From the NCBI RefSeq assembly GCF_006874645.1, contig NZ_CP030082.1, positions 2,418,001 to 2,482,000 on the forward strand: a DNA stretch of 64,000 nucleotides, read 5' to 3'. Shown in pieces: positions 1-64,000 of the stretch. Origin of the DNA: Bdellovibrio sp. ZAP7 (lineage in GTDB: Bacteria; Bdellovibrionota; Bdellovibrionia; Bdellovibrionales; Bdellovibrionaceae). Every line of letters starts with the position of its first letter. Within the stretch, counting starts at the first letter, position 1. The notes under the pieces were generated by a model. It made no database searches. It had not been told where the DNA came from and worked only from the letters and a program-made list of their open reading frames with translations. The position numbers were made by a program, and so were the translations under genes.

Positions 1-307
1 TCACATAAACCGAGCCACCTATGTAACCGCAGGGATCCTTTTCAATGCCTTCTACAAACGAATTGATCCCAGCTACCTGCATTTCATTTCCCACCTGACA
101 AAGACCGGTCCCCCCAGAATCGCCACTGCAAGTTCCGTTATGAGGCTGCTGGATAATGAGCAGATTGCCACTGCGAATGCTGACGTCATCCATGTCCTTC
201 GTAGTCATACGCAGATATCCAGCATCGTCACCATTGGAACTGGTAATACAATATCCAACCAAGGTCACAGTGTCTGAAGTGACCTCTTTGGGCGTGGTAA
301 TCATCAT
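1..307 (-). pseudogene. Trypsin-like serine protease fragment, C-terminal half only (runs off left edge)
   Basis: Read on the minus strand from an ATG at 307 there are about 102 open codons continuing past the window edge. The product contains LVGYC, then GTCSGDSGGTGLCQ, the chymotrypsin-fold (S1) serine motif with its conserved cysteines. The N-terminal half that should carry the IVGG cleavage site, the TAxHC histidine and the catalytic Asp is absent: the frame is closed by TGA at 338-340, and further upstream lie a terminator and another gene. No signal peptide can be seen. I read this as a 5'-truncated protease remnant. A compact unrelated protein is less likely, because GDSGG with flanking Cys is quite specific. 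Compare the complete paralogue at 42046-42882. Confidence 0.55.
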
Positions 308-340
308 GTGCCTTAAAAGAATTTGCGACGAGATATATCA

Positions 341-375
341 CAAAAACAAAAGAGCCTTGGAAATCCCAAGGCTCT
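341..375 (-). terminator. Rho-independent terminator of the 405-758 gene
   Basis: Arms AGAGCCTTGG (351-360) and CCAAGGCTCT (366-375) form a 10-bp stem with a 5-nt loop. On the minus strand the stem is followed by a T-rich tract (TTTTGTTTTTG). It lies directly downstream of the minus-strand gene ending at 405. Confidence 0.85.
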
Positions 376-404
376 TTGCAATGCTTATCGGAATGTAAAA
401 AAAT

Positions 405-758
405 TTACCAGCCGACTTGCTGGCAATAGTTCGTTCTAACGATATAATTTAGAGCTGAGACCTGGGCTTTCAAACCCACTTGATCTTTTTCAACGTAAAC
501 GAAAGTTTTTCGGTCAACAGATTTGAACATCATGACGTTTTCGTCGGAGTTTTGGTAATCGTAATTGACTGTTTTAGTCACCAGCGTTTCGCCCTGACCG
601 GTGATTTTCATGGTCATAGAATCACGACAATCTTGAATCAACGTGACTGTGTCTGCACCTTGAAGATCGCCTGAAGTAATCGGACAGCGGTAAATTCCCG
701 ATGCCATTGAAGTTGAAGTAGCAAGTAATACTGCGGCCGATAAAATCAAAGACTTCAT
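405..758 (-). CDS. Small exported protein of unknown function
   Basis: 117 residues. A clear signal peptide (MKSLILSAAVLLATSTSMAS) is followed by a mature domain of about 97 residues rich in polar beta-type sequence. Three cysteines are visible (GIYRCP, IQDCRD and NYCQQVGW at the C terminus), so a periplasmic disulfide is possible. The start is supported by a GGGAG ribosome site 8 nt upstream. It is monocistronic, ending in the hairpin terminator at 341-375. I do not recognise the family. The Cys pattern suggests a periplasmic or secreted inhibitor-like or binding protein, but that is only a guess. Confidence 0.8.
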   Translation of the reverse strand: MKSLILSAAVLLATSTSMASGIYRCPITSGDLQGADTVTLIQDCRDSMTMKITGQGETLVTKTVNYDYQNSDENVMMFKSVDRKTFVYVEKDQVGLKAQVSALNYIVRTNYCQQVGW

Positions 759-933
759 ACAAACTCCCTTTTTAAGATATCTATGAAGTCCATGGTGAGG
801 GAAGAAGCGGCCTTACGCCACCCCTTCTGCGCCGTTACATTTATTTGATTACGGCAATGGATATGCAGACAATCGGTTGTCACCGCTTCGCTTAATATCT
901 ATCCTTAAATCACTAACAACCAAGGATTAAGCC

Positions 934-2055
934 ATGCGCATCTCAACTTTGATTCTTTTAATTGCGACTTTTATGGGTGTTCCCGCGGGCGCGGCTGGCA
1001 ACGAAGTTTCGGTAACAACTAAGGGCGATGACAAACTTAGTATTCCTGGTGTTGCAGAGGTTGAGATTCCAGAAAAGTGTTTTAAAGACAAAACCAAAAT
1101 CACTCTAAATAAGACTGCTCTAAAAGAAGCCATCGAGGACTTTAATGCGCACTATGAAGGAAAAGACCGTGTTCCTTATGAAGTTCGTATTAATACAGGT
1201 AAAACTTTGCCGGAATGTGCATTTAAATTGAAAATGACCGTTCCGTCTGAGTTCGCAAAAAAGTCGACCGATAAAAATGCAGAACCTGCGCTGTATGGCC
1301 AAGAGTTCACGCGCACCGAAACGGAAACTTACGATATCTTTCAAGTGGTCACGGCCGACTTTGACGCAAAAAAGGAAACTTTATCTGGCGAGATCTCGCC
1401 TAGGCTTTTTACAAATGAAAGAACCAAAGACGATACCTATGAAGCGGTCTTTGTTATTTCCCAGGACTTAAAATTCATGCCGCCACAAGAAGATCTTCTG
1501 CCTTTGCCAAAATCAGAAGTTGCTAACGACGCTTATATCATCGCGGATGCACAGTTTGAACGCCAGGACTTTACTGCAGCCAATCCTCTGGATGAAAAAC
1601 GAAACGACCTCCCCGTCACTTTTCACCGAATTAAAAGCGGCAAAGGGACCGTTATTGCTCTAAGAATATTCGATCCGATGGATACAACGACTGCCGACGA
1701 CGAGATCTTTGAGAAAGTCACCATCTGGATGGAGCAATGGAAGTCAGGAACTTACACTTTCGGTAAAGACAAAATGACAGCCTTCTATGCGAGAGGTGGA
1801 TCGGCTTGGCCAAAAGCTGAATGCGGCTATGTACTTGATAATGGCACCTTGAGAATCACGGAAGGTAGAGATGGAAAAACCGAAATTACAATCTCAACCG
1901 AAGTAAAATGCAACAATCCATTCCAAAAAGGGAACTTCAAAATCGCCAAGACTTTCAGCGCTAAAAAAATCACCGCAAAAGAAGTCACACCTTGGATTGG
2001 CAAAAAGGGCGAGCATATTTACGACGAAACCTACATCAGAAGAGGAGCCATGTAA
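934..2055 (+). CDS. Exported protein of unknown function, 373 residues
   Basis: The signal peptide (residues about 1-21, ending GAAG) is followed by a hydrophilic, beta-rich domain. Cysteines occur in separate places (PEKCFKD, LPECAFK, KAECGYV, VKCNNPF), all likely in the periplasm. AAGGA lies 9 nt before the ATG. No catalytic motif or named domain is recognised. The gene stands alone, divergent from the small exported gene to its left and convergent with oxyR, whose stop lies 40 bp past its end. Confidence 0.8.
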   Translation: MRISTLILLIATFMGVPAGAAGNEVSVTTKGDDKLSIPGVAEVEIPEKCFKDKTKITLNKTALKEAIEDFNAHYEGKDRVPYEVRINTGKTLPECAFKLKMTVPSEFAKKSTDKNAEPALYGQEFTRTETETYDIFQVVTADFDAKKETLSGEISPRLFTNERTKDDTYEAVFVISQDLKFMPPQEDLLPLPKSEVANDAYIIADAQFERQDFTAANPLDEKRNDLPVTFHRIKSGKGTVIALRIFDPMDTTTADDEIFEKVTIWMEQWKSGTYTFGKDKMTAFYARGGSAWPKAECGYVLDNGTLRITEGRDGKTEITISTEVKCNNPFQKGNFKIAKTFSAKKITAKEVTPWIGKKGEHIYDETYIRRGAM

Positions 2056-2095
2056 CCATGGCTCCGAAAAGCGCGGCTCGACCAGCCACCGAGGT

Positions 2096-3055
2096 TTAAG
2101 CGATAGGAAGTACATCCAAGTCTTTAGGTTTGATCTTGCGTAGGTCCTCCGGGATCGCTTTTAGAATCGCCTCACCCAAAGCATCGACTAGTTCACTCTT
2201 ATAGTGTTCACGACGACATACTAAACCGATTTCACGGGCTGGAATGGGGCGTTCGAATTGCACGACCTGGCTGCGATCCCCCACGGTGTGGGTCGCGAGT
2301 TGTGGCAACAGAGTATATCCACCATAAAGATCGACCAAGTTTTTCAAAGTTTCCAACGAACCACTTTCGAACTTGTACTTACGTTCCGTACCCTTTTTCT
2401 TTTTGATGGAACACAAATCTAAAACCTGATTACGCAGGCAGTGACCTTCTTCAAGTAACCAAATGTCATCCATGGATAAGGAATGATATTTGATCTTTTT
2501 CTGTTGCGCATATTCATGGTTCTTATCGCATAAGACATAAAACGGTTCATAGTACAGCGGATACTCAAACATCCCTGCGATCTGCGTGGGAGTTGCTAGC
2601 ACCCCCACGTCGATTTCATCCTTATTCAAAGCTTCGATAATTTGATCTGTCTGCATTTCTTTAATATTCAGCTCCAGATCTGGAAGCATCTCCACACAAA
2701 CTGGCAAAAGTCGTGGCAATAAATATGGTGCAATCGTCGGAATGATCGCGACGGTCAAAGTCCCCTTACGAGAACCCTTCGTTCCCTCCAACAGAATCGA
2801 TTCGATTTTGCGCGCCTCAAACAGGACCGTCTGCATTTGAGAAATAAGTTTCTTACCAGCGTCCGTCAGCAGAATAGGTTTTTTCGAGCGGTCAAAAATC
2901 ACCACTCCCAGCTCATCTTCGAGCTTTTGAATTTGCATACTCAGAGTGGGCTGCGTCACGTGACAGGCCTCTGCGGCCTTCGCAAAGTGTCCATACTTAT
3001 GGACAGCCATCACATATTCGAGCTGCGTCAAAGAAAAGTTCACCTTTAATTTCAC
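2096..3055 (-). CDS. oxyR: OxyR, LysR-type peroxide-sensing regulator
   Basis: 319 residues, the usual LysR length. The N-terminal winged HTH is at about 9-66 (FAKAAEACHVTQPTLSMQIQ), and the substrate-binding-like sensor domain at about 97-310. The segment LLEEGHCLRNQVLDLC places Cys206 and Cys215 nine residues apart with the same context as the redox-active C199/C208 pair of E. coli OxyR, which form a disulfide on H2O2 exposure. It is divergently transcribed from ahpC across a 166-bp region that contains an OxyR-like operator. By analogy it should activate ahpCF and control itself. The conserved Cys pair separates it from general LysR regulators. Confidence 0.95.
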   Translation of the reverse strand: MKLKVNFSLTQLEYVMAVHKYGHFAKAAEACHVTQPTLSMQIQKLEDELGVVIFDRSKKPILLTDAGKKLISQMQTVLFEARKIESILLEGTKGSRKGTLTVAIIPTIAPYLLPRLLPVCVEMLPDLELNIKEMQTDQIIEALNKDEIDVGVLATPTQIAGMFEYPLYYEPFYVLCDKNHEYAQQKKIKYHSLSMDDIWLLEEGHCLRNQVLDLCSIKKKKGTERKYKFESGSLETLKNLVDLYGGYTLLPQLATHTVGDRSQVVQFERPIPAREIGLVCRREHYKSELVDALGEAILKAIPEDLRKIKPKDLDVLPIA

Positions 3056-3089
3056 CGTAAACCCCTTGTCTTATAAGGATTCTACGCCG

Positions 3090-3125
3090 ATAGATAAAAT
3101 CTATCAAGGTATATTTATAATCTAT
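3090..3125. promoter_or_regulatory. Candidate OxyR binding site in the oxyR-ahpC intergenic region
   Basis: The sequence reads ATAG-N7-CTAT-N6-ATAT-N7-CTAT. The known E. coli consensus is four tetranucleotides, ATAG-N7-CTAT-N7-ATAG-N7-CTAT. Three of four elements match exactly and the half-site spacing is right, with one base fewer in the centre. It lies 35 bp upstream of oxyR and 97 bp upstream of ahpC, suitable for control of both genes. Function is inferred. Confidence 0.7.
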
Positions 3126-3221
3126 TTTACTAATGGATCCAGATCTTCTAGTCTAATCAAGTACCACAGTTATTGATCCGAAAGGGTCCACTATAAACAC
3201 CGCTATTCTTAAGGAGAATAC

Positions 3222-3788
3222 ATGCAAACATTGATCAACACGCAAGTGCCTGACTTTAAAGTTCAAGCTTATCACCACAACGATTTCAAAACTGTTACTT
3301 CTAATGACATTAAAGGCAAATGGTCTATTTTCTTCTTCTACCCAGCTGACTTTACATTCGTGTGCCCTACTGAACTAGGTGACATGGCTGACAAATACGC
3401 TGACTTCCAAAAATTGGGCGTAGAAGTATACGGCGTATCTACTGACACTCACTTCACGCACAAAGCTTGGCATGATGCTTCTGATACAATCAAAAAAATC
3501 AAATACCCAATGTTGGCAGACCCTACATTCCAATTGACTCGCGCATTCGGCGTTCACATTGAAGAAGAAGGTTTGGCTTACCGTGGTACTTTCTTGGTAA
3601 ACCCAGCTGGTAAAATCGTATTGGCTGAAGTTCAAGACAACGGTATCGGCCGTAACGCTGATGAATTGTTCCGTAAAGTTCAAGCGGCTCAATACATCGC
3701 TGCAAATCCAGGCGAAGTTTGCCCAGCTAAATGGACTCCAGGTAAATCTACTTTGAAACCTGGTTTGGACCTTGTTGGTAAAATTTAA
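3222..3788 (+). CDS. ahpC: Alkyl hydroperoxide reductase subunit C (2-Cys peroxiredoxin)
   Basis: 188 residues, matching typical AhpC length. It reduces H2O2 and organic hydroperoxides in the cytoplasm using electrons from AhpF. The peroxidatic Cys48 is in YPADFTFVCPTE and the resolving Cys167 in NPGEVCPAKW near the C terminus, both canonical. The start has a strong AAGGAG 5 nt upstream. ahpF follows 164 bp downstream, and oxyR with its operator lies upstream, so peroxide induction is expected. Codon use looks biased (many GCT, GGT, AAA), consistent with high expression. Confidence 0.97.
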   Translation: MQTLINTQVPDFKVQAYHHNDFKTVTSNDIKGKWSIFFFYPADFTFVCPTELGDMADKYADFQKLGVEVYGVSTDTHFTHKAWHDASDTIKKIKYPMLADPTFQLTRAFGVHIEEEGLAYRGTFLVNPAGKIVLAEVQDNGIGRNADELFRKVQAAQYIAANPGEVCPAKWTPGKSTLKPGLDLVGKI

Positions 3789-3810
3789 TTCTTAGATTTT
3801 TGAACGTTCT

Positions 3811-3872
3811 ACTTCGACGCGAGTCGAAGTGTATAATTCGGCTGGTGCGGCGGCTCTCTCATCCGCACCAGC
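3811..3872 (+). other. Two hairpins in the ahpC-ahpF intergenic region
   Basis: ACTTCGA/TCGAAGT (3811-3830, 6-nt loop) is followed by GCTGGTGCGG/CCGCACCAGC (3841-3872, 12-nt loop). There is no U-tract after either, so these are not classical terminators. They could stabilise the ahpC transcript end or lower ahpF relative to ahpC. Confidence 0.65.
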
Positions 3873-3952
3873 TCTCCATGCGACGATTTTAAAGGTTCTA
3901 TTCAACTTTGGATGGCAGCTTTAAAGTCGTTTTTTATTAAAGGAGGCCACTC

Positions 3953-5524
3953 ATGTTAGATCAATCACTCCGCGAACAGCTAGTCTCTGTATTCGGCAAA
4001 CTTGAAAAGCCGGTCGAGCTCATCATCGATAACAGCCCCCACGAAGATCACAAAGACCTTCTTGAAATGTTGAATGATGTTGCTGAAACATCTCCAAATA
4101 TTACTATTAAAGAGTCTGGCAACACTTCGCCAGTTCCAGCTTTCCAAATTGCTTATCAAGGCAAACCAACAGGAATTTCTTTTAAAGGTATTCCTGGCGG
4201 TCACGAATTCACTTCGTTGATCCTTGCTATCCTAAACACTGATGGCAAAGGTAAACTACTAGATAGTTTACTTGCAGACCGCGTAAAGCGTTTGAAAAAA
4301 GGCATCACCGTCCAGACGTTCATGTCTTTGACTTGTGAAAACTGCCCTGAAGTTGTTCAAGCTTTGAACTTGATCACCCTTGCTCATGGCAACATGAAGC
4401 ATGAAGTGATCGACGGCGGCTATGTTCAAGATGAAGTTCAAAAATTGGGTATCCAGGGTGTGCCAAGCTTGGCTGGCAACGGAAAAATGTTTCACTCGGG
4501 TCGCATCAGCGTTTTGGACTTGATTGAAAAACTAGAAAAAACATACGGCATCGACGAGAACGCTTCGACGGAGCCTTCTGAACCCGTTAACAAAAACCTG
4601 GGTCACTTTGATGTCCTGGTTATTGGTGGCGGTCCCGCAGGAGCGTCAGCCGCGATCTATTCTGTTCGTAAAGGTTTAAGCACAGCTTTGATCACTGAGA
4701 AAATCGGTGGCCAAGTTCAAGAAACCAAAGGTATCGAAAACTTGATTGGTGTGACTTACACAGAAGGTCCTCAATTGGCAGCGCAATTGAATCAACACGT
4801 GGCAAGCTATCCAGTTCGCGTTTTGGAAAACCGCCGCGTGAAAACGATCAAAACTGAAGGCAAGATCAAAACGGTCGAGCTTGAAAGTGGCGAGCACTTG
4901 GTTGCGGATTCCATCATCGTCACAACGGGTGCAAAATGGCGTGAGCTTGGCGTTGAAGGGGAAAAAGAATATATGGGCCGTGGTGTGGCGTACTGCCCTC
5001 ACTGTGATGGCCCATTCTATAAAGGTAAAAAAGTTGCGGTAATCGGCGGAGGAAATTCTGGCGTGGAAGCAGCAATTGACCTTGCGGGTATCGTGCGTGA
5101 AGTGGTTGTTATTGAATACAATAACGAACTTAAGGCGGATCGCATCCTGGTTGATAAACTTAAATCACTGCCAAACGTTTCTGTGATCACAGGAGCGAAA
5201 ACTGAAAGAGTTCTAGGTGATGGCCAAAAGGTTCATCAATTGGAATACACAGATCGCACAGCTGGCAAACTTGAAAAGTTAGATCTTGATGGTGTATTCG
5301 TTCAAATCGGCTTAGTTCCCAACAGCCAATTCCTAAAAGGCACTGTGGAACTGACGAAGTTTGGTGAAATCATCACCGATGAGAAATGCCGCACGAATGT
5401 TAAAGGTATTTATGCTGCTGGTGATGTGACAACAACGCCATACAAGCAGATCGTGATCGCCATGGGCGAAGGCGCGAAAGCCGCTTTGGCGGCTTTCGAA
5501 GATCGCATGTACGATCACGCCTAA
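3953..5524 (+). CDS. ahpF: Alkyl hydroperoxide reductase subunit F
   Basis: 523 residues, close to the family length (521 in E. coli). It is the NADH-dependent flavoprotein disulfide reductase that recharges AhpC. The N-terminal domain (about 1-200) is a tandem thioredoxin fold with the redox centre CENCP. The C-terminal thioredoxin-reductase-like half contains the FAD motif VIGGGPAGASAA, the dithiol CPHCDG, the NAD(P)H motif VIGGGNSGVEAA and the FAD motif GIYAAGDVTTTPYKQ. An AAAGGAGG site precedes the ATG. It forms one functional unit with ahpC upstream. Confidence 0.97.
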   Translation: MLDQSLREQLVSVFGKLEKPVELIIDNSPHEDHKDLLEMLNDVAETSPNITIKESGNTSPVPAFQIAYQGKPTGISFKGIPGGHEFTSLILAILNTDGKGKLLDSLLADRVKRLKKGITVQTFMSLTCENCPEVVQALNLITLAHGNMKHEVIDGGYVQDEVQKLGIQGVPSLAGNGKMFHSGRISVLDLIEKLEKTYGIDENASTEPSEPVNKNLGHFDVLVIGGGPAGASAAIYSVRKGLSTALITEKIGGQVQETKGIENLIGVTYTEGPQLAAQLNQHVASYPVRVLENRRVKTIKTEGKIKTVELESGEHLVADSIIVTTGAKWRELGVEGEKEYMGRGVAYCPHCDGPFYKGKKVAVIGGGNSGVEAAIDLAGIVREVVVIEYNNELKADRILVDKLKSLPNVSVITGAKTERVLGDGQKVHQLEYTDRTAGKLEKLDLDGVFVQIGLVPNSQFLKGTVELTKFGEIITDEKCRTNVKGIYAAGDVTTTPYKQIVIAMGEGAKAALAAFEDRMYDHA

Positions 5525-5579
5525 GCAATCGTCGACCTAACGTTTACGATTCGTAAAGTTATTACCTGCGAAAACTCAA

Positions 5580-5635
5580 GGTGCGGCAGTTTTGCCGCGC
5601 TTTGATTCTGAAGTTCTCTTAGTTTTTGCCGCACC
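5580..5635 (+). other. Two alternative hairpins after ahpF
   Basis: GGTGCGGCA (5580-5588) can pair with the nearby TGCCGC (5593-5598) or, over its full 9 bp, with TGCCGCACC (5627-5635). The two pairings exclude each other. Neither has a good U-tract. It may be a 3' stability element of ahpF or an attenuator before the next gene. Confidence 0.5.
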
Positions 5636-5673
5636 TGCGGTAAAAGATTCCTATCAACCAAATAGGAGTCTTT

Positions 5674-6354
5674 ATGAAAAAACTAATTCTTTCTCTGGTC
5701 GTCCTTTCTTTCGCCAGCGTCACTGCACAAGCTGCTGACACACTTAAATTCCACAACCTTGGTTTTTCTACGGATGGTAAATACTATTCATACGCGACAT
5801 CGGCTGTTGGTGATGGGTCCGGTTACGGCTATGCGAATGTGTTTATCAAACAAGTGGACGAATACGATCGCGGAGAAATCTTGCGTGTCACGCGTGACAC
5901 AGAAGTTGATAATGACAGACTGGCACTTAAACTCGCAATTCAATCTGTGAACTTCACAAGCTTTGGTGGACTTATCCCATATGGTATCCGAGGCGAAACT
6001 GTCACTCCCACGGCAGACAAAGAAATCACACTTAATACCTATAATGCAAAATACCGCCTCCAACTAAAAACACTTCCTGCGCGCTTTCCAAATCCAATGT
6101 GTAAAAATGACTGGGACATCGCGAGCAGTCGCCTTGAACTAGCAGTCACGAAAACAGATTCTAAAGGAAAAAGCGAAACTCAGGTTTTATTTTCCGACTA
6201 TTCTGAACCAGGCGCTCGCATCTGCGCACAAAACTATAAAATTGCACAAGTCATCCGTCACGACGACAGACTGGTGCTGGTTATTTCCTATGACAGCCCG
6301 GGATTTGAAGGTATGGACCACGACTTCGTCGTTCTATCCACAAAACTGAACTAG
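5674..6354 (+). CDS. DUF2259 family secreted protein
   Basis: 226 residues with a clear signal peptide (MKKLILSLVVLSFASVTAQA). The mature N terminus, KFHNLGFSTDGKYYSYATSAVGDGSGYGYANVFIKQVD, matches the typical DUF2259 opening, in which a beta-propeller-like strand is followed by a DGSG-x-YAN motif. Two cysteines (NPMCKND, ARICAQN) may form a disulfide. TAGGAG precedes the ATG. The biochemical role of the family is unknown; it is predicted to be periplasmic. Confidence 0.75.
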   Translation: MKKLILSLVVLSFASVTAQAADTLKFHNLGFSTDGKYYSYATSAVGDGSGYGYANVFIKQVDEYDRGEILRVTRDTEVDNDRLALKLAIQSVNFTSFGGLIPYGIRGETVTPTADKEITLNTYNAKYRLQLKTLPARFPNPMCKNDWDIASSRLELAVTKTDSKGKSETQVLFSDYSEPGARICAQNYKIAQVIRHDDRLVLVISYDSPGFEGMDHDFVVLSTKLN

Positions 6355-6368
6355 TCCGCACACTCCTA

Positions 6369-6414
6369 GTCGGCTGACGCGGCATGCATCCTTGCATTTT
6401 GCCGCGAAGCCGAC
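6369..6414 (+). other. Long intergenic hairpin before the 6429 gene
   Basis: GTCGGCT-GA-CGCGGCA (6369-6384) pairs with TGCCGCG-A-AGCCGAC (6400-6414), a 14-bp interrupted stem. There is no U-tract. It lies between the DUF2259 gene and the next start. An in-frame ATG at 6382-6386 falls inside this stem, which argues for translation starting at 6429. Confidence 0.6.
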
Positions 6415-6428
6415 AAATATATCCCACC

Positions 6429-7145
6429 ATGACTGAAACCACTGCCCCTCAAGCAAAACCTGAAAATAGCTGGCTGAACTTAATTTTTAACATTCTGTTG
6501 CCGGTTCTAATCCTGAACAAACTGACTAAGCATATCGGCCCACTGAATGCTTTGGTTTTGGCACTGGCTTTCCCGTTGATCTACGGCATCTACGATCTTT
6601 TGAAGCGCAAAAAGGTAAACGCGTTCTCTATCCTGGGATTATTGAACGTGGGTTTGACTGGTGGACTTGCGGTCATTGGAATTCACGGATTCTGGTTTGC
6701 GGTCAAAGAAGCCGCGTTCCCGTCTCTGGTAGGTCTTTTCGTCTTGGGATCTGCATTTACTAAAAAACCATTCATCGAAAGCCTGTTCCTAAACCCCGGC
6801 GTGATGAAAGTAGACTTGCTGGAAGAAAAATTAAAAGAGCACGGCAAACAAGCCGAGTTCCACGATCACATGAGAAAAGCAACAATGTGGCTCTCTCTCA
6901 GCTTCGCATTCAGTGCGGTGCTAAACTTCGTGTTGGCAAGAAAGATCTTCCTAGATATCGACTCAACATTGGCCGCCGATGCCCAATCCATAATCCTAAA
7001 CGAACAAATCGCAAAAATGACCACATGGTCCATGGCCATCATCATGGTCCCATCCATGATCTTCCTATTGGGCATCTTCTGGTACCTAATGAAAGGCGTA
7101 AAAGAATACGCCGGCCTAAGCACCGACGAACTCCTAAAATCCTAA
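6429..7145 (+). CDS. VC0807-like integral membrane protein
   Basis: 238 residues with about five or six hydrophobic segments. The segment WLNLIFNILLPVLILNKLTKHIGPLNALVLALAFPLIYG and the following DLLKRKKVNAFSILGLLNVGLTGGLAVIG resemble proteins of the VC0807/intracellular-septation-A-like group. The role is unknown; transport or envelope maintenance is speculative. I chose the ATG at 6429 because the upstream in-frame codons fall in a stable hairpin, although no good ribosome site is visible. The stop codon is followed at once by a dispersed repeat (7146-7162). Confidence 0.7.
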   Translation: MTETTAPQAKPENSWLNLIFNILLPVLILNKLTKHIGPLNALVLALAFPLIYGIYDLLKRKKVNAFSILGLLNVGLTGGLAVIGIHGFWFAVKEAAFPSLVGLFVLGSAFTKKPFIESLFLNPGVMKVDLLEEKLKEHGKQAEFHDHMRKATMWLSLSFAFSAVLNFVLARKIFLDIDSTLAADAQSIILNEQIAKMTTWSMAIIMVPSMIFLLGIFWYLMKGVKEYAGLSTDELLKS

Positions 7146-7162
7146 AAAAGGGAACTGTTACC
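7146..7162. repeat. Dispersed repeat A, copy 1 (RAYT-associated 17-bp motif)
   Basis: AAAAGGGAACTGTTACC occurs here between two convergent stop codons. The same 17 bp bounds the RAYT transposase gene on both sides, at 56697-56715 and 57413-57431. All three copies abut or overlap stop codons. Confidence 0.75.
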
Positions 7163-7163
7163 T

Positions 7164-7895
7164 CTAAAAATCTCCGGATTCGAAATTTCCGGGAGGTGGA
7201 GGTGGCGGAGGGATAAATTCGCTGCCATTACTGAAATCACCAAAGCCCGTAGGCATTGGTGGAGGTGGTGGCGGTGGTACATCGCCAAAGTCCTCTGGGG
7301 ACACGTTCGGTGCTGGCACGTAGCCATCGCTAAAGTCATCAAATGTTGGTGGAGGTGGAAATGAAGAGTTTCCTGGGTTGAAACTGCCGCTGCTTCCCCC
7401 GCCGCCGCGACCCGTTCCTGAACTGCCCACAGTCGAAGTTCCGAAGTGACGTTTGGCGAAATCAAAACGTGGACGTTCTTGATCAAGCCCCAACTCTTGC
7501 GCCAAAGTCGGTAGACCTTTCGCTTCGCGGTCCAAAGCCTGATTCTTTGCGGCTTGAGCTGAAAACGCCTTACGAGTCTCTTCGTAGGCTTGCTCTTCAG
7601 ATTTTTTTTGCTTTTCCCAAGCGCGGTACTCGGGACTATTTTCGTCCATCACCGGTTCCGCTTTAGGTTTGTTCTTTTTGTAAGCAGCCAGATCGCGGTC
7701 TTTTTCAGACGCCCACTGCTCTTGTTCCTCGAGGTATGCGCGCTTGCCACCCTCGCGGGCTTCGTCGAAACGGCTGAACTTACTTTGATGCTCAGCAAAA
7801 CCACGCAGACGTTCCTCTTCCGCATCCATAGCGTGAGCTACAACGGAGGAAAAACTGAGACCTAAAATAAGCAGTAAACAGCGAGGAGGTTTCAT
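7164..7895 (-). CDS. Exported charged/proline-rich protein of unknown function
   Basis: 243 residues. The signal peptide (about 1-22, VVAHA) leads into a highly charged, helix-prone region at about 24-135, rich in Glu, Lys and Arg and probably coiled coil. A Gly/Ser linker follows at about 150-172. The low-complexity C terminus repeats a unit of poly-Pro followed by a short FGDFSNG/FDDFSDG-type segment three times (PPPP, PPPPPPP, PPPPPPP). The composition suggests a cell-envelope or secreted scaffold, but there is no recognised domain. It is convergent with the membrane protein at 6429-7145 and divergent from sohB. Confidence 0.75.
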   Translation of the reverse strand: MKPPRCLLLILGLSFSSVVAHAMDAEEERLRGFAEHQSKFSRFDEAREGGKRAYLEEQEQWASEKDRDLAAYKKNKPKAEPVMDENSPEYRAWEKQKKSEEQAYEETRKAFSAQAAKNQALDREAKGLPTLAQELGLDQERPRFDFAKRHFGTSTVGSSGTGRGGGGSSGSFNPGNSSFPPPPTFDDFSDGYVPAPNVSPEDFGDVPPPPPPPMPTGFGDFSNGSEFIPPPPPPPGNFESGDF

Positions 7896-8004
7896 TCTTG
7901 ACCCAGTCTATCAGGAGGCTCCCTTTTTTTTGAGCAAACAAAAAAAGATGCTCGACCTTTGTCCAATAACTTAATAACGTAGGCCCTTGCATCAAGGAGC
8001 ATCA

Positions 8005-9024
8005 ATGGACGCAATGCAGAGCATCGGAATCTTCGCCGCACAGACCTTTCTAATCCTCTTTGCTATTTTGGCGGTCATTATCGTGATCGCCATCCTTGCT
8101 GCCAAAGCGGGCCATAAAACAGAAGTTGAAGTAGAACTTTTGCATAAGAAATACAAAGGCTTCCGCAATCTCCTTAAAGCGCACACGGTTTCTAAATCTG
8201 AGCGCAAAGAACTTAAGAAAAAACTTAAAGCAGAACGTAAAGCTCACGATGCAAAGTCTCATGCTGTGGAGAAAAAAATCTTCGTTGTAGACTTTGAAGG
8301 CGACGTGAAAGCTTCTGCGGTTGAGAACCTGCGTGAAGAGATCACGGCGGTCCTAACTATCGCCACTCCACAAGACGAAGTTGTCGTTCGCGTGGAAAGC
8401 CCGGGCGGCGTGGTTCACGGTTACGGCTTAGCGGCTTCCCAGCTTTTGCGTGTTCGTGAAAAAAACATTCCTCTGACTGTGTGCGTGGATAAGGTTGCTG
8501 CCTCGGGCGGTTACTTGATGTCTGTGACAGCTAACAAAATCCTGTGCGCACCTTTTGCGATCGTGGGCTCCATTGGCGTCGTCGCTCAGGTTCCAAACAT
8601 CCACCGTGTTTTGAAAAAGCATGATGTGGATTTCAAAGAATACACTGCCGGCGAGTACAAACGCACCGTGAGTCTTTTGGGTGAGATCACTCCCAAAGGT
8701 GAAGAAAAATTCAAACAACAACTTGAGGACACGCATGTGTTGTTCAAGGGTTTCGTGGGCAAATTCCGTCCACAACTTAATTTAGAAGAAGTGGCCACAG
8801 GCGAATACTGGTATGGCGAGCAAGCTATCGGTAAAGGTTTGGTGGATGAAATTCGCACGAGCGATGATTACTTGATGACGTTGGCCGACCAACACCAAGT
8901 GATCAAAGTGAAGTACGAACATAAACAGTCTATCGGCGATAAACTGACAGGGATTTTAGGGAAAGCCATGAAAAAGGCAGCCCTTTCCATCGTTGAAGAA
9001 CTAGAAACACGTCGTTTCCTTTAA
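8005..9024 (+). CDS. sohB: SohB-type membrane-anchored S49 serine peptidase
   Basis: 339 residues, near E. coli SohB length (349). One N-terminal membrane segment (about 7-32) is followed by a charged linker and the peptidase S49 domain. Visible motifs are SPGGVVHGYG (oxyanion region), AASGGYLMSV with the nucleophilic Ser, and GEYKRTVSLLGE with the likely Lys general base. The ATG at 8005 is preceded by AAGGAG at a good distance; an earlier in-frame codon at 7987 has none. It is the first gene of a run with oppDFABC (15-bp gap to oppD), which links proteolysis or envelope quality control to peptide uptake. Confidence 0.9.
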   Translation: MDAMQSIGIFAAQTFLILFAILAVIIVIAILAAKAGHKTEVEVELLHKKYKGFRNLLKAHTVSKSERKELKKKLKAERKAHDAKSHAVEKKIFVVDFEGDVKASAVENLREEITAVLTIATPQDEVVVRVESPGGVVHGYGLAASQLLRVREKNIPLTVCVDKVAASGGYLMSVTANKILCAPFAIVGSIGVVAQVPNIHRVLKKHDVDFKEYTAGEYKRTVSLLGEITPKGEEKFKQQLEDTHVLFKGFVGKFRPQLNLEEVATGEYWYGEQAIGKGLVDEIRTSDDYLMTLADQHQVIKVKYEHKQSIGDKLTGILGKAMKKAALSIVEELETRRFL

Positions 9025-9039
9025 AGAGGTACATAGATA

Positions 9040-10011
9040 GTGCAAGAAACTCCTGTTATCGAAGTCAAAAATCTTGAAACGACCTTCGTCACGAAGGCTG
9101 GCCCCTTCAAGGCCGTTAACAACATTTCTTATTCAATCAACAAAGGCCAAACTATGGGCATCGTCGGGGAATCTGGTTGCGGTAAATCCGTAACTTCTTA
9201 TTCCCTGATGCGTTTGATTGAAAGACCCGGAACCGTCACTGGTGGTCAGGTATTGCTAAACGGTCGCGATCTTTTAAAAATCAATGAATCGCAAATGGAA
9301 GAAGTTCGCGGTGGCGAGATGGCCATGATCTTCCAAGAGCCGATGACAGCTTTGAATCCCGTTCTTACGATCGGTCGTCAAATGGACGAACAGATCATGC
9401 GCCATAAAAAGTGCACTCAAAAAGAATCTAAAGAACGCGCCATTGAAATGTTGCGCCTGGTAGGCATTCCCTCCCCTGGCGAACGCTATAACTCCTATCC
9501 GCACCAACTTTCGGGCGGTATGAGACAGCGTGCGATGATTGCGATGGCTTTGTCTTGTGATCCTATGTTCTTGATCGCCGATGAACCGACGACAGCTTTG
9601 GACGTAACAATCCAAGCGCAGATTTTGGAATTGATCCAGGGTCTGCAACAAAAATTTAATATGACTGTGCAATTCATCACTCATGACCTGGGCGTGATCT
9701 CTGAGATCTCGGACCGTGTGATGGTGATGTACGGCGGTCAATTCTGTGAACAAGCTGATACTCAAGAGTTGTTCCTAAATCCACGTCACCCCTACACGGC
9801 GGCTTTGATTGCGTCCCGTCCAAAATTTGGCGAGCGTGTGGCAAGACTCAGAACCATCGAAGGCTCTGTTCCCGCTCCTCACGAGTTGCCTAAGGGCTGC
9901 CCGTTCACAAATCGCTGCCCGCGTGCCGTGAACGAATGTGCGGTTCTAAAACCACCTGTTGTTGAATTTAAACCTGGCCACACTGTGGCTTGCTTTAACC
10001 CGGTAGCCTAA
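9040..10011 (+). CDS. oppD: Oligopeptide ABC transporter ATP-binding protein OppD
   Basis: 323 residues starting at GTG (AGAGGT upstream). It is one of two ATPases powering peptide import by OppBC. Walker A is GESGCGKS, the signature [13 protein letters not shown], and Walker [13 protein letters not shown], with the switch His in FITHDLGV. The C-terminal oligopeptide/dipeptide transporter motif has [11 protein letters not shown], including the cysteines typical of OppD/DppD that can hold an Fe-S cluster. oppF follows after 12 bp. Confidence 0.95.
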
Positions 10012-10023
10012 GGAGTGATGCAG

Positions 10024-11010
10024 ATGAACGAAATCATTCTAGATGCCAAAAATATCAAAAAGCACTTCCCGATCAAAAAAGGTTTTTTGATGCGCGAAGT
10101 GGCTTCTGTTAAAGCCGTTGATGGTGTTTCTTTGGTCGTACGCAAAGGTGAAACTTTGGGTCTGGTTGGGGAATCCGGTTGCGGTAAATCCACACTGGGT
10201 CGCACGCTGATTCGCCTTTACGAACCCACAGCAGGTTCGATCCATTTTGAAGGTCAAGATTTCTTAAAATTATCTGGTGAACAGCTTCGTAAAAAACGTC
10301 GCGACATGCAGATGATCTTCCAAGATCCATTTGCTTCTTTGGACCCGCGCATGACTGTGGGGCAAGCGATCCGCCAGCCGATGGACATCCACAACGTGGG
10401 CACCATGGAAGAGCGTGAAAAACGCGTTTTGGAATTAATCGAAATCGTGGGTCTTAGAAAATCCACAGTGAATCGCTACCCGCATGAATTCTCTGGCGGG
10501 CAACGTCAGCGTATTTCTATCGCGCGCGCGATCGCTTTGAATCCTGAACTTATTATTTGTGACGAACCGGTTTCAGCGCTCGACGTTTCCATTCAAGCTC
10601 AGATCTTGAACTTGCTGGAAGATCTGCAACAGAAATTGGGTCTGACTTATATCTTTATTTCTCATGATCTTTCAGTGATCGAACACATCTGTGACCGTAT
10701 TGCTGTGATGTACTTGGGTAAGATCGTTGAAATCGCGGAACGCGATGAACTTTTCTCAAACCCACAACATCCCTACACTCAGGCGTTGATCGGTGCGATT
10801 CCACGTGTGGGTCACGGTAAGAAAATGATGAAGAAATCATTGGGTGGCGAAGTGCCAAGCCCGATCAATCCACCTTCAGGCTGTTCTTTCCATACACGCT
10901 GCCCCTATGTCATGGACGTTTGTAAGGAAAAGATCCCGGTTCTTGAAGGCGCTGGCACTCACCACAAAGCGTGCTGGTTGGAAAAAGCACCGCAGATGGC
11001 TCCGGCCTAG
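10024..11010 (+). CDS. oppF: Oligopeptide ABC transporter ATP-binding protein OppF
   Basis: 328 residues. The second ATPase of the Opp importer, with Walker [12 protein letters not shown], signature EFSGGQRQR, Walker [22 protein letters not shown], and the C-terminal [15 protein letters not shown] motif of the Opp/Dpp ATPases. Three in-frame starts exist (10015 GTG, 10018 ATG, 10024 ATG). AAGGAG ends at 10015, so only 10024 has normal spacing. It lies between oppD and oppA, with a 77-bp gap before oppA. Confidence 0.95.
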
Positions 11011-11087
11011 TTGGGCTGGTTGGACTCCGATTTTACCGGAGTAAACTGTGAACGAATTTGTTTTTAGGTATCAACAAGGAGAAACGA

Positions 11088-12776
11088 ATGTTGAATAGAC
11101 TTGCAAAAGGATTGTTGCTGGGAGCCGCTCTTGGAATGAGCGTACAAGCTGTGGCAGCTCCTTCTAATGCCGAATTGAAAATCGGTATTTCTCAGGAATT
11201 TGAAACTTTGAATCCAATCATCATGTCCATGTCGGCTTCTGCTTACATGTACCGTATGGTGGGTCGTTCATTGGTAAACCTGACTCCGGATGGAAAATGG
11301 GTTCCGCAATTGGCGAAAGAGATTCCTTCAATTGAAAAAGGCACTGCTAAAATCATCGACGATGGCGGCAAAAAGAAAATCGTAGCTAACTGGGAAATCA
11401 TTGAAGGTGCTAAATGGGGCGACGGCAAACCAGTTATCTGTGCTGACTTCATCGCTTCTCAAAAAATTGCCACTTCTCCTAACGTAGCTGTTGGTGAAAA
11501 AGAGCAATGGACTCAAGTTGAAAAAATCGACGTTGATCCAAAAAATCCAAAAAAATGTACTTTCAAATATGACAAAGCGATCTGGAGCTTCTATCAACTG
11601 GCTCAGTTCTTCCCTGTGCCTGCACACTTGGAGCTAGCTGTATTTGAAAAACACGGCAAAGCTAAAGAAGGTTACGAAAAAAACTCTAACTATGTTCGTA
11701 ATCCAACCAACCCAGGTCTTTACAGCGGTCCTTATGTGATCACTGAAGTGAAATTGGGTTCACACGTGGCTTTCGCACCAAATCCACATTTCTATGGTAA
11801 AAAACCAAACATCCAAAAAGTGATCGTTAAGTTGATTCCTAATACAGGAACAATGGAAGCGAACCTTCGCTCAGGCACTATTGATATGGTTTCTGTTCTT
11901 GGTTTGGATTTTGACCAGGCTTTGGCTTTCGAGAAAAAAGCAAAAGCTGAAGGTCTGCCATTCGACGTTCAGTTCGTTCCTTCAGTGACTTACGAACATA
12001 TCGACTTGAACCTGGATAATCCGATCTTGAAAGATGTGAAAGTTCGTAAAGCACTTTTGTACTCGATCAACCGTGATGACCTGGTTAAAGCTTTGTTCGA
12101 AGGCCGCCAGGAAGTCGCTGTTCATAATGTATCCCCTAAAGATCCTTGGTTCACAAAAGATCCTAAAGTGATCACGACGTACGCTTACTCTAAGCGCACC
12201 GGTGGAAAATTGTTGGATGAAGCTGGTTGGAAAATGGGAGCGGATGGTTTCCGTTCAAAAGACGGCAAACGCCTTTCCTTGGTATTCCAAACAACTGCGG
12301 GTAACAAAACTCGTGAGTTGGTACAAGTTTACCTACAAAACCAATGGAAACAAAATGGTATCGAAGTTCTAGTTAAGAACGAACCGGCACGCGTATTCTT
12401 CGGCGATACAATGTCGAAACGTAAATTCGCGGGAATGGCGTTGTTTGCCTGGGTTTCTTCTCCGGAGAACTCCCCACGCTCGACTTTGTCTTCTAAAGCG
12501 ATCCCATCCAATAAAAATGGTTGGTCAGGTCAGAACTACATGGGCTGGACAAATGCTCAAGTTGATAAAGATCTAGATGCTTTGGATCTGGAGTTTGATG
12601 CGAAAAAACGCACAGCTTTGGTGCACGATATGTTGAAACAATACACTGACGAAGTTCCTGTACTTCCGTTGTACTACCGCTCTGACATCTCTGTAGTTCC
12701 TAAGAATTTGAAAAACTACAAAATGTCTGGTCACCAGTTCTACGAAACTAACTATATCGAAGACTGGTCTTTGTAA
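11088..12776 (+). CDS. oppA: Periplasmic oligopeptide-binding protein OppA
   Basis: 562 residues of the SBP_bac_5 family. The signal peptide is MLNRLAKGLLLGAALGMSVQAVAA. The mature protein opens ELKIGISQEFETLNPIIMSMSASAYMYRMVGRSLV, the typical start of peptide-binding lobe I. It captures peptides for OppBCDF. AAGGAG lies 6 nt before the ATG at 11088; earlier in-frame codons lack a site. The order D-F-A-B-C places the binding protein mid-operon, not first as in enterobacteria. A peptide importer fits a lifestyle that digests other cells' protein. Confidence 0.93.
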   Translation: MLNRLAKGLLLGAALGMSVQAVAAPSNAELKIGISQEFETLNPIIMSMSASAYMYRMVGRSLVNLTPDGKWVPQLAKEIPSIEKGTAKIIDDGGKKKIVANWEIIEGAKWGDGKPVICADFIASQKIATSPNVAVGEKEQWTQVEKIDVDPKNPKKCTFKYDKAIWSFYQLAQFFPVPAHLELAVFEKHGKAKEGYEKNSNYVRNPTNPGLYSGPYVITEVKLGSHVAFAPNPHFYGKKPNIQKVIVKLIPNTGTMEANLRSGTIDMVSVLGLDFDQALAFEKKAKAEGLPFDVQFVPSVTYEHIDLNLDNPILKDVKVRKALLYSINRDDLVKALFEGRQEVAVHNVSPKDPWFTKDPKVITTYAYSKRTGGKLLDEAGWKMGADGFRSKDGKRLSLVFQTTAGNKTRELVQVYLQNQWKQNGIEVLVKNEPARVFFGDTMSKRKFAGMALFAWVSSPENSPRSTLSSKAIPSNKNGWSGQNYMGWTNAQVDKDLDALDLEFDAKKRTALVHDMLKQYTDEVPVLPLYYRSDISVVPKNLKNYKMSGHQFYETNYIEDWSL

Positions 12777-12799
12777 TTCGTATTTAAGAGAGGCTACCC

Positions 12800-13771
12800 A
12801 TGACTACATTTATCACCCGTCGCATCTTGCAAACTCTCGCAGTGATAGCCGTGCTATCCTACGTGGTTTTTGTTCTGATGAGTTTAATGCCCGGAGATCC
12901 GGTAGACATGATGGTGGCCTCAAACCCCAAAATCACGGCTGAGGACGTTGCCCGCCTAAAAACTTTGTATGGGTTGGATCAACCAATCTATAAACGTTAC
13001 GGCAACTGGATGGCGTCTTTAGTGACTGGCGACTTGGGTTACAGCCGTACTTATCGTGTACCCGTTCAGGAATTGATGGGCCCACGTCTGTGGAACACAT
13101 TTATTCTTTCTGCAGCATCACTGTTTTTGTCGATCGTGATCGCGGTTCCACTGGGAGTGATTTCGGCTTTAAAACCAAACTCCAAAACTGACTATTTCAT
13201 GAACTTCTTCTCGTTTGCGGGTATTTCGATACCCTCGTTCTGGCTGGCGATCGTTTTAATTATCGTCTTTGCCGTAAAAATTCCGCTGTTCCCGGCCGGA
13301 GGCACGCAAACTATTGGTGCTGAAAATATGGGATTCTGGGCTGACATTATGGATCGCGCGAAGTATCTGGTGCTGCCAGTGCTTTCATTGTCTATTCAGC
13401 AAATCGGTCGTTTCTCGCGCTTTACTCGTTCCGCAATGGCCGAGGCTATGCGCAATGACTTTATCCGTACAGCAAAAGCCAAAGGTCTTAACTACAAGAC
13501 CGTGGTTTGGAAACATGCTTTCCGCAATGCTTTGATTCCTTTGATCACGATCCTGGCTTTGAGTATTTCCACTTTATTCTCGGGCGCTCTTTTGACGGAA
13601 ACTGTTTTTGCTTACCAAGGTGTGGGCAAATTGGTTTACGACTCTATCATCGGTAACGACTATAACGTGGCGATGATTTCATTCGTTATTTCTGTGAGCA
13701 TGGTTTTGTTAATGAACTTAGTGGCCGACATCCTTTACGGATTCGCAGATCCACGTATTGCTTACAAGTAG
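12800..13771 (+). CDS. oppB: Oligopeptide ABC transporter permease OppB
   Basis: 323 residues with six hydrophobic segments. The first (LQTLAVIAVLSYVVFVLMSLMPGDPVD) carries the PGDP motif typical of OppB/DppB. The EAA loop that docks the ATPase is EAMRNDFIRTAKAKGLNYKTVVWKHAFRNALIPL (about residues 215-250). GAGAGG lies upstream of the ATG. It pairs with OppC; the downstream start is within a few bases of its stop. Confidence 0.95.
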   Translation: MTTFITRRILQTLAVIAVLSYVVFVLMSLMPGDPVDMMVASNPKITAEDVARLKTLYGLDQPIYKRYGNWMASLVTGDLGYSRTYRVPVQELMGPRLWNTFILSAASLFLSIVIAVPLGVISALKPNSKTDYFMNFFSFAGISIPSFWLAIVLIIVFAVKIPLFPAGGTQTIGAENMGFWADIMDRAKYLVLPVLSLSIQQIGRFSRFTRSAMAEAMRNDFIRTAKAKGLNYKTVVWKHAFRNALIPLITILALSISTLFSGALLTETVFAYQGVGKLVYDSIIGNDYNVAMISFVISVSMVLLMNLVADILYGFADPRIAYK

Positions 13772-13778
13772 GTCGCAG

Positions 13779-14996
13779 ATGTCAGGAAGTGAATTAACAA
13801 TGAATAACATAGATATGTCGACAGCACTTACAGACAAAGACCGCGCAGACCTTGAAAAAGCGATGCCGATGTGGAAGATGATTCTTTCCCAGTTCTTGGA
13901 CCACAAGTTGGCCGTGGCGGGATCGATCATCATCGCTTTATTCCTTCTGGTTGCGATCTTTGCAAATACAATTGAATCCATCACAGGTCTTGATCCCGAT
14001 GCGCAAAATGTAGCAAATCGTTACGTCGCGCCATTCGAAACAACTCAAGCTGGTCCTGATGTTCGCGAAACTGAAATTGAAAAATTCATTTTAGCGAATC
14101 CGAACGAGGCTGACAAAATTCAAAAAGCCTTGGTTGAAAAAGGTTTGGTTTCTGTTCCTGAAGCCGATGCGATTTACGATGTGGGCTCAAAAGAAGTTCC
14201 AGAAGCTATCAAGATCTTTAAGTCCTTGGACATTCCGGAAACGAAAGGTTTGCTGAAAACCTTTGATGGCTTTAAGACTTTCCACTTTTTCGGAACAGAT
14301 GAATTGGGCCGCGATGTTTTCATCCGCCTGGTTTATGGAACTCGCGTTTCCATGGGTGTGGGTGTTTTGGTTGCCATCGCATCTGCGTTGGTGGGCCTAT
14401 TGATCGGCAGTATTGCTGGCTACTATGGTGGTTGGATTGATACCGCATTGATGCGTGTAACGGATGCTTTGTTAAGTCTTCCGACTATTCCGGTTTTGAT
14501 CGTCATGGCAGCTATCGACTTTACTAAAATCCCAGTTTTAAATGCCATCGTCAGCACCCAGAATGAATCTATCTTTAAGATGATCATCATCCTGTGCTTG
14601 TTCTCGTGGATGACGGTTGCACGCTTGGTGCGTGGAAGTATTTTGTCGTTGCGTGAGCGCGAGTTCATCTTGGCAGCAAGAACTTTGGGTGCAAAAGACA
14701 GCACGATCATCATCCGCCACATGTTCCCGAACGTGATCGCGCCCATGTTAGTGTCGATCACTTTGGGTGTCGGCGAATCCATCTTATTCGAAGCCGCCCT
14801 TTCCTTCTTAGGCTTAGGTATCATGCCCCCAACACCAAGCTGGGGTAACATGCTTAACAACGCCCAAGAGTTGATCTACCAAGCTCCGTTCCTAGCGATC
14901 TTGCCAGGTATCTTGATCTTGCTGACAACGATCAGCTTCAACTACCTGGGCGACGGCCTCCAAGACGCCATCGATCCAAAATCAGTTCGCAGATAG
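13779..14996 (+). CDS. oppC: Oligopeptide ABC transporter permease OppC with enlarged periplasmic loop
   Basis: 405 residues against about 300 for E. coli OppC. Membrane segment 1 is at about 46-63. The family signature HFFGTDELGRDVFIRLVYGTR begins near residue 169, and the EAA loop is REREFILAARTLGAKDSTIIIRHMFPNV. Between them, about residues 85-165 form an extra mostly charged, helical stretch not usual in OppC. It is placed after segment 1, so it should face the periplasm near OppA. A start at 13800 (AGGAAG upstream) is equally possible. It is the last gene of the operon, followed by a strong terminator. Confidence 0.92.
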   Translation: MSGSELTMNNIDMSTALTDKDRADLEKAMPMWKMILSQFLDHKLAVAGSIIIALFLLVAIFANTIESITGLDPDAQNVANRYVAPFETTQAGPDVRETEIEKFILANPNEADKIQKALVEKGLVSVPEADAIYDVGSKEVPEAIKIFKSLDIPETKGLLKTFDGFKTFHFFGTDELGRDVFIRLVYGTRVSMGVGVLVAIASALVGLLIGSIAGYYGGWIDTALMRVTDALLSLPTIPVLIVMAAIDFTKIPVLNAIVSTQNESIFKMIIILCLFSWMTVARLVRGSILSLREREFILAARTLGAKDSTIIIRHMFPNVIAPMLVSITLGVGESILFEAALSFLGLGIMPPTPSWGNMLNNAQELIYQAPFLAILPGILILLTTISFNYLGDGLQDAIDPKSVRR

Positions 14997-15019
14997 TTTC
15001 TCAAACTAAGCAAAATAGC

Positions 15020-15050
15020 AAAAAGCCACTCCGAAAGAGTGGCTTTTTTT
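15020..15050 (+). terminator. Rho-independent terminator of the sohB-opp operon
   Basis: AGCCACT (15024-15030), loop CCGAAAG, AGTGGCT (15038-15044), then a run of seven Ts. It lies 24 bp after the oppC stop codon. Confidence 0.92.
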
Positions 15051-15217
15051 ATTCCCCGCAAATGCAGATGGACGAGGCTTGAAGAGCGAACCACCTGCCA
15101 ATTTGCTGTACAGCCGTGAAAAAACCACCCACTCCCTCTCTCGTCCTGCAATCCAATTGAGCACGAATAGGCACGGAACTTGGAATAGCAACTCCTAGAT
15201 TTTCCATGGGAGTCTTT

Positions 15218-15694
15218 ATGAAAACTGTCTTGTCTTTTGTTTTCACAATTCTATTCGCTAATAACACCTTCGCGGCGGCGAACTCAACACCAGCTTCTGG
15301 TGAGGTCATGTGCCGTGCGAAAGCGAAAGAAATCGCTGCTTCCACCTACTCTGGCTGTATGGATGAGTACAATACAGCGCAGGTAAAATCGATCCGCGAG
15401 GCCTATCAAAAAGACCTGGCAGCCGTAAAAGCTAAGTACGATAAAAAGCTTAAGGCTCTTAAAAAAGGCTCTTCAAATGTGAATGCGAATAACACTGCAA
15501 ATGCTGCTAAACCGGCTAAGGGCTTGGCTAAGGAGCTTCCTGCGAAGTCAGTGAGCCAATCTGAGACTGCTCCAGTGAACATGAACACCTCTGACGAGAA
15601 TGCCGTCGTAGCTAATCAGTCTTCAGACGCGGCGCTAGAAAATGAGGCCGCTTTATCCGACCAAAACGAATTAAATGAGACTACAGCCCAATAA
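15218..15694 (+). CDS. Exported Lys/Ala/Asn-rich protein of unknown function
   Basis: 158 residues. The signal peptide is MKTVLSFVFTILFANNTFA. The mature part begins with two cysteines (VMCRAKAKE, YSGCMDE) and a charged helical segment (about 45-88, KAKYDKKLKALKK), then a low-complexity tail rich in Ala, Asn, Ser and Glu. GGGAG lies 6 nt before the ATG at 15218; the in-frame ATG at 15206 has no site. No family is recognised. It lies between the opp terminator and the tatA pair. Confidence 0.75.
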   Translation: MKTVLSFVFTILFANNTFAAANSTPASGEVMCRAKAKEIAASTYSGCMDEYNTAQVKSIREAYQKDLAAVKAKYDKKLKALKKGSSNVNANNTANAAKPAKGLAKELPAKSVSQSETAPVNMNTSDENAVVANQSSDAALENEAALSDQNELNETTAQ

Positions 15695-15774
15695 TCCCTA
15701 GTCTTGGATTGATTTTCCTCCCTGAGCAGTCTAAAACGTGTAGACTGATTAAAACCTCTGGGAGGAGCCTTTCA

Positions 15775-16029
15775 ATGGGTGAGTTTAGCGTTACACATCT
15801 TCTGTTACTTGGTCTGATCTTCTTGATCTTTTTTGGACCAAGCCGTCTGCCACAACTAGGTCAATCTTTGGGTAAAGCCATCCGCGGATTCAAACAAGGC
15901 TTGAACGAGATTGACGTTGATGCAAAAGACATCAAAGACAACGTAAACAACCAACAAGTTTCTCACCAACAACAACAAGGCCAACAAGTTAACCAAACTC
16001 AAAGCCAAAAAGATCCGCACAACACTTAG
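15775..16029 (+). CDS. tatA: Twin-arginine translocase subunit TatA/TatE (first copy)
   Basis: 84 residues. TatA forms the protein-conducting element for folded, RR-signal proteins with TatBC. One N-terminal membrane helix (HLLLLGLIFLIFF), the hinge FGPSRLPQ, an amphipathic helix (LGQSLGKAIRGFKQGLNEI) and an acidic stretch follow the TatA plan. The tail is Gln/Asn-rich (QQVSHQQQQGQQVNQTQ), unlike most TatA. GGGAGGAG lies upstream of the ATG at 15775. A close duplicate follows 32 bp downstream. No tatC is in this window. Confidence 0.93.
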   Translation: MGEFSVTHLLLLGLIFLIFFGPSRLPQLGQSLGKAIRGFKQGLNEIDVDAKDIKDNVNNQQVSHQQQQGQQVNQTQSQKDPHNT

Positions 16030-16061
16030 TTGTGTGATTCTTTGGAATCGGGAGATTTAAA

Positions 16062-16301
16062 ATGGGTTCATTAAGCCTGACACATCTTCTTCTAATCGCT
16101 CTAGTTTTCTTGGTCTTCTTTGGTCCAAGCAAATTGCCTCAATTGGGTTCTTCTTTGGGTCAAGCCATCCGTGGCTTCAAAAAAGGTTTGAACGAAATTG
16201 ATGCTGACGAAAAAGTGGCGCCACAACAGGTGTCCCACCAACAAAATCAAGGTCAGCAAATGAATCAAACGCAAACAAACAAAGAGCCTCATAACTCTTA
16301 G
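16062..16301 (+). CDS. tatA: Twin-arginine translocase subunit TatA/TatE (second copy)
   Basis: 79 residues, clearly a tandem duplicate of the preceding gene: same membrane helix plan (HLLLIALVFLVFF), FGPSKLPQ hinge, SLGQAIRGFKKGLNEID amphipathic helix and the same Gln-rich tail ending NKEPHNS. GGGAGA lies 8 nt upstream. Differences are mainly conservative plus a shorter acidic region, so both are probably functional. A terminator follows. Confidence 0.93.
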   Translation: MGSLSLTHLLLIALVFLVFFGPSKLPQLGSSLGQAIRGFKKGLNEIDADEKVAPQQVSHQQNQGQQMNQTQTNKEPHNS

Positions 16302-16329
16302 TTGTTTTCGAAAAATTAGATTTAATAAA

Positions 16330-16360
16330 AAGCCTTCTGGAAAACCACGAAGGCTTTTTT
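16330..16360 (+). terminator. Rho-independent terminator after the tatA pair
   Basis: AAGCCTTC (16330-16337) and GAAGGCTT (16349-16356), followed by TTTT. It lies 29 bp after the second tatA stop. Confidence 0.88.
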
Positions 16361-16468
16361 GTTTTCGAAGTGCATCCGTCTCCGCACGCCTCATCCCCTT
16401 GGTTTTTTCGAAGATTTTCGTTTTTGGTAATTCAACTTTGCTTTGTCCTGATCACGCAAAACAGTTCA

Positions 16469-16490
16469 TCTCCACTTCGGTAACTGAGTG
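16469..16490. repeat. Dispersed repeat B, copy 1
   Basis: CTCCACTTCGGTAACTG differs by one base from the copy at 16567-16592 and from the copy near 59700. Confidence 0.55.
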
Positions 16491-16566
16491 GGACAATCGA
16501 ATATCCTAACGTACTCGCAAGATTCACTGCCGCTCCGGTTGCTGCATGCATCAAACAGATTGTGAC

Positions 16567-16592
16567 AGTTTACCTCCGCTTCGGTAACTGTG
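16567..16592. repeat. Dispersed repeat B, copy 2
   Basis: TTACCTCCGCTTCGGTAACTG is identical over 21 bp to 59697-59717. CAGTT-T-ACC can pair with GGTAACTG, giving a bulged hairpin with an 8-nt loop, REP-like in size and form. Confidence 0.6.
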
Positions 16593-16670
16593 TGCGTTGG
16601 TCCGGCCGAATTTACGCATACGCCGAACAGCTTTAAATCAAAAATCAACAGAAGGCATTTTGAATCGGAT

Positions 16671-17462
16671 TCAAACTTTGGGAGCAAGGGTATCGCTGAT
16701 GATAGATTGAGCGCCGTTTGCCAGCAACTCATCAGCGCGGAATTGTTCATTCACGGTCCAGAAGCTTACGGGGATTCCGCGCTTAACAAATTTGCGCAGA
16801 TCTTCTGTACTTACAAAACGATGATCCAAATGCAGAATATTCGCGTGAATATACGGAGCTAGGACTAACAATTTCAAATACCAGCGGTTTGCGGGATCTT
16901 TTTCTTTCGTCGCTAATAAAGCCCGGGGAACTTTTGGCAAAAGCCTATAAAGTTCACGAATAGCCAAGGGATTGAAACTTGAAAATAAGATGCGAGAGGC
17001 TGATTCCGTTTCGTGAATCACGCGCACGACTTTCGCTTCCAAACTGCGATCGGTGGATTTGTTGGTCTTTAATTCAATATTCAAGAACGGCGGCACATCT
17101 TTACTTAACAAAACTTCACGCAAGGTTGGAATATTCGCAATGCGCTCAAGCTCTGCCGCAGTTACGTCTGCCACGCGTCTGGTATCGCCGATGATTCGCT
17201 TTAGATCATCATCATGAAAGACCACCACATGGCCGTCCTTCGACAAGCGCACGTCCATCTCGACCATTTGCCAGCCGCGCTCTTTCGCTGCCTTAAAGGA
17301 AGCTAAAGAGTTTTCCTGAGCGCCGCCCTTCCAGTATCCACGATGACCTTGATATGGTGGAGGTTTCACTCCCCCTTCTGGCCACGGGTCTGCTTTCCAC
17401 AGGAAATGCTTATAAAACAGAAGCGAGATCACCAAAATAAGGAAGATTAATAAAAGAATCAT
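16671..17462 (-). CDS. Glycerophosphodiester phosphodiesterase family protein
   Basis: 263 residues. One N-terminal membrane anchor (MILLLIFLILVISLLFY) is followed by a GDPD TIM barrel that cleaves glycerophosphodiesters to glycerol-3-phosphate and an alcohol. Visible catalytic and metal residues are GHRG (His40, Arg41), QENS (Glu50), EMD (Glu68, Asp70), FHDD (His83) and the ELKTNK motif. The anchor suggests the active site faces the periplasm. Its start overlaps the stop of the upstream AsmA-like gene by 4 bp, so the two are probably translationally coupled, perhaps in envelope lipid turnover. Confidence 0.9.
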   Translation of the reverse strand: MILLLIFLILVISLLFYKHFLWKADPWPEGGVKPPPYQGHRGYWKGGAQENSLASFKAAKERGWQMVEMDVRLSKDGHVVVFHDDDLKRIIGDTRRVADVTAAELERIANIPTLREVLLSKDVPPFLNIELKTNKSTDRSLEAKVVRVIHETESASRILFSSFNPLAIRELYRLLPKVPRALLATKEKDPANRWYLKLLVLAPYIHANILHLDHRFVSTEDLRKFVKRGIPVSFWTVNEQFRADELLANGAQSIISDTLAPKV

Positions 17463-19435
17463 TTGCGAGTGTTCGCATGAGCTTCAAACTCGAAAGTTGG
17501 CAGATCACGACTGCCACCAATTTTTAGAACTTGTAAGGACTTACCTGCGCGAGCATTCACACGCCCCGAAAGCATCCCGTACTGATCCCACGCTCCTGTC
17601 GTCTCAAGCTCTTTATCTTTATCGACTTTAGCTTTCACGTTTTTCCACTGCAGGCTTTGATCGTTTTTCCAATGAACTTCACCATTCAAATCACGCATGG
17701 AAAGTTTTTGATCCACCCACCAATCAGGATTAGTGACTTTGCCAAAAACTTCAACTCCGACAGAATCATCCTCTACGACCATGCTTTGTGCTTGGGCCAG
17801 GATCACGACATCTTTTTGTTTCAGGTCAAATTTGGCTTTGGATTTTCCAAAAGTCATACCTTCCACATCCAAAGTATCCAGCTGAGCTGAACCATGAACC
17901 GAGGAGACCTTTCCTTCGGTCATGCGGGCTTCGGCATTTAAAGTCAAAGTTCCGATTTCTCCCCCGTCCGTCATCAAGGCTTGCACAGCGGGAGCCAAAG
18001 TCACTTCGTCAATATCGGCGTTTAAACTCACATCCTTAAAGTCACGATCGGCTTTCACTTTAACATTCCCAATAAATTTACCGCCGCGAGGCTCGGCACG
18101 AGTCACCGCGATATTCCAAGTATCCCCCTTAAGCGACATCTCGCCAGCAATGCGATCTACAGCCTGAACTTCACGTTCGCTTTTATTCGAAAAAATAAAC
18201 TGCAACCCATGGTGCTCGCCCACCAAACGAATGTCCTTTTCAGATACGAATTCCGCTTGTCCCGTAAAAGACCCCAAATCACCAAAGATGCGGGCTTTCT
18301 GAGGGCGATTGATAAAGGCCATCAACTTATCGATACGCATATTTTGAATATCAATCAACAATGGTTTGTAACGAAGAGGATCCACCGATGTGAACGAAGC
18401 CTGATCAATACTCATCTCGCCCAAATCACCTTCGATACGGAAGTCTTTCACTTCCAAAGGTGCTGACTTTAACTTTTCTACCTCGCCAGTCATACGAGCT
18501 TTCGCTGACACCCAAACTTGTTTGCCATTCAGGTCTTTAGAGACCAGATCGTACTTTTGTAAAACCTGCAGCACCTGACTTAAAGGAATGTGTTTCATGT
18601 CGGTTTCAACATTCAACAAGTGATCTGCCGAAGAGTAATGGGCAATAACCGAATAATGTCCCTCGCGCCAGTTACCGAAAAAGTGCGCTTGCAAGGACTG
18701 CTCTGGTACCTCTTTGTATTCCAAAAACAAGTTCGCATGGGAAAGATAATCTCCCACCGTTTCATCGCGCAGGAAATTAGTTTTCGCATGGACTTCAACC
18801 ACGCGCGGCTCAAAAGATTTCACCGAAGCTTTGAAACTTAAAAGTTCCGAAGGATACTGGGGATACTGAGCCGAGATAATCTTGAAACTTTGAATATTCA
18901 AACCACGAATGTCATTGCGGTATTTGTCGGCTTGTTCGGAAGGGCTTAACGTCACCAGAGGAGCCTGCTCTTTATCCCCCCCCGCCGCCGCTTTCTTTAA
19001 CTCCTGTTTTTCTTTTTCACAGGCATCGACAGTTCCACGCAAAGTCAGCTGCATGTTATCAGCATCAATGGTTTTAATGGGTGACTCTTTAGTGATCAGT
19101 CCCCAGACAGAAACTGGCAACCGCATTTCATCGATCTCCAGCACCGGAGACATCCAGCAAGCTTGCTCCGACTCCATGCGCACCTGCTTAATCACGATCG
19201 CAAATCGCGGCAAAATTCCATCAGCGAGACTGAGCTCGGCAGAATCGAAAGAAACTTTGATGTCTTTGTGTATGTGGCTCGCGGCTTTTTCCAACTGCGC
19301 TTTGATACGTGCGGGAGAAAGAACAGATTTTGTCGTGTAGCCAATAAGAAAAGCCAGGATCAAACCCGTCAAAAGGATTTTCATACCTGGCTGTTCAGAG
19401 ATCAAATATTTATCAGAGCGGTTTCGGCGATCCAT
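17459..19435 (-). CDS. AsmA-like large membrane-anchored protein
   Basis: 658 residues. One membrane segment (about 18-37, MKILLTGLILAFLIGYTTKS) is followed by a long beta-rich periplasmic region with repeated strands such as LEVKDFRIEGDLGEMSIDQASF and VTLAPAVQALMTDGGEIGTLTLNAEARM, the character of AsmA/TamB/DUF748 proteins, which are thought to carry lipids between membranes. An internal ATG at 19384 gives a cleaner N terminus and is a valid alternative start. It is coupled to the downstream glycerophosphodiesterase, which supports a lipid role. The family call rests on pattern, not alignment. Confidence 0.7.
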   Translation of the reverse strand: MDRRNRSDKYLISEQPGMKILLTGLILAFLIGYTTKSVLSPARIKAQLEKAASHIHKDIKVSFDSAELSLADGILPRFAIVIKQVRMESEQACWMSPVLEIDEMRLPVSVWGLITKESPIKTIDADNMQLTLRGTVDACEKEKQELKKAAAGGDKEQAPLVTLSPSEQADKYRNDIRGLNIQSFKIISAQYPQYPSELLSFKASVKSFEPRVVEVHAKTNFLRDETVGDYLSHANLFLEYKEVPEQSLQAHFFGNWREGHYSVIAHYSSADHLLNVETDMKHIPLSQVLQVLQKYDLVSKDLNGKQVWVSAKARMTGEVEKLKSAPLEVKDFRIEGDLGEMSIDQASFTSVDPLRYKPLLIDIQNMRIDKLMAFINRPQKARIFGDLGSFTGQAEFVSEKDIRLVGEHHGLQFIFSNKSEREVQAVDRIAGEMSLKGDTWNIAVTRAEPRGGKFIGNVKVKADRDFKDVSLNADIDEVTLAPAVQALMTDGGEIGTLTLNAEARMTEGKVSSVHGSAQLDTLDVEGMTFGKSKAKFDLKQKDVVILAQAQSMVVEDDSVGVEVFGKVTNPDWWVDQKLSMRDLNGEVHWKNDQSLQWKNVKAKVDKDKELETTGAWDQYGMLSGRVNARAGKSLQVLKIGGSRDLPTFEFEAHANTRK

Positions 19436-19486
19436 GACCTATTCTTATTCGAAAGGTCCCGACCGCCAAGGTCTTTTTAGAAATGA

Positions 19487-19975
19487 CTACTTGTATTCGA
19501 AGTGAAGGATTTCAAATTCCTTGTCACCTTTAGGGCTTTGCACCGTTACAGTATCGCCAACTTTTTTACCGATCAATGCGCGAGCCAACGGAGAAAGCAC
19601 GGAAACCATGCCTTTTTTAACGTCAGCTTCGTCAACGCCTACGATTTGATAAGCCACTTCTTCTTCTGTTTCAGTATCAACGGCTTTAACATGTGCACCG
19701 AATACAACACGGTCTGCTTTGATTGTGGATACGTCAATCACTTCAGCGCCAGCCAATTTGCCTTGGATTTCAGCAATACGGCCTTCAATCATAGATTGGC
19801 GTTCTTTAGCAGATTCGTACTCCGCGTTCTCAGAAATATCGCCTTGAGCGCGGGCTTCTTCGATAGCCGCGATAACAGAGGGTCTTTCCTCTAACAATAG
19901 CTTCTTAAGCTCTGCATCTAGCAGCGCTTTTCCGCGAACTGTCATTGGAAGTTTGTCGTTTGTACCTACAGACAT
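19487..19975 (-). CDS. greA: Transcription elongation factor GreA
   Basis: 162 residues, typical GreA length. It rescues backtracked RNA polymerase by stimulating transcript cleavage. The N-terminal coiled coil carries the tip acidic motif ARAQGDISENAEYESAKERQ and the C-terminal FKBP-like domain has SPLARALIGKKVGDTVTV. The ATG at 19975 has GGAG 8 nt upstream; longer in-frame extensions lack a ribosome site and conserved sequence. It stands alone, with 51 bp between its stop and the AsmA-like start. Confidence 0.95.
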   Translation of the reverse strand: MSVGTNDKLPMTVRGKALLDAELKKLLLEERPSVIAAIEEARAQGDISENAEYESAKERQSMIEGRIAEIQGKLAGAEVIDVSTIKADRVVFGAHVKAVDTETEEEVAYQIVGVDEADVKKGMVSVLSPLARALIGKKVGDTVTVQSPKGDKEFEILHFEYK

Positions 19976-20111
19976 GTCTATCTCCACTGTTAAAGGGACA
20001 TTACTTTTACCCGAGAAGGGCGAACTTATCAACCGCGCCCCCACCCAGACTCGACGCAACGCATTTAGATAATGCATTGAGCCGCATATTCCTCCGGCGT
20101 ACCATAAACCC

Positions 20112-20381
20112 ATGGGTCAAAAGAAAAAAACCGAAATCATCTGCCGTTGCAACAATGTGTCCCGGGCGACCATTGAGCAAGCTATTACAGATGGCGCAAA
20201 GACCCTGAACGAAATATTCGACACCACCACCGCCGGCGTCGGACCTTGCGGAGGATCCTGCCGCCGTAAACTCGCCCCTCTTCTTGAACATTACCTGAAA
20301 ACCGGTCAATTTCCTGAAAAAATTCAGGAGGACTTGTCAGGCAAAAATAATGGAAAGAGTGAGGGCGAAAAGAAAGACTAA
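20112..20381 (+). CDS. BFD-like [2Fe-2S] protein (bacterioferritin-associated ferredoxin type)
   Basis: 89 residues. The BFD fold has four Cys in a CxC-x32-CxxxC pattern (ICRCNN, Cys11/Cys13; GPCGGSCRRK, Cys46/Cys50) expected to bind one [2Fe-2S] cluster. In the known family Bfd helps release iron from bacterioferritin; related domains also occur in nitrite reductases and regulators. A charged C-terminal tail (KNNGKSEGEKKD) follows. Its stop overlaps by 4 bp the stop of the convergent gene, which is also a BFD-type protein. No bacterioferritin is in the window. Confidence 0.85.
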   Translation: MGQKKKTEIICRCNNVSRATIEQAITDGAKTLNEIFDTTTAGVGPCGGSCRRKLAPLLEHYLKTGQFPEKIQEDLSGKNNGKSEGEKKD

Positions 20382-20818
20382 GAGGCTTTTTGCTGATTCA
20401 GACGATACTGAATCATTTTGTGCACTTCAGGACGACACGTCCCGCACTGAGCACTCGCCGATGTCTGACGAGTCACCACTTCAGGAGTACGAGCTCCCGC
20501 AATAATAGCTTGATCAATAGTATGCGCAGAAATGCCACGGCAGTGACAGATCTCTGTATCACCAGTAGCAGCTTGCCACTCACCACGCAGACGCAAAACC
20601 ATTTCGCGCAGTAAAAGACTGCTGTGATCTTGCCCTTCTGGTAAAGGCCATTTTGAAATATCCGCGCCAAACGAACGACGCATTTTCTTCATCATATCCA
20701 TAAATTCAGTACATCCCACATGAGAGACATTCAATACTCTACCGGGCGCCGAAGGAGTTTCTCCTTCGCATTCCACTTCAATAAAATCACGTCCGTCGAG
20801 TTCGACTTTGATCTTCAT
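20378..20818 (-). CDS. Protein with C-terminal BFD-like [2Fe-2S] domain and novel N-terminal domain
   Basis: 146 residues from the ATG at 20818. The last 50 residues hold EICHCRG and AQCGTCRPEV, the CxC...CxxC pattern of BFD domains. Residues 1-90 form an additional domain (KIKVELDGRDFIEVECEGETP, then NVSHVGCTEFMDMMKKMRRSFG) that I do not recognise; it has its own Cys. It is convergent with, and probably paralogous at its C terminus to, the 20112-20381 gene. A role in iron or redox sensing is inferred from the cluster motif only. Confidence 0.8.
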   Translation of the reverse strand: MKIKVELDGRDFIEVECEGETPSAPGRVLNVSHVGCTEFMDMMKKMRRSFGADISKWPLPEGQDHSSLLLREMVLRLRGEWQAATGDTEICHCRGISAHTIDQAIIAGARTPEVVTRQTSASAQCGTCRPEVHKMIQYRLNQQKAS

Positions 20819-20865
20819 ATAAGCTATTATGATAGGCCAAACTCTCACTTGCCCCAAGGCCAGTT

Positions 20866-21708
20866 ATGCTAAATCTCAAAATACTACTGCTCAGTCGGAA
20901 ATTTGAAATTCACAGCAGCCGTCGCTTGGTCGAGGAAGGTGTTTCTCGTGGACACACCATGCTCTTGTGGGATCCGGAATGGCCTCTCACGCGACTGAAA
21001 ATCAAGCCTGACATTATCATCCCACGCATCAGTAGCTTTCAATTTAATAAAGCTGTGAAGGTTTTAACGACCTTGGAGAACCAAGGTATTCTTTCAGTGA
21101 ATCCGTCTCAAAACTACACAGTGGCTCGCAATAAATGGTTCACCTATGTTGCGCTGACGGAAGCAAATATAGCTTCGCCATCCTCTTACTTAATCACTCG
21201 TTTTGAGGAAAGCATTCCCTTGGAATTTCCAGTGATCATCAAACGCCTGGAATCCAGCAAGGGCGAGGGCGTTTTCTTAGCGGAAGATGCGCGAGCGATT
21301 GCGGATATTTTCGCAAGCACTGGCGATGAAGAACTTTTAGCACAGGAATATTTTCCCGAAGCTTTCGGAACCGATGTACGCGCATTCGTCGTTGGCGGTG
21401 AAATAAAAGCTGCGATGAAAAGAACGGCACGCCCGGGAGAGTTTCGGAGCAATCTCGCATTAGGTGCGACGGCTGAACCGTGCACTTTAGAACCTTATGA
21501 ATCTGAATTGATTTTAAAAACTATTCGTACTTTGGGTCTGCAGGTCTCAGGTGTCGATCTATTGCGAACGCGTAAAGGCAGTCTGGTTTTAGAGGCGAAC
21601 CCTTGTCCTGGCTTGGAAGGCATAGAAAAATATAGTCAGCAGAACCTTGCAAATAGCATCATTCAATATGCTGAGGAGCTGTATGACAAACACAAGACCT
21701 CGCGTTGA
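20866..21708 (+). CDS. RimK-like ATP-grasp ligase
   Basis: 280 residues, with AAGG before the ATG. The layout follows RimK/LysX: an N-terminal domain with SRKFEIHSSRRLVEEGVSRGHTM and KPDIIIPRISSFQF, then the ATP-grasp core (FPVIIKRLESSKGEGVFL, LLAQEYFPEAFGTDVRAFVVGGEIKAAMKRTA, EFRSNLALGATAEP, VLEANPCPGLEGIEKYS). The family adds amino acids such as glutamate to ribosomal S6 or other substrates; the target here is unknown. It overlaps the downstream gloB by 26 bp, so the two are likely translationally coupled. Confidence 0.88.
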   Translation: MLNLKILLLSRKFEIHSSRRLVEEGVSRGHTMLLWDPEWPLTRLKIKPDIIIPRISSFQFNKAVKVLTTLENQGILSVNPSQNYTVARNKWFTYVALTEANIASPSSYLITRFEESIPLEFPVIIKRLESSKGEGVFLAEDARAIADIFASTGDEELLAQEYFPEAFGTDVRAFVVGGEIKAAMKRTARPGEFRSNLALGATAEPCTLEPYESELILKTIRTLGLQVSGVDLLRTRKGSLVLEANPCPGLEGIEKYSQQNLANSIIQYAEELYDKHKTSR

Positions 21709-22441
21709 ACTTATCCCTATCTTTGAAGACAACTATGTCTTCTGTTTGATTGATGATAACAATCAAGAGGCCTTTGTTATTGATCCTGGCGAAGCTGCGA
21801 AAACTTCTCAATACCTAAAAGACAACGGACTCAAATTAAAAGGTGTTTTACTGACCCATCACCACAACGATCATGTCGGTGGAGTGCGCCCTTTGGTTTC
21901 TGAACACCCCGCCCCGATTTATGCGCCTTTGAAAAATAAAACTCAGATCGGTCACGCCGACACCTGGGTGACTGAAGGTGAAACCGTGCGACTGGGACCC
22001 TTTGAATTTAAAGTTCTGGAACTGCCCGGCCACACGCTAGGACATGTTGCTTATTGGGAGCCAAAAATGAAATGGCTTTTCTCTGGGGATGTTTTATTTG
22101 GCCTCGGATGTGGACGACTTTTTGAGGGTAGCTATGAACAAGGTTACGAAAGCCTGCAACGAATTAAAAAACTTCCGGCAGACACTTTGGTTTACTGTAC
22201 TCACGAATACACTGAAGCCAATTTGAATTTTTGCAATATGCTTTCGAATTTAGACAACTCCCCGATCACCGGAGACAATGAAGACCTGGAACTTTATGCG
22301 AATCAATTGTTGTCTCGTCGTGAAATGGAACTTCCCTCCGTGCCGTTGAAATTATCAGTAGAGCTGCGAGTAAATCCGTTCCTGCTGGCAAAATCAGTTT
22401 CGCAATTCACTTACCTGCGGGATCTGCGCAACAAACAATAA
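21683..22441 (+). CDS. gloB: Hydroxyacylglutathione hydrolase (glyoxalase II)
   Basis: 252 residues, matching glyoxalase II. It hydrolyses S-lactoylglutathione to lactate and glutathione in methylglyoxal detoxification. The metallo-beta-lactamase motif is LTHHHNDHVGG (THxHxDH binuclear site), with LPGHTLGHVAYW, FSGDVLFGLGCGRLFEG and CTHEYTEANLNF supplying the remaining ligands. The ATG at 21683 has GAGGAG 6 nt upstream, inside the end of the RimK-like gene. The C terminus (RVNPFLLAKS) fits the family's substrate-binding helices. Confidence 0.93.
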   Translation: MTNTRPRVELIPIFEDNYVFCLIDDNNQEAFVIDPGEAAKTSQYLKDNGLKLKGVLLTHHHNDHVGGVRPLVSEHPAPIYAPLKNKTQIGHADTWVTEGETVRLGPFEFKVLELPGHTLGHVAYWEPKMKWLFSGDVLFGLGCGRLFEGSYEQGYESLQRIKKLPADTLVYCTHEYTEANLNFCNMLSNLDNSPITGDNEDLELYANQLLSRREMELPSVPLKLSVELRVNPFLLAKSVSQFTYLRDLRNKQ

Positions 22442-22503
22442 AAGAACATGCTATTAGGCTTCATAGTTAAGTTAAGCAAAGGCTGTTAATTGTGCCTTTC
22501 AAT

Positions 22504-22528
22504 AAAAAAAGCCCAGCATTTGCTGAGC
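22504..22528 (-). terminator. Rho-independent terminator of the 22571-22978 gene
   Basis: On the minus strand GCTCAGC, loop AAAT, GCTGGGC (one G-U pair), then seven Ts. Confidence 0.85.
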
Positions 22529-22570
22529 CTTTCCCTCTTCCATTTTCGAATTTCAATTTTTGATTTTCGA

Positions 22571-22978
22571 TTAACGGGCTTGTTCAACAACTTCACATGT
22601 GAAGTTGCCTACATGAGTTTTCTCGCCCAAACCCCAATAGTAAAGTTTTGCAGTGTGATCAACGACGTTGATAGACAATTCGAATTCAGTCGAAGCTTCT
22701 ACAGAGAAAATGTATTCAACAGACACTGGAGTGGAATCGATATCCAACGCCAAAGCAGGACCATTCAAATCTTGCGTATCGATTTTGTAATCGCCAACAT
22801 TCAAAGACCATTGTTGCAAACCGTGGCGGAACAAAACTGTGGGATTGTTTTGAATGTTGATTTCAGCAGGTATCTCAGCAGATTTATTAAGCTGCGTAGC
22901 TTGGCAGTCAAACACACGCTCGTCAGCAAAAGAGATTGAAGCGAACAACATTGTGAAAGCGATAATTGCAGATTTCAT
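22571..22978 (-). CDS. Small exported protein of unknown function
   Basis: 135 residues. The signal peptide (MKSAIIAFTMLFASISFA) is followed by a beta-rich domain with cysteines near each end (VFDCQAT, NFTCEVV), probably joined by a disulfide. AAGGA lies before the ATG. It is monocistronic, bounded by a terminator at 22504-22528. It has the same general plan as the small exported gene at 405-758 (signal peptide, about 100 residues, terminal Cys), but I cannot show homology by eye. Confidence 0.75.
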   Translation of the reverse strand: MKSAIIAFTMLFASISFADERVFDCQATQLNKSAEIPAEINIQNNPTVLFRHGLQQWSLNVGDYKIDTQDLNGPALALDIDSTPVSVEYIFSVEASTEFELSINVVDHTAKLYYWGLGEKTHVGNFTCEVVEQAR

Positions 22979-23117
22979 GAATTCGTCCTTTGTTTAATGC
23001 CCATCACCTATCGTGATTCCCCGACAATGTCGTTCATTTTCTATATTTTACACACTCCTCATCGCGGGAAGGATTCGCAACTTAACATTTGTTACCCATC
23101 GCAATGAATCCCAAATG

Positions 23118-23147
23118 AAAAAACCGCGTTCATCACGCGGTTTTTTC
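23118..23147 (-). terminator. Bidirectional-type terminator after the halogenase gene
   Basis: AAAAAACCGCG, loop TTCATCA, CGCGGTTTTTT. The A and T tracts on both sides allow termination in either direction. It lies just downstream of the minus-strand stop at 23152. Confidence 0.9.
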
Positions 23148-23151
23148 ATTT

Positions 23152-24753
23152 TTAAGCTTCAGTTTCGACGATCCAAGTGTCCTGGTCTTCAAAAAGTTGC
23201 TCCAACAACCCACCCTCAATCAGGTAGTCCTCGCTGAAAAGCTCATGCAGACTGAGCGCCTTTTTAGTCAGCTCCTGATAAGAAAGCGTGCGCTGCACGT
23301 ATTCTTCCTTAGACATCTTAGGGCGCACCGGGGGACGCTCCAAAGCCTTTTGACCGTACAACAAAGTATCATAGCTGTAGCTATTAAACACCAAGGCTTC
23401 ACAAGCTGTGTAGGGTGAGTTCGTTCCCAGATTGCTGGCACTGAGTGGCGCACGCTGGTTGAAAAGATCCACCACCATCTGCGCATCACCCATTTCGGTG
23501 TTTGCACGGCAGTCTTGCCAGTATTTAGTGTCCATTTGCTTATTGTATTTGTAGTGAACCGCTAAGAACCAACGGAACGTGTCCCACGTCGCCGCGATCT
23601 CTTGATTGATGGCTGCGATGCTGGAGCTGTCGTGGTGATTGTTCGGCATCAGCTTACACAAAGTCATAATGCTGTGAACGGCCGTTTGAATCGCAGTGGA
23701 TTCCAAAGGTTCAACAAATCCGTAAGCATTCCCCAAACCAAAGACGTTTTTATTCCAGGCTTTTTTATGGCGACCCGTACGGAATTCCACCATTTTGTAT
23801 TTTTCAAAATGACCGAATCTTGCGCGAGCTTCTTTCAAAGCTTGCTCTTCATCACAGTAATCTGTCGAATGCACGTAACCATGGTGATTTTCACCACGCA
23901 TAGGAATAGTCCAAGCCCAGCCATTCGGCATCGTTGAACATTGGGTATAAGGACGGATGTCATTGTTGTTGGGAGTATCAAAAGTCAGCGCGCGGTTATT
24001 ACGCAATGTCGATTTGTAAGAAATGAACTCTGTTTTAAGGCCTTGCCCCAAGATACGAGAGCGGAAACCAGAACAATCAATATACAAATCAAATGAATGC
24101 TTTTTGCCGTCATCAGTTTCAATGGATGTCACAAAGTCATTGTCATCCAAGTGAACATTCTCAACCACCGCATCGATAATCGGAATTTGTCTTTGCTTAA
24201 CAATGTTATTCAAGAAACGGATCAGGTTCTTATTATCAATGTGATAAGAAAAAGGAATGCTTTGAAGCAAGGAGATCATCTCCCCGTTTTTTTCGCGGAT
24301 CACAGGGATTTTATGATTATCCATCAACACCGATGCCCAGTTGGCATTATTGATAGAGTCTTCGTAGTAGTAACTCTCCTGCTGATGACCCGCAAAGAAG
24401 TTAAAGTTAAAGTGATAATCCCCTGGGCAGCCCCAATCAAAACGAATACCCAATTTGATTGTCGGTTGAACCGCTTGAAAGAACTCCTGTGGGTCAATCC
24501 CCAAAGTACGATGCAAGAACGGCACGATCTCTGTCGTCGTCGACTCACCCACCCCGATGACCGGAATTTTGCTGGATTCGATGACAGAGGTTTGAATTTT
24601 AGGGTGCAATTTTTTAAGAGCGAGGGCTGCCAAGTAACCAGCCGTCCCGCCGCCCAGGATCCCGATGGATTTGATTTCTGTTTGAGGATATTTGGAAAAA
24701 TTCAGGTAACTAAGATCAAAAGCTGTGTCGATATAATCTGACAAAGACGCCAT
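23152..24753 (-). CDS. Flavin-dependent halogenase (tryptophan-halogenase family)
   Basis: 533 residues, the usual length. The family uses FADH2, O2 and chloride or bromide to make HOX, which is guided to the substrate by an active-site lysine. Visible are the FAD motif ILGGGTAGYLAA (34-39), VIGVGESTT, a lysine in PTIKLGIRFDWG (Lys100) at the catalytic Lys position, the halogenase signature WAWTIP (279-284), and GFVEPLESTAI with Glu351 at the catalytic Glu position. Substrate is unknown. No flavin reductase, NRPS/PKS or other pathway gene is adjacent, so it is an orphan enzyme. It ends in a strong terminator. Confidence 0.9.
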   Translation of the reverse strand: MASLSDYIDTAFDLSYLNFSKYPQTEIKSIGILGGGTAGYLAALALKKLHPKIQTSVIESSKIPVIGVGESTTTEIVPFLHRTLGIDPQEFFQAVQPTIKLGIRFDWGCPGDYHFNFNFFAGHQQESYYYEDSINNANWASVLMDNHKIPVIREKNGEMISLLQSIPFSYHIDNKNLIRFLNNIVKQRQIPIIDAVVENVHLDDNDFVTSIETDDGKKHSFDLYIDCSGFRSRILGQGLKTEFISYKSTLRNNRALTFDTPNNNDIRPYTQCSTMPNGWAWTIPMRGENHHGYVHSTDYCDEEQALKEARARFGHFEKYKMVEFRTGRHKKAWNKNVFGLGNAYGFVEPLESTAIQTAVHSIMTLCKLMPNNHHDSSSIAAINQEIAATWDTFRWFLAVHYKYNKQMDTKYWQDCRANTEMGDAQMVVDLFNQRAPLSASNLGTNSPYTACEALVFNSYSYDTLLYGQKALERPPVRPKMSKEEYVQRTLSYQELTKKALSLHELFSEDYLIEGGLLEQLFEDQDTWIVETEA

Positions 24754-24815
24754 GGGAAAACCTCGTTTAGATAGGTCTTCCTTATCCCATAACGCCCGTC
24801 AGGTTTCAAAGGTCT

Positions 24816-25565
24816 TTAAGACTGAAAGAACTTTTGCTGCCACATCGCTTGGCGCTCGTCAGTGATACCGTATTCAGTAAGTAAAAATTTCTGGATGCTA
24901 CCGGCTTTGGACTTCATTTCTTCCATCGCCGCATTCAGGAAGCTCTCGTGAGCGCCCATCATGTATTGGAATCCCTCCATGGCTCTATCAGAAAGAATGT
25001 TCTTAAACTGGATCATCAAGCCTTTACGAAATGGCTCAAGACCCGTTTGGGTTTGCAAATAGTCTTTCATGACCTGGGACTCATCCACCCCCAATGCCAA
25101 AAGCATCAATGCAGTCCCTACACCTGTGCGATCCTTACCGACCGCGCAGTGCTGAAGCATCCCCTTGCCTGACATTTCATCCATCACCGCGAACATGCGG
25201 CGGTAGGCCTGATTATCAAACGGCAAGGTCCGGTAAAGCTTTTCCATGTACTGCGGAGGAATATTTTCTAAATGCTCTTTAGTAAAAAATGAACCCAGGT
25301 TCGCGCTCATACGATAGGCCACGGGATTAGCCGGACAGTTTTCGTAAGCCACGCCCTCCCACAAAACATCTTTGTCGTGAGCAGCTTCAGAGGGATCGCG
25401 GAAATCAATGACGTGCCCAATTGTCGTTTGCAAAAGCAGGACATCGTCTGATGTTAGCTTCGACAGTGCTCCAGAACGATAGAATTGACCCGATTTAAGC
25501 TGATGACCTTGGACGGAAACATGACCACCCAGATCGCGGAAGTTAATGGCGCCAGTTAGTTTCAA
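24816..25565 (-). CDS. Tyrosine/dual-specificity phosphatase of the Y_phosphatase3 type
   Basis: 249 residues. The N terminus TGAINFRDLGGH and YRSGALSKLTSDD are typical of this bacterial family. The P-loop HCAVGKDRTGVGTALML has the CX5R catalytic motif, with the Lys-Asp pair seen in LipA/MptpB-like enzymes that also act on phosphoinositides. There is no signal peptide, so it is cytoplasmic. It is the last gene of the ileS-trmO-phosphatase run (15-bp gap from trmO). The substrate cannot be told from sequence. Confidence 0.87.
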   Translation of the reverse strand: MKLTGAINFRDLGGHVSVQGHQLKSGQFYRSGALSKLTSDDVLLLQTTIGHVIDFRDPSEAAHDKDVLWEGVAYENCPANPVAYRMSANLGSFFTKEHLENIPPQYMEKLYRTLPFDNQAYRRMFAVMDEMSGKGMLQHCAVGKDRTGVGTALMLLALGVDESQVMKDYLQTQTGLEPFRKGLMIQFKNILSDRAMEGFQYMMGAHESFLNAAMEEMKSKAGSIQKFLLTEYGITDERQAMWQQKFFQS

Positions 25566-25580
25566 ATGAGGAACTCCGGT

Positions 25581-26318
25581 TTAAAGAATTTCGTAGACGA
25601 AGAAGTGGCCTTCTCGCAGTTCGTATTTTACATCACTTCCCAGGATATCAAAGCCGTATCTCTGTCCCCAGCTCTTTGAGTCCGTAATGGGATCTTGGCG
25701 CTTCTGAAACGCTGGACGAGGGTCCAATTCGAGAATGCTAACGATAAGATTGCGAAGGTTGTTCTCGTTGTTAGGATCGCGTTTTTTTATCACCGCGTCA
25801 GCTTCGTCAGAGAACACTACTTCGGTGCGCTCAATGGGATCACTGGCCCACCCTGCATTCGCCTCAGGAATCGAATCTGCGTAAGGAATATAAGGCTTAA
25901 TATCCAGAACTGGTGTGCCATCCAAAAGATCCACCCCATGCACGTGAATTTCGGGGCCACCCTTGGCATCAAAATCAATCTTTTCAATTTTTACCGCAGA
26001 CATCCCAATCGGATTCGGTCTGTGCGGAGAACGTGACGCCAGAACTCCGACTTTACGGTTCCCACCCAGCCTTGGTGGACGAATACTCGGCTTCCAGTTT
26101 TTCCCACCATGCTCGTGGAAAACAAAGACGATCCAAAGATGACTGAACTCTTCCAGACCGCGAATCGCAGTTAATAAATCGGGATCAGGCAAAAGCTTGA
26201 TAATCCCTTTAGCAGGATTCACCAAGCCCGGCTGACGAGGAATTCCAAATTTATCATGAAAGGGCGTTTGCACATGCCCGATCGCTGAAAATTCAAAACT
26301 CTCCCCGTGCTTTTGCAT
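25581..26318 (-). CDS. trmO: tRNA (N6-threonylcarbamoyladenosine(37)-N6)-methyltransferase TrmO
   Basis: 245 residues. TrmO (YaeB/TsaA family) methylates t6A37 in tRNA-Thr using SAM. Seen are FSAIGHVQTPFHDKFGIPRQPGLV, GLEEFSHLWIVFVFHEH, the core RSPHRPNPIGMSAVKI, LLDGTPVLDIKPYIPYADSI, and the C-terminal IDPRPAF-like segment LELDPRPAFQKR. The start codon overlaps the ileS stop (TAATG), which indicates translational coupling; grouping of a tRNA-modification gene with a tRNA synthetase is sensible. Confidence 0.93.
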   Translation of the reverse strand: MQKHGESFEFSAIGHVQTPFHDKFGIPRQPGLVNPAKGIIKLLPDPDLLTAIRGLEEFSHLWIVFVFHEHGGKNWKPSIRPPRLGGNRKVGVLASRSPHRPNPIGMSAVKIEKIDFDAKGGPEIHVHGVDLLDGTPVLDIKPYIPYADSIPEANAGWASDPIERTEVVFSDEADAVIKKRDPNNENNLRNLIVSILELDPRPAFQKRQDPITDSKSWGQRYGFDILGSDVKYELREGHFFVYEIL

Positions 26319-29300
26319 TAGTTCTGAACACCAATTTTGATTGGAGCACCGTCGATATCGCTATCGTCTACGTGGGCGCCTTTTGGCGTTCCAGATAGAG
26401 GCAGGATATTCAACGTGTGAGTCAAAGTTTCAAATGTGATCATGTCCTTGTGCGCGTTCAAAGCGTCAAGCAAAGCGCCGTCGCAGGCGATTTCAAGAGT
26501 GATTTTATCATCAAGCTTGAAGTCTGCTGTTTTACGAGCGACCTGGATCTTACGCATTATTTCTCGAGCCAAACCTTCACGCTCTTGTTCCGGCGTCACA
26601 GTCGGATCCACTTCGATCGATACCACTTGGTGAACTGACAAGTTCGCATTGCCACCCTTAGGCGCTCTGCGGATTTCAACGTCAGCCAATGTGATCTCTT
26701 CGCCGTCAACCGTCACAGAACCACCCGTTTCAAGTTTCAAGATGCTTTCAAGAGGCAAAGCCATGATGCCCGCGCCCACTGACTTCATCTTAGGTCCCAG
26801 GCGTTTACCCAGAACTGGGAAGTTTGCTTTTGCTGTTACTTGGACGAATTGGTCTTCGTTCGAGTTGTAGACAACTTTACGGAAGTTCAATTCATCAACA
26901 AAGAACGGTTCGAACTTTTTCAAAGTCTCAAGAAGTGCAGCACTTCTGTGGATGATTTTGATTTCGTTCAATGGGATTTTCGCTTTAACACCGATTTTTT
27001 CACGGTGATTACGACCCAGCGTCACCAAGGTATCCATCGCCTTCACAGCTTCTTCAAGTTCTGGGCGAAGCATAGAAAGGTCTTCTGGTGGGAAGCTTTC
27101 CAAGTGAACCGAATCTTTTTTGTTTGGCAAAACTTGCGACAAGTTTTTGTAAGTGACTTCCGACATGAACGGAGCAAATGGCGCCATCAAACGTGACAAC
27201 GTCACAAGCACTTCATGCAAAGTCTCGTAAGCGTAACGTTTTGTTTCAGGCATGCCTTCTTGCCAGAACAAGGAACGGTTGAAACGGATGTAGGTGTTCG
27301 TCAGGTCTTCGATGAATTGAAGAAGATGAGGAACAACGTTGTACAAGCGATAAGCGTCCATCTCTTTGTGAGTGTTCGCAATCAAACCATTCAAACGAGA
27401 AAGAACCCATTGATCCAGGATGTTTGGAGATTTCTTAGCATCGCCCTTTGGAACGAAGCCATCAATGTTCGCATAGTTCGCGAAGAATGAATAAGAGTTC
27501 CACCATCTTAACAAGATTTTACGAACGATATCGTAAACGCCTTTTTCAGAGAATTTCAATTCTTGCGCTTTCACCACCGGAGAGTCGATCAAGTACAAGC
27601 GCAAAGCATCCGCACCATGCTGATTCAATACTTCCATTGGATCAGGATAGTTTTTCAAAGACTTGGACATCTTGCGACCGTCTTCAGCCAAGACCAAACC
27701 ATTCACAACAACGTTTTTGAATGGAGCTTGGTTGAACAACGCAGTCCCGATAATTGAAAGCGTATAGAACCAACCACGAGTTTGATCCAAACCTTCAGCG
27801 ATGAAATCCGCGGGGAAAGCTTTTTTGAATTCTTCCACATTCGCATCAGGGAACCCCCACTGCGCGTATGGCATAGAACCAGATTCAAACCAACAATCCA
27901 AAACGCCATCAACGCGTTTTAGTGGTGATTTACCAGTCGGAGATGGGATCGTGATTTTATCCACAAATTCAATGTGCAAATCTTCAACTTTTTGACCAGA
28001 TAATTTTTCAAGCTCTGCACGCGAACCCACGCAGATCACTTCGCCTTCTGTATTTCTCCAGATAGGAAGTGGTGTCCCCCAGAAACGATTGCGCGAGATC
28101 GCCCAGTCACGAGCGCCCTCCAACCAATTTCCGAAACGACCGTCACGAAGATGATCAGGAACCCAAGCAGTTTGCTTGTTGTTTGCGATCAAATTCTCTT
28201 TGATTTTCTCAACAGCCACGAACCAAGAAGAAACAGCACGATAGATCAGCGGAGTATCTGAACGATAGCAGTATGGGTAACTATGTTGGATCGTATCTTG
28301 TTTGAACAAGTTCCCTTTAGCTTTCAAGGCCGCGATGATGTCTTTGTCAGCATCCTTAACACGCTTCCCTTGATAATCAGAAACTTCTGCCGTGAACATA
28401 CCGTCATCGTCCACTGGATTCACCAATGGGATACCAGCTTTTGCACATGCATAGTAATCTTCCTCACCGAACGCTGGTGCCATGTGAACAACACCCGTAC
28501 CGGAATCAGTCGTTACGTGCTCAGAAGAAATAATACGGAACGCACCTTTTTCAGCGCGATCGCCAAAGTATGGGAATAAAGGTTCGTACGTTAAACCTAC
28601 AAGCTCACTGCCCTTCATCATTTGCAAAACTTCAACTTCTTCATCTGGTTTCTTAAACACAGACGGAAGCAATGCTTGCGCCAAGATCAATTTACGACCC
28701 GAAGACTTTTCTTGAACCTTGACGTAATCCATTTCCAAGCCCACAGCCAAAGCCATGTTCGACGGAAGAGTCCAAGGAGTCGTCGTCCAAGCCATCACCG
28801 CTGTATCAGGTTGATTGATAAGCTTAAACATCACCGTGATCGCAGGGTCTTGAACCATTTTATAGTTCTGATTCGCTTCGAAATTTGAAAGCGATGTCGA
28901 GATCCCTACAGAGTAAGGAACAACTTTGTAACCTTCATAGATCAAGCCTTTTTTGAAAAGCTCTTGGAACACCCACCATACGGACTGCATGAAAGAAACG
29001 TCCATAGTGAAGTATGGATTTTCCATATCCACCCAACGACCCACGCGGCGTACAGTTGTTTTCCATTCAGTGGAGTAACGTTTTACAATCGAGCGACAAG
29101 CGTCGTTGTATTCAGCCACGCCCATTTTGAAAACGTCTTTGCGAGATTCAATTTTATGAGTCTTGTTGATTTCGTATTCAACTGGAAGACCATGACAGTC
29201 CCAACCAAAACGACGAGGCACAGTGTACCCCTTCATTGTCCAATAACGAGGAACCACGTCCTTCAAAACACCTGCCAGCAAGTGACCATAATGCGGAAGA

Positions 29301-29482
29301 CCTGTCGCAAACGGTGGACCGTCATAGAAGCTGTAAGTTTTTTTACCTTTAGGATCTAGTGACTGTTGGAAAATCTTTTGCTGATCCCAGAAATCTAAAA
29401 TGCCCTCTTCTTGCTTCGCAAGTTGGACATCAGGTTTTACAGCAGAATATGGAGTCGTTTTAGGAGTGTTTGCATTCGTCAT
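26318..29482 (-). CDS. ileS: Isoleucyl-tRNA synthetase, eukaryote-like (type 2)
   Basis: 1054 residues, longer than E. coli IleRS (938). The HIGH motif reads FATGLPHYGHLLAG (HYGH at 64-67) with RRFGWDCHGLPVEYEI after it, the form seen in eukaryotic and type 2 bacterial enzymes. KMSKS is in GRKMSKSLKNYP. The CP1 editing domain (DSGTGVVHMAPAFGEEDY) and anticodon-binding region (RFNRSLFWQ, type 2 C-terminal domain) are present. No other ileS is in the window. Type 2 enzymes are generally insensitive to mupirocin. The ATG has AAGGA only 3 nt away, and an upstream sequence can pair with it. Confidence 0.95.
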   Translation of the reverse strand: MTNANTPKTTPYSAVKPDVQLAKQEEGILDFWDQQKIFQQSLDPKGKKTYSFYDGPPFATGLPHYGHLLAGVLKDVVPRYWTMKGYTVPRRFGWDCHGLPVEYEINKTHKIESRKDVFKMGVAEYNDACRSIVKRYSTEWKTTVRRVGRWVDMENPYFTMDVSFMQSVWWVFQELFKKGLIYEGYKVVPYSVGISTSLSNFEANQNYKMVQDPAITVMFKLINQPDTAVMAWTTTPWTLPSNMALAVGLEMDYVKVQEKSSGRKLILAQALLPSVFKKPDEEVEVLQMMKGSELVGLTYEPLFPYFGDRAEKGAFRIISSEHVTTDSGTGVVHMAPAFGEEDYYACAKAGIPLVNPVDDDGMFTAEVSDYQGKRVKDADKDIIAALKAKGNLFKQDTIQHSYPYCYRSDTPLIYRAVSSWFVAVEKIKENLIANNKQTAWVPDHLRDGRFGNWLEGARDWAISRNRFWGTPLPIWRNTEGEVICVGSRAELEKLSGQKVEDLHIEFVDKITIPSPTGKSPLKRVDGVLDCWFESGSMPYAQWGFPDANVEEFKKAFPADFIAEGLDQTRGWFYTLSIIGTALFNQAPFKNVVVNGLVLAEDGRKMSKSLKNYPDPMEVLNQHGADALRLYLIDSPVVKAQELKFSEKGVYDIVRKILLRWWNSYSFFANYANIDGFVPKGDAKKSPNILDQWVLSRLNGLIANTHKEMDAYRLYNVVPHLLQFIEDLTNTYIRFNRSLFWQEGMPETKRYAYETLHEVLVTLSRLMAPFAPFMSEVTYKNLSQVLPNKKDSVHLESFPPEDLSMLRPELEEAVKAMDTLVTLGRNHREKIGVKAKIPLNEIKIIHRSAALLETLKKFEPFFVDELNFRKVVYNSNEDQFVQVTAKANFPVLGKRLGPKMKSVGAGIMALPLESILKLETGGSVTVDGEEITLADVEIRRAPKGGNANLSVHQVVSIEVDPTVTPEQEREGLAREIMRKIQVARKTADFKLDDKITLEIACDGALLDALNAHKDMITFETLTHTLNILPLSGTPKGAHVDDSDIDGAPIKIGVQN

Positions 29483-29534
29483 AGGTCCTTAAGATTTATC
29501 AGCTTTTCCCTGATCTTGCACCCTTTCAGGACCT
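29483..29534 (-). promoter_or_regulatory. ileS leader with possible Shine-Dalgarno sequestration
   Basis: Minus-strand AGGACCT (at 29483-29489, containing the ileS ribosome site) can pair with AGGTCCT (29528-29534). Between them a smaller hairpin pairs CTGAT/ATCAG. Such nested pairing could limit ileS translation. No T-box or known riboswitch consensus is seen. Confidence 0.4.
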
Positions 29535-29558
29535 TGAACCCACGGAATGCGCAACGCA

Positions 29559-29864
29559 TCATAGGTCTTTTTGCAACATCTCCATCAGACCAGGGAAGCG
29601 CTTCTTCACTTCCTGCATGCGCAAAGAGACAAAGCGCCTTGTCCCTTCGTCACGAAAACGAATCAGCCCCGCCTCGCGCAGGATCTTTAAATGGTGAGAG
29701 AACGTCGCTTTGGTTATGGAATACTCGAAAGTCCCACAGACTTTCTCCTCGCCCTTCATGGCCAATAACTGCTTAACCGCAGAAATGCGCACGGGATCAC
29801 CCAGGGCTTTTAAGACCTGCTCCAAAGTGATATCTTTAAGTTTCGGGTGAGTGATAGCTTCCAT
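29559..29864 (-). CDS. ArsR-family winged-helix repressor
   Basis: 101 residues. Typical ArsR/SmtB core: LEQVLKALGDPVRISAVKQLLA, then the recognition helix region SITKATFSHHLKILREAGLIRFRDEGTRRFVSLR. No metal-binding CxC is present in the recognition helix, so the effector is probably not arsenite. It is divergent from an MFS transporter. The ATG at 29864 lies 2 bp from an 18-bp palindrome; an in-frame ATG at 29885 would translate the palindrome instead, and neither start has a strong ribosome site. Confidence 0.88.
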   Translation of the reverse strand: MEAITHPKLKDITLEQVLKALGDPVRISAVKQLLAMKGEEKVCGTFEYSITKATFSHHLKILREAGLIRFRDEGTRRFVSLRMQEVKKRFPGLMEMLQKDL

Positions 29865-29865
29865 T

Positions 29866-29883
29866 GTTAGATAAGTATCTAAC
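29866..29883. promoter_or_regulatory. Operator-like palindrome 1 next to arsR-type gene
   Basis: GTTAGATA-AG-TATCTAAC has perfect 8-bp arms and lies directly before the regulator's start. Its position suits autorepression; ArsR dimers bind this kind of inverted repeat. Confidence 0.65.
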
Positions 29884-29925
29884 ATTGATCTTGCAATTCC
29901 ACAAGCAAAGAGTATAACGGATATT

Positions 29926-29943
29926 GTTCGATATTCATCGAAC
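29926..29943. promoter_or_regulatory. Operator-like palindrome 2 between arsR-type gene and MFS gene
   Basis: GTTCGAT-ATTC-ATCGAAC has perfect 7-bp arms and lies 42 bp before the MFS start. It has a different sequence from palindrome 1, so it could bind the same protein only loosely, or another regulator. Confidence 0.55.
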
Positions 29944-29984
29944 ATACCCCCGCCCCAAGCTTGGAGCCCAACAGGAGTTTCTTC

Positions 29985-31211
29985 ATGAGCCCATCAGAAT
30001 CCCACTCGACACCCGTCGAAGTTCCCGCCAGAACTTTAACATTACTATTAGGCCTTACTGTCGGAGTCATCGCAGCAAATCTATATTATGCACAACCACT
30101 CGTGGCGATGATAAGCCTTGCCCTTGGCATTGCAACATCATCAGCAGGATTGGTTGTGACATTCACACAAATCGGTTACGGTCTGGGAGTTTTATTCCTG
30201 GTTCCACTTGGCGATTTGGTGGAAAACAAAAAACTTATCCTCACTTTGATGATGATCGCCGTGGCAGCACTGCTAGCCCTCGCCTTCACCACTCATGTCA
30301 TTCCGTATTTAACCGCCGCTTTGATTCTGGGAATTGGCACCTCGGCCGTACAAATTGTCGTACCTTACGCGACTCACATGACATCGGAATCCCACCGCGG
30401 TCGCGTGGTGGGAAGCTTAATGAGCGGACTGATGTTAGGGATCATGCTTTCTCGCCCGATATCCAGCCTTTTAACAGACATGCTTTCCTGGCATGCGGTG
30501 TTTTTCCTTTCGGCTGTTTTCATGTCGATCATGGCGTTTATTCTTTATAAATTCCTGCCACCCAGAAAACCCGCTCACACTGAAAATATTCACTACGTAA
30601 AACTGATTGCCTCTATGGGTGAGCTTTTCATGAATACTCCGGTCTTACGCCGTCGCGCGATTTATCAGGCCTGTATGTTTGGCGCCTTCAGTTTGTTTTG
30701 GACAGCAGCTCCCCTTTATCTGATGAGTGAAACTTATCACCTTTCCCAAACCGCGATCGCCATTTTCGCCTTTGCCGGAGTGGCCGGCGCGATTTCAGCT
30801 CCAATTGCAGGACGACTTGCCGACAAAGGCATGAGCACCCAAGCAACAGCGGTCGCGATGATTTCAGCTATTGCATCTTTCGCGGTGACTCATATCGTGG
30901 AACCCGGGTCATATACAGCTTTGGGAGTATTGGTATTTGCTGCGATCTTACTGGATGCAGGTATCACCGCGACACTGGTGTTGGGCCAACGTGCGATCTT
31001 TTCTTTGAAACCAGAATATCGCGGTCGCTTGAATGGACTTTATATCGCGACTATTTTCGTAGGAGGGGCCCTGGGTTCTTTCGCGGGAGCGTGGGCTTAC
31101 GCCCATGGCGGCTGGACGATGACAACAATCGTGGGATCTCTATTCCCCGCAACCGCACTGGTCTATTTCTTAACCGAATGGATCACAGGGTTTCGTAAAA
31201 CTCAGAATTAA
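29985..31211 (+). CDS. MFS transporter, drug-efflux type
   Basis: 408 residues with 12 predicted membrane segments. The N terminus ANLYYAQPLVAMISLALGIATSSAGLVVTFTQIGYGLGVLFLVPLGDLVENKKL carries the MFS motif A region and resembles YnfM/Bcr-type exporters. It is divergent from the ArsR-type gene with two palindromes between them, suggesting that the ArsR protein derepresses the pump in response to its substrate. The ATG at 29985 has CAGGAG 8 nt upstream; an in-frame codon at 29961 lies further from any site. Confidence 0.9.
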   Translation: MSPSESHSTPVEVPARTLTLLLGLTVGVIAANLYYAQPLVAMISLALGIATSSAGLVVTFTQIGYGLGVLFLVPLGDLVENKKLILTLMMIAVAALLALAFTTHVIPYLTAALILGIGTSAVQIVVPYATHMTSESHRGRVVGSLMSGLMLGIMLSRPISSLLTDMLSWHAVFFLSAVFMSIMAFILYKFLPPRKPAHTENIHYVKLIASMGELFMNTPVLRRRAIYQACMFGAFSLFWTAAPLYLMSETYHLSQTAIAIFAFAGVAGAISAPIAGRLADKGMSTQATAVAMISAIASFAVTHIVEPGSYTALGVLVFAAILLDAGITATLVLGQRAIFSLKPEYRGRLNGLYIATIFVGGALGSFAGAWAYAHGGWTMTTIVGSLFPATALVYFLTEWITGFRKTQN

Positions 31212-31230
31212 AATGCCTGAAAGGTCGTTC

Positions 31231-31258
31231 TCACTTGGTTCAGATCTGAACCAAGTGA
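31231..31258. other. Perfect 28-bp palindrome between convergent genes
   Basis: TCACTTGGTTCAGA is followed directly by its exact reverse complement. As RNA it makes a 12-bp stem with a 4-nt loop on either strand. There is no T tract. It lies between the MFS stop and the stop of the convergent gene at 31278, so a bidirectional terminator-like role is likely. Confidence 0.75.
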
Positions 31259-31277
31259 AACGAGCAGAAACTCGGCT

Positions 31278-31967
31278 CTATTTTGTAGGAGCCGGAGTCC
31301 CCGGAGAACCCGGAGTGAATACCAATCTTAGAAGATTCGCGAACTCATCTTCAGACATGGTTTTAACTTTGTTAGACAAGATCACTTCATTGATCAAACG
31401 AACACCTTCAGAAGATTCAGGTGCTTTTCCACGAGACAAAGCCACGCGGTAAATAATTTCGTGAAGAATCGCTACAGCGCGATCTTGAGTCGAAAGTTTA
31501 TCCCAGTAAATTTGGTTGATCGTGTACAAAGATTTTTTTGGATATTGAACTGGCTTCTGTACGATCAAAAGTTCCAAAGAACAATCTTTCGCTGGCAATA
31601 CAACCACACCGGCATCATCCAACACATTCGGCAAATAACCTTTTACAAATGTTACTTCATCCCTGAATGTCGAAAGATACGTGCTCAATTTCCCAAAAAG
31701 GATCGGATTCAATTTTTGAATACGCTTAATATAAGCACCAGCCAATTTAACTTCGTCGAACTCTGAGCCACTGTCTGTTTGATCGATAATTTCCTGATCC
31801 CAAACCCAGTCATAACGCAGGGTCAATTCGAAACGATCATAAAAACCCATCACTTGATCTGAACAAACAACCACGTTGCCTGCATTACCCACATAAGTCC
31901 ACGCGTGACTTAGCGCTGGGAAAGACATCAAACCGACCAACAAAACACTCTTCATCATACTTTTCAT
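31278..31967 (-). CDS. Secreted HExIY protein, cassette 1 effector (unknown function)
   Basis: 229 residues from the ATG at 31967 (AGGACC 5 nt upstream). Signal peptide ending ALSHA. The mature protein opens WTYVGNAGNVVVC (Cys at about 35); a second Cys sits in PAKDCSLELL (about 129) and the sequence VAILHEIIYRVAL (His-Glu about 169-170) lies in a helix. The same order of GNxGxxxxC, xxxCxxxxxxY and LHExIY occurs in the products at 48559-49602 and 51749-52747, but this copy lacks their C-terminal domain. It lies 7 bp after the TIGR02147 gene. HE could bind a metal, but the HExxH of zincins is absent. Confidence 0.8.
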   Translation of the reverse strand: MKSMMKSVLLVGLMSFPALSHAWTYVGNAGNVVVCSDQVMGFYDRFELTLRYDWVWDQEIIDQTDSGSEFDEVKLAGAYIKRIQKLNPILFGKLSTYLSTFRDEVTFVKGYLPNVLDDAGVVVLPAKDCSLELLIVQKPVQYPKKSLYTINQIYWDKLSTQDRAVAILHEIIYRVALSRGKAPESSEGVRLINEVILSNKVKTMSEDEFANLLRLVFTPGSPGTPAPTK

Positions 31968-31974
31968 CAAGGTC

Positions 31975-32742
31975 CTACCTTCCCGCTACTGTTATTGGTA
32001 CTAATTGCACTGCTAGGCTGTACACTTCCGTTGTGTCGCCCTTATCCATAAGTTCAGCCATACGCACATTGAACTCAGCGATGATTTTTTTCGCTTTCGC
32101 CAAGTTCTTAACGTTCGCTGGGAAAACCATGCTGGTGATGCTGCGAGAATCGACGGAATCACGCTGTAACGAGGTTACAGAGCGACCGATGATTTGACGG
32201 TGGAACTCGCGCAAAACTTCAGATGGTACTTCATTTTGAGTGGTGATGTTCGTGAATGCAGGAACATAACGTCCATCTTCTTCTAACACCAAACCTTGAT
32301 CAACCAAGCGATTCAAAGCACCTTCGGCTTGCAACTGAGAAATCTCCAAACGAGCCACAATACTATTGATGGTGTGATCAAAACCCTTCGTCGAAATCAA
32401 ATTGAAGATCGCCAAATGCTCCCAATCCGAGATCATTGCAAACTCATCATTGGAAACAGAACGCATCGTTGATACTGGTTGTGCCTTTTCAGCAGCGATC
32501 AACATCTGCATTCTGCTTTTATCTTCCGGTGAAAGTTTCAAAAGTTCAGAAATACGCTCTGTCACTTTTGCACCTGGAATATAGCGGCCATGGATCAATT
32601 CCCAAAGACGACCTTGTGTTAACGACAGGTCACGAGCGAAAGCTCGCATTGAGTACTTTGGATTTTTGCGGCGGCGATTTAAGAAAATCTCGTTAAAGAA
32701 ATTTGATAATTCTGATGTTTTTTTAATAGAAGTGTTCCCCAT
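31975..32742 (-). CDS. TIGR02147-family regulator, cassette 1
   Basis: 255 residues. The N-terminal HTH-like region (YSMRAFARDLSLTQGRLWELIHGRYIPGAKVTERISELLKLSPEDKSRM) is followed by the family's C-terminal DUF4423-like domain (NDEFAMISDWEHLAIFNLI, EGALNRLVDQGLVL, and a closing strand EVYSLAVQLVPI). The TIGR02147 family is amplified in Bdellovibrio and Fibrobacter and has no settled function; the HTH suggests DNA binding. The secreted HExIY gene follows 7 bp downstream. A 15-bp perfect palindrome lies 58 bp upstream. Two paralogues occur at 47795 and 52744. Confidence 0.85.
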   Translation of the reverse strand: MGNTSIKKTSELSNFFNEIFLNRRRKNPKYSMRAFARDLSLTQGRLWELIHGRYIPGAKVTERISELLKLSPEDKSRMQMLIAAEKAQPVSTMRSVSNDEFAMISDWEHLAIFNLISTKGFDHTINSIVARLEISQLQAEGALNRLVDQGLVLEEDGRYVPAFTNITTQNEVPSEVLREFHRQIIGRSVTSLQRDSVDSRSITSMVFPANVKNLAKAKKIIAEFNVRMAELMDKGDTTEVYSLAVQLVPITVAGR

Positions 32743-32800
32743 GGATAAAAATAACTATTGCAAAAGAGAAGGAGACGCAATGCAATTGCCATGTCGCTCT

Positions 32801-32815
32801 GACTCCATTGGAGTC
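32801..32815. promoter_or_regulatory. Palindrome upstream of the cassette 1 regulator
   Basis: GACTCCA-T-TGGAGTC, a perfect 7+1+7 palindrome with a CCATTGG core. A CCATTGG-centred palindrome also lies at the promoter of the cassette 3 regulator (53607-53625). Possible autoregulatory operator. Confidence 0.5.
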
Positions 32816-33007
32816 GCAAATTGAATTTTTTGCATTTTGGAAAACTCGTGGAATGTCGTGGAATATCTAGAGCTTGGAGCCGAACGTCAGGATTTTGTCA
32901 GAATTAAACTAGAGGAATTTTGTTTACCCAAACAAGAATCATCTGATTATAATTCGAGCACCAAATTTCAAGCACCCTCAGCTTCCGCACTGAGAGCGCT
33001 TTTCCGG

Positions 33008-33679
33008 TTAGACCTGTACTTTCGAAATTTCAAGCTCGCGAAACGCATCTGTCACTTCATCATAGAAAGACAGCTTCCCGTCTTCCAGATCGAAGTACAC
33101 ACCGATCAATTGCAAACCACGATTCTTCACCGCGAAATCGATGAATGGAAAAGTACGCAGGTTGTCAAGTGAGGTCACGATTGAAGTCTTCTCACACTCG
33201 CGGCAATGGGAGTCCACGTCGCCTTCGGGGTGCGCTTTCAAAACTTTTTCTTTCGCTTCACCGGCAATCGTCATCCATTGTTGCACGAATCCACCCTCAC
33301 GAATGGCATCTGGCTGGAACAAGGAGCGAATACCACCGCACTGACGATGTCCTAAGATCACGACATTTTCGACTTGTAGATTAACAACCGCGAATTCAAT
33401 CGCTGCGGAAACCCCGTGGAAACCAATATTAGATTCAAATGGAGGAACCAAGTTCGCAACGTTGCGAACGACAAAGATTTCACCGGGTGAAGAAGAAAAT
33501 AAAATCGCCGGATCAACGCGTGAATCACTGCACGCGATCATCAAAGTTTTTGGACTTTGCCCCGTGGCCAAGTTGTCATAGACAGAGTGCTGTTCCTTAA
33601 AGAAACGCTCTCTAAAGCGACGAAAGCCAACCATCATTTTTAGAATTTCTTTTTTTGTAAGAAGCGATTCCTGAGTCAT
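33008..33679 (-). CDS. Beta-class carbonic anhydrase
   Basis: 223 residues. It interconverts CO2 and bicarbonate with Zn bound by Cys50 and His111/Cys114. Seen are MIACSDSRVDP (Cys50, Asp52, Arg54), FVVRNVANLVPP, HGVSAAIEFAVVNLQVENVVILGHRQCGGI, all canonical. There is no signal peptide, so it is cytoplasmic. The ribosome site is weak. Upstream, 265 bp between its stop and the cassette 1 regulator hold only a palindrome and no gene I can support. Confidence 0.94.
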   Translation of the reverse strand: MTQESLLTKKEILKMMVGFRRFRERFFKEQHSVYDNLATGQSPKTLMIACSDSRVDPAILFSSSPGEIFVVRNVANLVPPFESNIGFHGVSAAIEFAVVNLQVENVVILGHRQCGGIRSLFQPDAIREGGFVQQWMTIAGEAKEKVLKAHPEGDVDSHCRECEKTSIVTSLDNLRTFPFIDFAVKNRGLQLIGVYFDLEDGKLSFYDEVTDAFRELEISKVQV

Positions 33680-33904
33680 GCTTCATTTACTAATCCTTCA
33701 CTAGGAATTGTACAATTTGGCGTTTATGCATAACTCGCTGAGTCATCACATTTGTGAGCACTCTTCAGTGACTTTTTCCTCCCACGAAACCGCCGAAAAC
33801 CCTTTCCTAACAATCATTTCATGATTCGTTGTTGGACTTTTCTTTCCGGCAGTTCATAGAATTTTTTTGGACAGCCTAAATACATTTTTACAAAAGAGTG
33901 TTCT

Positions 33905-34702
33905 ATGAACCTGAATAAATTCGCTTTCAGCAGCCTCATCTTGTCGCTTTTGCTTACAAGCTGCAGTCCGGATCAACAACATCCGAGTGATTTCGATCAT
34001 GAAACCAATACGATTCTTTGGGAGAATGTGGGAAGCGAATTCAATCCGCAATCATCACAAAATGATGTGGACATCAAAGACGTCGAAAAGATTTTAGTTA
34101 ACGTTCCGAGTGCTGCAGACAAAGTCATTGTTAAATACTCCACGACACTTCCTGCAAACACCGCGATTGTAAAAATATTTACGATCAGCAAAGACTCATT
34201 AACGTCTTCCAACTTCCGCCGAGGACGTCGCAACAACACCATTGAAATGTCAGACCCTTCACAGCCTTGCAAACTGACCGTCGAAAACGGCCACATCAAA
34301 GATGTAAACGGTTATTGCTATGCTCGTATTGAAATTCACCTTCGCGAAAATGCACCGGTGGAGGTTTATAGCGGCTCAAAAATTATCACGGACCACTATT
34401 ACCCCGTATCTTTGGCAGATTTAATGAAGCGCCTGGAAGATTGCCACGAGGATTCTGAACGTTTAGCACAGGTAGCGGATTTTTCGTCGTCCTATAGCGA
34501 AACGGGTGTACGCATTCCTTTATATACAACAGATCTGGTTCCCATCTTGCGCAAATTTCAGACGACGAATCCCAAACTGCAAGTCTTGCGTTTAGTGCAG
34601 ATCTATATAGTGGATCGTGATCAGTTAGAAAAAATGATAGAGGAAGAGTTTGAATACTTTGATCGCGCCGAAGCCCGCAAGATTGTGGGCCTCGGAGTTT
34701 AG
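33905..34702 (+). CDS. Lipoprotein of unknown function
   Basis: 265 residues. The lipobox is LLLTSC (Cys20), so it is predicted to be acylated and membrane-anchored. The mature part has a beta-rich central region (VEKILVNVPSAADKVIVKYSTTLPANTAIVKIF, PCKLTVENGHIKDVNGYCYARIEIHL) and a helical C terminus (LADLMKRLEDCHEDSERLAQVADFSSSY, LRLVQIYIVDRDQLEKMIEEEFEYFDRAEARKIV). It is convergent with the next lipoprotein gene, 6 bp apart. No family recognised. Confidence 0.75.
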   Translation: MNLNKFAFSSLILSLLLTSCSPDQQHPSDFDHETNTILWENVGSEFNPQSSQNDVDIKDVEKILVNVPSAADKVIVKYSTTLPANTAIVKIFTISKDSLTSSNFRRGRRNNTIEMSDPSQPCKLTVENGHIKDVNGYCYARIEIHLRENAPVEVYSGSKIITDHYYPVSLADLMKRLEDCHEDSERLAQVADFSSSYSETGVRIPLYTTDLVPILRKFQTTNPKLQVLRLVQIYIVDRDQLEKMIEEEFEYFDRAEARKIVGLGV

Positions 34703-34708
34703 AAGACT

Positions 34709-35497
34709 TTAGTTACTGGAACGAGAAACGTAGTCGAACATTTCTTTGCGACCACCATAAGAGCATTTACCCTCTGCGCACGTGCGAGTCGCACATTTAC
34801 CGCGAAGACCTGAAGGAGCTTTGGCATCATTCTTTGCCACGCAAACTTTTTTGAAGCCCTCTGCACTTCCTGCGACCGAGGCAGGTTTTCTGGAGGGAAC
34901 CGGAGCTGCCGCCACAGGGGCTGCTTTGGCCGTGTCGGCTTTTAAAGTTACATTAATAGGAGCGGGCTCAGCTGGTTCCTGAGAAACTGGTTTCGGTGCA
35001 GGTTTTTGCACAATCGGTTCAGGCTTTGCCGGCATTTTAGGAAGTTGAGCCGTCGGATCGACATCCAACTCTTGCTGAGCTTCCATGGCCTTCTTGCCTT
35101 TTTTTCCTTTGGATTTAGAGATCTTTTTACCTTGCCCCGAAGTTTGGGCCGATTGAGTCCCGCCCTCTTCGTCATCAAAGTAACGATGGCGCATCAGTTC
35201 CGAATATTGATCAAGCACGCCGATCTCACCGCGCAACTGACAATCCGTGTTTGAACCCTTGCTACAGATTTTTTCCACGCATTTGCCACGCAAAGATGCC
35301 AGGGCATTGCGATTCTGCGAGCCAATACAACGTGTGGTTACGACTTTGCTTTCGTCGTTTACACGTTCGGCTTTACACACATCCTGACTTTCACCGTCAC
35401 CAAAACAACTGGCAACGATTTCAGGAGTTTTAACTTCTTGTTTGTGGGCGCAACCAAAGGCTGCCAGGGCCGCCAAGACAACAACGTACTTTTTCAA
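34709..35497 (-). CDS. Cys-rich lipoprotein with duplicated motif
   Basis: 262 residues. Lipobox AAFGC (Cys16). Two similar Cys-rich segments lie at the ends: TRCIGSQNRNALASLRGKC-VEKIC-x-C near residues 56-86, and KVCVAKNDAKAPSGLRGKC-ATRTC-x-C near 220-245. Both continue into a similar short helix (LDQYSELM and MFDYVSR), so this is an internal duplication. The middle is low-complexity, with Lys-rich and Pro/Ala-rich stretches as a spacer. Function unknown; likely a periplasmic binding or scaffold protein. Confidence 0.75.
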   Translation of the reverse strand: MKKYVVVLAALAAFGCAHKQEVKTPEIVASCFGDGESQDVCKAERVNDESKVVTTRCIGSQNRNALASLRGKCVEKICSKGSNTDCQLRGEIGVLDQYSELMRHRYFDDEEGGTQSAQTSGQGKKISKSKGKKGKKAMEAQQELDVDPTAQLPKMPAKPEPIVQKPAPKPVSQEPAEPAPINVTLKADTAKAAPVAAAPVPSRKPASVAGSAEGFKKVCVAKNDAKAPSGLRGKCATRTCAEGKCSYGGRKEMFDYVSRSSN

Positions 35498-35729
35498 TGG
35501 ATTCCCCTTTTGGTGTCTGCATTTAAATTTAACAAATTATCGTTTGGCAGGTAAAGGACTCTGCCAATTAGCTTTCAAACTGAGACTAAAATAGAGTTTC
35601 TTAACTGTTCGTTCCCAGGGACAGGCTATAAGCGAATTGATTAAACTTAATAAGCATTATACGCACTTTGATCCCCGGTCAGATTTCCAGCGCTTCCAAC
35701 GTCCGTTGGGTTCTGCTAAGCTGACCCCT

Positions 35730-36332
35730 ATGAAACGCGTCCTGGTCACGGGCTTTGAGCCCTTCGGCAATCAAGAAATCAACCCCTCGGAACTGCTAGC
35801 AGTCGAGCTGGCAGCCACATTGCCAGCCGTGACTTCACTGATTCTTCCCGTGGATTTCAAGGAAGCCTTTCAAGAACTTTTGAAGTTTATCGAACACCAG
35901 CCGCAGCCCTTTGATTTTATCGTGATGTTGGGACAAGCAAGTGGTCGTGCGCAAATCTGTTTAGAGCGCATGGCCCACAACTGGATGGAAAACAGAAACG
36001 CCGACAAGAAAAACCCTGCGATCCCCGCGCAAAAAATCTTCCCCGGACATGTTGATGCGGTGACGACGCCTTTGCCGGTGGAGCAAATTCGTGACGAACT
36101 AAATCTCAATTTTGCGAACTTCCCCGTCGCGGTTACCCTGTCTGCAGGCGTGTATGTCTGTAACAATCTTTACTATAAAGTTTTAAATCACCAAGAACTT
36201 AAGAACATCCCCGCTCTGTTTGTTCACGTCCCTCTGTTACCTGAACAACAAAAAGACTCCTCCCACCCGGTGATGGAATTCAAGCTGCAGGTTCAAATCC
36301 TGACCGCCCTTCTTGAAACACTAAAAATCTAA
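35730..36332 (+). CDS. pcp: Pyroglutamyl-peptidase I (peptidase C15)
   Basis: 200 residues from ATG 35730. It removes N-terminal pyroglutamate from peptides in the cytoplasm. The start VLVTGFEPFGNQEINPSE is diagnostic. The catalytic Glu is near GRAQICLERMAHNW, the catalytic Cys in LSAGVYVCNNLYY, and the His in LFVHVPLLPEQ. The family usually reads SAGRYVCN; here Arg is replaced by Val. In-frame codons upstream to 35637 have no ribosome site. It fits a set of peptide-use genes with opp and sohB. Confidence 0.9.
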   Translation: MKRVLVTGFEPFGNQEINPSELLAVELAATLPAVTSLILPVDFKEAFQELLKFIEHQPQPFDFIVMLGQASGRAQICLERMAHNWMENRNADKKNPAIPAQKIFPGHVDAVTTPLPVEQIRDELNLNFANFPVAVTLSAGVYVCNNLYYKVLNHQELKNIPALFVHVPLLPEQQKDSSHPVMEFKLQVQILTALLETLKI

Positions 36333-36371
36333 CTTTTCAATTGCGAGGAACCTGCCTCCCTCCTAGACTTG

Positions 36372-36432
36372 AAAAGGTGCCAGGTCCTATTTCTTGCCGC
36401 TCGCCGACAAGAACCAGGACCTGGCACCTTTT
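36372..36432. repeat. Palindromic repeat C (AAAAGGTGCCAGGTCCT type)
   Basis: AAAAGGTGCCAGGTCCT (36372-36388) and its exact reverse complement (36416-36432) flank an inner pair TTCTTG/CAAGAA, making a very stable hairpin ending in TTTT. It sits between pcp and proB, 15 bp before proB. It is similar in start (AAAAGG) to repeat A at 7146, 56697 and 57413 and may be a related RAYT-mobilised palindrome. Confidence 0.8.
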
Positions 36433-36446
36433 CTCGGAGTGGAAGT

Positions 36447-37232
36447 ATGGCAAAGAATCGTCGTTGGGTTATTAAAGCTGGCAGTAAAATGGTTTGCGAT
36501 GGCGGTCCTCTGCTTATGAGGGCTTGGATGCTGCAAGTGGCGCAGCTAAAAAAGAAGTACAACATTGATGTGATTTGGGTGACTTCCGGAGCTATTGCCT
36601 GGGCTGTGGCTCGCACGAATTTCAAAGCCACTAAACGTACCCTTCCGCAAAAGCAGGCTTTGAGCGCGATCGGACAACCTTTAGTGATGGATCAATATGT
36701 TCTTGCTTTGCAGTCTGCAAATCTTTTGGGATCGCAAGTTTTGCTAACGGCTGGAGACATGAAAGATCCTGTTCGCCGTAAGAATTTGCAAAACACTCTT
36801 TCCGAACTCGTCAAAATGAAAGTCATCCCTATTTTAAATGAAAACGATGCGGTTGCGACCGAAGAGATCAAGTTCGGCGACAATGACTCACTAGCTGCGA
36901 AAGTGGCGGTAATGATGAAGGCTGAACGAGTGGTCTTGATGACGGACGTGGAAGGCCTGTTTGATTCTGATCCGAATAAAAATCCTGATGCAACACTGGT
37001 TCGCTATCGCCCTAAAGTGGGTAAAGCTGAATTCGCTTTGGCGGATCGCAAATCGATTTCCAAAGTCGGCACGGGTGGAATGTATTCAAAATTATTAGCG
37101 GCAGAAACTGCGGGTAAAAATAAAATCATCACGCACTTGGTGAAGGGCGATATTCCTAACAACTTACTGCACATCGCTCAGGGCACAAGTATTGGAACTC
37201 AATTCGGAGGTCGCGATGCACTCGCAAAATGA
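36447..37232 (+). CDS. proB: Glutamate 5-kinase, short form without PUA domain
   Basis: 261 residues against 367 in E. coli: the C-terminal PUA domain is missing, as in several short bacterial ProB. It phosphorylates glutamate to start proline synthesis. Seen are WVIKAGSKMV, WVTSGAIAWAVA, NENDAVATEEIKFGDNDSLAAKVA and VGTGGMYSKLLAAE from the amino acid kinase fold. The ATG at 36447 is chosen because codons further upstream fall inside palindrome C. It overlaps proA by 17 bp. Confidence 0.93.
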   Translation: MAKNRRWVIKAGSKMVCDGGPLLMRAWMLQVAQLKKKYNIDVIWVTSGAIAWAVARTNFKATKRTLPQKQALSAIGQPLVMDQYVLALQSANLLGSQVLLTAGDMKDPVRRKNLQNTLSELVKMKVIPILNENDAVATEEIKFGDNDSLAAKVAVMMKAERVVLMTDVEGLFDSDPNKNPDATLVRYRPKVGKAEFALADRKSISKVGTGGMYSKLLAAETAGKNKIITHLVKGDIPNNLLHIAQGTSIGTQFGGRDALAK

Positions 37233-38472
37233 CTTGATGCTGGCTGATTTAAAAAAAGCAGCGCGCGAACAGCGCAAACTGGAGAGTTCGACTAAAAACA
37301 AAGCGCTTTTAAAAATTGCTGAAAAGCTTTCGTTGGCTTCAAAAGATATTATCTCTGCTAACCAAAAAGACCTGGACGCTTTGGCTCCGGATACAGCTGC
37401 GGCCTTTCGCGATCGTTTGACTTTAACTCCCGAGCGTATTGATGGAATGATTGAAAGCCTTAAGCAAGTGGCGGCCCTTCCCGACCCTGTCGGCGAAATG
37501 ATTGACCAGCAGACTTTGAAAAATGGTTTGTTACTTAAAAAGATCCGCGCCCCACTGGGTGTGATCTTTATGATCTTTGAATCCCGACCCAATGTTATTT
37601 TGGAAGCGTTTTCGCTGGCTTTTAAAGCTGGCAACGTCATTTTACTTCGCGGAGGGTCTGAGTCTAAACACTCAGCGGCTGCGATTTATAAACTGATGCG
37701 CGATGCTTTAACGGAAGCTGGTTTTAAGTTCATGCCATTCCATGGAGTCGAAGATTACGAGCGTGGCTTGGTCGAGCAGCTTTTAAAACGCAAGGACATG
37801 ATTGATATCGTGGTTCCTCGCGGTGGTGACAAGCTGATTGATTTCGTTCAACGCACGGCTTTGATGCCAATCATTAAGAACGACCGAGGCATGTGTCATA
37901 CGTTCGTTGATGAGGACGCTGATTTAGCAATGGCGGCTAAGATTGTAACCAACGCGAAAACGCAACGTCCGGGCGTGTGCAATGCCCTGGAAACAGTTTT
38001 AGTTCACGAAAAGGTCGCAGCTCAATTTTTGCCGATGCTTTATAAGGAAACTGATTCCAAAAAACTTCAGTGGCATGTCGACAGCGCTTCACTATTCATT
38101 TTGAAAGATCACGAGCGCGTAACTTCCGCAAAACCTGAAGACTGGGACACAGAGTACTTGGACCTGATCATGAACTGCCGTGTGGTTTCAGGAATCGATG
38201 AAGCCTTGGCACACATTGAAAAGCACGGCAGTAAGCACTCAGAGGCAATCATCACAAAATCTGAAACCAAGGCTCGCCTGTTTCAACAAGAAATAGACGC
38301 CGCCGCCGTTTACTGGAATGCCTCCACTCGCTTTACGGATGGCTTTGAATTCGGCTTAGGCGGAGAACTTGGGATCAGCACACAAAAGCTGCACGTGCGC
38401 GGGCCGGTGGGTTTACGCGAGCTAACGAACGCCCGCTGGCTGGTAGATGGCTCCGGACAAACACGCGGATAA
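37216..38472 (+). CDS. proA: Gamma-glutamyl phosphate reductase
   Basis: 418 residues, normal length. It reduces gamma-glutamyl phosphate with NADPH to glutamate semialdehyde. Features are APLGVIFMIFESRPNV, AFKAGNVILLRGGSES, the catalytic Cys in RPGVCNALETVLVH, and the C-terminal FEFGLGGELGISTQKLHVRGPVGL. GGAGG lies 7 nt before the ATG at 37216, inside the end of proB, so the two are translationally coupled. proC is not in the window. Confidence 0.95.
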   Translation: MHSQNDLMLADLKKAAREQRKLESSTKNKALLKIAEKLSLASKDIISANQKDLDALAPDTAAAFRDRLTLTPERIDGMIESLKQVAALPDPVGEMIDQQTLKNGLLLKKIRAPLGVIFMIFESRPNVILEAFSLAFKAGNVILLRGGSESKHSAAAIYKLMRDALTEAGFKFMPFHGVEDYERGLVEQLLKRKDMIDIVVPRGGDKLIDFVQRTALMPIIKNDRGMCHTFVDEDADLAMAAKIVTNAKTQRPGVCNALETVLVHEKVAAQFLPMLYKETDSKKLQWHVDSASLFILKDHERVTSAKPEDWDTEYLDLIMNCRVVSGIDEALAHIEKHGSKHSEAIITKSETKARLFQQEIDAAAVYWNASTRFTDGFEFGLGGELGISTQKLHVRGPVGLRELTNARWLVDGSGQTRG

Positions 38473-38479
38473 AGCAGTA

Positions 38480-39055
38480 CTAGGGCGCGAGTTTGCGCTC
38501 TGCCTGGCATTTATTTTTATTGCATTTAGAAACGAACTTATCAGCCGTATCGTCTCCAAGAGCGCAGCTAGATAACTCTTCATTCTGCAATTCTTCAAAC
38601 TCGGACGGAAAGTCCGTGTTAATGGCTTGAATATGCCGGCAACGGTCTACAAATAACGTACATTCTTTGTCCGAATCACAGGAATAATAATCAAGGCCCT
38701 GAAGGGAGAAGCGCTTTCTCTTTTTATCACATTGTCCTTTAGCGCACACAACTTCATAAGTCTTGATTAAACGCTCTAGAACGTTTCCCCTGCTATTATA
38801 TGGTGGCTCGCAGAATACTATGTCAGTTTCCGTAATCTTTCTATGAATTGGAACCGACAAAATCTTAGAACAATGATACACAATCAATTGGCAGTCTTTG
38901 GCTCTATCACACTGCTTTGGATATTTTGGGGGATTTTTGGGGTCAAACTTATCTTCCCACTGAACCCTTTTTATCGAAACTGGTTCCTTTGCCCTAGCGA
39001 GCGAAAAAAACAAAATAGACGACATAAAAATTGAAAACACGAAAACTAATCTCAT
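38480..39055 (-). CDS. Exported Cys-rich protein with internal duplication
   Basis: 191 residues. The signal peptide ends near SLARA. Two related units are visible: CDRAKDCQLIVYHCSKI ... CAKGQC and CDSDKECTLFVDRCRHI ... CNKNKC. The matching Cys spacing points to two small disulfide-bonded domains in the periplasm. The start lies immediately next to a 12-bp inverted repeat arm and has no visible ribosome site. It is downstream of chaA on the same strand. Function unknown. Confidence 0.75.
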   Translation of the reverse strand: MRLVFVFSIFMSSILFFSLARAKEPVSIKRVQWEDKFDPKNPPKYPKQCDRAKDCQLIVYHCSKILSVPIHRKITETDIVFCEPPYNSRGNVLERLIKTYEVVCAKGQCDKKRKRFSLQGLDYYSCDSDKECTLFVDRCRHIQAINTDFPSEFEELQNEELSSCALGDDTADKFVSKCNKNKCQAERKLAP

Positions 39056-39101
39056 ATAGAAATGATAACTATAAACAATTTTCTGTCACTATCATTTCTA
39101 T
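39056..39101. other. Inverted repeat at the start of the 38480-39055 gene
   Basis: ATAGAAATGATA (39056-39067) and TATCATTTCTAT (39090-39101) are perfect 12-bp arms, 22 nt apart. One arm touches the start codon at 39055. It could be an operator, or a leader hairpin covering the initiation region. Confidence 0.6.
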
Positions 39102-39115
39102 TGAAACTAGTAATA

Positions 39116-40222
39116 TTACGGATTGAATACAAGAACCAAGAAAACGAAGAACAACACTAAGTGCACTGTTCCTTCGAGCATCGTGGTGCGCCTGTTCGAG
39201 AACGTTAACGTGCTTAAGATTAAAGTCATCCCCAGCAACGTCACTTCACGTGGAGCTAAGCCCAGGACGACTTTTTGACCCGTGAACGATGCGATCGCAA
39301 GGATCACGGGAACTGTCAGACCGACCGTTGAGGTGGCAGCCCCTAAACACAGATTCACTGTACGTTGCAGGTCATTACGAGCAACCGCACGAAGGGCACT
39401 GATGCCTTCTGGTGCGAATACGATCGCAGCTACAACCACCCCGCCCAGAGCCAATGGCAAATTCAAGGCTTTGATTTCTGCATCCAGGATTTTTGCCAAG
39501 CCCTTGGATAACAAAACGATCGGTAGGATGTTTGCCAGCAACAGGATCACGTGATTGCGCAGCTTTGCCATATCAATCGGTGGTCGCGGAGCATCGACGT
39601 CTTCGTCAACCTTACCTTCGATTTGATGAACGTAAAAAGCCCGGTGACGCCCTGTTTGTGTGATCAAGAAAACGCCGTACAAAGCGATCGAGAAAATCGA
39701 AAAGTACGTGGACTGCCAAAACGACAAGGTTCCTGACTCTGTCGAAGTTGTAAAATTCGGCAAGATCAATGCGATACATGTTAAAGGAATCAACACCGAC
39801 AAATAGGAAGCGGCACCTTGAAGATTGTAAGACTGCTCACGATGTTTAAGACCACCGATGAACAACCCAAGACCGACGACACCATTCATAACAATCATCA
39901 GAACCGAGAACATCGTATCACGCCCCATAGTGGGAGCGGCATTTGAACCCAACATCACGGCCGCCACTAACGCCACCTCGATCACGACGATGGATAAAGT
40001 CAGGATCAACGTTCCGTAGGGCTCCCCCATAATTTCCGCAAGTTCTTCGGCCTCATGAACAACGCCAAAAGCTGACCACATGATCACAGCAAAGAACAAC
40101 GTGAACAGAACCATCAACACCGCAGGCGATGTTACGGTGTCCATCCAACCGGCAAGAACCAGGAAATATAAAAGGACCGAACCCCATGAGGTTAACAAAC
40201 GTAAATTAGAAAGATTGAACAT
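39116..40222 (-). CDS. chaA: ChaA-type Ca2+(Na+)/H+ antiporter
   Basis: 368 residues (366 in E. coli) with about 11 membrane segments. It exports Ca2+ or Na+ in exchange for H+. Two cation-binding repeats typical of CaCA transporters are seen: VVHEAEELAEIMGEPYGTLILTLSIVVIEVALV and VVVAAIVFAPEGISALRAVARNDLQRTVNLCLGAATSTVGLTVPVILAI. Monocistronic in appearance, with GGGAG upstream of the ATG. Confidence 0.93.
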   Translation of the reverse strand: MFNLSNLRLLTSWGSVLLYFLVLAGWMDTVTSPAVLMVLFTLFFAVIMWSAFGVVHEAEELAEIMGEPYGTLILTLSIVVIEVALVAAVMLGSNAAPTMGRDTMFSVLMIVMNGVVGLGLFIGGLKHREQSYNLQGAASYLSVLIPLTCIALILPNFTTSTESGTLSFWQSTYFSIFSIALYGVFLITQTGRHRAFYVHQIEGKVDEDVDAPRPPIDMAKLRNHVILLLANILPIVLLSKGLAKILDAEIKALNLPLALGGVVVAAIVFAPEGISALRAVARNDLQRTVNLCLGAATSTVGLTVPVILAIASFTGQKVVLGLAPREVTLLGMTLILSTLTFSNRRTTMLEGTVHLVLFFVFLVLVFNP

Positions 40223-40282
40223 AGGCTCCCTTTTTATATTTATTTATTTCCAAGGGAGCAGTGGGTTATGTCAAGGTCATTC

Positions 40283-41857
40283 CTACAACACCACGTTTGT
40301 TGATAAGAACTTAGAACTGTCTTGATGCAAAATTCCCTGAATGACCTGACGACTTGCTTGATCTTGTTTCGCTGCAACCATGCAACGAATACTGAAAGAG
40401 CGAAGCGCATCGTAAACACTCAAAGTTCCTTCGGCGGAATTCTTACGCCCGGTGAAAGGATAAACATCCGGACCACGCTGGCATTGGCTGTTAATGTTGA
40501 TACGACAAACCTGATTACTTAAGCGATCGATCATTCGTCCCATTTTTTCAGCATCGCGACCAAACACACTCGCCTGATTCCCGTAAGGAGAATTCAAAAT
40601 ATAATCTTCGATCTCTTGAAAACTTTCATATTCAGCCAGTGGAATCACCGGACCGAACTGCTCTTCAACAGCAGCGCGGGAATTCAACGGCACATTCCCC
40701 AGAATCGCCGGGAAGAAAATATTTCCTTTAAGCTTTCCACCCTGCTCTGGATTTGCCAGCACCGCACCTTTGGAAATGGCATCGTCGATCAGACCTTGCA
40801 AATACTTTGGCTTTTCTGGATCTGGCAATGGAGTGATCGCAACTCCCTTATCCCACGGCATACCAGCAACCAGACTATTCACTTTCTGAACCAGTTTTTT
40901 AGTGAATTCCGCAGAGATCTTTTTATGCACGAAAATCATTTTTAAAGCCGTACAGCGCTGACCATTGAAGGACAAAGCTCCCCGCACGCATTCGCTCACT
41001 GCGTTGTCCAAATCCGCGTCCTCTAAAATAATCGCGGGATTTTTAGCTTCCAGACTAAGAATACTGCGGAAACGGAACGGCTGAGGATGCGCCACCTTGA
41101 TTTGATTTGCCACGCGACTGGTGCCGATGAATGCCAAGACATCAATCTTGCCATCTTTCACAACGGGATTTACGATCTCACGTCCCAAACCATTGATGAT
41201 ATTCACCACGCCTTTAGGGAAAGCCGTACGGAAAGGCTCAAGCAACGGCTCCCACAAAAGCTGTCCGTAACGAGCAAGCTTCACCACCACAGTATTGCCC
41301 ATTATCAGTGCCGGAATCAGCGTCGTGAACGTTTCGTTTAAAGGATAATTGAAAGGCCCCATACACAGGGTCACTCCCAATGGAGCCCGGCGAATCTGCG
41401 CCATCACTCCACCCGAGAATTGAAAACGACTGGCTTCGCGGTCCATGTTTTTTACTTCATTCACCGTATCATCGATGTACTGAATCGTACGATCAAACTC
41501 AGCTTGGGAGTCTGCCCAGTTTTTTCCGATCTCCCACATAAGCAGGCGACAAATGATTTCACGCTGCTCAAGCATGCCATTTCTGAAAGCCACGACCGCA
41601 TTCATACGATCTTCCATGCGCGATGTTGGCCAATCGCCCAACCCCTTTGCCCAAGCTTTCGCAGCTCCGTCGACAGCTTCACCCAATATATTCGCGCTTA
41701 CGTGCGGAGTCGTTCCGATTTGTTTTGGCTGACCGTCTTCTGTACAGGTCGAAAAAACCGGCTGAGCTTCATAGCCTTTATCGCGGATTTCGCCGTTAAT
41801 TAAAATACGGCCATTTAACTGAGGAATACCCGGAAATTCTGGGAGCTGATAGTTCAT
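40283..41857 (-). CDS. gapN: NADP-dependent glyceraldehyde-3-phosphate dehydrogenase (GapN-type)
   Basis: 524 residues. A non-phosphorylating aldehyde dehydrogenase that turns glyceraldehyde-3-phosphate into 3-phosphoglycerate with NADPH formation. GapN-type features are PLGVTLCMGPFNYPLNETFTTLIPALIMGNTVVVK, NGLGREIVNPVVKDGKIDVLAFIGTS, SLEAKNPAIILEDADLD (catalytic Glu region) and FNGQRCTALKMIFVH with the catalytic Cys. Start at ATG 41857 (AAGGA 8 nt upstream), with GTG 41860 possible. It would supply NADPH while bypassing ATP formation in glycolysis. Confidence 0.87.
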   Translation of the reverse strand: MNYQLPEFPGIPQLNGRILINGEIRDKGYEAQPVFSTCTEDGQPKQIGTTPHVSANILGEAVDGAAKAWAKGLGDWPTSRMEDRMNAVVAFRNGMLEQREIICRLLMWEIGKNWADSQAEFDRTIQYIDDTVNEVKNMDREASRFQFSGGVMAQIRRAPLGVTLCMGPFNYPLNETFTTLIPALIMGNTVVVKLARYGQLLWEPLLEPFRTAFPKGVVNIINGLGREIVNPVVKDGKIDVLAFIGTSRVANQIKVAHPQPFRFRSILSLEAKNPAIILEDADLDNAVSECVRGALSFNGQRCTALKMIFVHKKISAEFTKKLVQKVNSLVAGMPWDKGVAITPLPDPEKPKYLQGLIDDAISKGAVLANPEQGGKLKGNIFFPAILGNVPLNSRAAVEEQFGPVIPLAEYESFQEIEDYILNSPYGNQASVFGRDAEKMGRMIDRLSNQVCRININSQCQRGPDVYPFTGRKNSAEGTLSVYDALRSFSIRCMVAAKQDQASRQVIQGILHQDSSKFLSTNVVL

Positions 41858-42045
41858 CACGGTGGTCCTTTCAGAGGTGATAAGTTAGGTTACTCTCCTC
41901 TGGTCGTCGCGCAAGGCCTTTAGCAGCTATGTCATACCCTTGCCACCAGACATAATGTTTAAACTGTTTACAATCCTGAGGAGTTTTCAGCCCCTCTGGC
42001 GGGAGCCCTGTTGTTCCGTTAAACTCCCGGCTTAAGGAAAAACAT

Positions 42046-42882
42046 ATGAACAAGAATCTAACGCAAGTCGCATTGTCTCTTCTTGCCCTGACCCTGATCG
42101 CCGGCTGCCAGGGAACCAACCCGGGTGCTCAAGTTGAGCTAACTAACGAAACCGGAATTGTTGGTGGCGAGCCGATTGCTAAAAATAGCTCCTTGATAAA
42201 ACATGCCGTGGGGCTTTTGATATTGCGCAAAGATGAATCCCAAACCACCTGCTCTGCCGTTATAATTCGAAAAGATCTAATCTTAACTGCTAGACATTGT
42301 CTGACCAATGCTAAATTGGTCTATGTGATGTTCACGAATGATATGCATTCTAAAGACTATTACTATCTGAATTCGACGACATTCATTTCATATGAAAAAA
42401 ACCCTGACACGGGCAAGGATGCTGATCTTGCGTTAATCAAAGTCCGTGGGGATCTGGCACCGGGATATGAACCCATCAATATGCCGACCGAAACCATTCG
42501 CGCTAAACCAGGTTTGGACATTATTCATATTGGCTTTGGGCAAAGCAAAAGCATCGCAAACAGTCCGACCGACGAAAAGGGATGGGGAATCCTTCGTACC
42601 GTCAAACAAAAGGTCTTGTACATGTACGACATTATGGAGAAGAATTCGCAATCTTTTGTGGTGGATCAATCCAATCTTAAGGGAATCTGCTATGGAGATT
42701 CCGGTGGCCCAGCTTATACGGTCTCGAACGGTAAGTACTACCTAGTGGGTATTAATGAAGGAACCTTGGCTGGTTACAACAAAGACCCCAATGACACGGA
42801 CACCTGTCATGGTCGCAGTTTGCTCGTCGACGTTTTTGCCACGAAAAAATGGATATTAGACAACGCTGCGAAACTTCAATAA
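42046..42882 (+). CDS. Trypsin-like serine protease, lipoprotein-anchored
   Basis: 278 residues. The signal ends in lipobox LIAGC, so it is probably membrane-tethered outside the cytoplasm. The S1 domain begins GIVGGEPI (activation site) and has the triad: LTARHC (His), DADLALIKV (Asp), CYGDSGGPAY (Ser). The substrate pocket residue about six before Ser is in LKGICYGDSGG, with no Asp seen, so specificity may not be tryptic. AAGGA lies before the ATG. The complete paralogue of the fragment at 1-307. Next to an OsmC-like gene with a 22-bp gap. Confidence 0.92.
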   Translation: MNKNLTQVALSLLALTLIAGCQGTNPGAQVELTNETGIVGGEPIAKNSSLIKHAVGLLILRKDESQTTCSAVIIRKDLILTARHCLTNAKLVYVMFTNDMHSKDYYYLNSTTFISYEKNPDTGKDADLALIKVRGDLAPGYEPINMPTETIRAKPGLDIIHIGFGQSKSIANSPTDEKGWGILRTVKQKVLYMYDIMEKNSQSFVVDQSNLKGICYGDSGGPAYTVSNGKYYLVGINEGTLAGYNKDPNDTDTCHGRSLLVDVFATKKWILDNAAKLQ

Positions 42883-42904
42883 GCTTCTTACCCAAGGAGC
42901 TTTC

Positions 42905-43345
42905 ATGAGAGCAAAAGTCCACAGAATTGATGGTCATCATTTTAAATTTGAAGTTCGCGGAATGCAGGGAGATATCGACGTTGCCTTCGCTGATGGCAAG
43001 TCCGCAGGCCCAAGCCCGAAAGAATTAGTACTTGCCGCTTTATGTGGATGCACAGGAACAGACGTTGTTGATCTGATGGCCAAGTTTCAAGTGCAATATG
43101 AAAGCTTCGATCTGGAAGCCCGTGCGGGACTAACCGACAAGCATCCAAAAATCTTCACGCGCATTGATTTGACCTACTCAGTAAAAGGCGCTGGCATCGA
43201 CGCCGCGCAAGTTGTCGAGGCAGCCAAACGCTCGACTCATCAATACAGCGGAACCGCAGCGATGCTTTCAAAAGCGGTTCCCATTTTCTATACTGTTCAA
43301 GTCAACGGAGAAACCGTTGCCACTGATCAAGCGCAATTCGCGTAA
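42905..43345 (+). CDS. OsmC/YhfA family protein
   Basis: 146 residues. OsmC fold. The core GPSPKELVLAALCGCTGTDVVDLMAKFQV contains two cysteines in the region of the family's redox-active Cys, and HQYSGTAAMLSKAVPIFYTVQV lacks the second Cys seen in OsmC and Ohr, as in the YhfA subgroup. A peroxidase function is therefore uncertain. It has AAGGAGC before the ATG and follows the protease at 22 bp. Confidence 0.88.
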   Translation: MRAKVHRIDGHHFKFEVRGMQGDIDVAFADGKSAGPSPKELVLAALCGCTGTDVVDLMAKFQVQYESFDLEARAGLTDKHPKIFTRIDLTYSVKGAGIDAAQVVEAAKRSTHQYSGTAAMLSKAVPIFYTVQVNGETVATDQAQFA

Positions 43346-43348
43346 ATA

Positions 43349-43375
43349 AAAAAGCCCCGGGGGACAATCCGGGGC
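43349..43375 (-). terminator. Bidirectional hairpin terminator
   Basis: GCCCCGG (43354-43360) and CCGGGGC (43369-43375). The minus-strand side has a six-T run and ends the small gene at 43392; on the plus strand only CTTTC follows, giving weaker termination for the OsmC-like gene. Confidence 0.85.
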
Positions 43376-43391
43376 CTTTCGAGTGCAACCG

Positions 43392-43523
43392 CTATTCGAA
43401 ATGCGGGTACACAAATAATTTAAAGATCACCAAAAGAACAACCAAAACTCCCAGAATAATAATTCCACGAGAATTGTGTTTTACATCGGGAGGCACGCTA
43501 GTGTGTGATGACTTGTTTTCCAT
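43392..43523 (-). CDS. Very small single-span membrane protein, 43 residues
   Basis: The product begins MENKSSHTSVPPDVKHNSRG and then has one hydrophobic helix, IIILGVLVVLLVIFKLFVYP, ending HFE. The hydrophilic N terminus, a strong transmembrane segment and a hairpin terminator right after the stop support a real gene. GGAT at 10 nt is a weak ribosome site. Function unknown. Confidence 0.6.
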   Translation of the reverse strand: MENKSSHTSVPPDVKHNSRGIIILGVLVVLLVIFKLFVYPHFE

Positions 43524-43596
43524 ACAAATAAATCCATTCCCTTCGCTTTCAAAGCAAAGGTGTTAAGTTCGTAAAAACTAAAATTAAACTGTGGGA

Positions 43597-43932
43597 TTAG
43601 ATGATGGAAACTGGCGGGGCTCGGGACTGAGACCAATTAAATTCAACAAGACTTTGATAACGATAGGAAACAGGATCGCGATGGCCGTATTCGACCTCGG
43701 GATTTAAAAGTACAAATTCCGTGACGACAGCAAAGAACGTCGGCAGACGATCTGTGTTTTTAAAGAAACGAAGATTACTTGAAAGTTCAAAGGCTAGCGT
43801 GGGACTCGCAACCAGACGTTGCACTGAAGAAACAGACGCACCACTGCCCGCTGCGACTTCCAGTTGTGGAAAGCTCGCAAAAAACAAAAATGCGAAAAGA
43901 AATAGAAAACCTGAATACTTCACAAGCTTCAC
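43597..43932 (-). CDS. Putative exported protein, 111 residues
   Basis: From a GTG at 43932 the product starts KLVKYSGFLFLFAFLFFASFPQLEVAAGS, a plausible signal peptide, followed by a hydrophobic/aromatic domain (TLAFELSSNLRFFKNTDRLPTFFAVVTEFVLLNPEVEYG). The frame is open further upstream to 44082 but the extra part is poor in coding character. No ribosome site is clear. It may be co-transcribed with the small gene at 43968-44132. Moderately uncertain. Confidence 0.45.
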   Translation of the reverse strand: MKLVKYSGFLFLFAFLFFASFPQLEVAAGSGASVSSVQRLVASPTLAFELSSNLRFFKNTDRLPTFFAVVTEFVLLNPEVEYGHRDPVSYRYQSLVEFNWSQSRAPPVSII

Positions 43933-43967
43933 GCTAACAGCGTTTGCAAGTCTTGTCAAAACTCGGA

Positions 43968-44132
43968 CTATTCGCCTGAGACGATTGAATTGGAAGTGGA
44001 GCTGACATGGATTGTGATCGTTTTCGCATCCTGCTGCGCACGATACTCTGCGGAACCATTGACCAAAGCCACTGCGCCACAAAGCACCATAATAACCAGA
44101 ACGCCTAATCCAAAAATTTTAAGTGTGTTCAT
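43968..44132 (-). CDS. Small membrane/exported protein, 54 residues
   Basis: The N terminus MNTLKIFGLGVLVIMVLCG forms a membrane helix or signal, followed by ALVNGSAEYRAQQDAKT and a Ser/Thr-rich end. AAGAAG lies just before the ATG and a TATACT box lies at 44138-44143, suitable as a -10 for a short leader. Followed by the 43597-43932 gene after 35 bp. Function unknown. Confidence 0.5.
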   Translation of the reverse strand: MNTLKIFGLGVLVIMVLCGAVALVNGSAEYRAQQDAKTITIHVSSTSNSIVSGE

Positions 44133-44358
44133 GCTTCTTAGTATACAAGCTCCCCAGAGGGACCGCGAACCGCGTTCTCACAACGGGACGCTATATTCAC
44201 GAGTGTCGAAAAGTTAGCGCATAATTCCTTCACGGCTCAGAGGAAAATCGTCAATATCTTCGACACGAACTACAGCACTGATAATTCACAGTGAAAGTGC
44301 TCATTGATTGTGAGTCTTTGTGGAGATTCCTAGAATATCCCTCTGCAAGGAGTTTTTC

Positions 44359-45108
44359 ATGGAATTAAAAGATCAGGTTATCATCGTTACGGGTGCCGCC
44401 AGTGGAATCGGAAGAGAGTCCGCCGTCGCTCTTGCTAAAAAAGGCGCAAAAATAATTTCTGCTGACTACAACGATCAAGGGGCGGAAAAGACCGCCGAAG
44501 AATTGCGCGAAATCGGCGTCCCCGCCTTTTCATTCAAAGTCGATGTTTCCAAAGCGGAACAAGTCAAAGCTCTGGTCGACTTTGCTGTCGAAAAATTTGG
44601 GACCTTAAACGGGATCTTTAATAATGCCGGTATAGGTCTGGTGAAACCGTTTCTGGAAATGGAACCCGCCTCTTACATGAAAGTTATCGAGGTCGATCAA
44701 CACAGCGTTTATTATGGAATGTGGTACGCGGCTAAGAAAATGGTGGAACTTAAAGCCAAGGGTACATTCGTTAACACCGCTTCTATATATGGGACCATGG
44801 CTTCTGAAGGAAGTTTCAATTACAACGCCGCGAAAGCCGCCGTCGTGATGATGAGCAAAACCGCCGCATTAGAACTGGCTCCGTATGGCATTCGCGTGGT
44901 CGGAGTGGCGCCGGGCTTTATCAACACATCAATTCTGGGTGATGATAAAGCCATGAAGGATACTTTGGCGAAACAACATATGCATGGGCGTTTGATTGAA
45001 CCCGAAAAAGTGGCAAGTGTAGTGGCCTTTTTGTTCTCTGACGCTGCCCAAGCGATCAATGGAACAACTGTTCCCGTGGATGACGGGTTTCTGGTGTTTA
45101 AGAAATAG
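44359..45108 (+). CDS. Short-chain dehydrogenase/reductase
   Basis: 249 residues, a classical SDR. Cofactor motif TGAASGIG (Rossmann), NNAGIG, catalytic Ser in NTASIYGTMAS and YNAAK with Tyr and Lys. The acidic residue in SADYND at the end of strand 2 suggests NAD(H) preference. AAGGAG lies 6 nt before the ATG at 44359. The substrate cannot be assigned; SDRs of this type include 3-oxoacyl-ACP reductases and sugar or alcohol dehydrogenases. Confidence 0.92.
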   Translation: MELKDQVIIVTGAASGIGRESAVALAKKGAKIISADYNDQGAEKTAEELREIGVPAFSFKVDVSKAEQVKALVDFAVEKFGTLNGIFNNAGIGLVKPFLEMEPASYMKVIEVDQHSVYYGMWYAAKKMVELKAKGTFVNTASIYGTMASEGSFNYNAAKAAVVMMSKTAALELAPYGIRVVGVAPGFINTSILGDDKAMKDTLAKQHMHGRLIEPEKVASVVAFLFSDAAQAINGTTVPVDDGFLVFKK

Positions 45109-45143
45109 TAGAATTTTATCCCGCGACGCCTTAGGATTTTCTT

Positions 45144-45677
45144 ATGAACAAAAATCTTCAGAAAATCGTTTTGGCTGTCGTGGGAATTGTCATTGTCGCA
45201 ATCGCAGCTCGTTATAGCTATTACGGGTCCCTGGTTCGATCTTGCATTTACACCGAAGAAGAAAAAACCGTGGCGCCCCGCTTTAAAGATGCCAAGATCC
45301 ATTTATTCCGACAAGCCGCTGTCATCTCGGGTCCCACCGAAGAATATGCCTGCCTGCCTTTGATGAATCAGTTCACCAACCGCATTCAAGAAGTCCAATA
45401 TGCTCATCACGACAAAGGCGACAAAACCCTGATCGACGAGAAATCCAATTTAGAGTTTTCTATTGTCCGCTATATCTCGGTCACTAAACATGGGATTACG
45501 ACCATCGATTCCGGCAAAGGCCCCATTGATTACCTGATATTGCAAGACCAGCTGGGAAAATTCTATCGCGTCGCCGTCGTAAGCTTAGGGATCAACCGCG
45601 ACAGCGATGAATACCTAAAGGCCTCCACCAGCGAAGGCGAGGAAGTTCTCTCTCCGGAGACGGCCTTTTTAGAATAA
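45144..45677 (+). CDS. Membrane-anchored protein of unknown function
   Basis: 177 residues. One N-terminal helix (IVLAVVGIVIVAIAARYSYYG) and a soluble domain with two cysteines (VRSCIYTEEE, EYACLPL) that may form a disulfide in the periplasm. The rest (LEFSIVRYISVTKHGITTIDSGKGPIDYLILQDQLGKFYRVAVVSL) is beta-rich. It begins 35 bp after the SDR stop. No family recognised. Confidence 0.7.
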   Translation: MNKNLQKIVLAVVGIVIVAIAARYSYYGSLVRSCIYTEEEKTVAPRFKDAKIHLFRQAAVISGPTEEYACLPLMNQFTNRIQEVQYAHHDKGDKTLIDEKSNLEFSIVRYISVTKHGITTIDSGKGPIDYLILQDQLGKFYRVAVVSLGINRDSDEYLKASTSEGEEVLSPETAFLE

Positions 45678-45767
45678 CAACACCGCGCGTCCTGTAATAA
45701 CATCAGGGTTTCGTCAAGAATTGTGAATTTTATTGAGTCACGGAAATACCGGGACTACAAAAGTTCT

Positions 45768-46409
45768 ATGAAAAGACTGACTCTGACAGCTTCTTTGATC
45801 CTGATTCTTCCTTTAACGTCCCAAGCCGACTGGACACAGATTTCGGCGCGGGATTTTACCATGCAGGATCCACCGATCTCAGAATCCTCGGTTGAAAAAG
45901 CAGAAGTCGACGTCATGTTTGATCTGCAAAACCGCCGCACCGAAGCTGAGTGCGCCATGGCCGAAAAACAGCAAAGCCCCACATTCGATGCTTTCTATAA
46001 AAAATCAGGCCTTTTCACTGCCGAAGAATACGCAAAAATCCAAAGACCTCTGATGCAAGCCTCCTCCCTGGCTTCAAAAATTTCTGAATCCTTTAAAGAC
46101 CACTATCACCGCCCCCGTCCTTACAGCGATTACTCTCGCCTTCGTCCCTGCATTCCTCCTCCAGGTGGTTCAAAATCTTACCCAAGCATGCACGCCGCCG
46201 TCAGCATGACTGACGCCTGCATTATGGCTGCGATCTTTCCAGATCGTGCTCAGCAGATTTTGACTTACGGAGATCGTCTGGGAACTCTACGTACAGTGGT
46301 GGGAGTTCACTATCCTTCGGATGTTACGGCGGGTAAAATCCTGGGTGAGCAAATTTGCAAGGCCCTGTTAGCTGATCCTTCATATACAAAGCTCCTGCCT
46401 CATAATTAG
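45768..46409 (+). CDS. Class A nonspecific acid phosphatase (PAP2 superfamily)
   Basis: 213 residues with a signal peptide ending SQA, so periplasmic. The three PAP2 motifs are present: KDHYHRPRPY (KxxxxxxRP), YPSMHAAVS (PSxH) and GTLRTVVGVHYPSDVTAGK (SRxxxxxHxxxD; here Gly-Thr-Leu precedes Arg in place of Ser). It hydrolyses phosphomonoesters to release phosphate. Start at ATG 45768; upstream in-frame codons are not coding-like. Cys in ECAMAE and RPCIPPP, CIMAAI and EQICKAL may form disulfides. Confidence 0.9.
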   Translation: MKRLTLTASLILILPLTSQADWTQISARDFTMQDPPISESSVEKAEVDVMFDLQNRRTEAECAMAEKQQSPTFDAFYKKSGLFTAEEYAKIQRPLMQASSLASKISESFKDHYHRPRPYSDYSRLRPCIPPPGGSKSYPSMHAAVSMTDACIMAAIFPDRAQQILTYGDRLGTLRTVVGVHYPSDVTAGKILGEQICKALLADPSYTKLLPHN

Positions 46410-46464
46410 CTCTATAGTCTGCGACACTAAATAGATCGAAATCCAAAACTAAACAAATGCGACT

Positions 46465-46489
46465 TGAAAGTCTCATCATGAGACTTTCA
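46465..46489. other. Intergenic hairpin after acid phosphatase gene
   Basis: TGAAAGTCTCA, loop TCA, TGAGACTTTCA: perfect 11-bp arms. No U-tract. May act as a terminator-like or stability element. Confidence 0.6.
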
Positions 46490-46554
46490 TCAAATACTAC
46501 TGTTTCCAGCCAAAAGTGCCGATTTATTCCGTAAGTACTTTGAAAGGTGCCGGA

Positions 46555-46977
46555 ATGTTGAAACTTATTGGTAAATCCACCGCCATTATTCTTTTTATCG
46601 CCTCTCTTTTCTGTGGTGCCTATGCCCTTGCTGATGACGCCAGCGACATGGCAGGTGCGATTGAAAAAACCCAAAAAGACCTGCGTAGCTCGCAAACTCG
46701 CCAAGGTATGACCAAAGAGTCCCCTGAGGCCGCTCAAGTCGCTGAAAAAGTTAAAAGCATGTCAGGCAGCTCAGCCAACGAAAACGAAATGTACGACCTT
46801 GCAGCAGATGTTTTGGGCAACATGAAGGGCATGTCTCAAGAGCAGCTAATGAAAGTCATGCAGGAAGCGCAAAAAGATCCAGAGGGCTTTTTGAAAACAT
46901 GGACTCCCGAGCAACGTAAGAAATTGGAAGGCATCGCGGAGCGCCTGCCCGCTTCTAAAAAAGGCAAACAGCCATAA
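46555..46977 (+). CDS. Exported helical protein of unknown function
   Basis: 140 residues. Signal peptide with cleavage near AYALA. The mature part is short, charged and helical (ASDMAGAIEKTQKDLRSS, MYDLAADVLGNMKGMSQEQLMKVMQEAQKDPEGFLKTWTPEQRKKLEGIAERL) with no Cys. AAAGG lies before the ATG at 46555. Monocistronic. No family recognised. Confidence 0.72.
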   Translation: MLKLIGKSTAIILFIASLFCGAYALADDASDMAGAIEKTQKDLRSSQTRQGMTKESPEAAQVAEKVKSMSGSSANENEMYDLAADVLGNMKGMSQEQLMKVMQEAQKDPEGFLKTWTPEQRKKLEGIAERLPASKKGKQP

Positions 46978-47060
46978 TCTCTATCCGTCAGAGAGTGTCT
47001 GTCTCACGGAACGATTCACACGGAACAACTACACCGTCAAAAAACGAAGTCATAAGAATT

Positions 47061-47085
47061 TGACAGCATAAAGCCCATGCTGTCA
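47061..47085. other. Intergenic hairpin before the frameshifted gene
   Basis: TGACAGCAT, loop AAAGCCC, ATGCTGTCA: perfect 9-bp arms. A short open frame starting at the ATG in the second arm (47077) ends by overlapping the next gene's start, but has no ribosome site and is not claimed as a gene. Confidence 0.5.
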
Positions 47086-47219
47086 CTTTCGTACTTTTCA
47101 TCTACTTCAGCTAAAAATGAACAGACTCTCGCCGGGCCAGAATTTGCTTTGATAACTTGTGAAAGGATCGCAACAAGACTCGCGGAATTTTCCCGAATCT
47201 TGGATTGCGAAAACAGGCT

Positions 47220-47626
47220 ATGAAAAAGGCATTTATTATTTTGAATCTTTTAATTTACAGCTTTCACGCCAACGCAAAAACCGCCTCGATTCTGGAATCC
47301 CTCAGCAGCAGTTGTAAGTACCGTTCCGAAAAATTCATCGCGAGCATGGATAAAATCAAACCGCGCTATGCTTACGGATACATCAACGACTGGCTGATGA
47401 ATTTGAATTGCAAGATGCCGCCGAACGCGAAGGACTAGATCCCATCGTCGCTGTCACTCCGGAAATCTTGTCACAAAAATACTGCGACCAGATAAAATCA
47501 GTGAAAAGTCAGGAATTTGAAATTTACTTTTTAGATAAACAGTTCAAGGACGCCGGGATGAAAAAAGCGGAGATTGAAAAAGAACTGTTCAAAGCCAAGT
47601 ACCTTTTAGACTCGCCGATGCTTTAG
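47220..47626 (+). pseudogene. Small exported protein gene broken by a frameshift
   Basis: The first part (ATG 47220) encodes a signal peptide (MKKAFIILNLLIYSFHANA) and CKYRSEKFIASMDKIKPRYAYGYIN, then runs to a stop at 47436-47438. The -1 frame is open from 47354 and encodes LADEFELQDAAEREGLDPIVAVTPE, then CDQIKSVKSQEFEIYFLDKQF and a charged helical end to 47626. The two parts read naturally as one protein of about 135 residues joined between about 47354 and 47400. This could be a genuine pseudogene, a sequencing error, or, less likely, programmed frameshifting (no slippery heptamer seen). Confidence 0.6.
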
Positions 47627-47645
47627 AAGGCTTTAAAATCAAAGT

Positions 47646-47674
47646 AAAGGAGTGACTTAAAAAATCACTCCTTT
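47646..47674 (+). terminator. Hairpin terminator after the 47220-47626 gene
   Basis: AAAGGAGTGA and TCACTCCTTT form a 10-bp stem with a 9-nt A-rich loop. The U-tract is short. Confidence 0.6.
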
Positions 47675-47733
47675 CACAAGCTCAGTGAAGAGATTATTTA
47701 ACTGAAAATCGCTCACTTAATGTGTCCTCGTTT

Positions 47734-47751
47734 TGATTACAGTCGTAATCA
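47734..47751. promoter_or_regulatory. Palindrome upstream of the cassette 2 regulator
   Basis: TGATTAC-AGTC-GTAATCA, perfect 7-bp arms, 43 bp before the ATG at 47795. It sits where an operator for the TIGR02147 gene would be expected, but its sequence differs from the CCATTGG palindromes of cassettes 1 and 3. Confidence 0.45.
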
Positions 47752-47794
47752 CACCTCTTGACCCGCTCCTGCTCCCCACGCTAGAAGTCGCACC

Positions 47795-48556
47795 ATGAAC
47801 CACACTTATCGCGACATTCTTTCTTCAGAACTGCTCACACGCAAGCAAAGCAATCCGCGGTTTTCTTTGCGGGCTTTCGCGAAACAATTGGATTTGAGTG
47901 CCAGCCATCTTTCTTCATTGATTATCGGAAAAAGAAATCTGACGCCGCAGCAGGCTCACAAGCTTTTAAACAAACTTGAACTATCTCCGGCAGACAAATC
48001 TTTATTTTTATCTTCGGCCTTTCCTCATATACTAGAAACACCCACAGCTCAGGAACGCCAGACGCAGCTTATCGCCGACGACAAATTTACTTTTCTGGCC
48101 GATTGGTATCACTTCGCAATCTTGAGCCTGGGAGATATTTCTCTCAATAAAGCCACACCGGCTTGGGTTTCAGAACGCCTGGGAATCAGCGAGCTGCAAG
48201 CCCGCGATGCTCTCAACCGTCTGCAACGTCTGGATCTAATTTCTATTAAATCAGACGGCAGCTTTAAACAGACTGGAAATCCCTTAACGACGACGGATGA
48301 TATTCCATCAGGTGCCATCAAGGCCTACCACCGCAGTGTGATCGATCTGGCAAAAACAAAACTTGATACAGTTCCTGTCGAGGAGCGTGAATACGGCGCG
48401 ATCACATTGGCCATCAATCCCGCGAAGATTGGTAAAGCCAAAAAGATGATTCGCGATTTTCAGAACCAGCTTTGCGAAGAACTCGAAGTCGGCAAAAAGA
48501 AATCAGTCTACACGCTCTCTGTGCAATTCTTCCCCGTCTCGGAAACCAAGGAATAA
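47795..48556 (+). CDS. TIGR02147-family regulator, cassette 2
   Basis: 253 residues. The HTH region is FSLRAFAKQLDLSASHLSSLIIGKRNLTPQQAHKLLNKLELSPADKSLFL, then the DUF4423-like domain (DDKFTFLADWYHFAILSLGDI, ARDALNRLQRLDLISI, IPSGAIKAYHRSVIDLAKT, and the ending KSVYTLSVQFFPVS). It lines up with cassettes 1 and 3 along its length. The secreted HExIY gene starts 2 bp after its stop. A perfect palindrome lies 43 bp upstream. Presumed DNA-binding; the family has no established function. Confidence 0.85.
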   Translation: MNHTYRDILSSELLTRKQSNPRFSLRAFAKQLDLSASHLSSLIIGKRNLTPQQAHKLLNKLELSPADKSLFLSSAFPHILETPTAQERQTQLIADDKFTFLADWYHFAILSLGDISLNKATPAWVSERLGISELQARDALNRLQRLDLISIKSDGSFKQTGNPLTTTDDIPSGAIKAYHRSVIDLAKTKLDTVPVEEREYGAITLAINPAKIGKAKKMIRDFQNQLCEELEVGKKKSVYTLSVQFFPVSETKE

Positions 48557-48558
48557 AA

Positions 48559-49602
48559 ATGAAACACCGCTTTTTAATTTCAGTCTTATTCCTTTTAGTA
48601 AGTTCAACTTCTTTTGCCTGGAACCGTGTTGGTAACGGCGGCGGCGCCTGGATATGTCGCAGTTACGTCGGAAGTTTTTCTAATACCGAAGTTTCATGGG
48701 TTGCCCAAATCGATTTGCATGAAGCCTCATCGCAATACGGCCTTAAGATTAAAAACTTCAGTGGCAACTATCGCAGCATTGTTAAAAAAGTGGCCCAGCG
48801 TTTAAGCGCGTTGCCAAACAATCCTCTTGCCGGACTTGCGCCATTTTTGAAAGAGGTCAATGATCTAAGACCGGGACAACACGTCACTTATGTCGATCAT
48901 GATTTAAACATCATCAACGATGCACTTTATTTTGCAGTACCAAAGGCATCGGCTTGCCCCAAGGGACGAATTCGTTACGAGCAAATCGTAAATTTCGACA
49001 ACAATGGTTTCATTTTTGTTCAAAAAAGTCTTTTTAATCATTTATCGGAAAGATCCAAGGCCGCAATGGTTCTGCACGAAGCCATCTATGCCTATCGCCG
49101 CAGCTTGGGTGACACTGATTCCTTAAACAGCCGTCGCATTGTGGGTTTGGCTTTCTCAACTTTACCGGACGAGGAAATCAGCTGGCACCTTTCGTATTTA
49201 AAAAACGACATCGCACTCCGGTACCCACCTAGCTATAATTTTTATATTAAAATGATATCCGATGAAGGTCAGATTCAACCGTTGTGGAGCATCCCGATTC
49301 GTTTGACAGGTTTGACTAAAGGGGCCTCGACGGAAAATGCTGCCCTGGAAGTCGTTTCCAATTACTTAGGGTTTGCTTTCATGTACGTTGATCCTATAAT
49401 CAACCCGATTAAAGCCGCTCCGAACTTAAGCATCCGCCTCAATGATGGTAATACCTATACAGCGCCGCTAACACCGAATGGTTGGGCGAAAAGACTGTCC
49501 CCCAACCTATTTAGCACCAACCCTAAATACTCCTGCGAAGCTGTCACCATGGTTGGCTATAACGACGTTCATATCATTTGCGTAAGCCTGCCTAAGAACT
49601 AA
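48559..49602 (+). CDS. Secreted HExIY protein with C-terminal domain, cassette 2 effector
   Basis: 347 residues, AAGGA before ATG 48559. Signal peptide ends SFA. Mature start WNRVGNGGGAWICRSY (Cys33), then SACPKGRIRYEQIV (Cys133) and AAMVLHEAIYAYRRSLGDTDSLNSRRIVGLAFS (His173-Glu174). The region after about 215 is an additional beta-type domain (FYIKMISDEGQIQPLWSIPIRLTGL ... CEAVTMVGYNDVHIICVSL), corresponding in place to the C-terminal domain of the 51749 product. Translation is likely coupled to the TIGR02147 gene. Function unknown; the secreted location and conserved Cys pair suggest a stable periplasmic or outer-surface domain. Confidence 0.82.
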   Translation: MKHRFLISVLFLLVSSTSFAWNRVGNGGGAWICRSYVGSFSNTEVSWVAQIDLHEASSQYGLKIKNFSGNYRSIVKKVAQRLSALPNNPLAGLAPFLKEVNDLRPGQHVTYVDHDLNIINDALYFAVPKASACPKGRIRYEQIVNFDNNGFIFVQKSLFNHLSERSKAAMVLHEAIYAYRRSLGDTDSLNSRRIVGLAFSTLPDEEISWHLSYLKNDIALRYPPSYNFYIKMISDEGQIQPLWSIPIRLTGLTKGASTENAALEVVSNYLGFAFMYVDPIINPIKAAPNLSIRLNDGNTYTAPLTPNGWAKRLSPNLFSTNPKYSCEAVTMVGYNDVHIICVSLPKN

Positions 49603-49679
49603 GAGAACTTTCCCCTTGTCTCATTTTGAGATAGAACCGGACACCTTAAGGACCGAAGTCCTTAAGCCGATAAAGGTTC

Positions 49680-50597
49680 ATGTCAAATGCAGCCGAAAAA
49701 ATTCAGTTCGTTCCAAGAGGTAATCTAAAAAGAACTTTGGCGTATCGTCCAATGCTGAACCGATGGTCCTATTTCCAGATGGGTTATGGGGGCTTCTTAT
49801 TTCTTTTGGGAATTGGCGCAATTATCCATAATGCGACTTGTGATTGCTCCGCTCAAGCAAGGATCTCTTTAGGGAACTCCACAGCCCTCTTTCTTGGCCT
49901 GTCTGCAGTCCTTTTCTGGGCCGCGCGCAAAACACGTGAGCTTTCCAAAACGTTAGTGCATGTCACCCCAGAAGATATCACCCTCGATAAACCGAACAAG
50001 ACGATTGAGATCGCTTACAAAGACATCAGCTCCGTCAAACTGGCATTCGTTCCCAGACTGGGCGGATGGATTGAGATTCATCTTAAAGACAAATCCATGC
50101 ACAAATTTCCGGTAGGACTTGAGCGTAGTGAATATATTTTGGAATCAATTGCCAACTACAATCCGCAACTGGTCTCAATGGAACAGATCGAACAGTACCG
50201 CAGAACTTCAATTGTCGGTGATCACATAGGGGCGCGCATAGAAGAAGTCCTTCGCAATTGGCGCTCCATGTTGGCACGATATGTAGGATTACCTTTGATG
50301 ACTGTCCTTATCGCGACCGGTATAAGATACCTGCGTGGCAAGCCTATGAATAATGGTGATGATCTTATGATCGTAACCATGGTCTTTGGAATGATCAGCA
50401 TGGTCATAGGCGCCAACTTGTACTGGCTGACAGAGAACCGAATCTCGACAAATATCCGCAAAAGACTTATCAATGATCCGAACAACGCTGCCCGCGACTT
50501 GGCCTACGAAAGTAAAGTGATCAAGCTGGCACAAAAAGCCCACGTGGTACTTTTCTTTTGTGCTGTTGCTGCGCTTTTTATCTGGATTAAAAAGTAA
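49680..50597 (+). CDS. Integral membrane protein with PH-like cytoplasmic domain
   Basis: 305 residues. Two membrane helices near the N terminus (YFQMGYGGFLFLLGIGAII, STALFLGLSAVLFWAA), a soluble part (HVTPEDITLDKPNKTIEIAYKDISSVKLAFVPRLGGWIEIHLKDKS) that looks like the bPH domain of such proteins, and three more helices at the C terminus. The Cys pair in NATCDCSAQ lies in the first loop. Function unknown. It is followed by a terminator and tRNA-Leu. Confidence 0.7.
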   Translation: MSNAAEKIQFVPRGNLKRTLAYRPMLNRWSYFQMGYGGFLFLLGIGAIIHNATCDCSAQARISLGNSTALFLGLSAVLFWAARKTRELSKTLVHVTPEDITLDKPNKTIEIAYKDISSVKLAFVPRLGGWIEIHLKDKSMHKFPVGLERSEYILESIANYNPQLVSMEQIEQYRRTSIVGDHIGARIEEVLRNWRSMLARYVGLPLMTVLIATGIRYLRGKPMNNGDDLMIVTMVFGMISMVIGANLYWLTENRISTNIRKRLINDPNNAARDLAYESKVIKLAQKAHVVLFFCAVAALFIWIKK

Positions 50598-50680
50598 ATG
50601 GACGTGATACACCCTCCTTGGCGCGTCGCGCATCATTGACGACGCCCACACCCAAGGTTAAATTTAAAGTCCCTTAGCAA

Positions 50681-50703
50681 AGCTCCTCCTGGGAGCTTTT
50701 TCT
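50681..50703 (+). terminator. Rho-independent terminator before tRNA-Leu
   Basis: AGCTCC, loop TCCTG, GGAGCT, followed by TTTTTC. It ends the 49680-50597 transcript and precedes the tRNA by 10 bp. Confidence 0.85.
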
Positions 50704-50712
50704 TTTCGGTGC

Positions 50713-50795
50713 GCGCGGGTGGTGGAATTGGTAGACACGTACGTTTGAGGGGCGTATGCGCAAGCGTGAGGGTTCAAGTCCCTCTCCGCGCACCA
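50713..50795 (+). tRNA. tRNA-Leu (anticodon GAG)
   Basis: Class II tRNA of 83 nt. The acceptor stem GCGCGGG pairs with TCCGCGC (one G-U), then ACCA, so CCA is encoded. D-arm region GGTGGAATTGGTAGACAC. Anticodon stem TACGT/GCGTA with loop TTGAGGG gives anticodon GAG (50747-50749), reading CUC/CUU. The variable arm contains GCGCAAGCG, and the T arm is GAGGG-TTCAAGT-CCCTC. All elements fit tRNA-Leu. Confidence 0.97.
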
Positions 50796-50952
50796 TTCTA
50801 TCGGTGGCAAATTTCCACAAGTGTTACGTCTAATTCTGTGAGTTTTCCCTCTCTCGTAGTTACAAGTTCGCAATCCGATGAAATAAAATGGAAAGCTGTA
50901 GGAAGACACAGTACAGATTTACTGTATCGCCATTTTGGCTATTGGGGGATCT

Positions 50953-51747
50953 GTGAAAACACTTAAACATTATTTGTACGCACTAGCGATAGCAGCGACT
51001 TTAATGAGTTCCGTTCCCGCATCAGCTGACACCATTGAATTGCGTTCCGATACCTGGTGTCCCTATGTTTGCGACAACAAAGCCGCTCCCGGATACATGA
51101 TCGAAGCCTTCATCCGCATTTTTGAAAAACACGGCCACAAAGTAAATTTTGAAATCGTCAATTGGGCTCGCGCCGTCAATGAGACCCGTCAAAACAAAGC
51201 CCATGTTATTGTGGGTGCGATGGTGAATGACTCGCCCGATTTTGTCTTTCCGGAAAAATCCTTTGGTACGGGTGATGACTATTTCTATGTTCCACGCGAC
51301 TCAACTTGGACCTATACCGGCGAGCCTTCTTTGAAAGGCAAAAAAGTCGGTGTGATCAATGGCTATGCCTATGGCGGTTTGGTTGATGATATTATCCGTA
51401 AGCGCAAAGACGTCTTCATTTCTATGTCGGGTGATCACCCGCTTGAACAACTTTTCCGCATGGTTAAAAACAAACGCTTAGATGCTTTTATCGAAAACGA
51501 TGCCGTCTTTAAATATACTCTTAGAGAACTAAAGTTAAATCCGAACGACTATAAACGAGTCAGCGAAAACGTCGCAGATGATCCAAGATTATGGGCCGCG
51601 TTTTCTCCGAAGAATAAAAAATCGGTTGCCTACGGTAAGATTTTTTCAAAAGGCATTGTGGAACTTCGCCAAAGCGGCGAACTGCAAAAGATCCTGGCTA
51701 AATACGGGCTCACCGATTGGGAACCCCTGCCAAAACAATCACGTTAA
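50953..51747 (+). CDS. Periplasmic solute-binding protein (amino-acid type, SBP_bac_3)
   Basis: 264 residues from GTG 50953 (GGGGGA close upstream). Signal peptide ends ASA. The mature start TIELRSDTWCPYVCDNKAAPGYMIEAFIRIFEKHGHKVNFEIVNWARAVNETRQNKAHVIVGA is typical of family 3 binding proteins, and ends with FSKGIVELRQSGELQKILAKYGL. No permease or ATPase gene is adjacent, so its transporter, or a sensory role, is unknown. It is convergent with cassette 3, with only one base between their stops. Confidence 0.87.
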   Translation: MKTLKHYLYALAIAATLMSSVPASADTIELRSDTWCPYVCDNKAAPGYMIEAFIRIFEKHGHKVNFEIVNWARAVNETRQNKAHVIVGAMVNDSPDFVFPEKSFGTGDDYFYVPRDSTWTYTGEPSLKGKKVGVINGYAYGGLVDDIIRKRKDVFISMSGDHPLEQLFRMVKNKRLDAFIENDAVFKYTLRELKLNPNDYKRVSENVADDPRLWAAFSPKNKKSVAYGKIFSKGIVELRQSGELQKILAKYGLTDWEPLPKQSR

Positions 51748-51748
51748 C

Positions 51749-52747
51749 TTATAATAGATCGCGATCCAAGGGGCTACTGGATTCACAGCTGAACTTCATG
51801 CTCTGCTCGGTGTCGCGCTTCAACGTAATCGTGGTGCGACGAACGGAATTAAAGACAGACACGATATCGGAACCGTCCAACACGCTTGTAAAACCCGTTT
51901 TCTCGTCAGTCACTTCCATACTGAGTGGGCTTCCATCAATCAACGAAGTGGAAAGCTTTAACAGATATCCATCCACCGTCATTTGCGTCACCTCTCCCGG
52001 AACAATAGAAACCCACGGGAACGAATTCTGATTATTTAATATCACCGAGCACGCTAAACGAACGTTGAACAATGCTGGACCGTTCTCAAAACCAAAAATC
52101 CCTGGGCGAGACCGAGGTTTCGCTTTAATCACCTCGTCAATACCACCACGCAAAAGATCGTCATTCATTCCCGAATACAGCAAGCCCATGATTTGACGAG
52201 TGCGGTAAGAACTCTCATCACCCAGCTCTTGCCTTAGGGCATAGTAGATTTCTTCGTGCAGCAGGATTGCTGCCTTCTGATAATTCGAGAACTGAGGCAA
52301 TCCCCAAACACGACTTGAATAAATTACTTCACCATCAAGATTGGCGTCTGCCAGTTGAACATAAGACACCACTCCCGCAGGACAGCTGGAGACTGGTGGT
52401 TTATAACGAAGCTCCGCATCCGGTAGATAATTTAAAGCATCAGGAACGGGGCGTAGTCTGCTGCGGATGTTTAAAGGGTGCTTTTCCAAAAGAGCATCCA
52501 GCTTTGGCAGTACACGCTTAATGTAAGCGCGTTGCTCTTCTAACAGGCCCCACTCGCTTCCCTCTTTTTCAACAAGCTTTCCTGGTAGTACGAATTCAAC
52601 CTTGGTTAAATCCGCGGCTTTAACCCAAAGGACCTCGCCGCCATCGATTTTGCGGCAAACCCAGCCGCCCCCCCCACTGTTCACGCGTGGAGCTGCGAAT
52701 ACTAAAGAAGCACTTAGCAAAACGATCAACACAGAGAAATATCTCAT
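51749..52747 (-). CDS. Secreted HExIY protein with C-terminal domain, cassette 3 effector
   Basis: 332 residues. Signal peptide ends VFA. Mature start PRVNSGGGGWVCRKI (Cys31), VSSCPAGVVSYVQLAD (Cys122) and KAAILLHEEIYYALRQELGDESSYRTRQIMGLLYS (His164-Glu165), in the same order and spacing as the products at 31278 and 48559. After about 215 comes a C-terminal beta-type domain (VRLACSVILNNQNSFPWVSIVPG ... TITLKRDTEQSMKFSCES) with its own Cys. The start overlaps the stop of the TIGR02147 gene by 4 bp. Function unknown. Confidence 0.82.
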   Translation of the reverse strand: MRYFSVLIVLLSASLVFAAPRVNSGGGGWVCRKIDGGEVLWVKAADLTKVEFVLPGKLVEKEGSEWGLLEEQRAYIKRVLPKLDALLEKHPLNIRSRLRPVPDALNYLPDAELRYKPPVSSCPAGVVSYVQLADANLDGEVIYSSRVWGLPQFSNYQKAAILLHEEIYYALRQELGDESSYRTRQIMGLLYSGMNDDLLRGGIDEVIKAKPRSRPGIFGFENGPALFNVRLACSVILNNQNSFPWVSIVPGEVTQMTVDGYLLKLSTSLIDGSPLSMEVTDEKTGFTSVLDGSDIVSVFNSVRRTTITLKRDTEQSMKFSCESSSPLDRDLL

Positions 52748-53565
52748 ATAAGATCCTTTTCAGATTTTTTGGAAAGCATATAAAATTGCAAATTCACTTG
52801 GAAAACTTCTTCGCCCTGACTTTTTTCAAGATCACGGATGAAAGCATCCATAAACAGGCGCAGACGCTTTTTCGCTTTCGGAATATCCGCCTTGTTCATA
52901 GGAATAGAGGCATTTTGAAATTCAAGCTGTTCTGGTGGCAAAGACGTCAAAGCCAATCCTGCCAGATGCAAATGCTGACGGTGATTTTCACGCACAGCTT
53001 GCGAGGCGACATCATGGGGAGTTTCGATATCCCCGTCATTCATTGCAACATACTTGCCGTTTTCTTTACTAATGAAGCCAAGCTTAATCAGACGCTCGAA
53101 AGATTCCTTCGCGATTTCGTGCGGGATACCCAAGCGCTCCCCGATCCAGCGACCCGTCCCACGGAAGTCTTTTGTATTTAAAAGCGCCAGAATCGCAAAG
53201 TGATGCCACTCGGCCACGGCTTTGAAATTATCTAACGTTACTTTGTTCTGAGGCGAACGTTTGGTTTTTAAAATACGGGCACGTAATTGCTGACCACTGC
53301 GCGAGTTTTCTGCAAGTTGGTCACGTGCCACTAAACGCATCAAGTGAGCTTCTTCTTCGGGAGTCATATCCAGGATCTGACTGATCTTGCTGGCAGACGC
53401 GATAGACAAAGTCTTTTGCGAATTCATCACGCGAGACAAATAGGAATGAGAGATACCCGCGATACGCGCAAAGCCGCGAAGACTCATGTTACGCTGGGAA
53501 ACCTTGCTGGAGAAAAGATCCTGCAAAAATGTCTGGTAATCTTGGTATTCGAGAGGTGAAATCAT
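52744..53565 (-). CDS. TIGR02147-family regulator, cassette 3
   Basis: 273 residues from ATG 53565. HTH region MSLRGFARIAGISHSYLSRVMNSQKTLSIASASKISQILDMTPEEEAHLMRL, then the C-terminal domain (LDNFKAVAEWHHFAILALLNTKDF, AKESFERLIKLGFISK, VASQAVRENHRQHLHLAGLAL, and the ending EEVFQVNLQFYMLS). It overlaps its secreted partner by 4 bp (ATGA). A strong promoter with a 19-bp palindrome lies 42-60 bp upstream. A longer frame to 53616 would need a TTG within that palindrome and is rejected. Confidence 0.86.
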   Translation of the reverse strand: MISPLEYQDYQTFLQDLFSSKVSQRNMSLRGFARIAGISHSYLSRVMNSQKTLSIASASKISQILDMTPEEEAHLMRLVARDQLAENSRSGQQLRARILKTKRSPQNKVTLDNFKAVAEWHHFAILALLNTKDFRGTGRWIGERLGIPHEIAKESFERLIKLGFISKENGKYVAMNDGDIETPHDVASQAVRENHRQHLHLAGLALTSLPPEQLEFQNASIPMNKADIPKAKKRLRLFMDAFIRDLEKSQGEEVFQVNLQFYMLSKKSEKDLI

Positions 53566-53606
53566 GGGGCTGGTATATGCAGCTTTGACGCGATTGTCTA
53601 GCTTAG

Positions 53607-53654
53607 TGGTGCCCAATGGACACCATTATAATACGGTCACAAATCACGTGTAAA
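53607..53654 (-). promoter_or_regulatory. Promoter with overlapping palindromic operator for cassette 3
   Basis: On the minus strand TTTACA (53649-53654), 18 bp, TATAAT (53625-53630). Directly after the -10 box lies TGGTGTCCATTGGGCACCA (53607-53625), a 19-bp palindrome with one mismatched pair, spanning the expected start point. This is the position of a repressor operator. Its CCATTGG centre matches the palindrome upstream of cassette 1. Confidence 0.7.
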
Positions 53655-53656
53655 AA

Positions 53657-54007
53657 TCACCTATTTATAAAGAGCAAATAAGTTAGGATCGGAGCCAATT
53701 GCCACGAAAGCAAGTTCGCTGTGAGGGATGCTTTCCAGGTCGTTTTCAGAGGGAGCTTACCGAAATAGGCATGCAGGAAGGACTCAGCGACAAATGCGAA
53801 ACCCTCGGCGAGCAGTATCGCCTCTAGATAACTTAAACGCGAAGCCATGACGACAAAAAATACAATCGGATGAGTAAGAGTATTAGCTAAAGTGGTCAAC
53901 ACGAAGGTGGAACCAAAAGGCTTCATACCTCTGTAAAACAAAAAGTAAACGAAGACTTCGATGGTACTCGACTGCAGAAAGATATAGACGTAACTAAGTT
54001 TTTCCAT
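53657..54007 (-). CDS. Small integral membrane protein
   Basis: 116 residues, about four hydrophobic segments (VYIFLQSSTIEVFVYFLFY, TFVLTTLANTLTHPIVFFVVM, LEAILLAEGFAFVAESFLHAYF, ASLTANLLSWQLAPILTYLLF). It overlaps the upstream gene by 14 bp, indicating coupling. Third gene of a three-gene run (54700 to 53657). No family recognised. Confidence 0.7.
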   Translation of the reverse strand: MEKLSYVYIFLQSSTIEVFVYFLFYRGMKPFGSTFVLTTLANTLTHPIVFFVVMASRLSYLEAILLAEGFAFVAESFLHAYFGKLPLKTTWKASLTANLLSWQLAPILTYLLFINR

Positions 54008-54311
54008 GGGTCTTTCGCAATCTGATTAACAAATACAAAGCCACGGCGATTAATCCCATCCAGCTCGCCGTAAAACCAGGATCTGAGAAAAGATATTCAC
54101 GGGCTTGAGTCGCTTGAAACAAATAAGGATACAGATAGTGCTCATCAGCACTTAAAATATGCAGCAAGCCCAGCGGTGTCAGCATCGTGGCGATTTCAAA
54201 ATTCACATCACCAACAGAGCCCAGCACTGTAAAGCCGCTAAATACAGACAGGGCCAGGAGAGAAACTCCCCACAGCCCTGCAAATAGAAAGTTTAGTTTC
54301 TGCTTTGGCAC
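53994..54311 (-). CDS. Small integral membrane protein
   Basis: 105 residues from GTG 54311 (GGGA at 9 nt), with TTG 54326 as alternative. Three hydrophobic segments (LNFLFAGLWGVSLLALSVFSGFTVL, FEIATMLTPLGLLHILS, ASWMGLIAVALYLLIRL). It overlaps the exported gene upstream by 19 bp and the membrane gene downstream by 14 bp, so the three are likely one transcript. Function unknown. Confidence 0.65.
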   Translation of the reverse strand: MPKQKLNFLFAGLWGVSLLALSVFSGFTVLGSVGDVNFEIATMLTPLGLLHILSADEHYLYPYLFQATQAREYLFSDPGFTASWMGLIAVALYLLIRLRKTHGKT

Positions 54312-54700
54312 GAGTTTGGTTCCCAAACGTGATTGTCGCCACCGTCATTATCAGATTCGTAGGGACGACCAAAACTGATTGAGCACTCCGTCGTGGAAGG
54401 AATTGTTTCAATCGGCTTTGAATAGTCGTTATCTTGTTTGTTGTTTTTGCGTTTTTGATTGCAATAGATAGAAACAGAACCATCAGGACCTGTGATTAAA
54501 ACACTGCGCTGTGTGAACCAAGGAGCGCCTGAACCACTCAAACCCAACGCTTCATAAATTTTGTAAGCGTCGCCGCCCTTAAAAGTAATCTCGCCGTTAA
54601 CAGATTTAACCGAGTTTACTTTGATAAATGGGATGGAAGAATCGTTTGCAGATGCTGTCACTGCGGATAGTAAAAGAGCTAGACCTAAAATAATGCGCAT
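54293..54700 (-). CDS. Exported protein of unknown function
   Basis: 135 residues. Signal peptide MRIILGLALLLSAVTASA. AGGAGA lies 5 nt before the ATG. The mature domain includes GGDAYKIYEALGLSG, VLITGPDGSVSIYCNQKRKN, TTECSISFGRP and a C-terminal Asp/Gly-rich tail with Cys. Two membrane-protein genes follow in overlapping frames, suggesting a small envelope complex. No family recognised. Confidence 0.72.
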   Translation of the reverse strand: MRIILGLALLLSAVTASANDSSIPFIKVNSVKSVNGEITFKGGDAYKIYEALGLSGSGAPWFTQRSVLITGPDGSVSIYCNQKRKNNKQDNDYSKPIETIPSTTECSISFGRPYESDNDGGDNHVWEPNSCQSRN

Positions 54701-55049
54701 AAATCTCCTAAAGAGTGAGTTGTTGTTGACGTGATTTTTATGCGCAGTTCAAAAAAGGTACAAGATACCCACCTGCCAAAGTGGTTCCCGCTGGTCACCA
54801 CCGTAACATTCTTACCTGTTGACCGATTTTTCGCCCCGCCTAACCCCACGAAACCCGGATCCTTTATGGGTTTCCCACCGTTTAAGCCCACTTTTTCCGC
54901 ATTTTTTTTATTTCCCGATTAACCCCTGTCAGGGGGCAGATCGTCTTACTTACAACAGAGCATGGATGCTCTAGAGGGGGATGAAGGCCACGGAAGGCCA
55001 GCTGACACCCTCAAACAGGAAAACGATCTTAAGAAGGAGGTACGAATTT
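54701..55049. other. Interval without a supported protein gene; leader of the 37-residue protein
   Basis: About 350 bp. Short open frames on both strands (for example 54731-54922) lack ribosome sites and look non-coding. Hairpins CCCCTG-T-CAGGGG (about 54925-54937) and AGAGCA-TGGA-TGCTCT (54957-54972) occur in the second half, upstream of the small gene, so the region may include its promoter and a structured leader. Positions of the promoter elements are not clear. Confidence 0.5.
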
Positions 55050-55163
55050 ATGGAATTAAGAGAAGTTGCAATGTTCTGCCTCTTCTACTCAGGAGTTGTC
55101 ATGTACACCCTGTGGCTCACGGTGGCTCGAAAGCCCGAACGAGTGAGATCTTCGCGGAAATAA
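55050..55163 (+). CDS. 37-residue membrane protein with optimal ribosome site
   Basis: The product starts MELREVAMF and contains one membrane helix, CLFYSGVVMYTLWLTVA, ending in a basic tail RKPERVRSSRK. The Shine-Dalgarno AAGAAGGAGGT lies 8 nt upstream, the best in the window, and a strong terminator lies 47 bp after the stop. These make a dedicated short transcription unit. The positive-inside rule puts the tail in the cytoplasm. No known small membrane protein is recognised. Confidence 0.7.
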   Translation: MELREVAMFCLFYSGVVMYTLWLTVARKPERVRSSRK

Positions 55164-55210
55164 AATTATTTTGTGGATCATGAGGGTTTGGTGGTTCCCC
55201 TCACGATTCA

Positions 55211-55239
55211 GGGGGAGCAGGTGCTCCCCCATTTTTTTT
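55211..55239 (+). terminator. Strong Rho-independent terminator of the 37-residue protein gene
   Basis: GGGGGAGCA, loop GG, TGCTCCCCC, followed by A and eight Ts. Confidence 0.94.
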
Positions 55240-55297
55240 GTCTTCATGCAACCACTCCCTGCTTTACCTTCTGCTGTTCAATGCCTAAACTTAATGC

Positions 55298-56701
55298 ATG
55301 CTTGAACAACTCGTGCTTCGTCAAAAGTCATTCGCCCAACACGCCCGTACTGAATCCTGGCACCAACGCTATGATTATCTTGAATCCTTGAAAAGCATGA
55401 TCACCGATCACCAACAGGAACTGTGCAAAGCTTTATACGAAGATTTTAAAAAGCCTGAGTTAGAATCCCTGGCTACTGAGATCATGCCTCTTTTAAAAGA
55501 AATCCGTTTTGCGCAAAAGCATTTGAAAAAATGGATGAAGCCGCAACGGGTTTGTACTCCGCTGCTTTTATTTGGATCTAAAAGTTACACGCGCTTTGAG
55601 GCCTTAGGGTCTTGCCTGATCATTTCACCGTGGAACTATCCTTTGTATTTAACGATCGCCCCCCTGGTTTCGGCCCTTGCTGCGGGGAACGCAGCGGTGA
55701 TTAAACCTTCCGAGTACGCCCCTCACACCAGCCGTTTGATGCATTCTTTATTATCGAAGTACTTTAAGCCTGAACAGGTATCGGTCATCGAAGGTGGTCC
55801 TGAAACCACGACCGAACTTTTAAAGCAGGCCTTTGACCACGTCTTTTTCACCGGCAGTACCGAGGTTGGCAGAATTATCATGAAAGGTGCCGCTCACAGC
55901 CTGGCCCGAGTCACTTTGGAATTGGGTGGCAAGTCACCGACCGTTATTGATAATACAGCGAACCTAAAACTTGCGGCGCAAAAGATCATCTGGGCGAAAT
56001 TCGTGAATGCAGGACAGACTTGTGTGGCTCCGGACTACCTGTTTATTCAAGAAAGCATCCATCACGAATTCCTGCAAACACTTAAAGTGCAACTTCAAGA
56101 GAGTTTCGGAAGCAGCAAAGATGACGTGAAATCATCCAAGAGCTTTGCCCGCATCATCAATCGTCGCCACACGGATCGCCTTAAAGGCTTACTTGAAGAT
56201 GCGATCAGTAACAGCGCAAGCGTGGTTGCCGGAGGTGAAGTAGATCTTGAACAAAACTACGTTGCCCCGACCCTGCTTGATAACGTTGATCCGCACACCA
56301 AAGTGATGAATGAAGAGATCTTTGGCCCGATTTTACCGATCTTGAAGTTTAAAGACATCAGCGAAGTCGTTCACTTTATCAACGAACGCCCGAAGCCTTT
56401 GACGATTTATTGCTACTCCCATTCCGAGCACAACATCAAAAAACTGATGAAGGAAACAAGTTCGGGAACACTATCGGTTAATGATTCATTGATCTCGTTA
56501 TTGAATCCCCACCTTCCGTTTGGCGGCGTGGGCGCAAGTGGTCTGGGTGCTTACCATGGGTACCATGGCTTTGAGACCTTCTCCCACAAAAAGGCGATCT
56601 TTAAACAAGGCTTCGCCGGAAGATTGATGGCCATCATCTATCCTCCGTACAACCAGACCAAACTCGATCTATTAAAGCAAATCATCCGTTTTACTGGGTA
56701 A
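55298..56701 (+). CDS. Aldehyde dehydrogenase, ALDH3 type
   Basis: 467 residues. Oxidises aldehydes to acids with NAD(P). Family features are CLIISPWNYPLYLTIAPLVSALAAGNAAVIKPSEYAP, FFTGSTEVGRIIMKGAA, TLELGGKSPTVID (catalytic Glu), AGQTCVAPDYL (catalytic Cys), EEIFGPILPI and PFGGVGASGLGAYHG. The short N terminus and hydrophobic C-terminal end (FAGRLMAIIYPPY) resemble coniferyl/fatty aldehyde dehydrogenases. No clear ribosome site is seen before ATG 55298. Its stop codon lies inside repeat A. Confidence 0.9.
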   Translation: MLEQLVLRQKSFAQHARTESWHQRYDYLESLKSMITDHQQELCKALYEDFKKPELESLATEIMPLLKEIRFAQKHLKKWMKPQRVCTPLLLFGSKSYTRFEALGSCLIISPWNYPLYLTIAPLVSALAAGNAAVIKPSEYAPHTSRLMHSLLSKYFKPEQVSVIEGGPETTTELLKQAFDHVFFTGSTEVGRIIMKGAAHSLARVTLELGGKSPTVIDNTANLKLAAQKIIWAKFVNAGQTCVAPDYLFIQESIHHEFLQTLKVQLQESFGSSKDDVKSSKSFARIINRRHTDRLKGLLEDAISNSASVVAGGEVDLEQNYVAPTLLDNVDPHTKVMNEEIFGPILPILKFKDISEVVHFINERPKPLTIYCYSHSEHNIKKLMKETSSGTLSVNDSLISLLNPHLPFGGVGASGLGAYHGYHGFETFSHKKAIFKQGFAGRLMAIIYPPYNQTKLDLLKQIIRFTG

Positions 56702-56715
56702 CAGTTCCCTTTTCG
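56697..56715. repeat. Repeat A, copy 2: left boundary of the RAYT unit
   Basis: GGTAACAGTTCCCTTTTCG. The exact inverse is at 57413-57431, on the other side of the transposase gene. It includes the ALDH stop codon (56699-56701). Confidence 0.85.
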
Positions 56716-56783
56716 GAACACGCCGCTTCATTTTCAATCGGTTCATAGATGGGATCGGCGCTGAGTTTGCAATCCACTATTGC

Positions 56784-57434
56784 ATGCCTAGAAAAACATT
56801 AATTTTAACAGACGATTTCCCCTACCACGTTACAAACCGTTCAAATAATCGAGAGAAATTTTATCTAGAAAATTACATTTTGTGGACTATCTTTCTGGAT
56901 TGTTTCGAAGAACTAAAAAAACAATACACCTGCGAAATTCACGCATTTGTTTTAATGTCCAACCACTATCATCTCATAATCAGCACGCCGAAAAGAAATC
57001 TAGGGGAAGCCATGAAGTATCTCCATCGGGAGGTCGCTCGCAAAGCGAACAAACAATCCGGACGCATCAACCATTTTTTTGGGGCGCGATACAAATGGTC
57101 CGTAATAAACGCAGAAGCCTACTATTGGAACTGCATTAAATATGTTTTTAGAAACCCTGTACGAGCTGGTATCTGCACACGGGTGGATGACTATCGATTC
57201 TCTTCGCTCAATAGCCAACCAGCATCTTGGAAATGGAATATGTGTGATTGGTTTCACCGAGATCAGCCTCAAATCACGCCTGATCATGATTGGCTGAACG
57301 AACCATTTCATTTAGAGCTGGAAGAAATAATTCGACTGGGACTAAGACGAAGGGAGTTTTCACCTCCGCCAGATTCCAAGAAAAAGAGAAGTTATTTAGA
57401 CGATCTGCAGTACGAAAAGGGAACTGTTACCTGA
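56784..57434 (+). CDS. REP-associated tyrosine transposase (RAYT, Y1_Tnp)
   Basis: 216 residues. The Y1/HUH transposase fold is recognised from YHVTNRSNNREKFY, the region HAFVLMSNHYHLIIS with the HxH-type metal site, NLGEAMKYLHREVARKANKQSGR, FFGARYKWSVINAEAYYWNCIKYVFRNPVRAG with the candidate nucleophilic Tyr in YYWNC/IKYV, and PVRAGICTRVDDYRFSS. RAYTs are host-resident enzymes that process single-stranded REP palindromes. It is flanked by perfectly inverted 19-bp repeats, the right one covering its own 3' end. No passenger gene. The frame is intact. Confidence 0.92.
   Translation: MPRKTLILTDDFPYHVTNRSNNREKFYLENYILWTIFLDCFEELKKQYTCEIHAFVLMSNHYHLIISTPKRNLGEAMKYLHREVARKANKQSGRINHFFGARYKWSVINAEAYYWNCIKYVFRNPVRAGICTRVDDYRFSSLNSQPASWKWNMCDWFHRDQPQITPDHDWLNEPFHLELEEIIRLGLRRREFSPPPDSKKKRSYLDDLQYEKGTVT
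57413..57431. repeat. Repeat A, copy 3: right boundary of the RAYT unit
   Basis: CGAAAAGGGAACTGTTACC, inverse of 56697-56715. It includes the last codons of the RAYT gene and, on the minus strand, the stop of the antiporter gene (57427-57429). Confidence 0.85.
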
Positions 57435-59646
57435 GATCCAGGATGCGGGAGCGGTCGCCTACGATCCACAGAAGATCATCGACCTGCAGGATTTCGGCAG
57501 AGTCGGGGTTTAAAATACGGCGACCTTGGCGTTCAATACCGACCACTAAGCCATGGGTTGTTTCTCGAAGCCCGCTATCCCGAATGCTTTTCCCTAAGAA
57601 CGCTGATTTGTCTGTTAGCAGATATTTTTCCAATGAGTATTCCGAAATTTCTGATTCCAGAGTTTGGTAATCCTGTTCTGCATCGATGAATTCTTTAAAT
57701 ACTGCGAGCTGAATATCATTTCCAATCACGAATACGATATCTTGAGGCATGAACATCACGTCTGCACCGGGCGCCATGATCTTTCTGCGTCCGCGCTCGA
57801 TCAAGGCCACTGTCACACCAAAACGTTCACGAATGGAGAGCTCGGATAAAGGCATTCCCACATAGTGAGCTTCTGCTGGCACACGGAATTCAGTCAAATG
57901 GGCATCCCAAGGAGCCAAGGCTTGGCTATGAGTTTTTGGTGCCACCTTATGAACATCTTCGGTTAAGTTTGAAATAAAACGATTTTCAAACCACTGATAA
58001 ATCGCCCGCAGCCTTGTGGAAAGCACATAACCGACAACGACCGCCATCCATGCAGTGATTCCCAAAGCCCACCCCAGTGGAACAAATTGCGCAACCATTG
58101 CGCCGATCAATCCCACGGCAACCATAATTCTAGAAACCACAAAGACATAGTTCTGACTTCCGCGAGAGCCGCCGGCGACCAGGCTATCAAATTGCTTCGT
58201 CCGACCAAAAGCCAATGCCCATAAGAACGGTGAACTTAAAATCAAAGTTGCCGTTAAAGTCAGAAACTTTGCAGAGCCCTCTTCGACTTGGTGATTTAAT
58301 AAGTAAGGCAATGTCACTCGGCCCATCAGCAAAAACACGCCAATCACGATCACCACATTTAAAAAAATCTTAAAGATGTAAGAACGAACTTGGTCGCGGG
58401 ATTCTTTGTGCGCTGTCATTGCGAAAGAAAACATCGAATAGCGATCTAAAGAGTCAATAAGGTCTCGTGGCAATTTTCTTTCAAGCAAACCATATGCTCC
58501 ATCAGCCATACGAATCATAAATGGAGTCGTAAATGCTGTCACCACACTCACAGATACCGCTAAAGGATAGAGCTCGGGTCGAACAACTTTAAAGCCCACA
58601 CCCACCGTCGCAATAATGAAAGAAAACTCTCCAATTTGGGACAGACTCATACCCGTCTGCAAACTGGACTTCAATGTTTGACCGGATAAAACACTTCCGA
58701 CGGTCACGCCCAAAGTTTTTCCCATAAGCACCAACGCTGACAAGAGCAGAATCACCTGCCAGTGGGCTGTGATCACATCCGGATCAATCAACATCCCCAC
58801 CGAGATAAAGAACACAGCAGAGAATAAAGTTTTGATGGGATTCACCAAGTGATGAATACGCTCACCTTCGATCGTTTCAGCTAAGATCGATCCCGTGATG
58901 AAGGCACCCAAAGCTGCGGAGAAACCCACCTTCACCGCAAACACCACCATGGCAAGACACAAGCCTACCGCCACAACCAGAATCGTTTCTTCATTCAATA
59001 ATTTTTGTGCACGCTTCAGTGCCGTCGGAAGCCAAAAGATCCCCACCACAAACCACAGGGATAAATAGAACGCGAGTTTAAGGAATGACAGCAACATATC
59101 ACTGCCCGCGAACTCCCGAGTCAGCGCAATTGAAGTTAGGAATACCAGCAGCAATACCGCCACCAGATCCTCGATAACCAAGACGCCCATAACGATACTG
59201 ACGAATTTCATATTCTTGAAACCCATCTCTTCGATAGTACGCATAGAGATCGACGTCGAAGAAATCGCAAGAATTCCGCCCAGGAACAGGCAGTCCATCA
59301 AATCCCAACCCAATAGCTTCCCCGTCGTAAAACCGATCAAAGTCATAAAGCCGACTTCGAACAACGCCGTCACACCAGCCGAGCCCCCCACACGGAAAAG
59401 CTTTTTAAAACTGAACTCCAGGCCCAAGGCGAACAAAAGAAAGATCACCCCGATGTCAGCCCAAAGCTGAACACCTTCTGCGCTGCTGACAGTTCCAAAC
59501 AGTCCGACCTTAGGTCCGATCAAAAATCCGGCAACCAGATAACCTAAGACCACAGGTTGATTTAATCTTTTAAAGAGAAGAGTCACGATACCCGCGGTAC
59601 CTAGAATAAGAGCCAAATCGCTGATCATTGCCGGAAGACTATGCAT
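57427..59646 (-). CDS. CPA2-family monovalent cation/H+ antiporter with RCK-C domains (Kef-like)
   Basis: 739 residues from ATG 59646. About 12 membrane segments with the KefB/KefC-type core (ADIGVIFLLFALGLEFS, AISSTSISMRTIEEMG, VGFSAALGAFITGSILAE, FFISVGMLIDPD, SLSQIGEFSFIIA). The cytoplasmic C terminus carries two TrkA-C/RCK-C modules (about 620-670 and 690-739) but no TrkA-N NAD-binding domain, unlike KefC. Probably K+ or Na+ efflux with small-ligand gating. Upstream TTG and downstream ATG (59628) are alternative starts; no clear ribosome site. Convergent with RAYT. Confidence 0.9.
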   Translation of the reverse strand: MHSLPAMISDLALILGTAGIVTLLFKRLNQPVVLGYLVAGFLIGPKVGLFGTVSSAEGVQLWADIGVIFLLFALGLEFSFKKLFRVGGSAGVTALFEVGFMTLIGFTTGKLLGWDLMDCLFLGGILAISSTSISMRTIEEMGFKNMKFVSIVMGVLVIEDLVAVLLLVFLTSIALTREFAGSDMLLSFLKLAFYLSLWFVVGIFWLPTALKRAQKLLNEETILVVAVGLCLAMVVFAVKVGFSAALGAFITGSILAETIEGERIHHLVNPIKTLFSAVFFISVGMLIDPDVITAHWQVILLLSALVLMGKTLGVTVGSVLSGQTLKSSLQTGMSLSQIGEFSFIIATVGVGFKVVRPELYPLAVSVSVVTAFTTPFMIRMADGAYGLLERKLPRDLIDSLDRYSMFSFAMTAHKESRDQVRSYIFKIFLNVVIVIGVFLLMGRVTLPYLLNHQVEEGSAKFLTLTATLILSSPFLWALAFGRTKQFDSLVAGGSRGSQNYVFVVSRIMVAVGLIGAMVAQFVPLGWALGITAWMAVVVGYVLSTRLRAIYQWFENRFISNLTEDVHKVAPKTHSQALAPWDAHLTEFRVPAEAHYVGMPLSELSIRERFGVTVALIERGRRKIMAPGADVMFMPQDIVFVIGNDIQLAVFKEFIDAEQDYQTLESEISEYSLEKYLLTDKSAFLGKSIRDSGLRETTHGLVVGIERQGRRILNPDSAEILQVDDLLWIVGDRSRILDLR

Positions 59647-59693
59647 ACATAAAGCGTACGCTCTAGGAACCCACCGAGGCAACGGGAGGAGCT

Positions 59694-59718
59694 TTTTACC
59701 TCCGCTTCGGTAACTGCA
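59694..59718. repeat. Dispersed repeat B, copy 3
   Basis: TTTACCTCCGCTTCGGTAACTG is identical over 21 bp to 16570-16590. It lies in the intergenic region upstream of the antiporter gene, about 43 kb from the other copies. Confidence 0.7.
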
Positions 59719-59749
59719 CGCGTTATCTCGGAAGCGGTTGCCACAAAAA

Positions 59750-59778
59750 CAAAAAGCCCCCTTACCGGGAGCTTTAGA
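59750..59778 (-). terminator. Terminator-like hairpin between antiporter and subtilase genes
   Basis: On the minus strand AGCTCCC, loop GGTAA, GGGGGCT (one mismatch), then TTTTTG. It could end the subtilase transcript. Confidence 0.6.
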
Positions 59779-59796
59779 AAACCATCGCGCTAAAAT

Positions 59797-59918
59797 AAGC
59801 GGTCAAAATGGTTCGGATGCAAGGCGGAGGGTTATCCCCGCAGCGCAGGCGGGCTATATGCCCGTCGGAGCGAGGAGATGGCCCGACAACGAAGTCAGAC
59901 GGGCCATTTTCACCGCTT
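59797..59918. mobile_element. MITE-like structured element at the 3' end of the subtilase gene
   Basis: 122 bp bounded by AAGCGGTCAAAATGG (59797-59811) and CCATTTTCACCGCTT (59904-59918), inverted repeats with one mismatch. Inside are hairpins CGGGC-TATAT-GCCCG (59850-59864) and ATGGCCCG/CGGGCCAT (59878-59907) and a GGGTTATCCC stem (59828-59838). It is GC-rich against its surroundings and has no coding capacity. The subtilase stop codon (59917-59919) is provided by the right end, which suggests insertion at the gene's end. Mobility is inferred only. Confidence 0.55.
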
Positions 59919-61536
59919 ACTTCGCTTGAAGAGCTGCGGCTACTGCCGCTTCAGCATTTACGATACCCGCGCCGTATTCGTTTTGAGTGTTAGGACCCAA
60001 AGCCGTCGCAGTTGATTGCAAGATTTGCTTAACTTGAGCGCCGTTAAGGTTTTTATTAGCTGCTTTTACAAGAGCTACAACACCTGCAACGTGCGGAGTT
60101 GCCATTGAAGTCCCATCGAAAGCTGCGTAGTCAGTTGCAACTGTTTGAAGAGTCGCTTTAACTTCTGTGCCCGCTGCCAATGTCGTTTGGATTTTTTTAC
60201 CAACTTCTTGTTCAATCATGAACACAGCAACTGGAAGAGTTGAACCGTCAGAAGTCAAAGCACCTTGGATCAAACCTGGAGCGTTGTTGTAGATAACTGC
60301 GCCAACTGCACCCGCTTTGATAGCGTTTTGAATTTTAACAGAGAAGTTGATTTCGCCGCGACCGATAAGTGCGTACTTACCTTTAACGTCTTTACCAGCG
60401 AAGTCAGTGTCTTTACCAAGACCGCAATCAACCAATGAGTTCGTTTCAGCAGTCAATACTTCACGAGCACCTTGGAAAGTTGTGGAGTTAACCGCTGCTT
60501 TTTTACCAGCAACAGTCAATTGAACAGAAGCTTCACGACCAGTGCCTTGCGGAACTGTAGAAACAACTGCTGCACCCGGAGCTACGATCGCCAATTCTGG
60601 ACCCCATTGAGAGAAGTCCGTTTTCTTAAGATCACTATTCACTGCACCAACTGCGATAACTGTTGGAAGAGCTGCTGGGTAAGAAACTTTACCAGTACCA
60701 TCGTTACCAGAAGCCGCTACCACAGTAAGACCTGCTTTAGCCGCTTTTGCGATAGCGTCGCGCTCACCTGGAGTCGACCATGCGCCACCAAGAGACATAG
60801 AGATCACATCAACTTTCTGAGTGATACCCCAGTTGATACCTGCTGCGATCGCTGCATTCGAGCAACCGTTTTCAGAGCATACGCGACCCATCAAGATTTT
60901 CGCTTGAGGAGCAACACCTGTGAAACCGTTGTTATCCAATACACCTGCAATCGTACCAGAGCAGTGTGAACCGTGACCTACTTTATCAGAGAAATCAGAA
61001 CCATCTGATTCACCAGTAAAGTCTTTACCTTGTTCGAAGTTAGCTTTCAAAGAAGGATGGTTTTGATCGATACCAGTATCTAGAACAAGAACGCGAGCGC
61101 CTTGACCTTGATTGGACTTTGCCCAAGCTTGAGGTGCTTTAACTGCCATAATCCCCCATGGAGTTTTCGCGCCCGGAACTGTCGGAGTGTTTTTAACTGG
61201 AGTGCCCAACCAACCACGAACTGGAAGTGGAGCTGGATGGAAAACTTCTTTTTCAACGTAAGCTACTGCTGGGTCGTTTTGAAGTTTAGAGATCTCATTG
61301 TCGTTTCTTGCATTCACGATCAATGTGTTCAAGTTTTCAAGAGATTGTTCGATTTCAGCATCAACTGGAGTAGAAACTGCTTTACCAGTTTTAAGAGCGC
61401 CAGAACCTTTAACTTTATAAGCCATGTGAGCAGCTTGGAAAGTTTGCGAGTCTTTCATGATTACGATAACGCGCTCAGCATGAGCAGATGTCGCAACCAA
61501 CAGAGACAGGATAAGTGAAAACAAATTAAGTTTCAT
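59917..61536 (-). CDS. Secreted subtilisin-like serine protease with PA domain
   Basis: 539 residues. Signal peptide ends SAHA; an I9-type propeptide follows (about 21-100, RVIVIMKDS...AVAYVEKEV). The S8 catalytic domain has Asp153 (VLDTGID), His188 (KVGHGSHCSGTIAG) and Ser477 (FDGTSMATPHVAG). Between His and Ser lies a PA domain (about 365-450, YALIGRGEINFSVKIQNAIKAGAVGAVIYNN). The stop is in the MITE-like element. GGGGGGA lies 8 nt before the ATG. An exported degradative enzyme that suits a predatory life. Confidence 0.95.
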   Translation of the reverse strand: MKLNLFSLILSLLVATSAHAERVIVIMKDSQTFQAAHMAYKVKGSGALKTGKAVSTPVDAEIEQSLENLNTLIVNARNDNEISKLQNDPAVAYVEKEVFHPAPLPVRGWLGTPVKNTPTVPGAKTPWGIMAVKAPQAWAKSNQGQGARVLVLDTGIDQNHPSLKANFEQGKDFTGESDGSDFSDKVGHGSHCSGTIAGVLDNNGFTGVAPQAKILMGRVCSENGCSNAAIAAGINWGITQKVDVISMSLGGAWSTPGERDAIAKAAKAGLTVVAASGNDGTGKVSYPAALPTVIAVGAVNSDLKKTDFSQWGPELAIVAPGAAVVSTVPQGTGREASVQLTVAGKKAAVNSTTFQGAREVLTAETNSLVDCGLGKDTDFAGKDVKGKYALIGRGEINFSVKIQNAIKAGAVGAVIYNNAPGLIQGALTSDGSTLPVAVFMIEQEVGKKIQTTLAAGTEVKATLQTVATDYAAFDGTSMATPHVAGVVALVKAANKNLNGAQVKQILQSTATALGPNTQNEYGAGIVNAEAAVAAALQAK

Positions 61537-61875
61537 GAATAGGTCCCCCCATATTCCATGGACTTCACCCTTTAGAAGTCCTTATGGAGAGGCACTTCAT
61601 TTCATGCTGAACATTTTATCAAGTACTCTTTTGGAACCACCTGCATATTTTTTTTGAACGCAGAAAAGTGAAATTATCTGTCATGGTGTCAACCCAGAGT
61701 TGTAGTTCCAAAGTGGCACCCCAGTTCAAAACTAGAACCATTTCGTGCGAAAGTATTAGAAGTACTTATGGAAGCCATGATTTTATCTGAGATTAGTTGC
61801 TTAAAATTAAATCAGCGCAAGTAACGCAATGCGCTGATTTAATGCTGGCGATGAACAGTTTTTAAGCACCAAAAA
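61537..61875. other. Interval between subtilase and Gcr-like genes
   Basis: About 340 bp. No coding frame with support is seen. It contains the terminator at 61806-61843 and, near the subtilase, a short hairpin GACTT/AAGTC (about 61561-61581). The remainder should hold the subtilase promoter, but no clear -35/-10 pair was found. Confidence 0.5.
61806..61843 (-). terminator. Hairpin terminator of the 61876-63987 gene
   Basis: ATTAAATCAGCGCA and TGCGCTGATTTAAT form a perfect 14-bp stem with a 10-nt loop. On the minus strand it is followed by TTTAAG, so its strength is uncertain. Confidence 0.75.
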
Positions 61876-63987
61876 TCAGTGCGAATGCCCGCCTGGAGCG
61901 GATTTCGGAACCGTTTTTCCCACCGGCAAGATAAAGCTCAGTGGATGATTTAAGAGACGTCGAAAAACAGCCTTGCGAATGGCACGACGAGTGGGTGGAG
62001 TGACTCCACGGGCTTTGATCGCCACCAAGAAGGCCATAGCAAAGCTTACCGTCACGTTAAAGAAACCAATACAAAGAACACCGATCACCGCACGCCAGAA
62101 AATCCAAGTCTTTAAAAAGGACGCACCCATGACCGGCAGGGCCGCCCCCATGGTCCCCGACGAAAGAGTCACATGGCGCACATCCAATGGAATCCCGATA
62201 AAGCGCATGATCTCTGGAGTAAAGCCCAAGAGAATACCCAAGGACGCATTTCCCAAAAGACCGGAAATGTTTTTCTCAAAGAATGAAGCAATTCTTCTCG
62301 CTCCGACTCGTCCAAATATAGTTGTCAGTGTAGGACTGCGCGCCAAAGTTGTGCGTAATGAATTCAGGGCAAACCAGTTGTCCCCCCATCCAGCAAATAA
62401 ACTTGAGAACCACAAGAGTATACCGGTGAATGCAGCATAGAATATCGCAGGCCCAAAAATGTCGACCGAAGTGAAGGCTTTAATCGCCGTTGCATCTGAC
62501 ATAATATGACGCCCAGAAACCAGAAAAAAAATCGTATCAATAACGAGTGTTGTTGGAACCACCATCAAGATGTTTCCACCCACTGCTGCCACTTGCGAGC
62601 GGATAATATGCGCAATCTGATCCACCATGCGCTCCATGCCCTCTTCAGTATCTACGTCGCGCATTTGCTCTGCAAGTGCTGGCGCTGTCATTGCAGGCTG
62701 CTTAGTTCCTAAAGTAAAACCCGCAAGATGGATCACGATGAAACTGATCGCATAGTTTGTCGATGCCAGAACACCGATCATAAATTCAGAAGGACCCAAT
62801 GCCAGAATTCCTGTCTTAATATAGACAGTGAATGCAGTGACAAAACCGCCACCCGCGGCAGCTTGGACCATGCGACGGTATTCTTCTTTGGTGCGAGTAA
62901 TATAGTGCTCGCCGGTTTCTGCTGCACGCTCGACCATTTTCTTAGCGAGCAAATTGATGTTTTGTGAAAGGAGTGCACCCACACTTTGCAAATCATGATT
63001 TTCTTCAATTAGATTTGCTAGAAATGACGTCACCTTTTTTGCATCTGGAACATCTGTGATAAGAATGTCCACCAGACTGTCCATGCGCTGCAGATAAATT
63101 CTTAAGCGAGTCATCTGGAAAACCAGATTCACGCTGACACCGTACTCGTCCAAGTGACGATACACTTGCGTCAGTTCCCGACGACACTCCCAAACCAACA
63201 AGCGTAAGCGCGACGCCTTTTCATAGAACAGCTCCGGCTTACCGGATTGATGAGCCGATAGGAAGTCTTCCAGAACGCGCACCAAATTAAAGAAAGCAGA
63301 GTCACGGAAGTTGGGTTTATCCAGGCGATGACGAATCCCTGGTGAAAGACCGATGGCGCGAACTTGAATGCCCAGATAAATCAAAGCATCTTCCATGTCG
63401 CGATCCAGACGATTCCAATCTGATTCGAGCGGTGAAACGTCGTAGTTAAAAAGCTCCACTAATTTATCGAATAAAACGTGATCAATCGAAGCGATCCACA
63501 TCGGATCCTTGGCACTTGGGAACAACTCCCAAAACAGATAACCCAGTTCGTGATCCAACGGAGGACTCGGCAGGATTTTCATCATCATGCGATCAAAGAA
63601 CTCCCCGATCACCCCTACTTCATGTGGGAGACCCGTCTCTGTATAGAGCTCAAGACCGCTGACGTTCTTAATCACCGAACGCAAGATCACAGCCACATCG
63701 CGCTTCCAGCCGGGATTGCGATCTAACACCATCAATACATAACGAAGACGTGCAATGGGAACATGCCCAGAAGAGTTATCCAACCCCTCCACCGCAGTAC
63801 CTTCATAGCGCACCCAACGTAATAAATTCACCAACCAATGAAGCTGGTCTTCTAGATTCTTTTGATCTGAAGCAAAGCTTAACAGGGCATCCAAATCACT
63901 GTGCACGTTACTGCGTTGGCGATGAAGTTTAAATCGGTGAAAGTACTTGCGAAGTTGATCAAACATGGGGAAATTTTGCCCGAACAC
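61876..63987 (-). CDS. Gcr-type ('site-specific recombinase' PF10136) polytopic membrane protein
   Basis: 703 residues from GTG 63987, with AGGA 6 nt upstream; ATG 63966 is an alternative. The N-terminal 370 residues are soluble and helical (LDALLSFASDQKNLEDQLHWLVNLLRW, LRIYLQRMDSLVDILI). Several membrane segments follow, with the family hallmark TLGTKQPAMTAPALAEQM and the C-terminal GAALPVMGASFLKTWIFWRAVIGVLCIGFFNVTVSFAMAFLVAIKAR. The historical recombinase name rests on an old annotation; there is no recombinase catalytic motif, so function is unknown. The C-terminal end is His-rich (GGHSH). Confidence 0.82.
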   Translation of the reverse strand: MFGQNFPMFDQLRKYFHRFKLHRQRSNVHSDLDALLSFASDQKNLEDQLHWLVNLLRWVRYEGTAVEGLDNSSGHVPIARLRYVLMVLDRNPGWKRDVAVILRSVIKNVSGLELYTETGLPHEVGVIGEFFDRMMMKILPSPPLDHELGYLFWELFPSAKDPMWIASIDHVLFDKLVELFNYDVSPLESDWNRLDRDMEDALIYLGIQVRAIGLSPGIRHRLDKPNFRDSAFFNLVRVLEDFLSAHQSGKPELFYEKASRLRLLVWECRRELTQVYRHLDEYGVSVNLVFQMTRLRIYLQRMDSLVDILITDVPDAKKVTSFLANLIEENHDLQSVGALLSQNINLLAKKMVERAAETGEHYITRTKEEYRRMVQAAAGGGFVTAFTVYIKTGILALGPSEFMIGVLASTNYAISFIVIHLAGFTLGTKQPAMTAPALAEQMRDVDTEEGMERMVDQIAHIIRSQVAAVGGNILMVVPTTLVIDTIFFLVSGRHIMSDATAIKAFTSVDIFGPAIFYAAFTGILLWFSSLFAGWGDNWFALNSLRTTLARSPTLTTIFGRVGARRIASFFEKNISGLLGNASLGILLGFTPEIMRFIGIPLDVRHVTLSSGTMGAALPVMGASFLKTWIFWRAVIGVLCIGFFNVTVSFAMAFLVAIKARGVTPPTRRAIRKAVFRRLLNHPLSFILPVGKTVPKSAPGGHSH

Positions 63988-64000
63988 ATCCCTTCCTGCA

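Follow-up and report, generated by a model that had tools for sequence, protein, structure and literature searches.

The 735-bp unit between an aldehyde dehydrogenase (ALDH) gene and a Na+/H+ antiporter gene of Bdellovibrio sp. ZAP7 is very probably an autonomous REPtron/TIRtron, whose RAYT (REP-associated tyrosine transposase) would have dispersed about 20 copies of the repeat, either solo (REPs) or in inverted pairs of 53-72 bp (REPINs), and would keep them in good repair. The unit lies in a window of 64,000 nucleotides (contig NZ_CP030082.1, positions 2,418,001 to 2,482,000), to which the coordinates in Table 1 refer. Genes were taken from our own ORF and codon-usage calls.

Table 1. Features of the RAYT element, its neighbouring genes and the solo repeat copy in the window
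Feature	Position	Strand	Remarks
Whole element, 735 bp	56697..57431	.	Missing at the orthologous site of sister species G022
Left 19-bp terminal inverted repeat (REP unit), GGTAACAGTTCCCTTTTCG, read outward-in	56697..56715	-	Holds the ALDH stop TAA 56699-56701
Right 19-bp terminal inverted repeat (REP unit)	57413..57431	+	Exact inverse of the left repeat; encodes the RAYT C-terminus; holds the antiporter stop
RAYT gene, 216 aa, predicted Y1/HUH tyrosine transposase	56784..57434	+	PF01797, NF047646, PDB 4er8; stop TGA 57432-57434 outside the repeat
Aldehyde dehydrogenase (ALDH)	55298..56701	+	Pfam PF00171; left repeat gives its stop; RAYT-free orthologues end differently
Na+/H+ antiporter with TrkA-C domain	57427..59682	-	Pfam PF00999, PF02080; right repeat gives its stop
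Solo 17-bp copy	7146..7162	+	Occupies the space that separates two convergent stops; without counterpart at the G022 orthologous site

The initial annotation had described a RAYT gene framed by perfect 19-bp inverted repeats, the left one containing the ALDH stop and the right one the antiporter stop and the RAYT C terminus. Both repeats were found to be exact and in place, and the left one does enclose the ALDH stop. The right one encloses the antiporter stop (57427-57429, TTA on the + strand) and the last RAYT residues, YEKGTVT, but the TGA of the RAYT itself is provided by the flanking DNA. The ALDH and antiporter stops are both the TAA of GGTAAC. The 17-bp copy reported between two convergent stop codons was also recovered: it begins right after the TAA of an ORF at 6384-7145 (+) and ends one base short of the stop of the convergent ORF at 7164-7895 (-). 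In the window as a whole, the 17-mer has 3 matches at up to two mismatches, versus 0.01 expected from shuffles.

Sequence comparisons support the identification of the encoded protein as a RAYT, to which a repeat family of its own belongs. Y1_Tnp (PF01797, E 1.7e-9) was the sole domain found by the Pfam search of the 216-aa protein, with no C-terminal HTH domain. Its best curated family was NCBIfam NF047646 (REP_Tyr_transpos, E 2.2e-21), with 76.3 bits, short of the curated cut-off of 80; a 51% relative at L040 reached 82.8 bits against the same model. A weak match to the NCBIfam IS200 family NF033573 was also obtained, and the sole PDB relative was the E. coli TnpA-REP structure 4er8 (E 2.6e-5). 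The HUH motif reads N-H61-Y62-H63. In the alignment with 4er8, Y120, which precedes the FRNPV motif (Y120-VFRNPV), occupies the position of the tyrosine that is conserved in E. coli TnpA-REP. The protein displays the Y1 transposase fold with an HUH motif and a putative catalytic tyrosine that is expected of a RAYT.

The initial annotation had proposed counting the motif genome-wide. The genome (4,123,562 bases, one contig) holds 23 exact copies of the 17-mer, versus 0 of the reversed 17-mer used as a control, together with two imperfect copies, of which one has a single mismatch and the other two. A transposase gene lying between two inverted copies of a repeat, the latter being dispersed within the same genome, corresponds to the definition of REPtrons and TIRtrons. 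The anatomy of the copies was described on 131 distinct exact copies from seven genomes. Some are solo and many form inverted pairs 36 bp apart, that is, 53-bp palindromes; others span 72, 86 or about 100 bp. A gapless alignment was obtained for thirty of the 53-bp elements, taken from five genomes. Their outer 17 bp are nearly invariant and their inner eight base pairs covary, with 49 double changes versus 17.4 in shuffles and a covariation score of 0.171 versus 0.059; sliding the pairing partner lowered the pairing to 38-48%. The 53-bp pair is predicted to fold at -43.6 kcal/mol as RNA and -29.4 as DNA, and the 17-mer by itself has almost no fold. Inverted REP pairs making hairpins of this kind have the structure of REPINs. 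A sequence that is fixed at the ends, with pairing alone kept in mid-stem, would be expected of a hairpin whose ends are read by an enzyme; palindrome-correcting mutation could alternatively keep the inner arms matched.

Several features of individual copies were recorded along the way. Inner arms are mostly of two types, GGAATGC and GTACTGC, which match the RAYT element at its left and right end. At the orthologous G000/G021 sites L001/L073, L003/L077 and L020/L083, the inner arms differ on both sides and the outer 17-mers are identical. At L137, one repeat pair is nested in another; the result is an extended palindrome, behind which its right end is directly duplicated. Just outside the element at L020, L083, L088, L092, L093, L095, L099, L124, L126, L128 and L132, a short piece of flank together with GGTAAC occurs as a direct duplication, for example GTTACCtcaaggcgGTTACCtcaaggcg; these duplications are perhaps the footprint of nicking after GGTAAC, or of slippage. 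The sole Rfam family matched was tRNA.

Across genomes, the copy number of the 17-mer tracks the presence of the RAYT, as anticipated from the RAYT-repeat pairing suggested in the initial annotation. The 17-mer is present in 9 of the 141 genomes of the order, and one RAYT lineage (at least 53% identity) in 6 of these 9. At 59% identity or more, the RAYT was found among 60 relatives only in G021, G010 and G057, all of which bear the motif. A follow-up test of the motif-bearing G114 and G077 identified RAYTs with 53% and 54% identity, respectively. The former is framed by exact 17-mer copies and the latter by one-mismatch copies, GGTACCAGTTCCCTTTT, its C-terminus accordingly reading KGTGT instead of KGTVT. 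No RAYT of this lineage was found in the motif-bearing G011, G022 and G024, and the 15 exact copies of G024, with no near RAYT, count against the pairing. Copies decayed by one or two mismatches represent 42 of 69 in the RAYT-free G011, G022 and G024, versus 20 of 124 in the RAYT-bearing G000, G021, G010 and G057 (pooled Fisher P 3e-10, much of it due to G024; P 0.0016 without G024). In view of this co-occurrence and this decay, the REPINs may be mobilised by their cognate RAYT. Among 85,000 species genomes, the paired motif was detected elsewhere only in Bdellovibrionaceae MAGs, and it was absent from the viral contigs searched, which thus give no sign of phage carriage. At L135 (G057 C117), another RAYT of this lineage, the second one, begins directly after a tRNA-like gene; the C-terminus that its repeat encodes is present twice in tandem (YRKGTVT*SLIYRKGTVT*).

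Related systems were found beyond this lineage. Across the order, inverted repeats of one consensus, AGGTRnCnGnTnCCTTTT, flank about 25 related RAYTs. The GGT of this consensus is invariant in all 25, and repeat similarity tracks protein similarity (Mantel rho 0.41, 0 of 2000 permutations). A sister family of the same genus, GGTACGCCGTACCTTTT, has 11-36 copies in G004, G013, G015, G019, G020 and G022, all with RAYTs of that type, and 4 copies in G000. The sister species G000 and G022 are thus reciprocal, each having its own RAYT, 22-23 copies of its own repeat and 4 exact copies of the other's. Another repeat, GGGGTATCGGTCA, has 24 copies in the ZAP7 genome (around 525.6k, 660.8k, 906k, 2769k, 3040k, 3116k and 3674k; L026-L033), most of them near other Y1 transposase genes and not dispersed.

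Genomes lacking the 56.7-57.4 kb segment, a comparison that the initial annotation had proposed, did provide RAYT-free sites. The orthologous spacer is 38 bp long without repeat or RAYT in G022 (89-90% DNA identity), 45 bp in G011 and 8-17 bp in G005, G006, G015 and G023. The same gene pair flanks the RAYT in G000, G021 and G010, so that the full element seems to have been passed on vertically and not to move as a unit. Its presence in G021 and G010 also suggests that it was lost in G022 and G011, and the RAYT locus is therefore no proof of a never-occupied state. Better comparisons were given by short copies, namely L017, L003, the copy at 7146 in the window, and L001, for which G022 and G011 gave concordant results. 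At L017, CTCCT[AGGTAAC..GTTACCT]ATAAAACG corresponds to CTCCTAAAGAACG at the repeat-free site, and at the site of the window copy G022 reads TTTTTAGGATTTTAGG. In these orthologous-site comparisons the insertion joints are near-precise, with no consistent or clear target duplication. Remnants of lost copies were identified in G022 at L008 and in G021 at L015. The L019 site carries the 17-mer in G000, another repeat, GGACAAAGTAAGTCCGTACCTTT, in G022 and a near-identical form of the latter in G011, which suggests common landing sites for different REP families.

The preference for gene 3' ends, also put forward in the initial annotation, was borne out. Among the 131 copies of the seven genomes, 83 start between -5 and +12 of a stop codon, 27 supply the stop of the neighbouring gene (TAA of GGTAAC) and 17 share it (TA/G), these counts overstating independence since orthologous sites are partly common to several species. 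When copies are read as GGTAAC..., the outer neighbours are gene 3' ends in 101 of the 125 callable cases and 5' ends in 24. The proximity to stops does not merely result from short spacers, because the enrichment persists in spacers of at least 40 bp: 15 of 26 copies in tandem spacers and 24 of 29 in convergent ones lie within 12 bp of a 3' end, versus 2.7 and 6.8, respectively, expected under uniform placement. Several copies outside the -5 to +12 range stand right after a terminator-like hairpin and T-run.

A role as a shared transcription end signal, which had been considered possible, is not supported. Neither 19-bp repeat matched an intrinsic terminator, defined as a GC-rich stem followed by a T-run. 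The repeat itself contains no stem followed by a T-run, and the 53-bp pairs end in AAAAGGGAACTGTTACC, not in a T-run. At L003, L023, L076, L077 and L108, the copies are located directly behind a pre-existing terminator-like hairpin with its T-run.

We propose that a pair exposed on single-stranded DNA would fold into a long GGTAACAGTTCCCTTTT hairpin, that the RAYT would recognise its fixed 17-nt outer part and nick the ends via its tyrosine, and that the excised strand would be inserted into single-stranded DNA elsewhere, with no duplication of the target. The inserted copies would then persist mainly at gene 3' ends, through selection. The outer end (A)GGTAAC, if preceded by T, gives a stop in two of the three frames (T/AG, GG/TAA), so that a gene cut just before its stop would still terminate correctly. 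Stop-bearing termini perhaps help retention at gene 3' ends, and the bias is most simply explained by survival.

Alternatively, the RAYT or its complex could actively target stop codons, or the ends of translation or transcription, and the bias would then reflect target choice instead of survival. Copies hug the stop even in the long tandem spacers, some RAYT-free sites lie in or beside a stop codon (L003, L017), and a second family (family B) behaves alike, with 13 of 15 sense cases within -1 to +8 of the stop; in this family, the outer neighbours show no significant excess of 3' over 5' ends (15 of 24, P 0.32). Active targeting is nevertheless unlikely in our view. The sites have no common target sequence except a purine, mostly A, before GG, the 5' ends counted above make up 24 of the 125 outer neighbours, and known REPs are similarly near 3' ends (PMC3733652), for which survival in non-coding DNA is a simpler account. 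It could even be imagined that the RAYT inserts REPs by choice at stop codons, the termini rebuilding the stop, and that a repeat locked into the C-terminal codons of the transposase across an order makes an element built for harmless landing at gene ends; we regard this as improbable.

The placement at stops and between convergent genes could also be understood if the repeats were host 3'-end signals, either bidirectional terminators or mRNA-stabilising hairpins selected at stops, the RAYT being bounded by two of them merely by chance. The stable RNA hairpin of the 53-bp pair, the covariation of its stem and the pair at L020, which stands where G022 has a terminator-like hairpin, would agree with such signals. 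However, their presence is patchy (9 of 141 genomes) and tracks one RAYT lineage, no T-run follows the pair, copies are found right behind native terminators and the orthologous genes of the closest relatives have no repeat, all of which makes host signals quite improbable. Finally, the Y1_Tnp domain and the weak IS200 match would be compatible with an ordinary IS200/IS605 insertion sequence whose inverted repeats are accidental. IS200/IS605 ends are subterminal hairpins with unlike flanks and are not known to have terminal inverted repeats, and in this they differ from the element described here. Given that the best family is REP_Tyr_transpos, that a single gene copy faces some 20 gene-free copies of its ends and that about 25 relatives are framed by the same end consensus, we consider an ordinary insertion sequence extremely unlikely. 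The REPtron/TIRtron is the reading that we retain; what speaks against it is the NF047646 score below the cut-off, the missing GTAG tag, the presence of the full element at one locus in G000, G021 and G010, and the exact copies of G024.

Systems of this kind are already known; what appears to be new, as judged from the literature searched, is this family of the order, together with the consensus of its ends and the reciprocity of the sister species. The literature search found no relevant paper on REPs in Bdellovibrio, and a word search of PMC3733652 returned no mention of the genus. Our analysis thus adds an apparently undescribed REP/RAYT family of the Bdellovibrio order, with an end consensus common to about 25 transposases. 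It also provides a natural comparison, since both of the sister species, which share about 90% DNA identity, carry a RAYT of their own, have the matching repeat in expanded number and hold few copies of the repeat of the other species. With this comparison it becomes testable whether REPs are kept up solely by their own RAYT and whether stop proximity is due to target choice or survival.

TIRtrons, which are RAYT-like genes bounded by long terminal inverted repeats, and the repeat families derived from them are known from the work of Di Nocera et al. 2013 (PMC3733652). In the GTAG REPs and TIRtrons of that study, repeats may overlap the 3' end of the gene ('3'ov'), convergent REPs lie less than 20 bp from both 3' ends and REP termini give stop codons. 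The present element resembles TIRtrons/TIRYTs by its RAYT-like gene within long perfect inverted repeats, by the 3' overlap and by the singles and dimers found elsewhere, but its ends read AGGTRnC...CCTTTT where theirs read GGGGWSAS. In the classification of Quentin et al. (PMC6006769), TIRYT subclass 2.1 comprises long proteins with a C-terminal HTH domain, unlike the 216-aa protein identified here, in which no such domain was detected. No GTAG (or GT[AG]G) tag was found at the foot of the REP hairpin, the ends reading (A)GGTAAC and those of relatives AGGTR, which places the family outside the GTAG superfamily. Like GTAG REPs, whose termini give TAG to flanking ORFs and which lie less than 20 bp from both 3' ends when convergent, the copies provide stops, but GGTAAC gives TAA or TA/G. 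The REPIN-RAYT/REPtron systems of E. coli and Pseudomonas (PMC3116915, PMC8266576, PMC6006769) have hairpins with a GTAG foot and doublets of two separate REP hairpins, whereas the doublet here is one continuous hairpin with 25-bp arms and its outer 17-mer alone is nearly without fold. Both have one RAYT per repeat type, intergenic REP singles and inverted doublets, and decay where the RAYT is missing. As gene-free derivatives with the ends of a Y1 transposase element, the dispersed copies are finally comparable to the MITEs of IS200/IS605.
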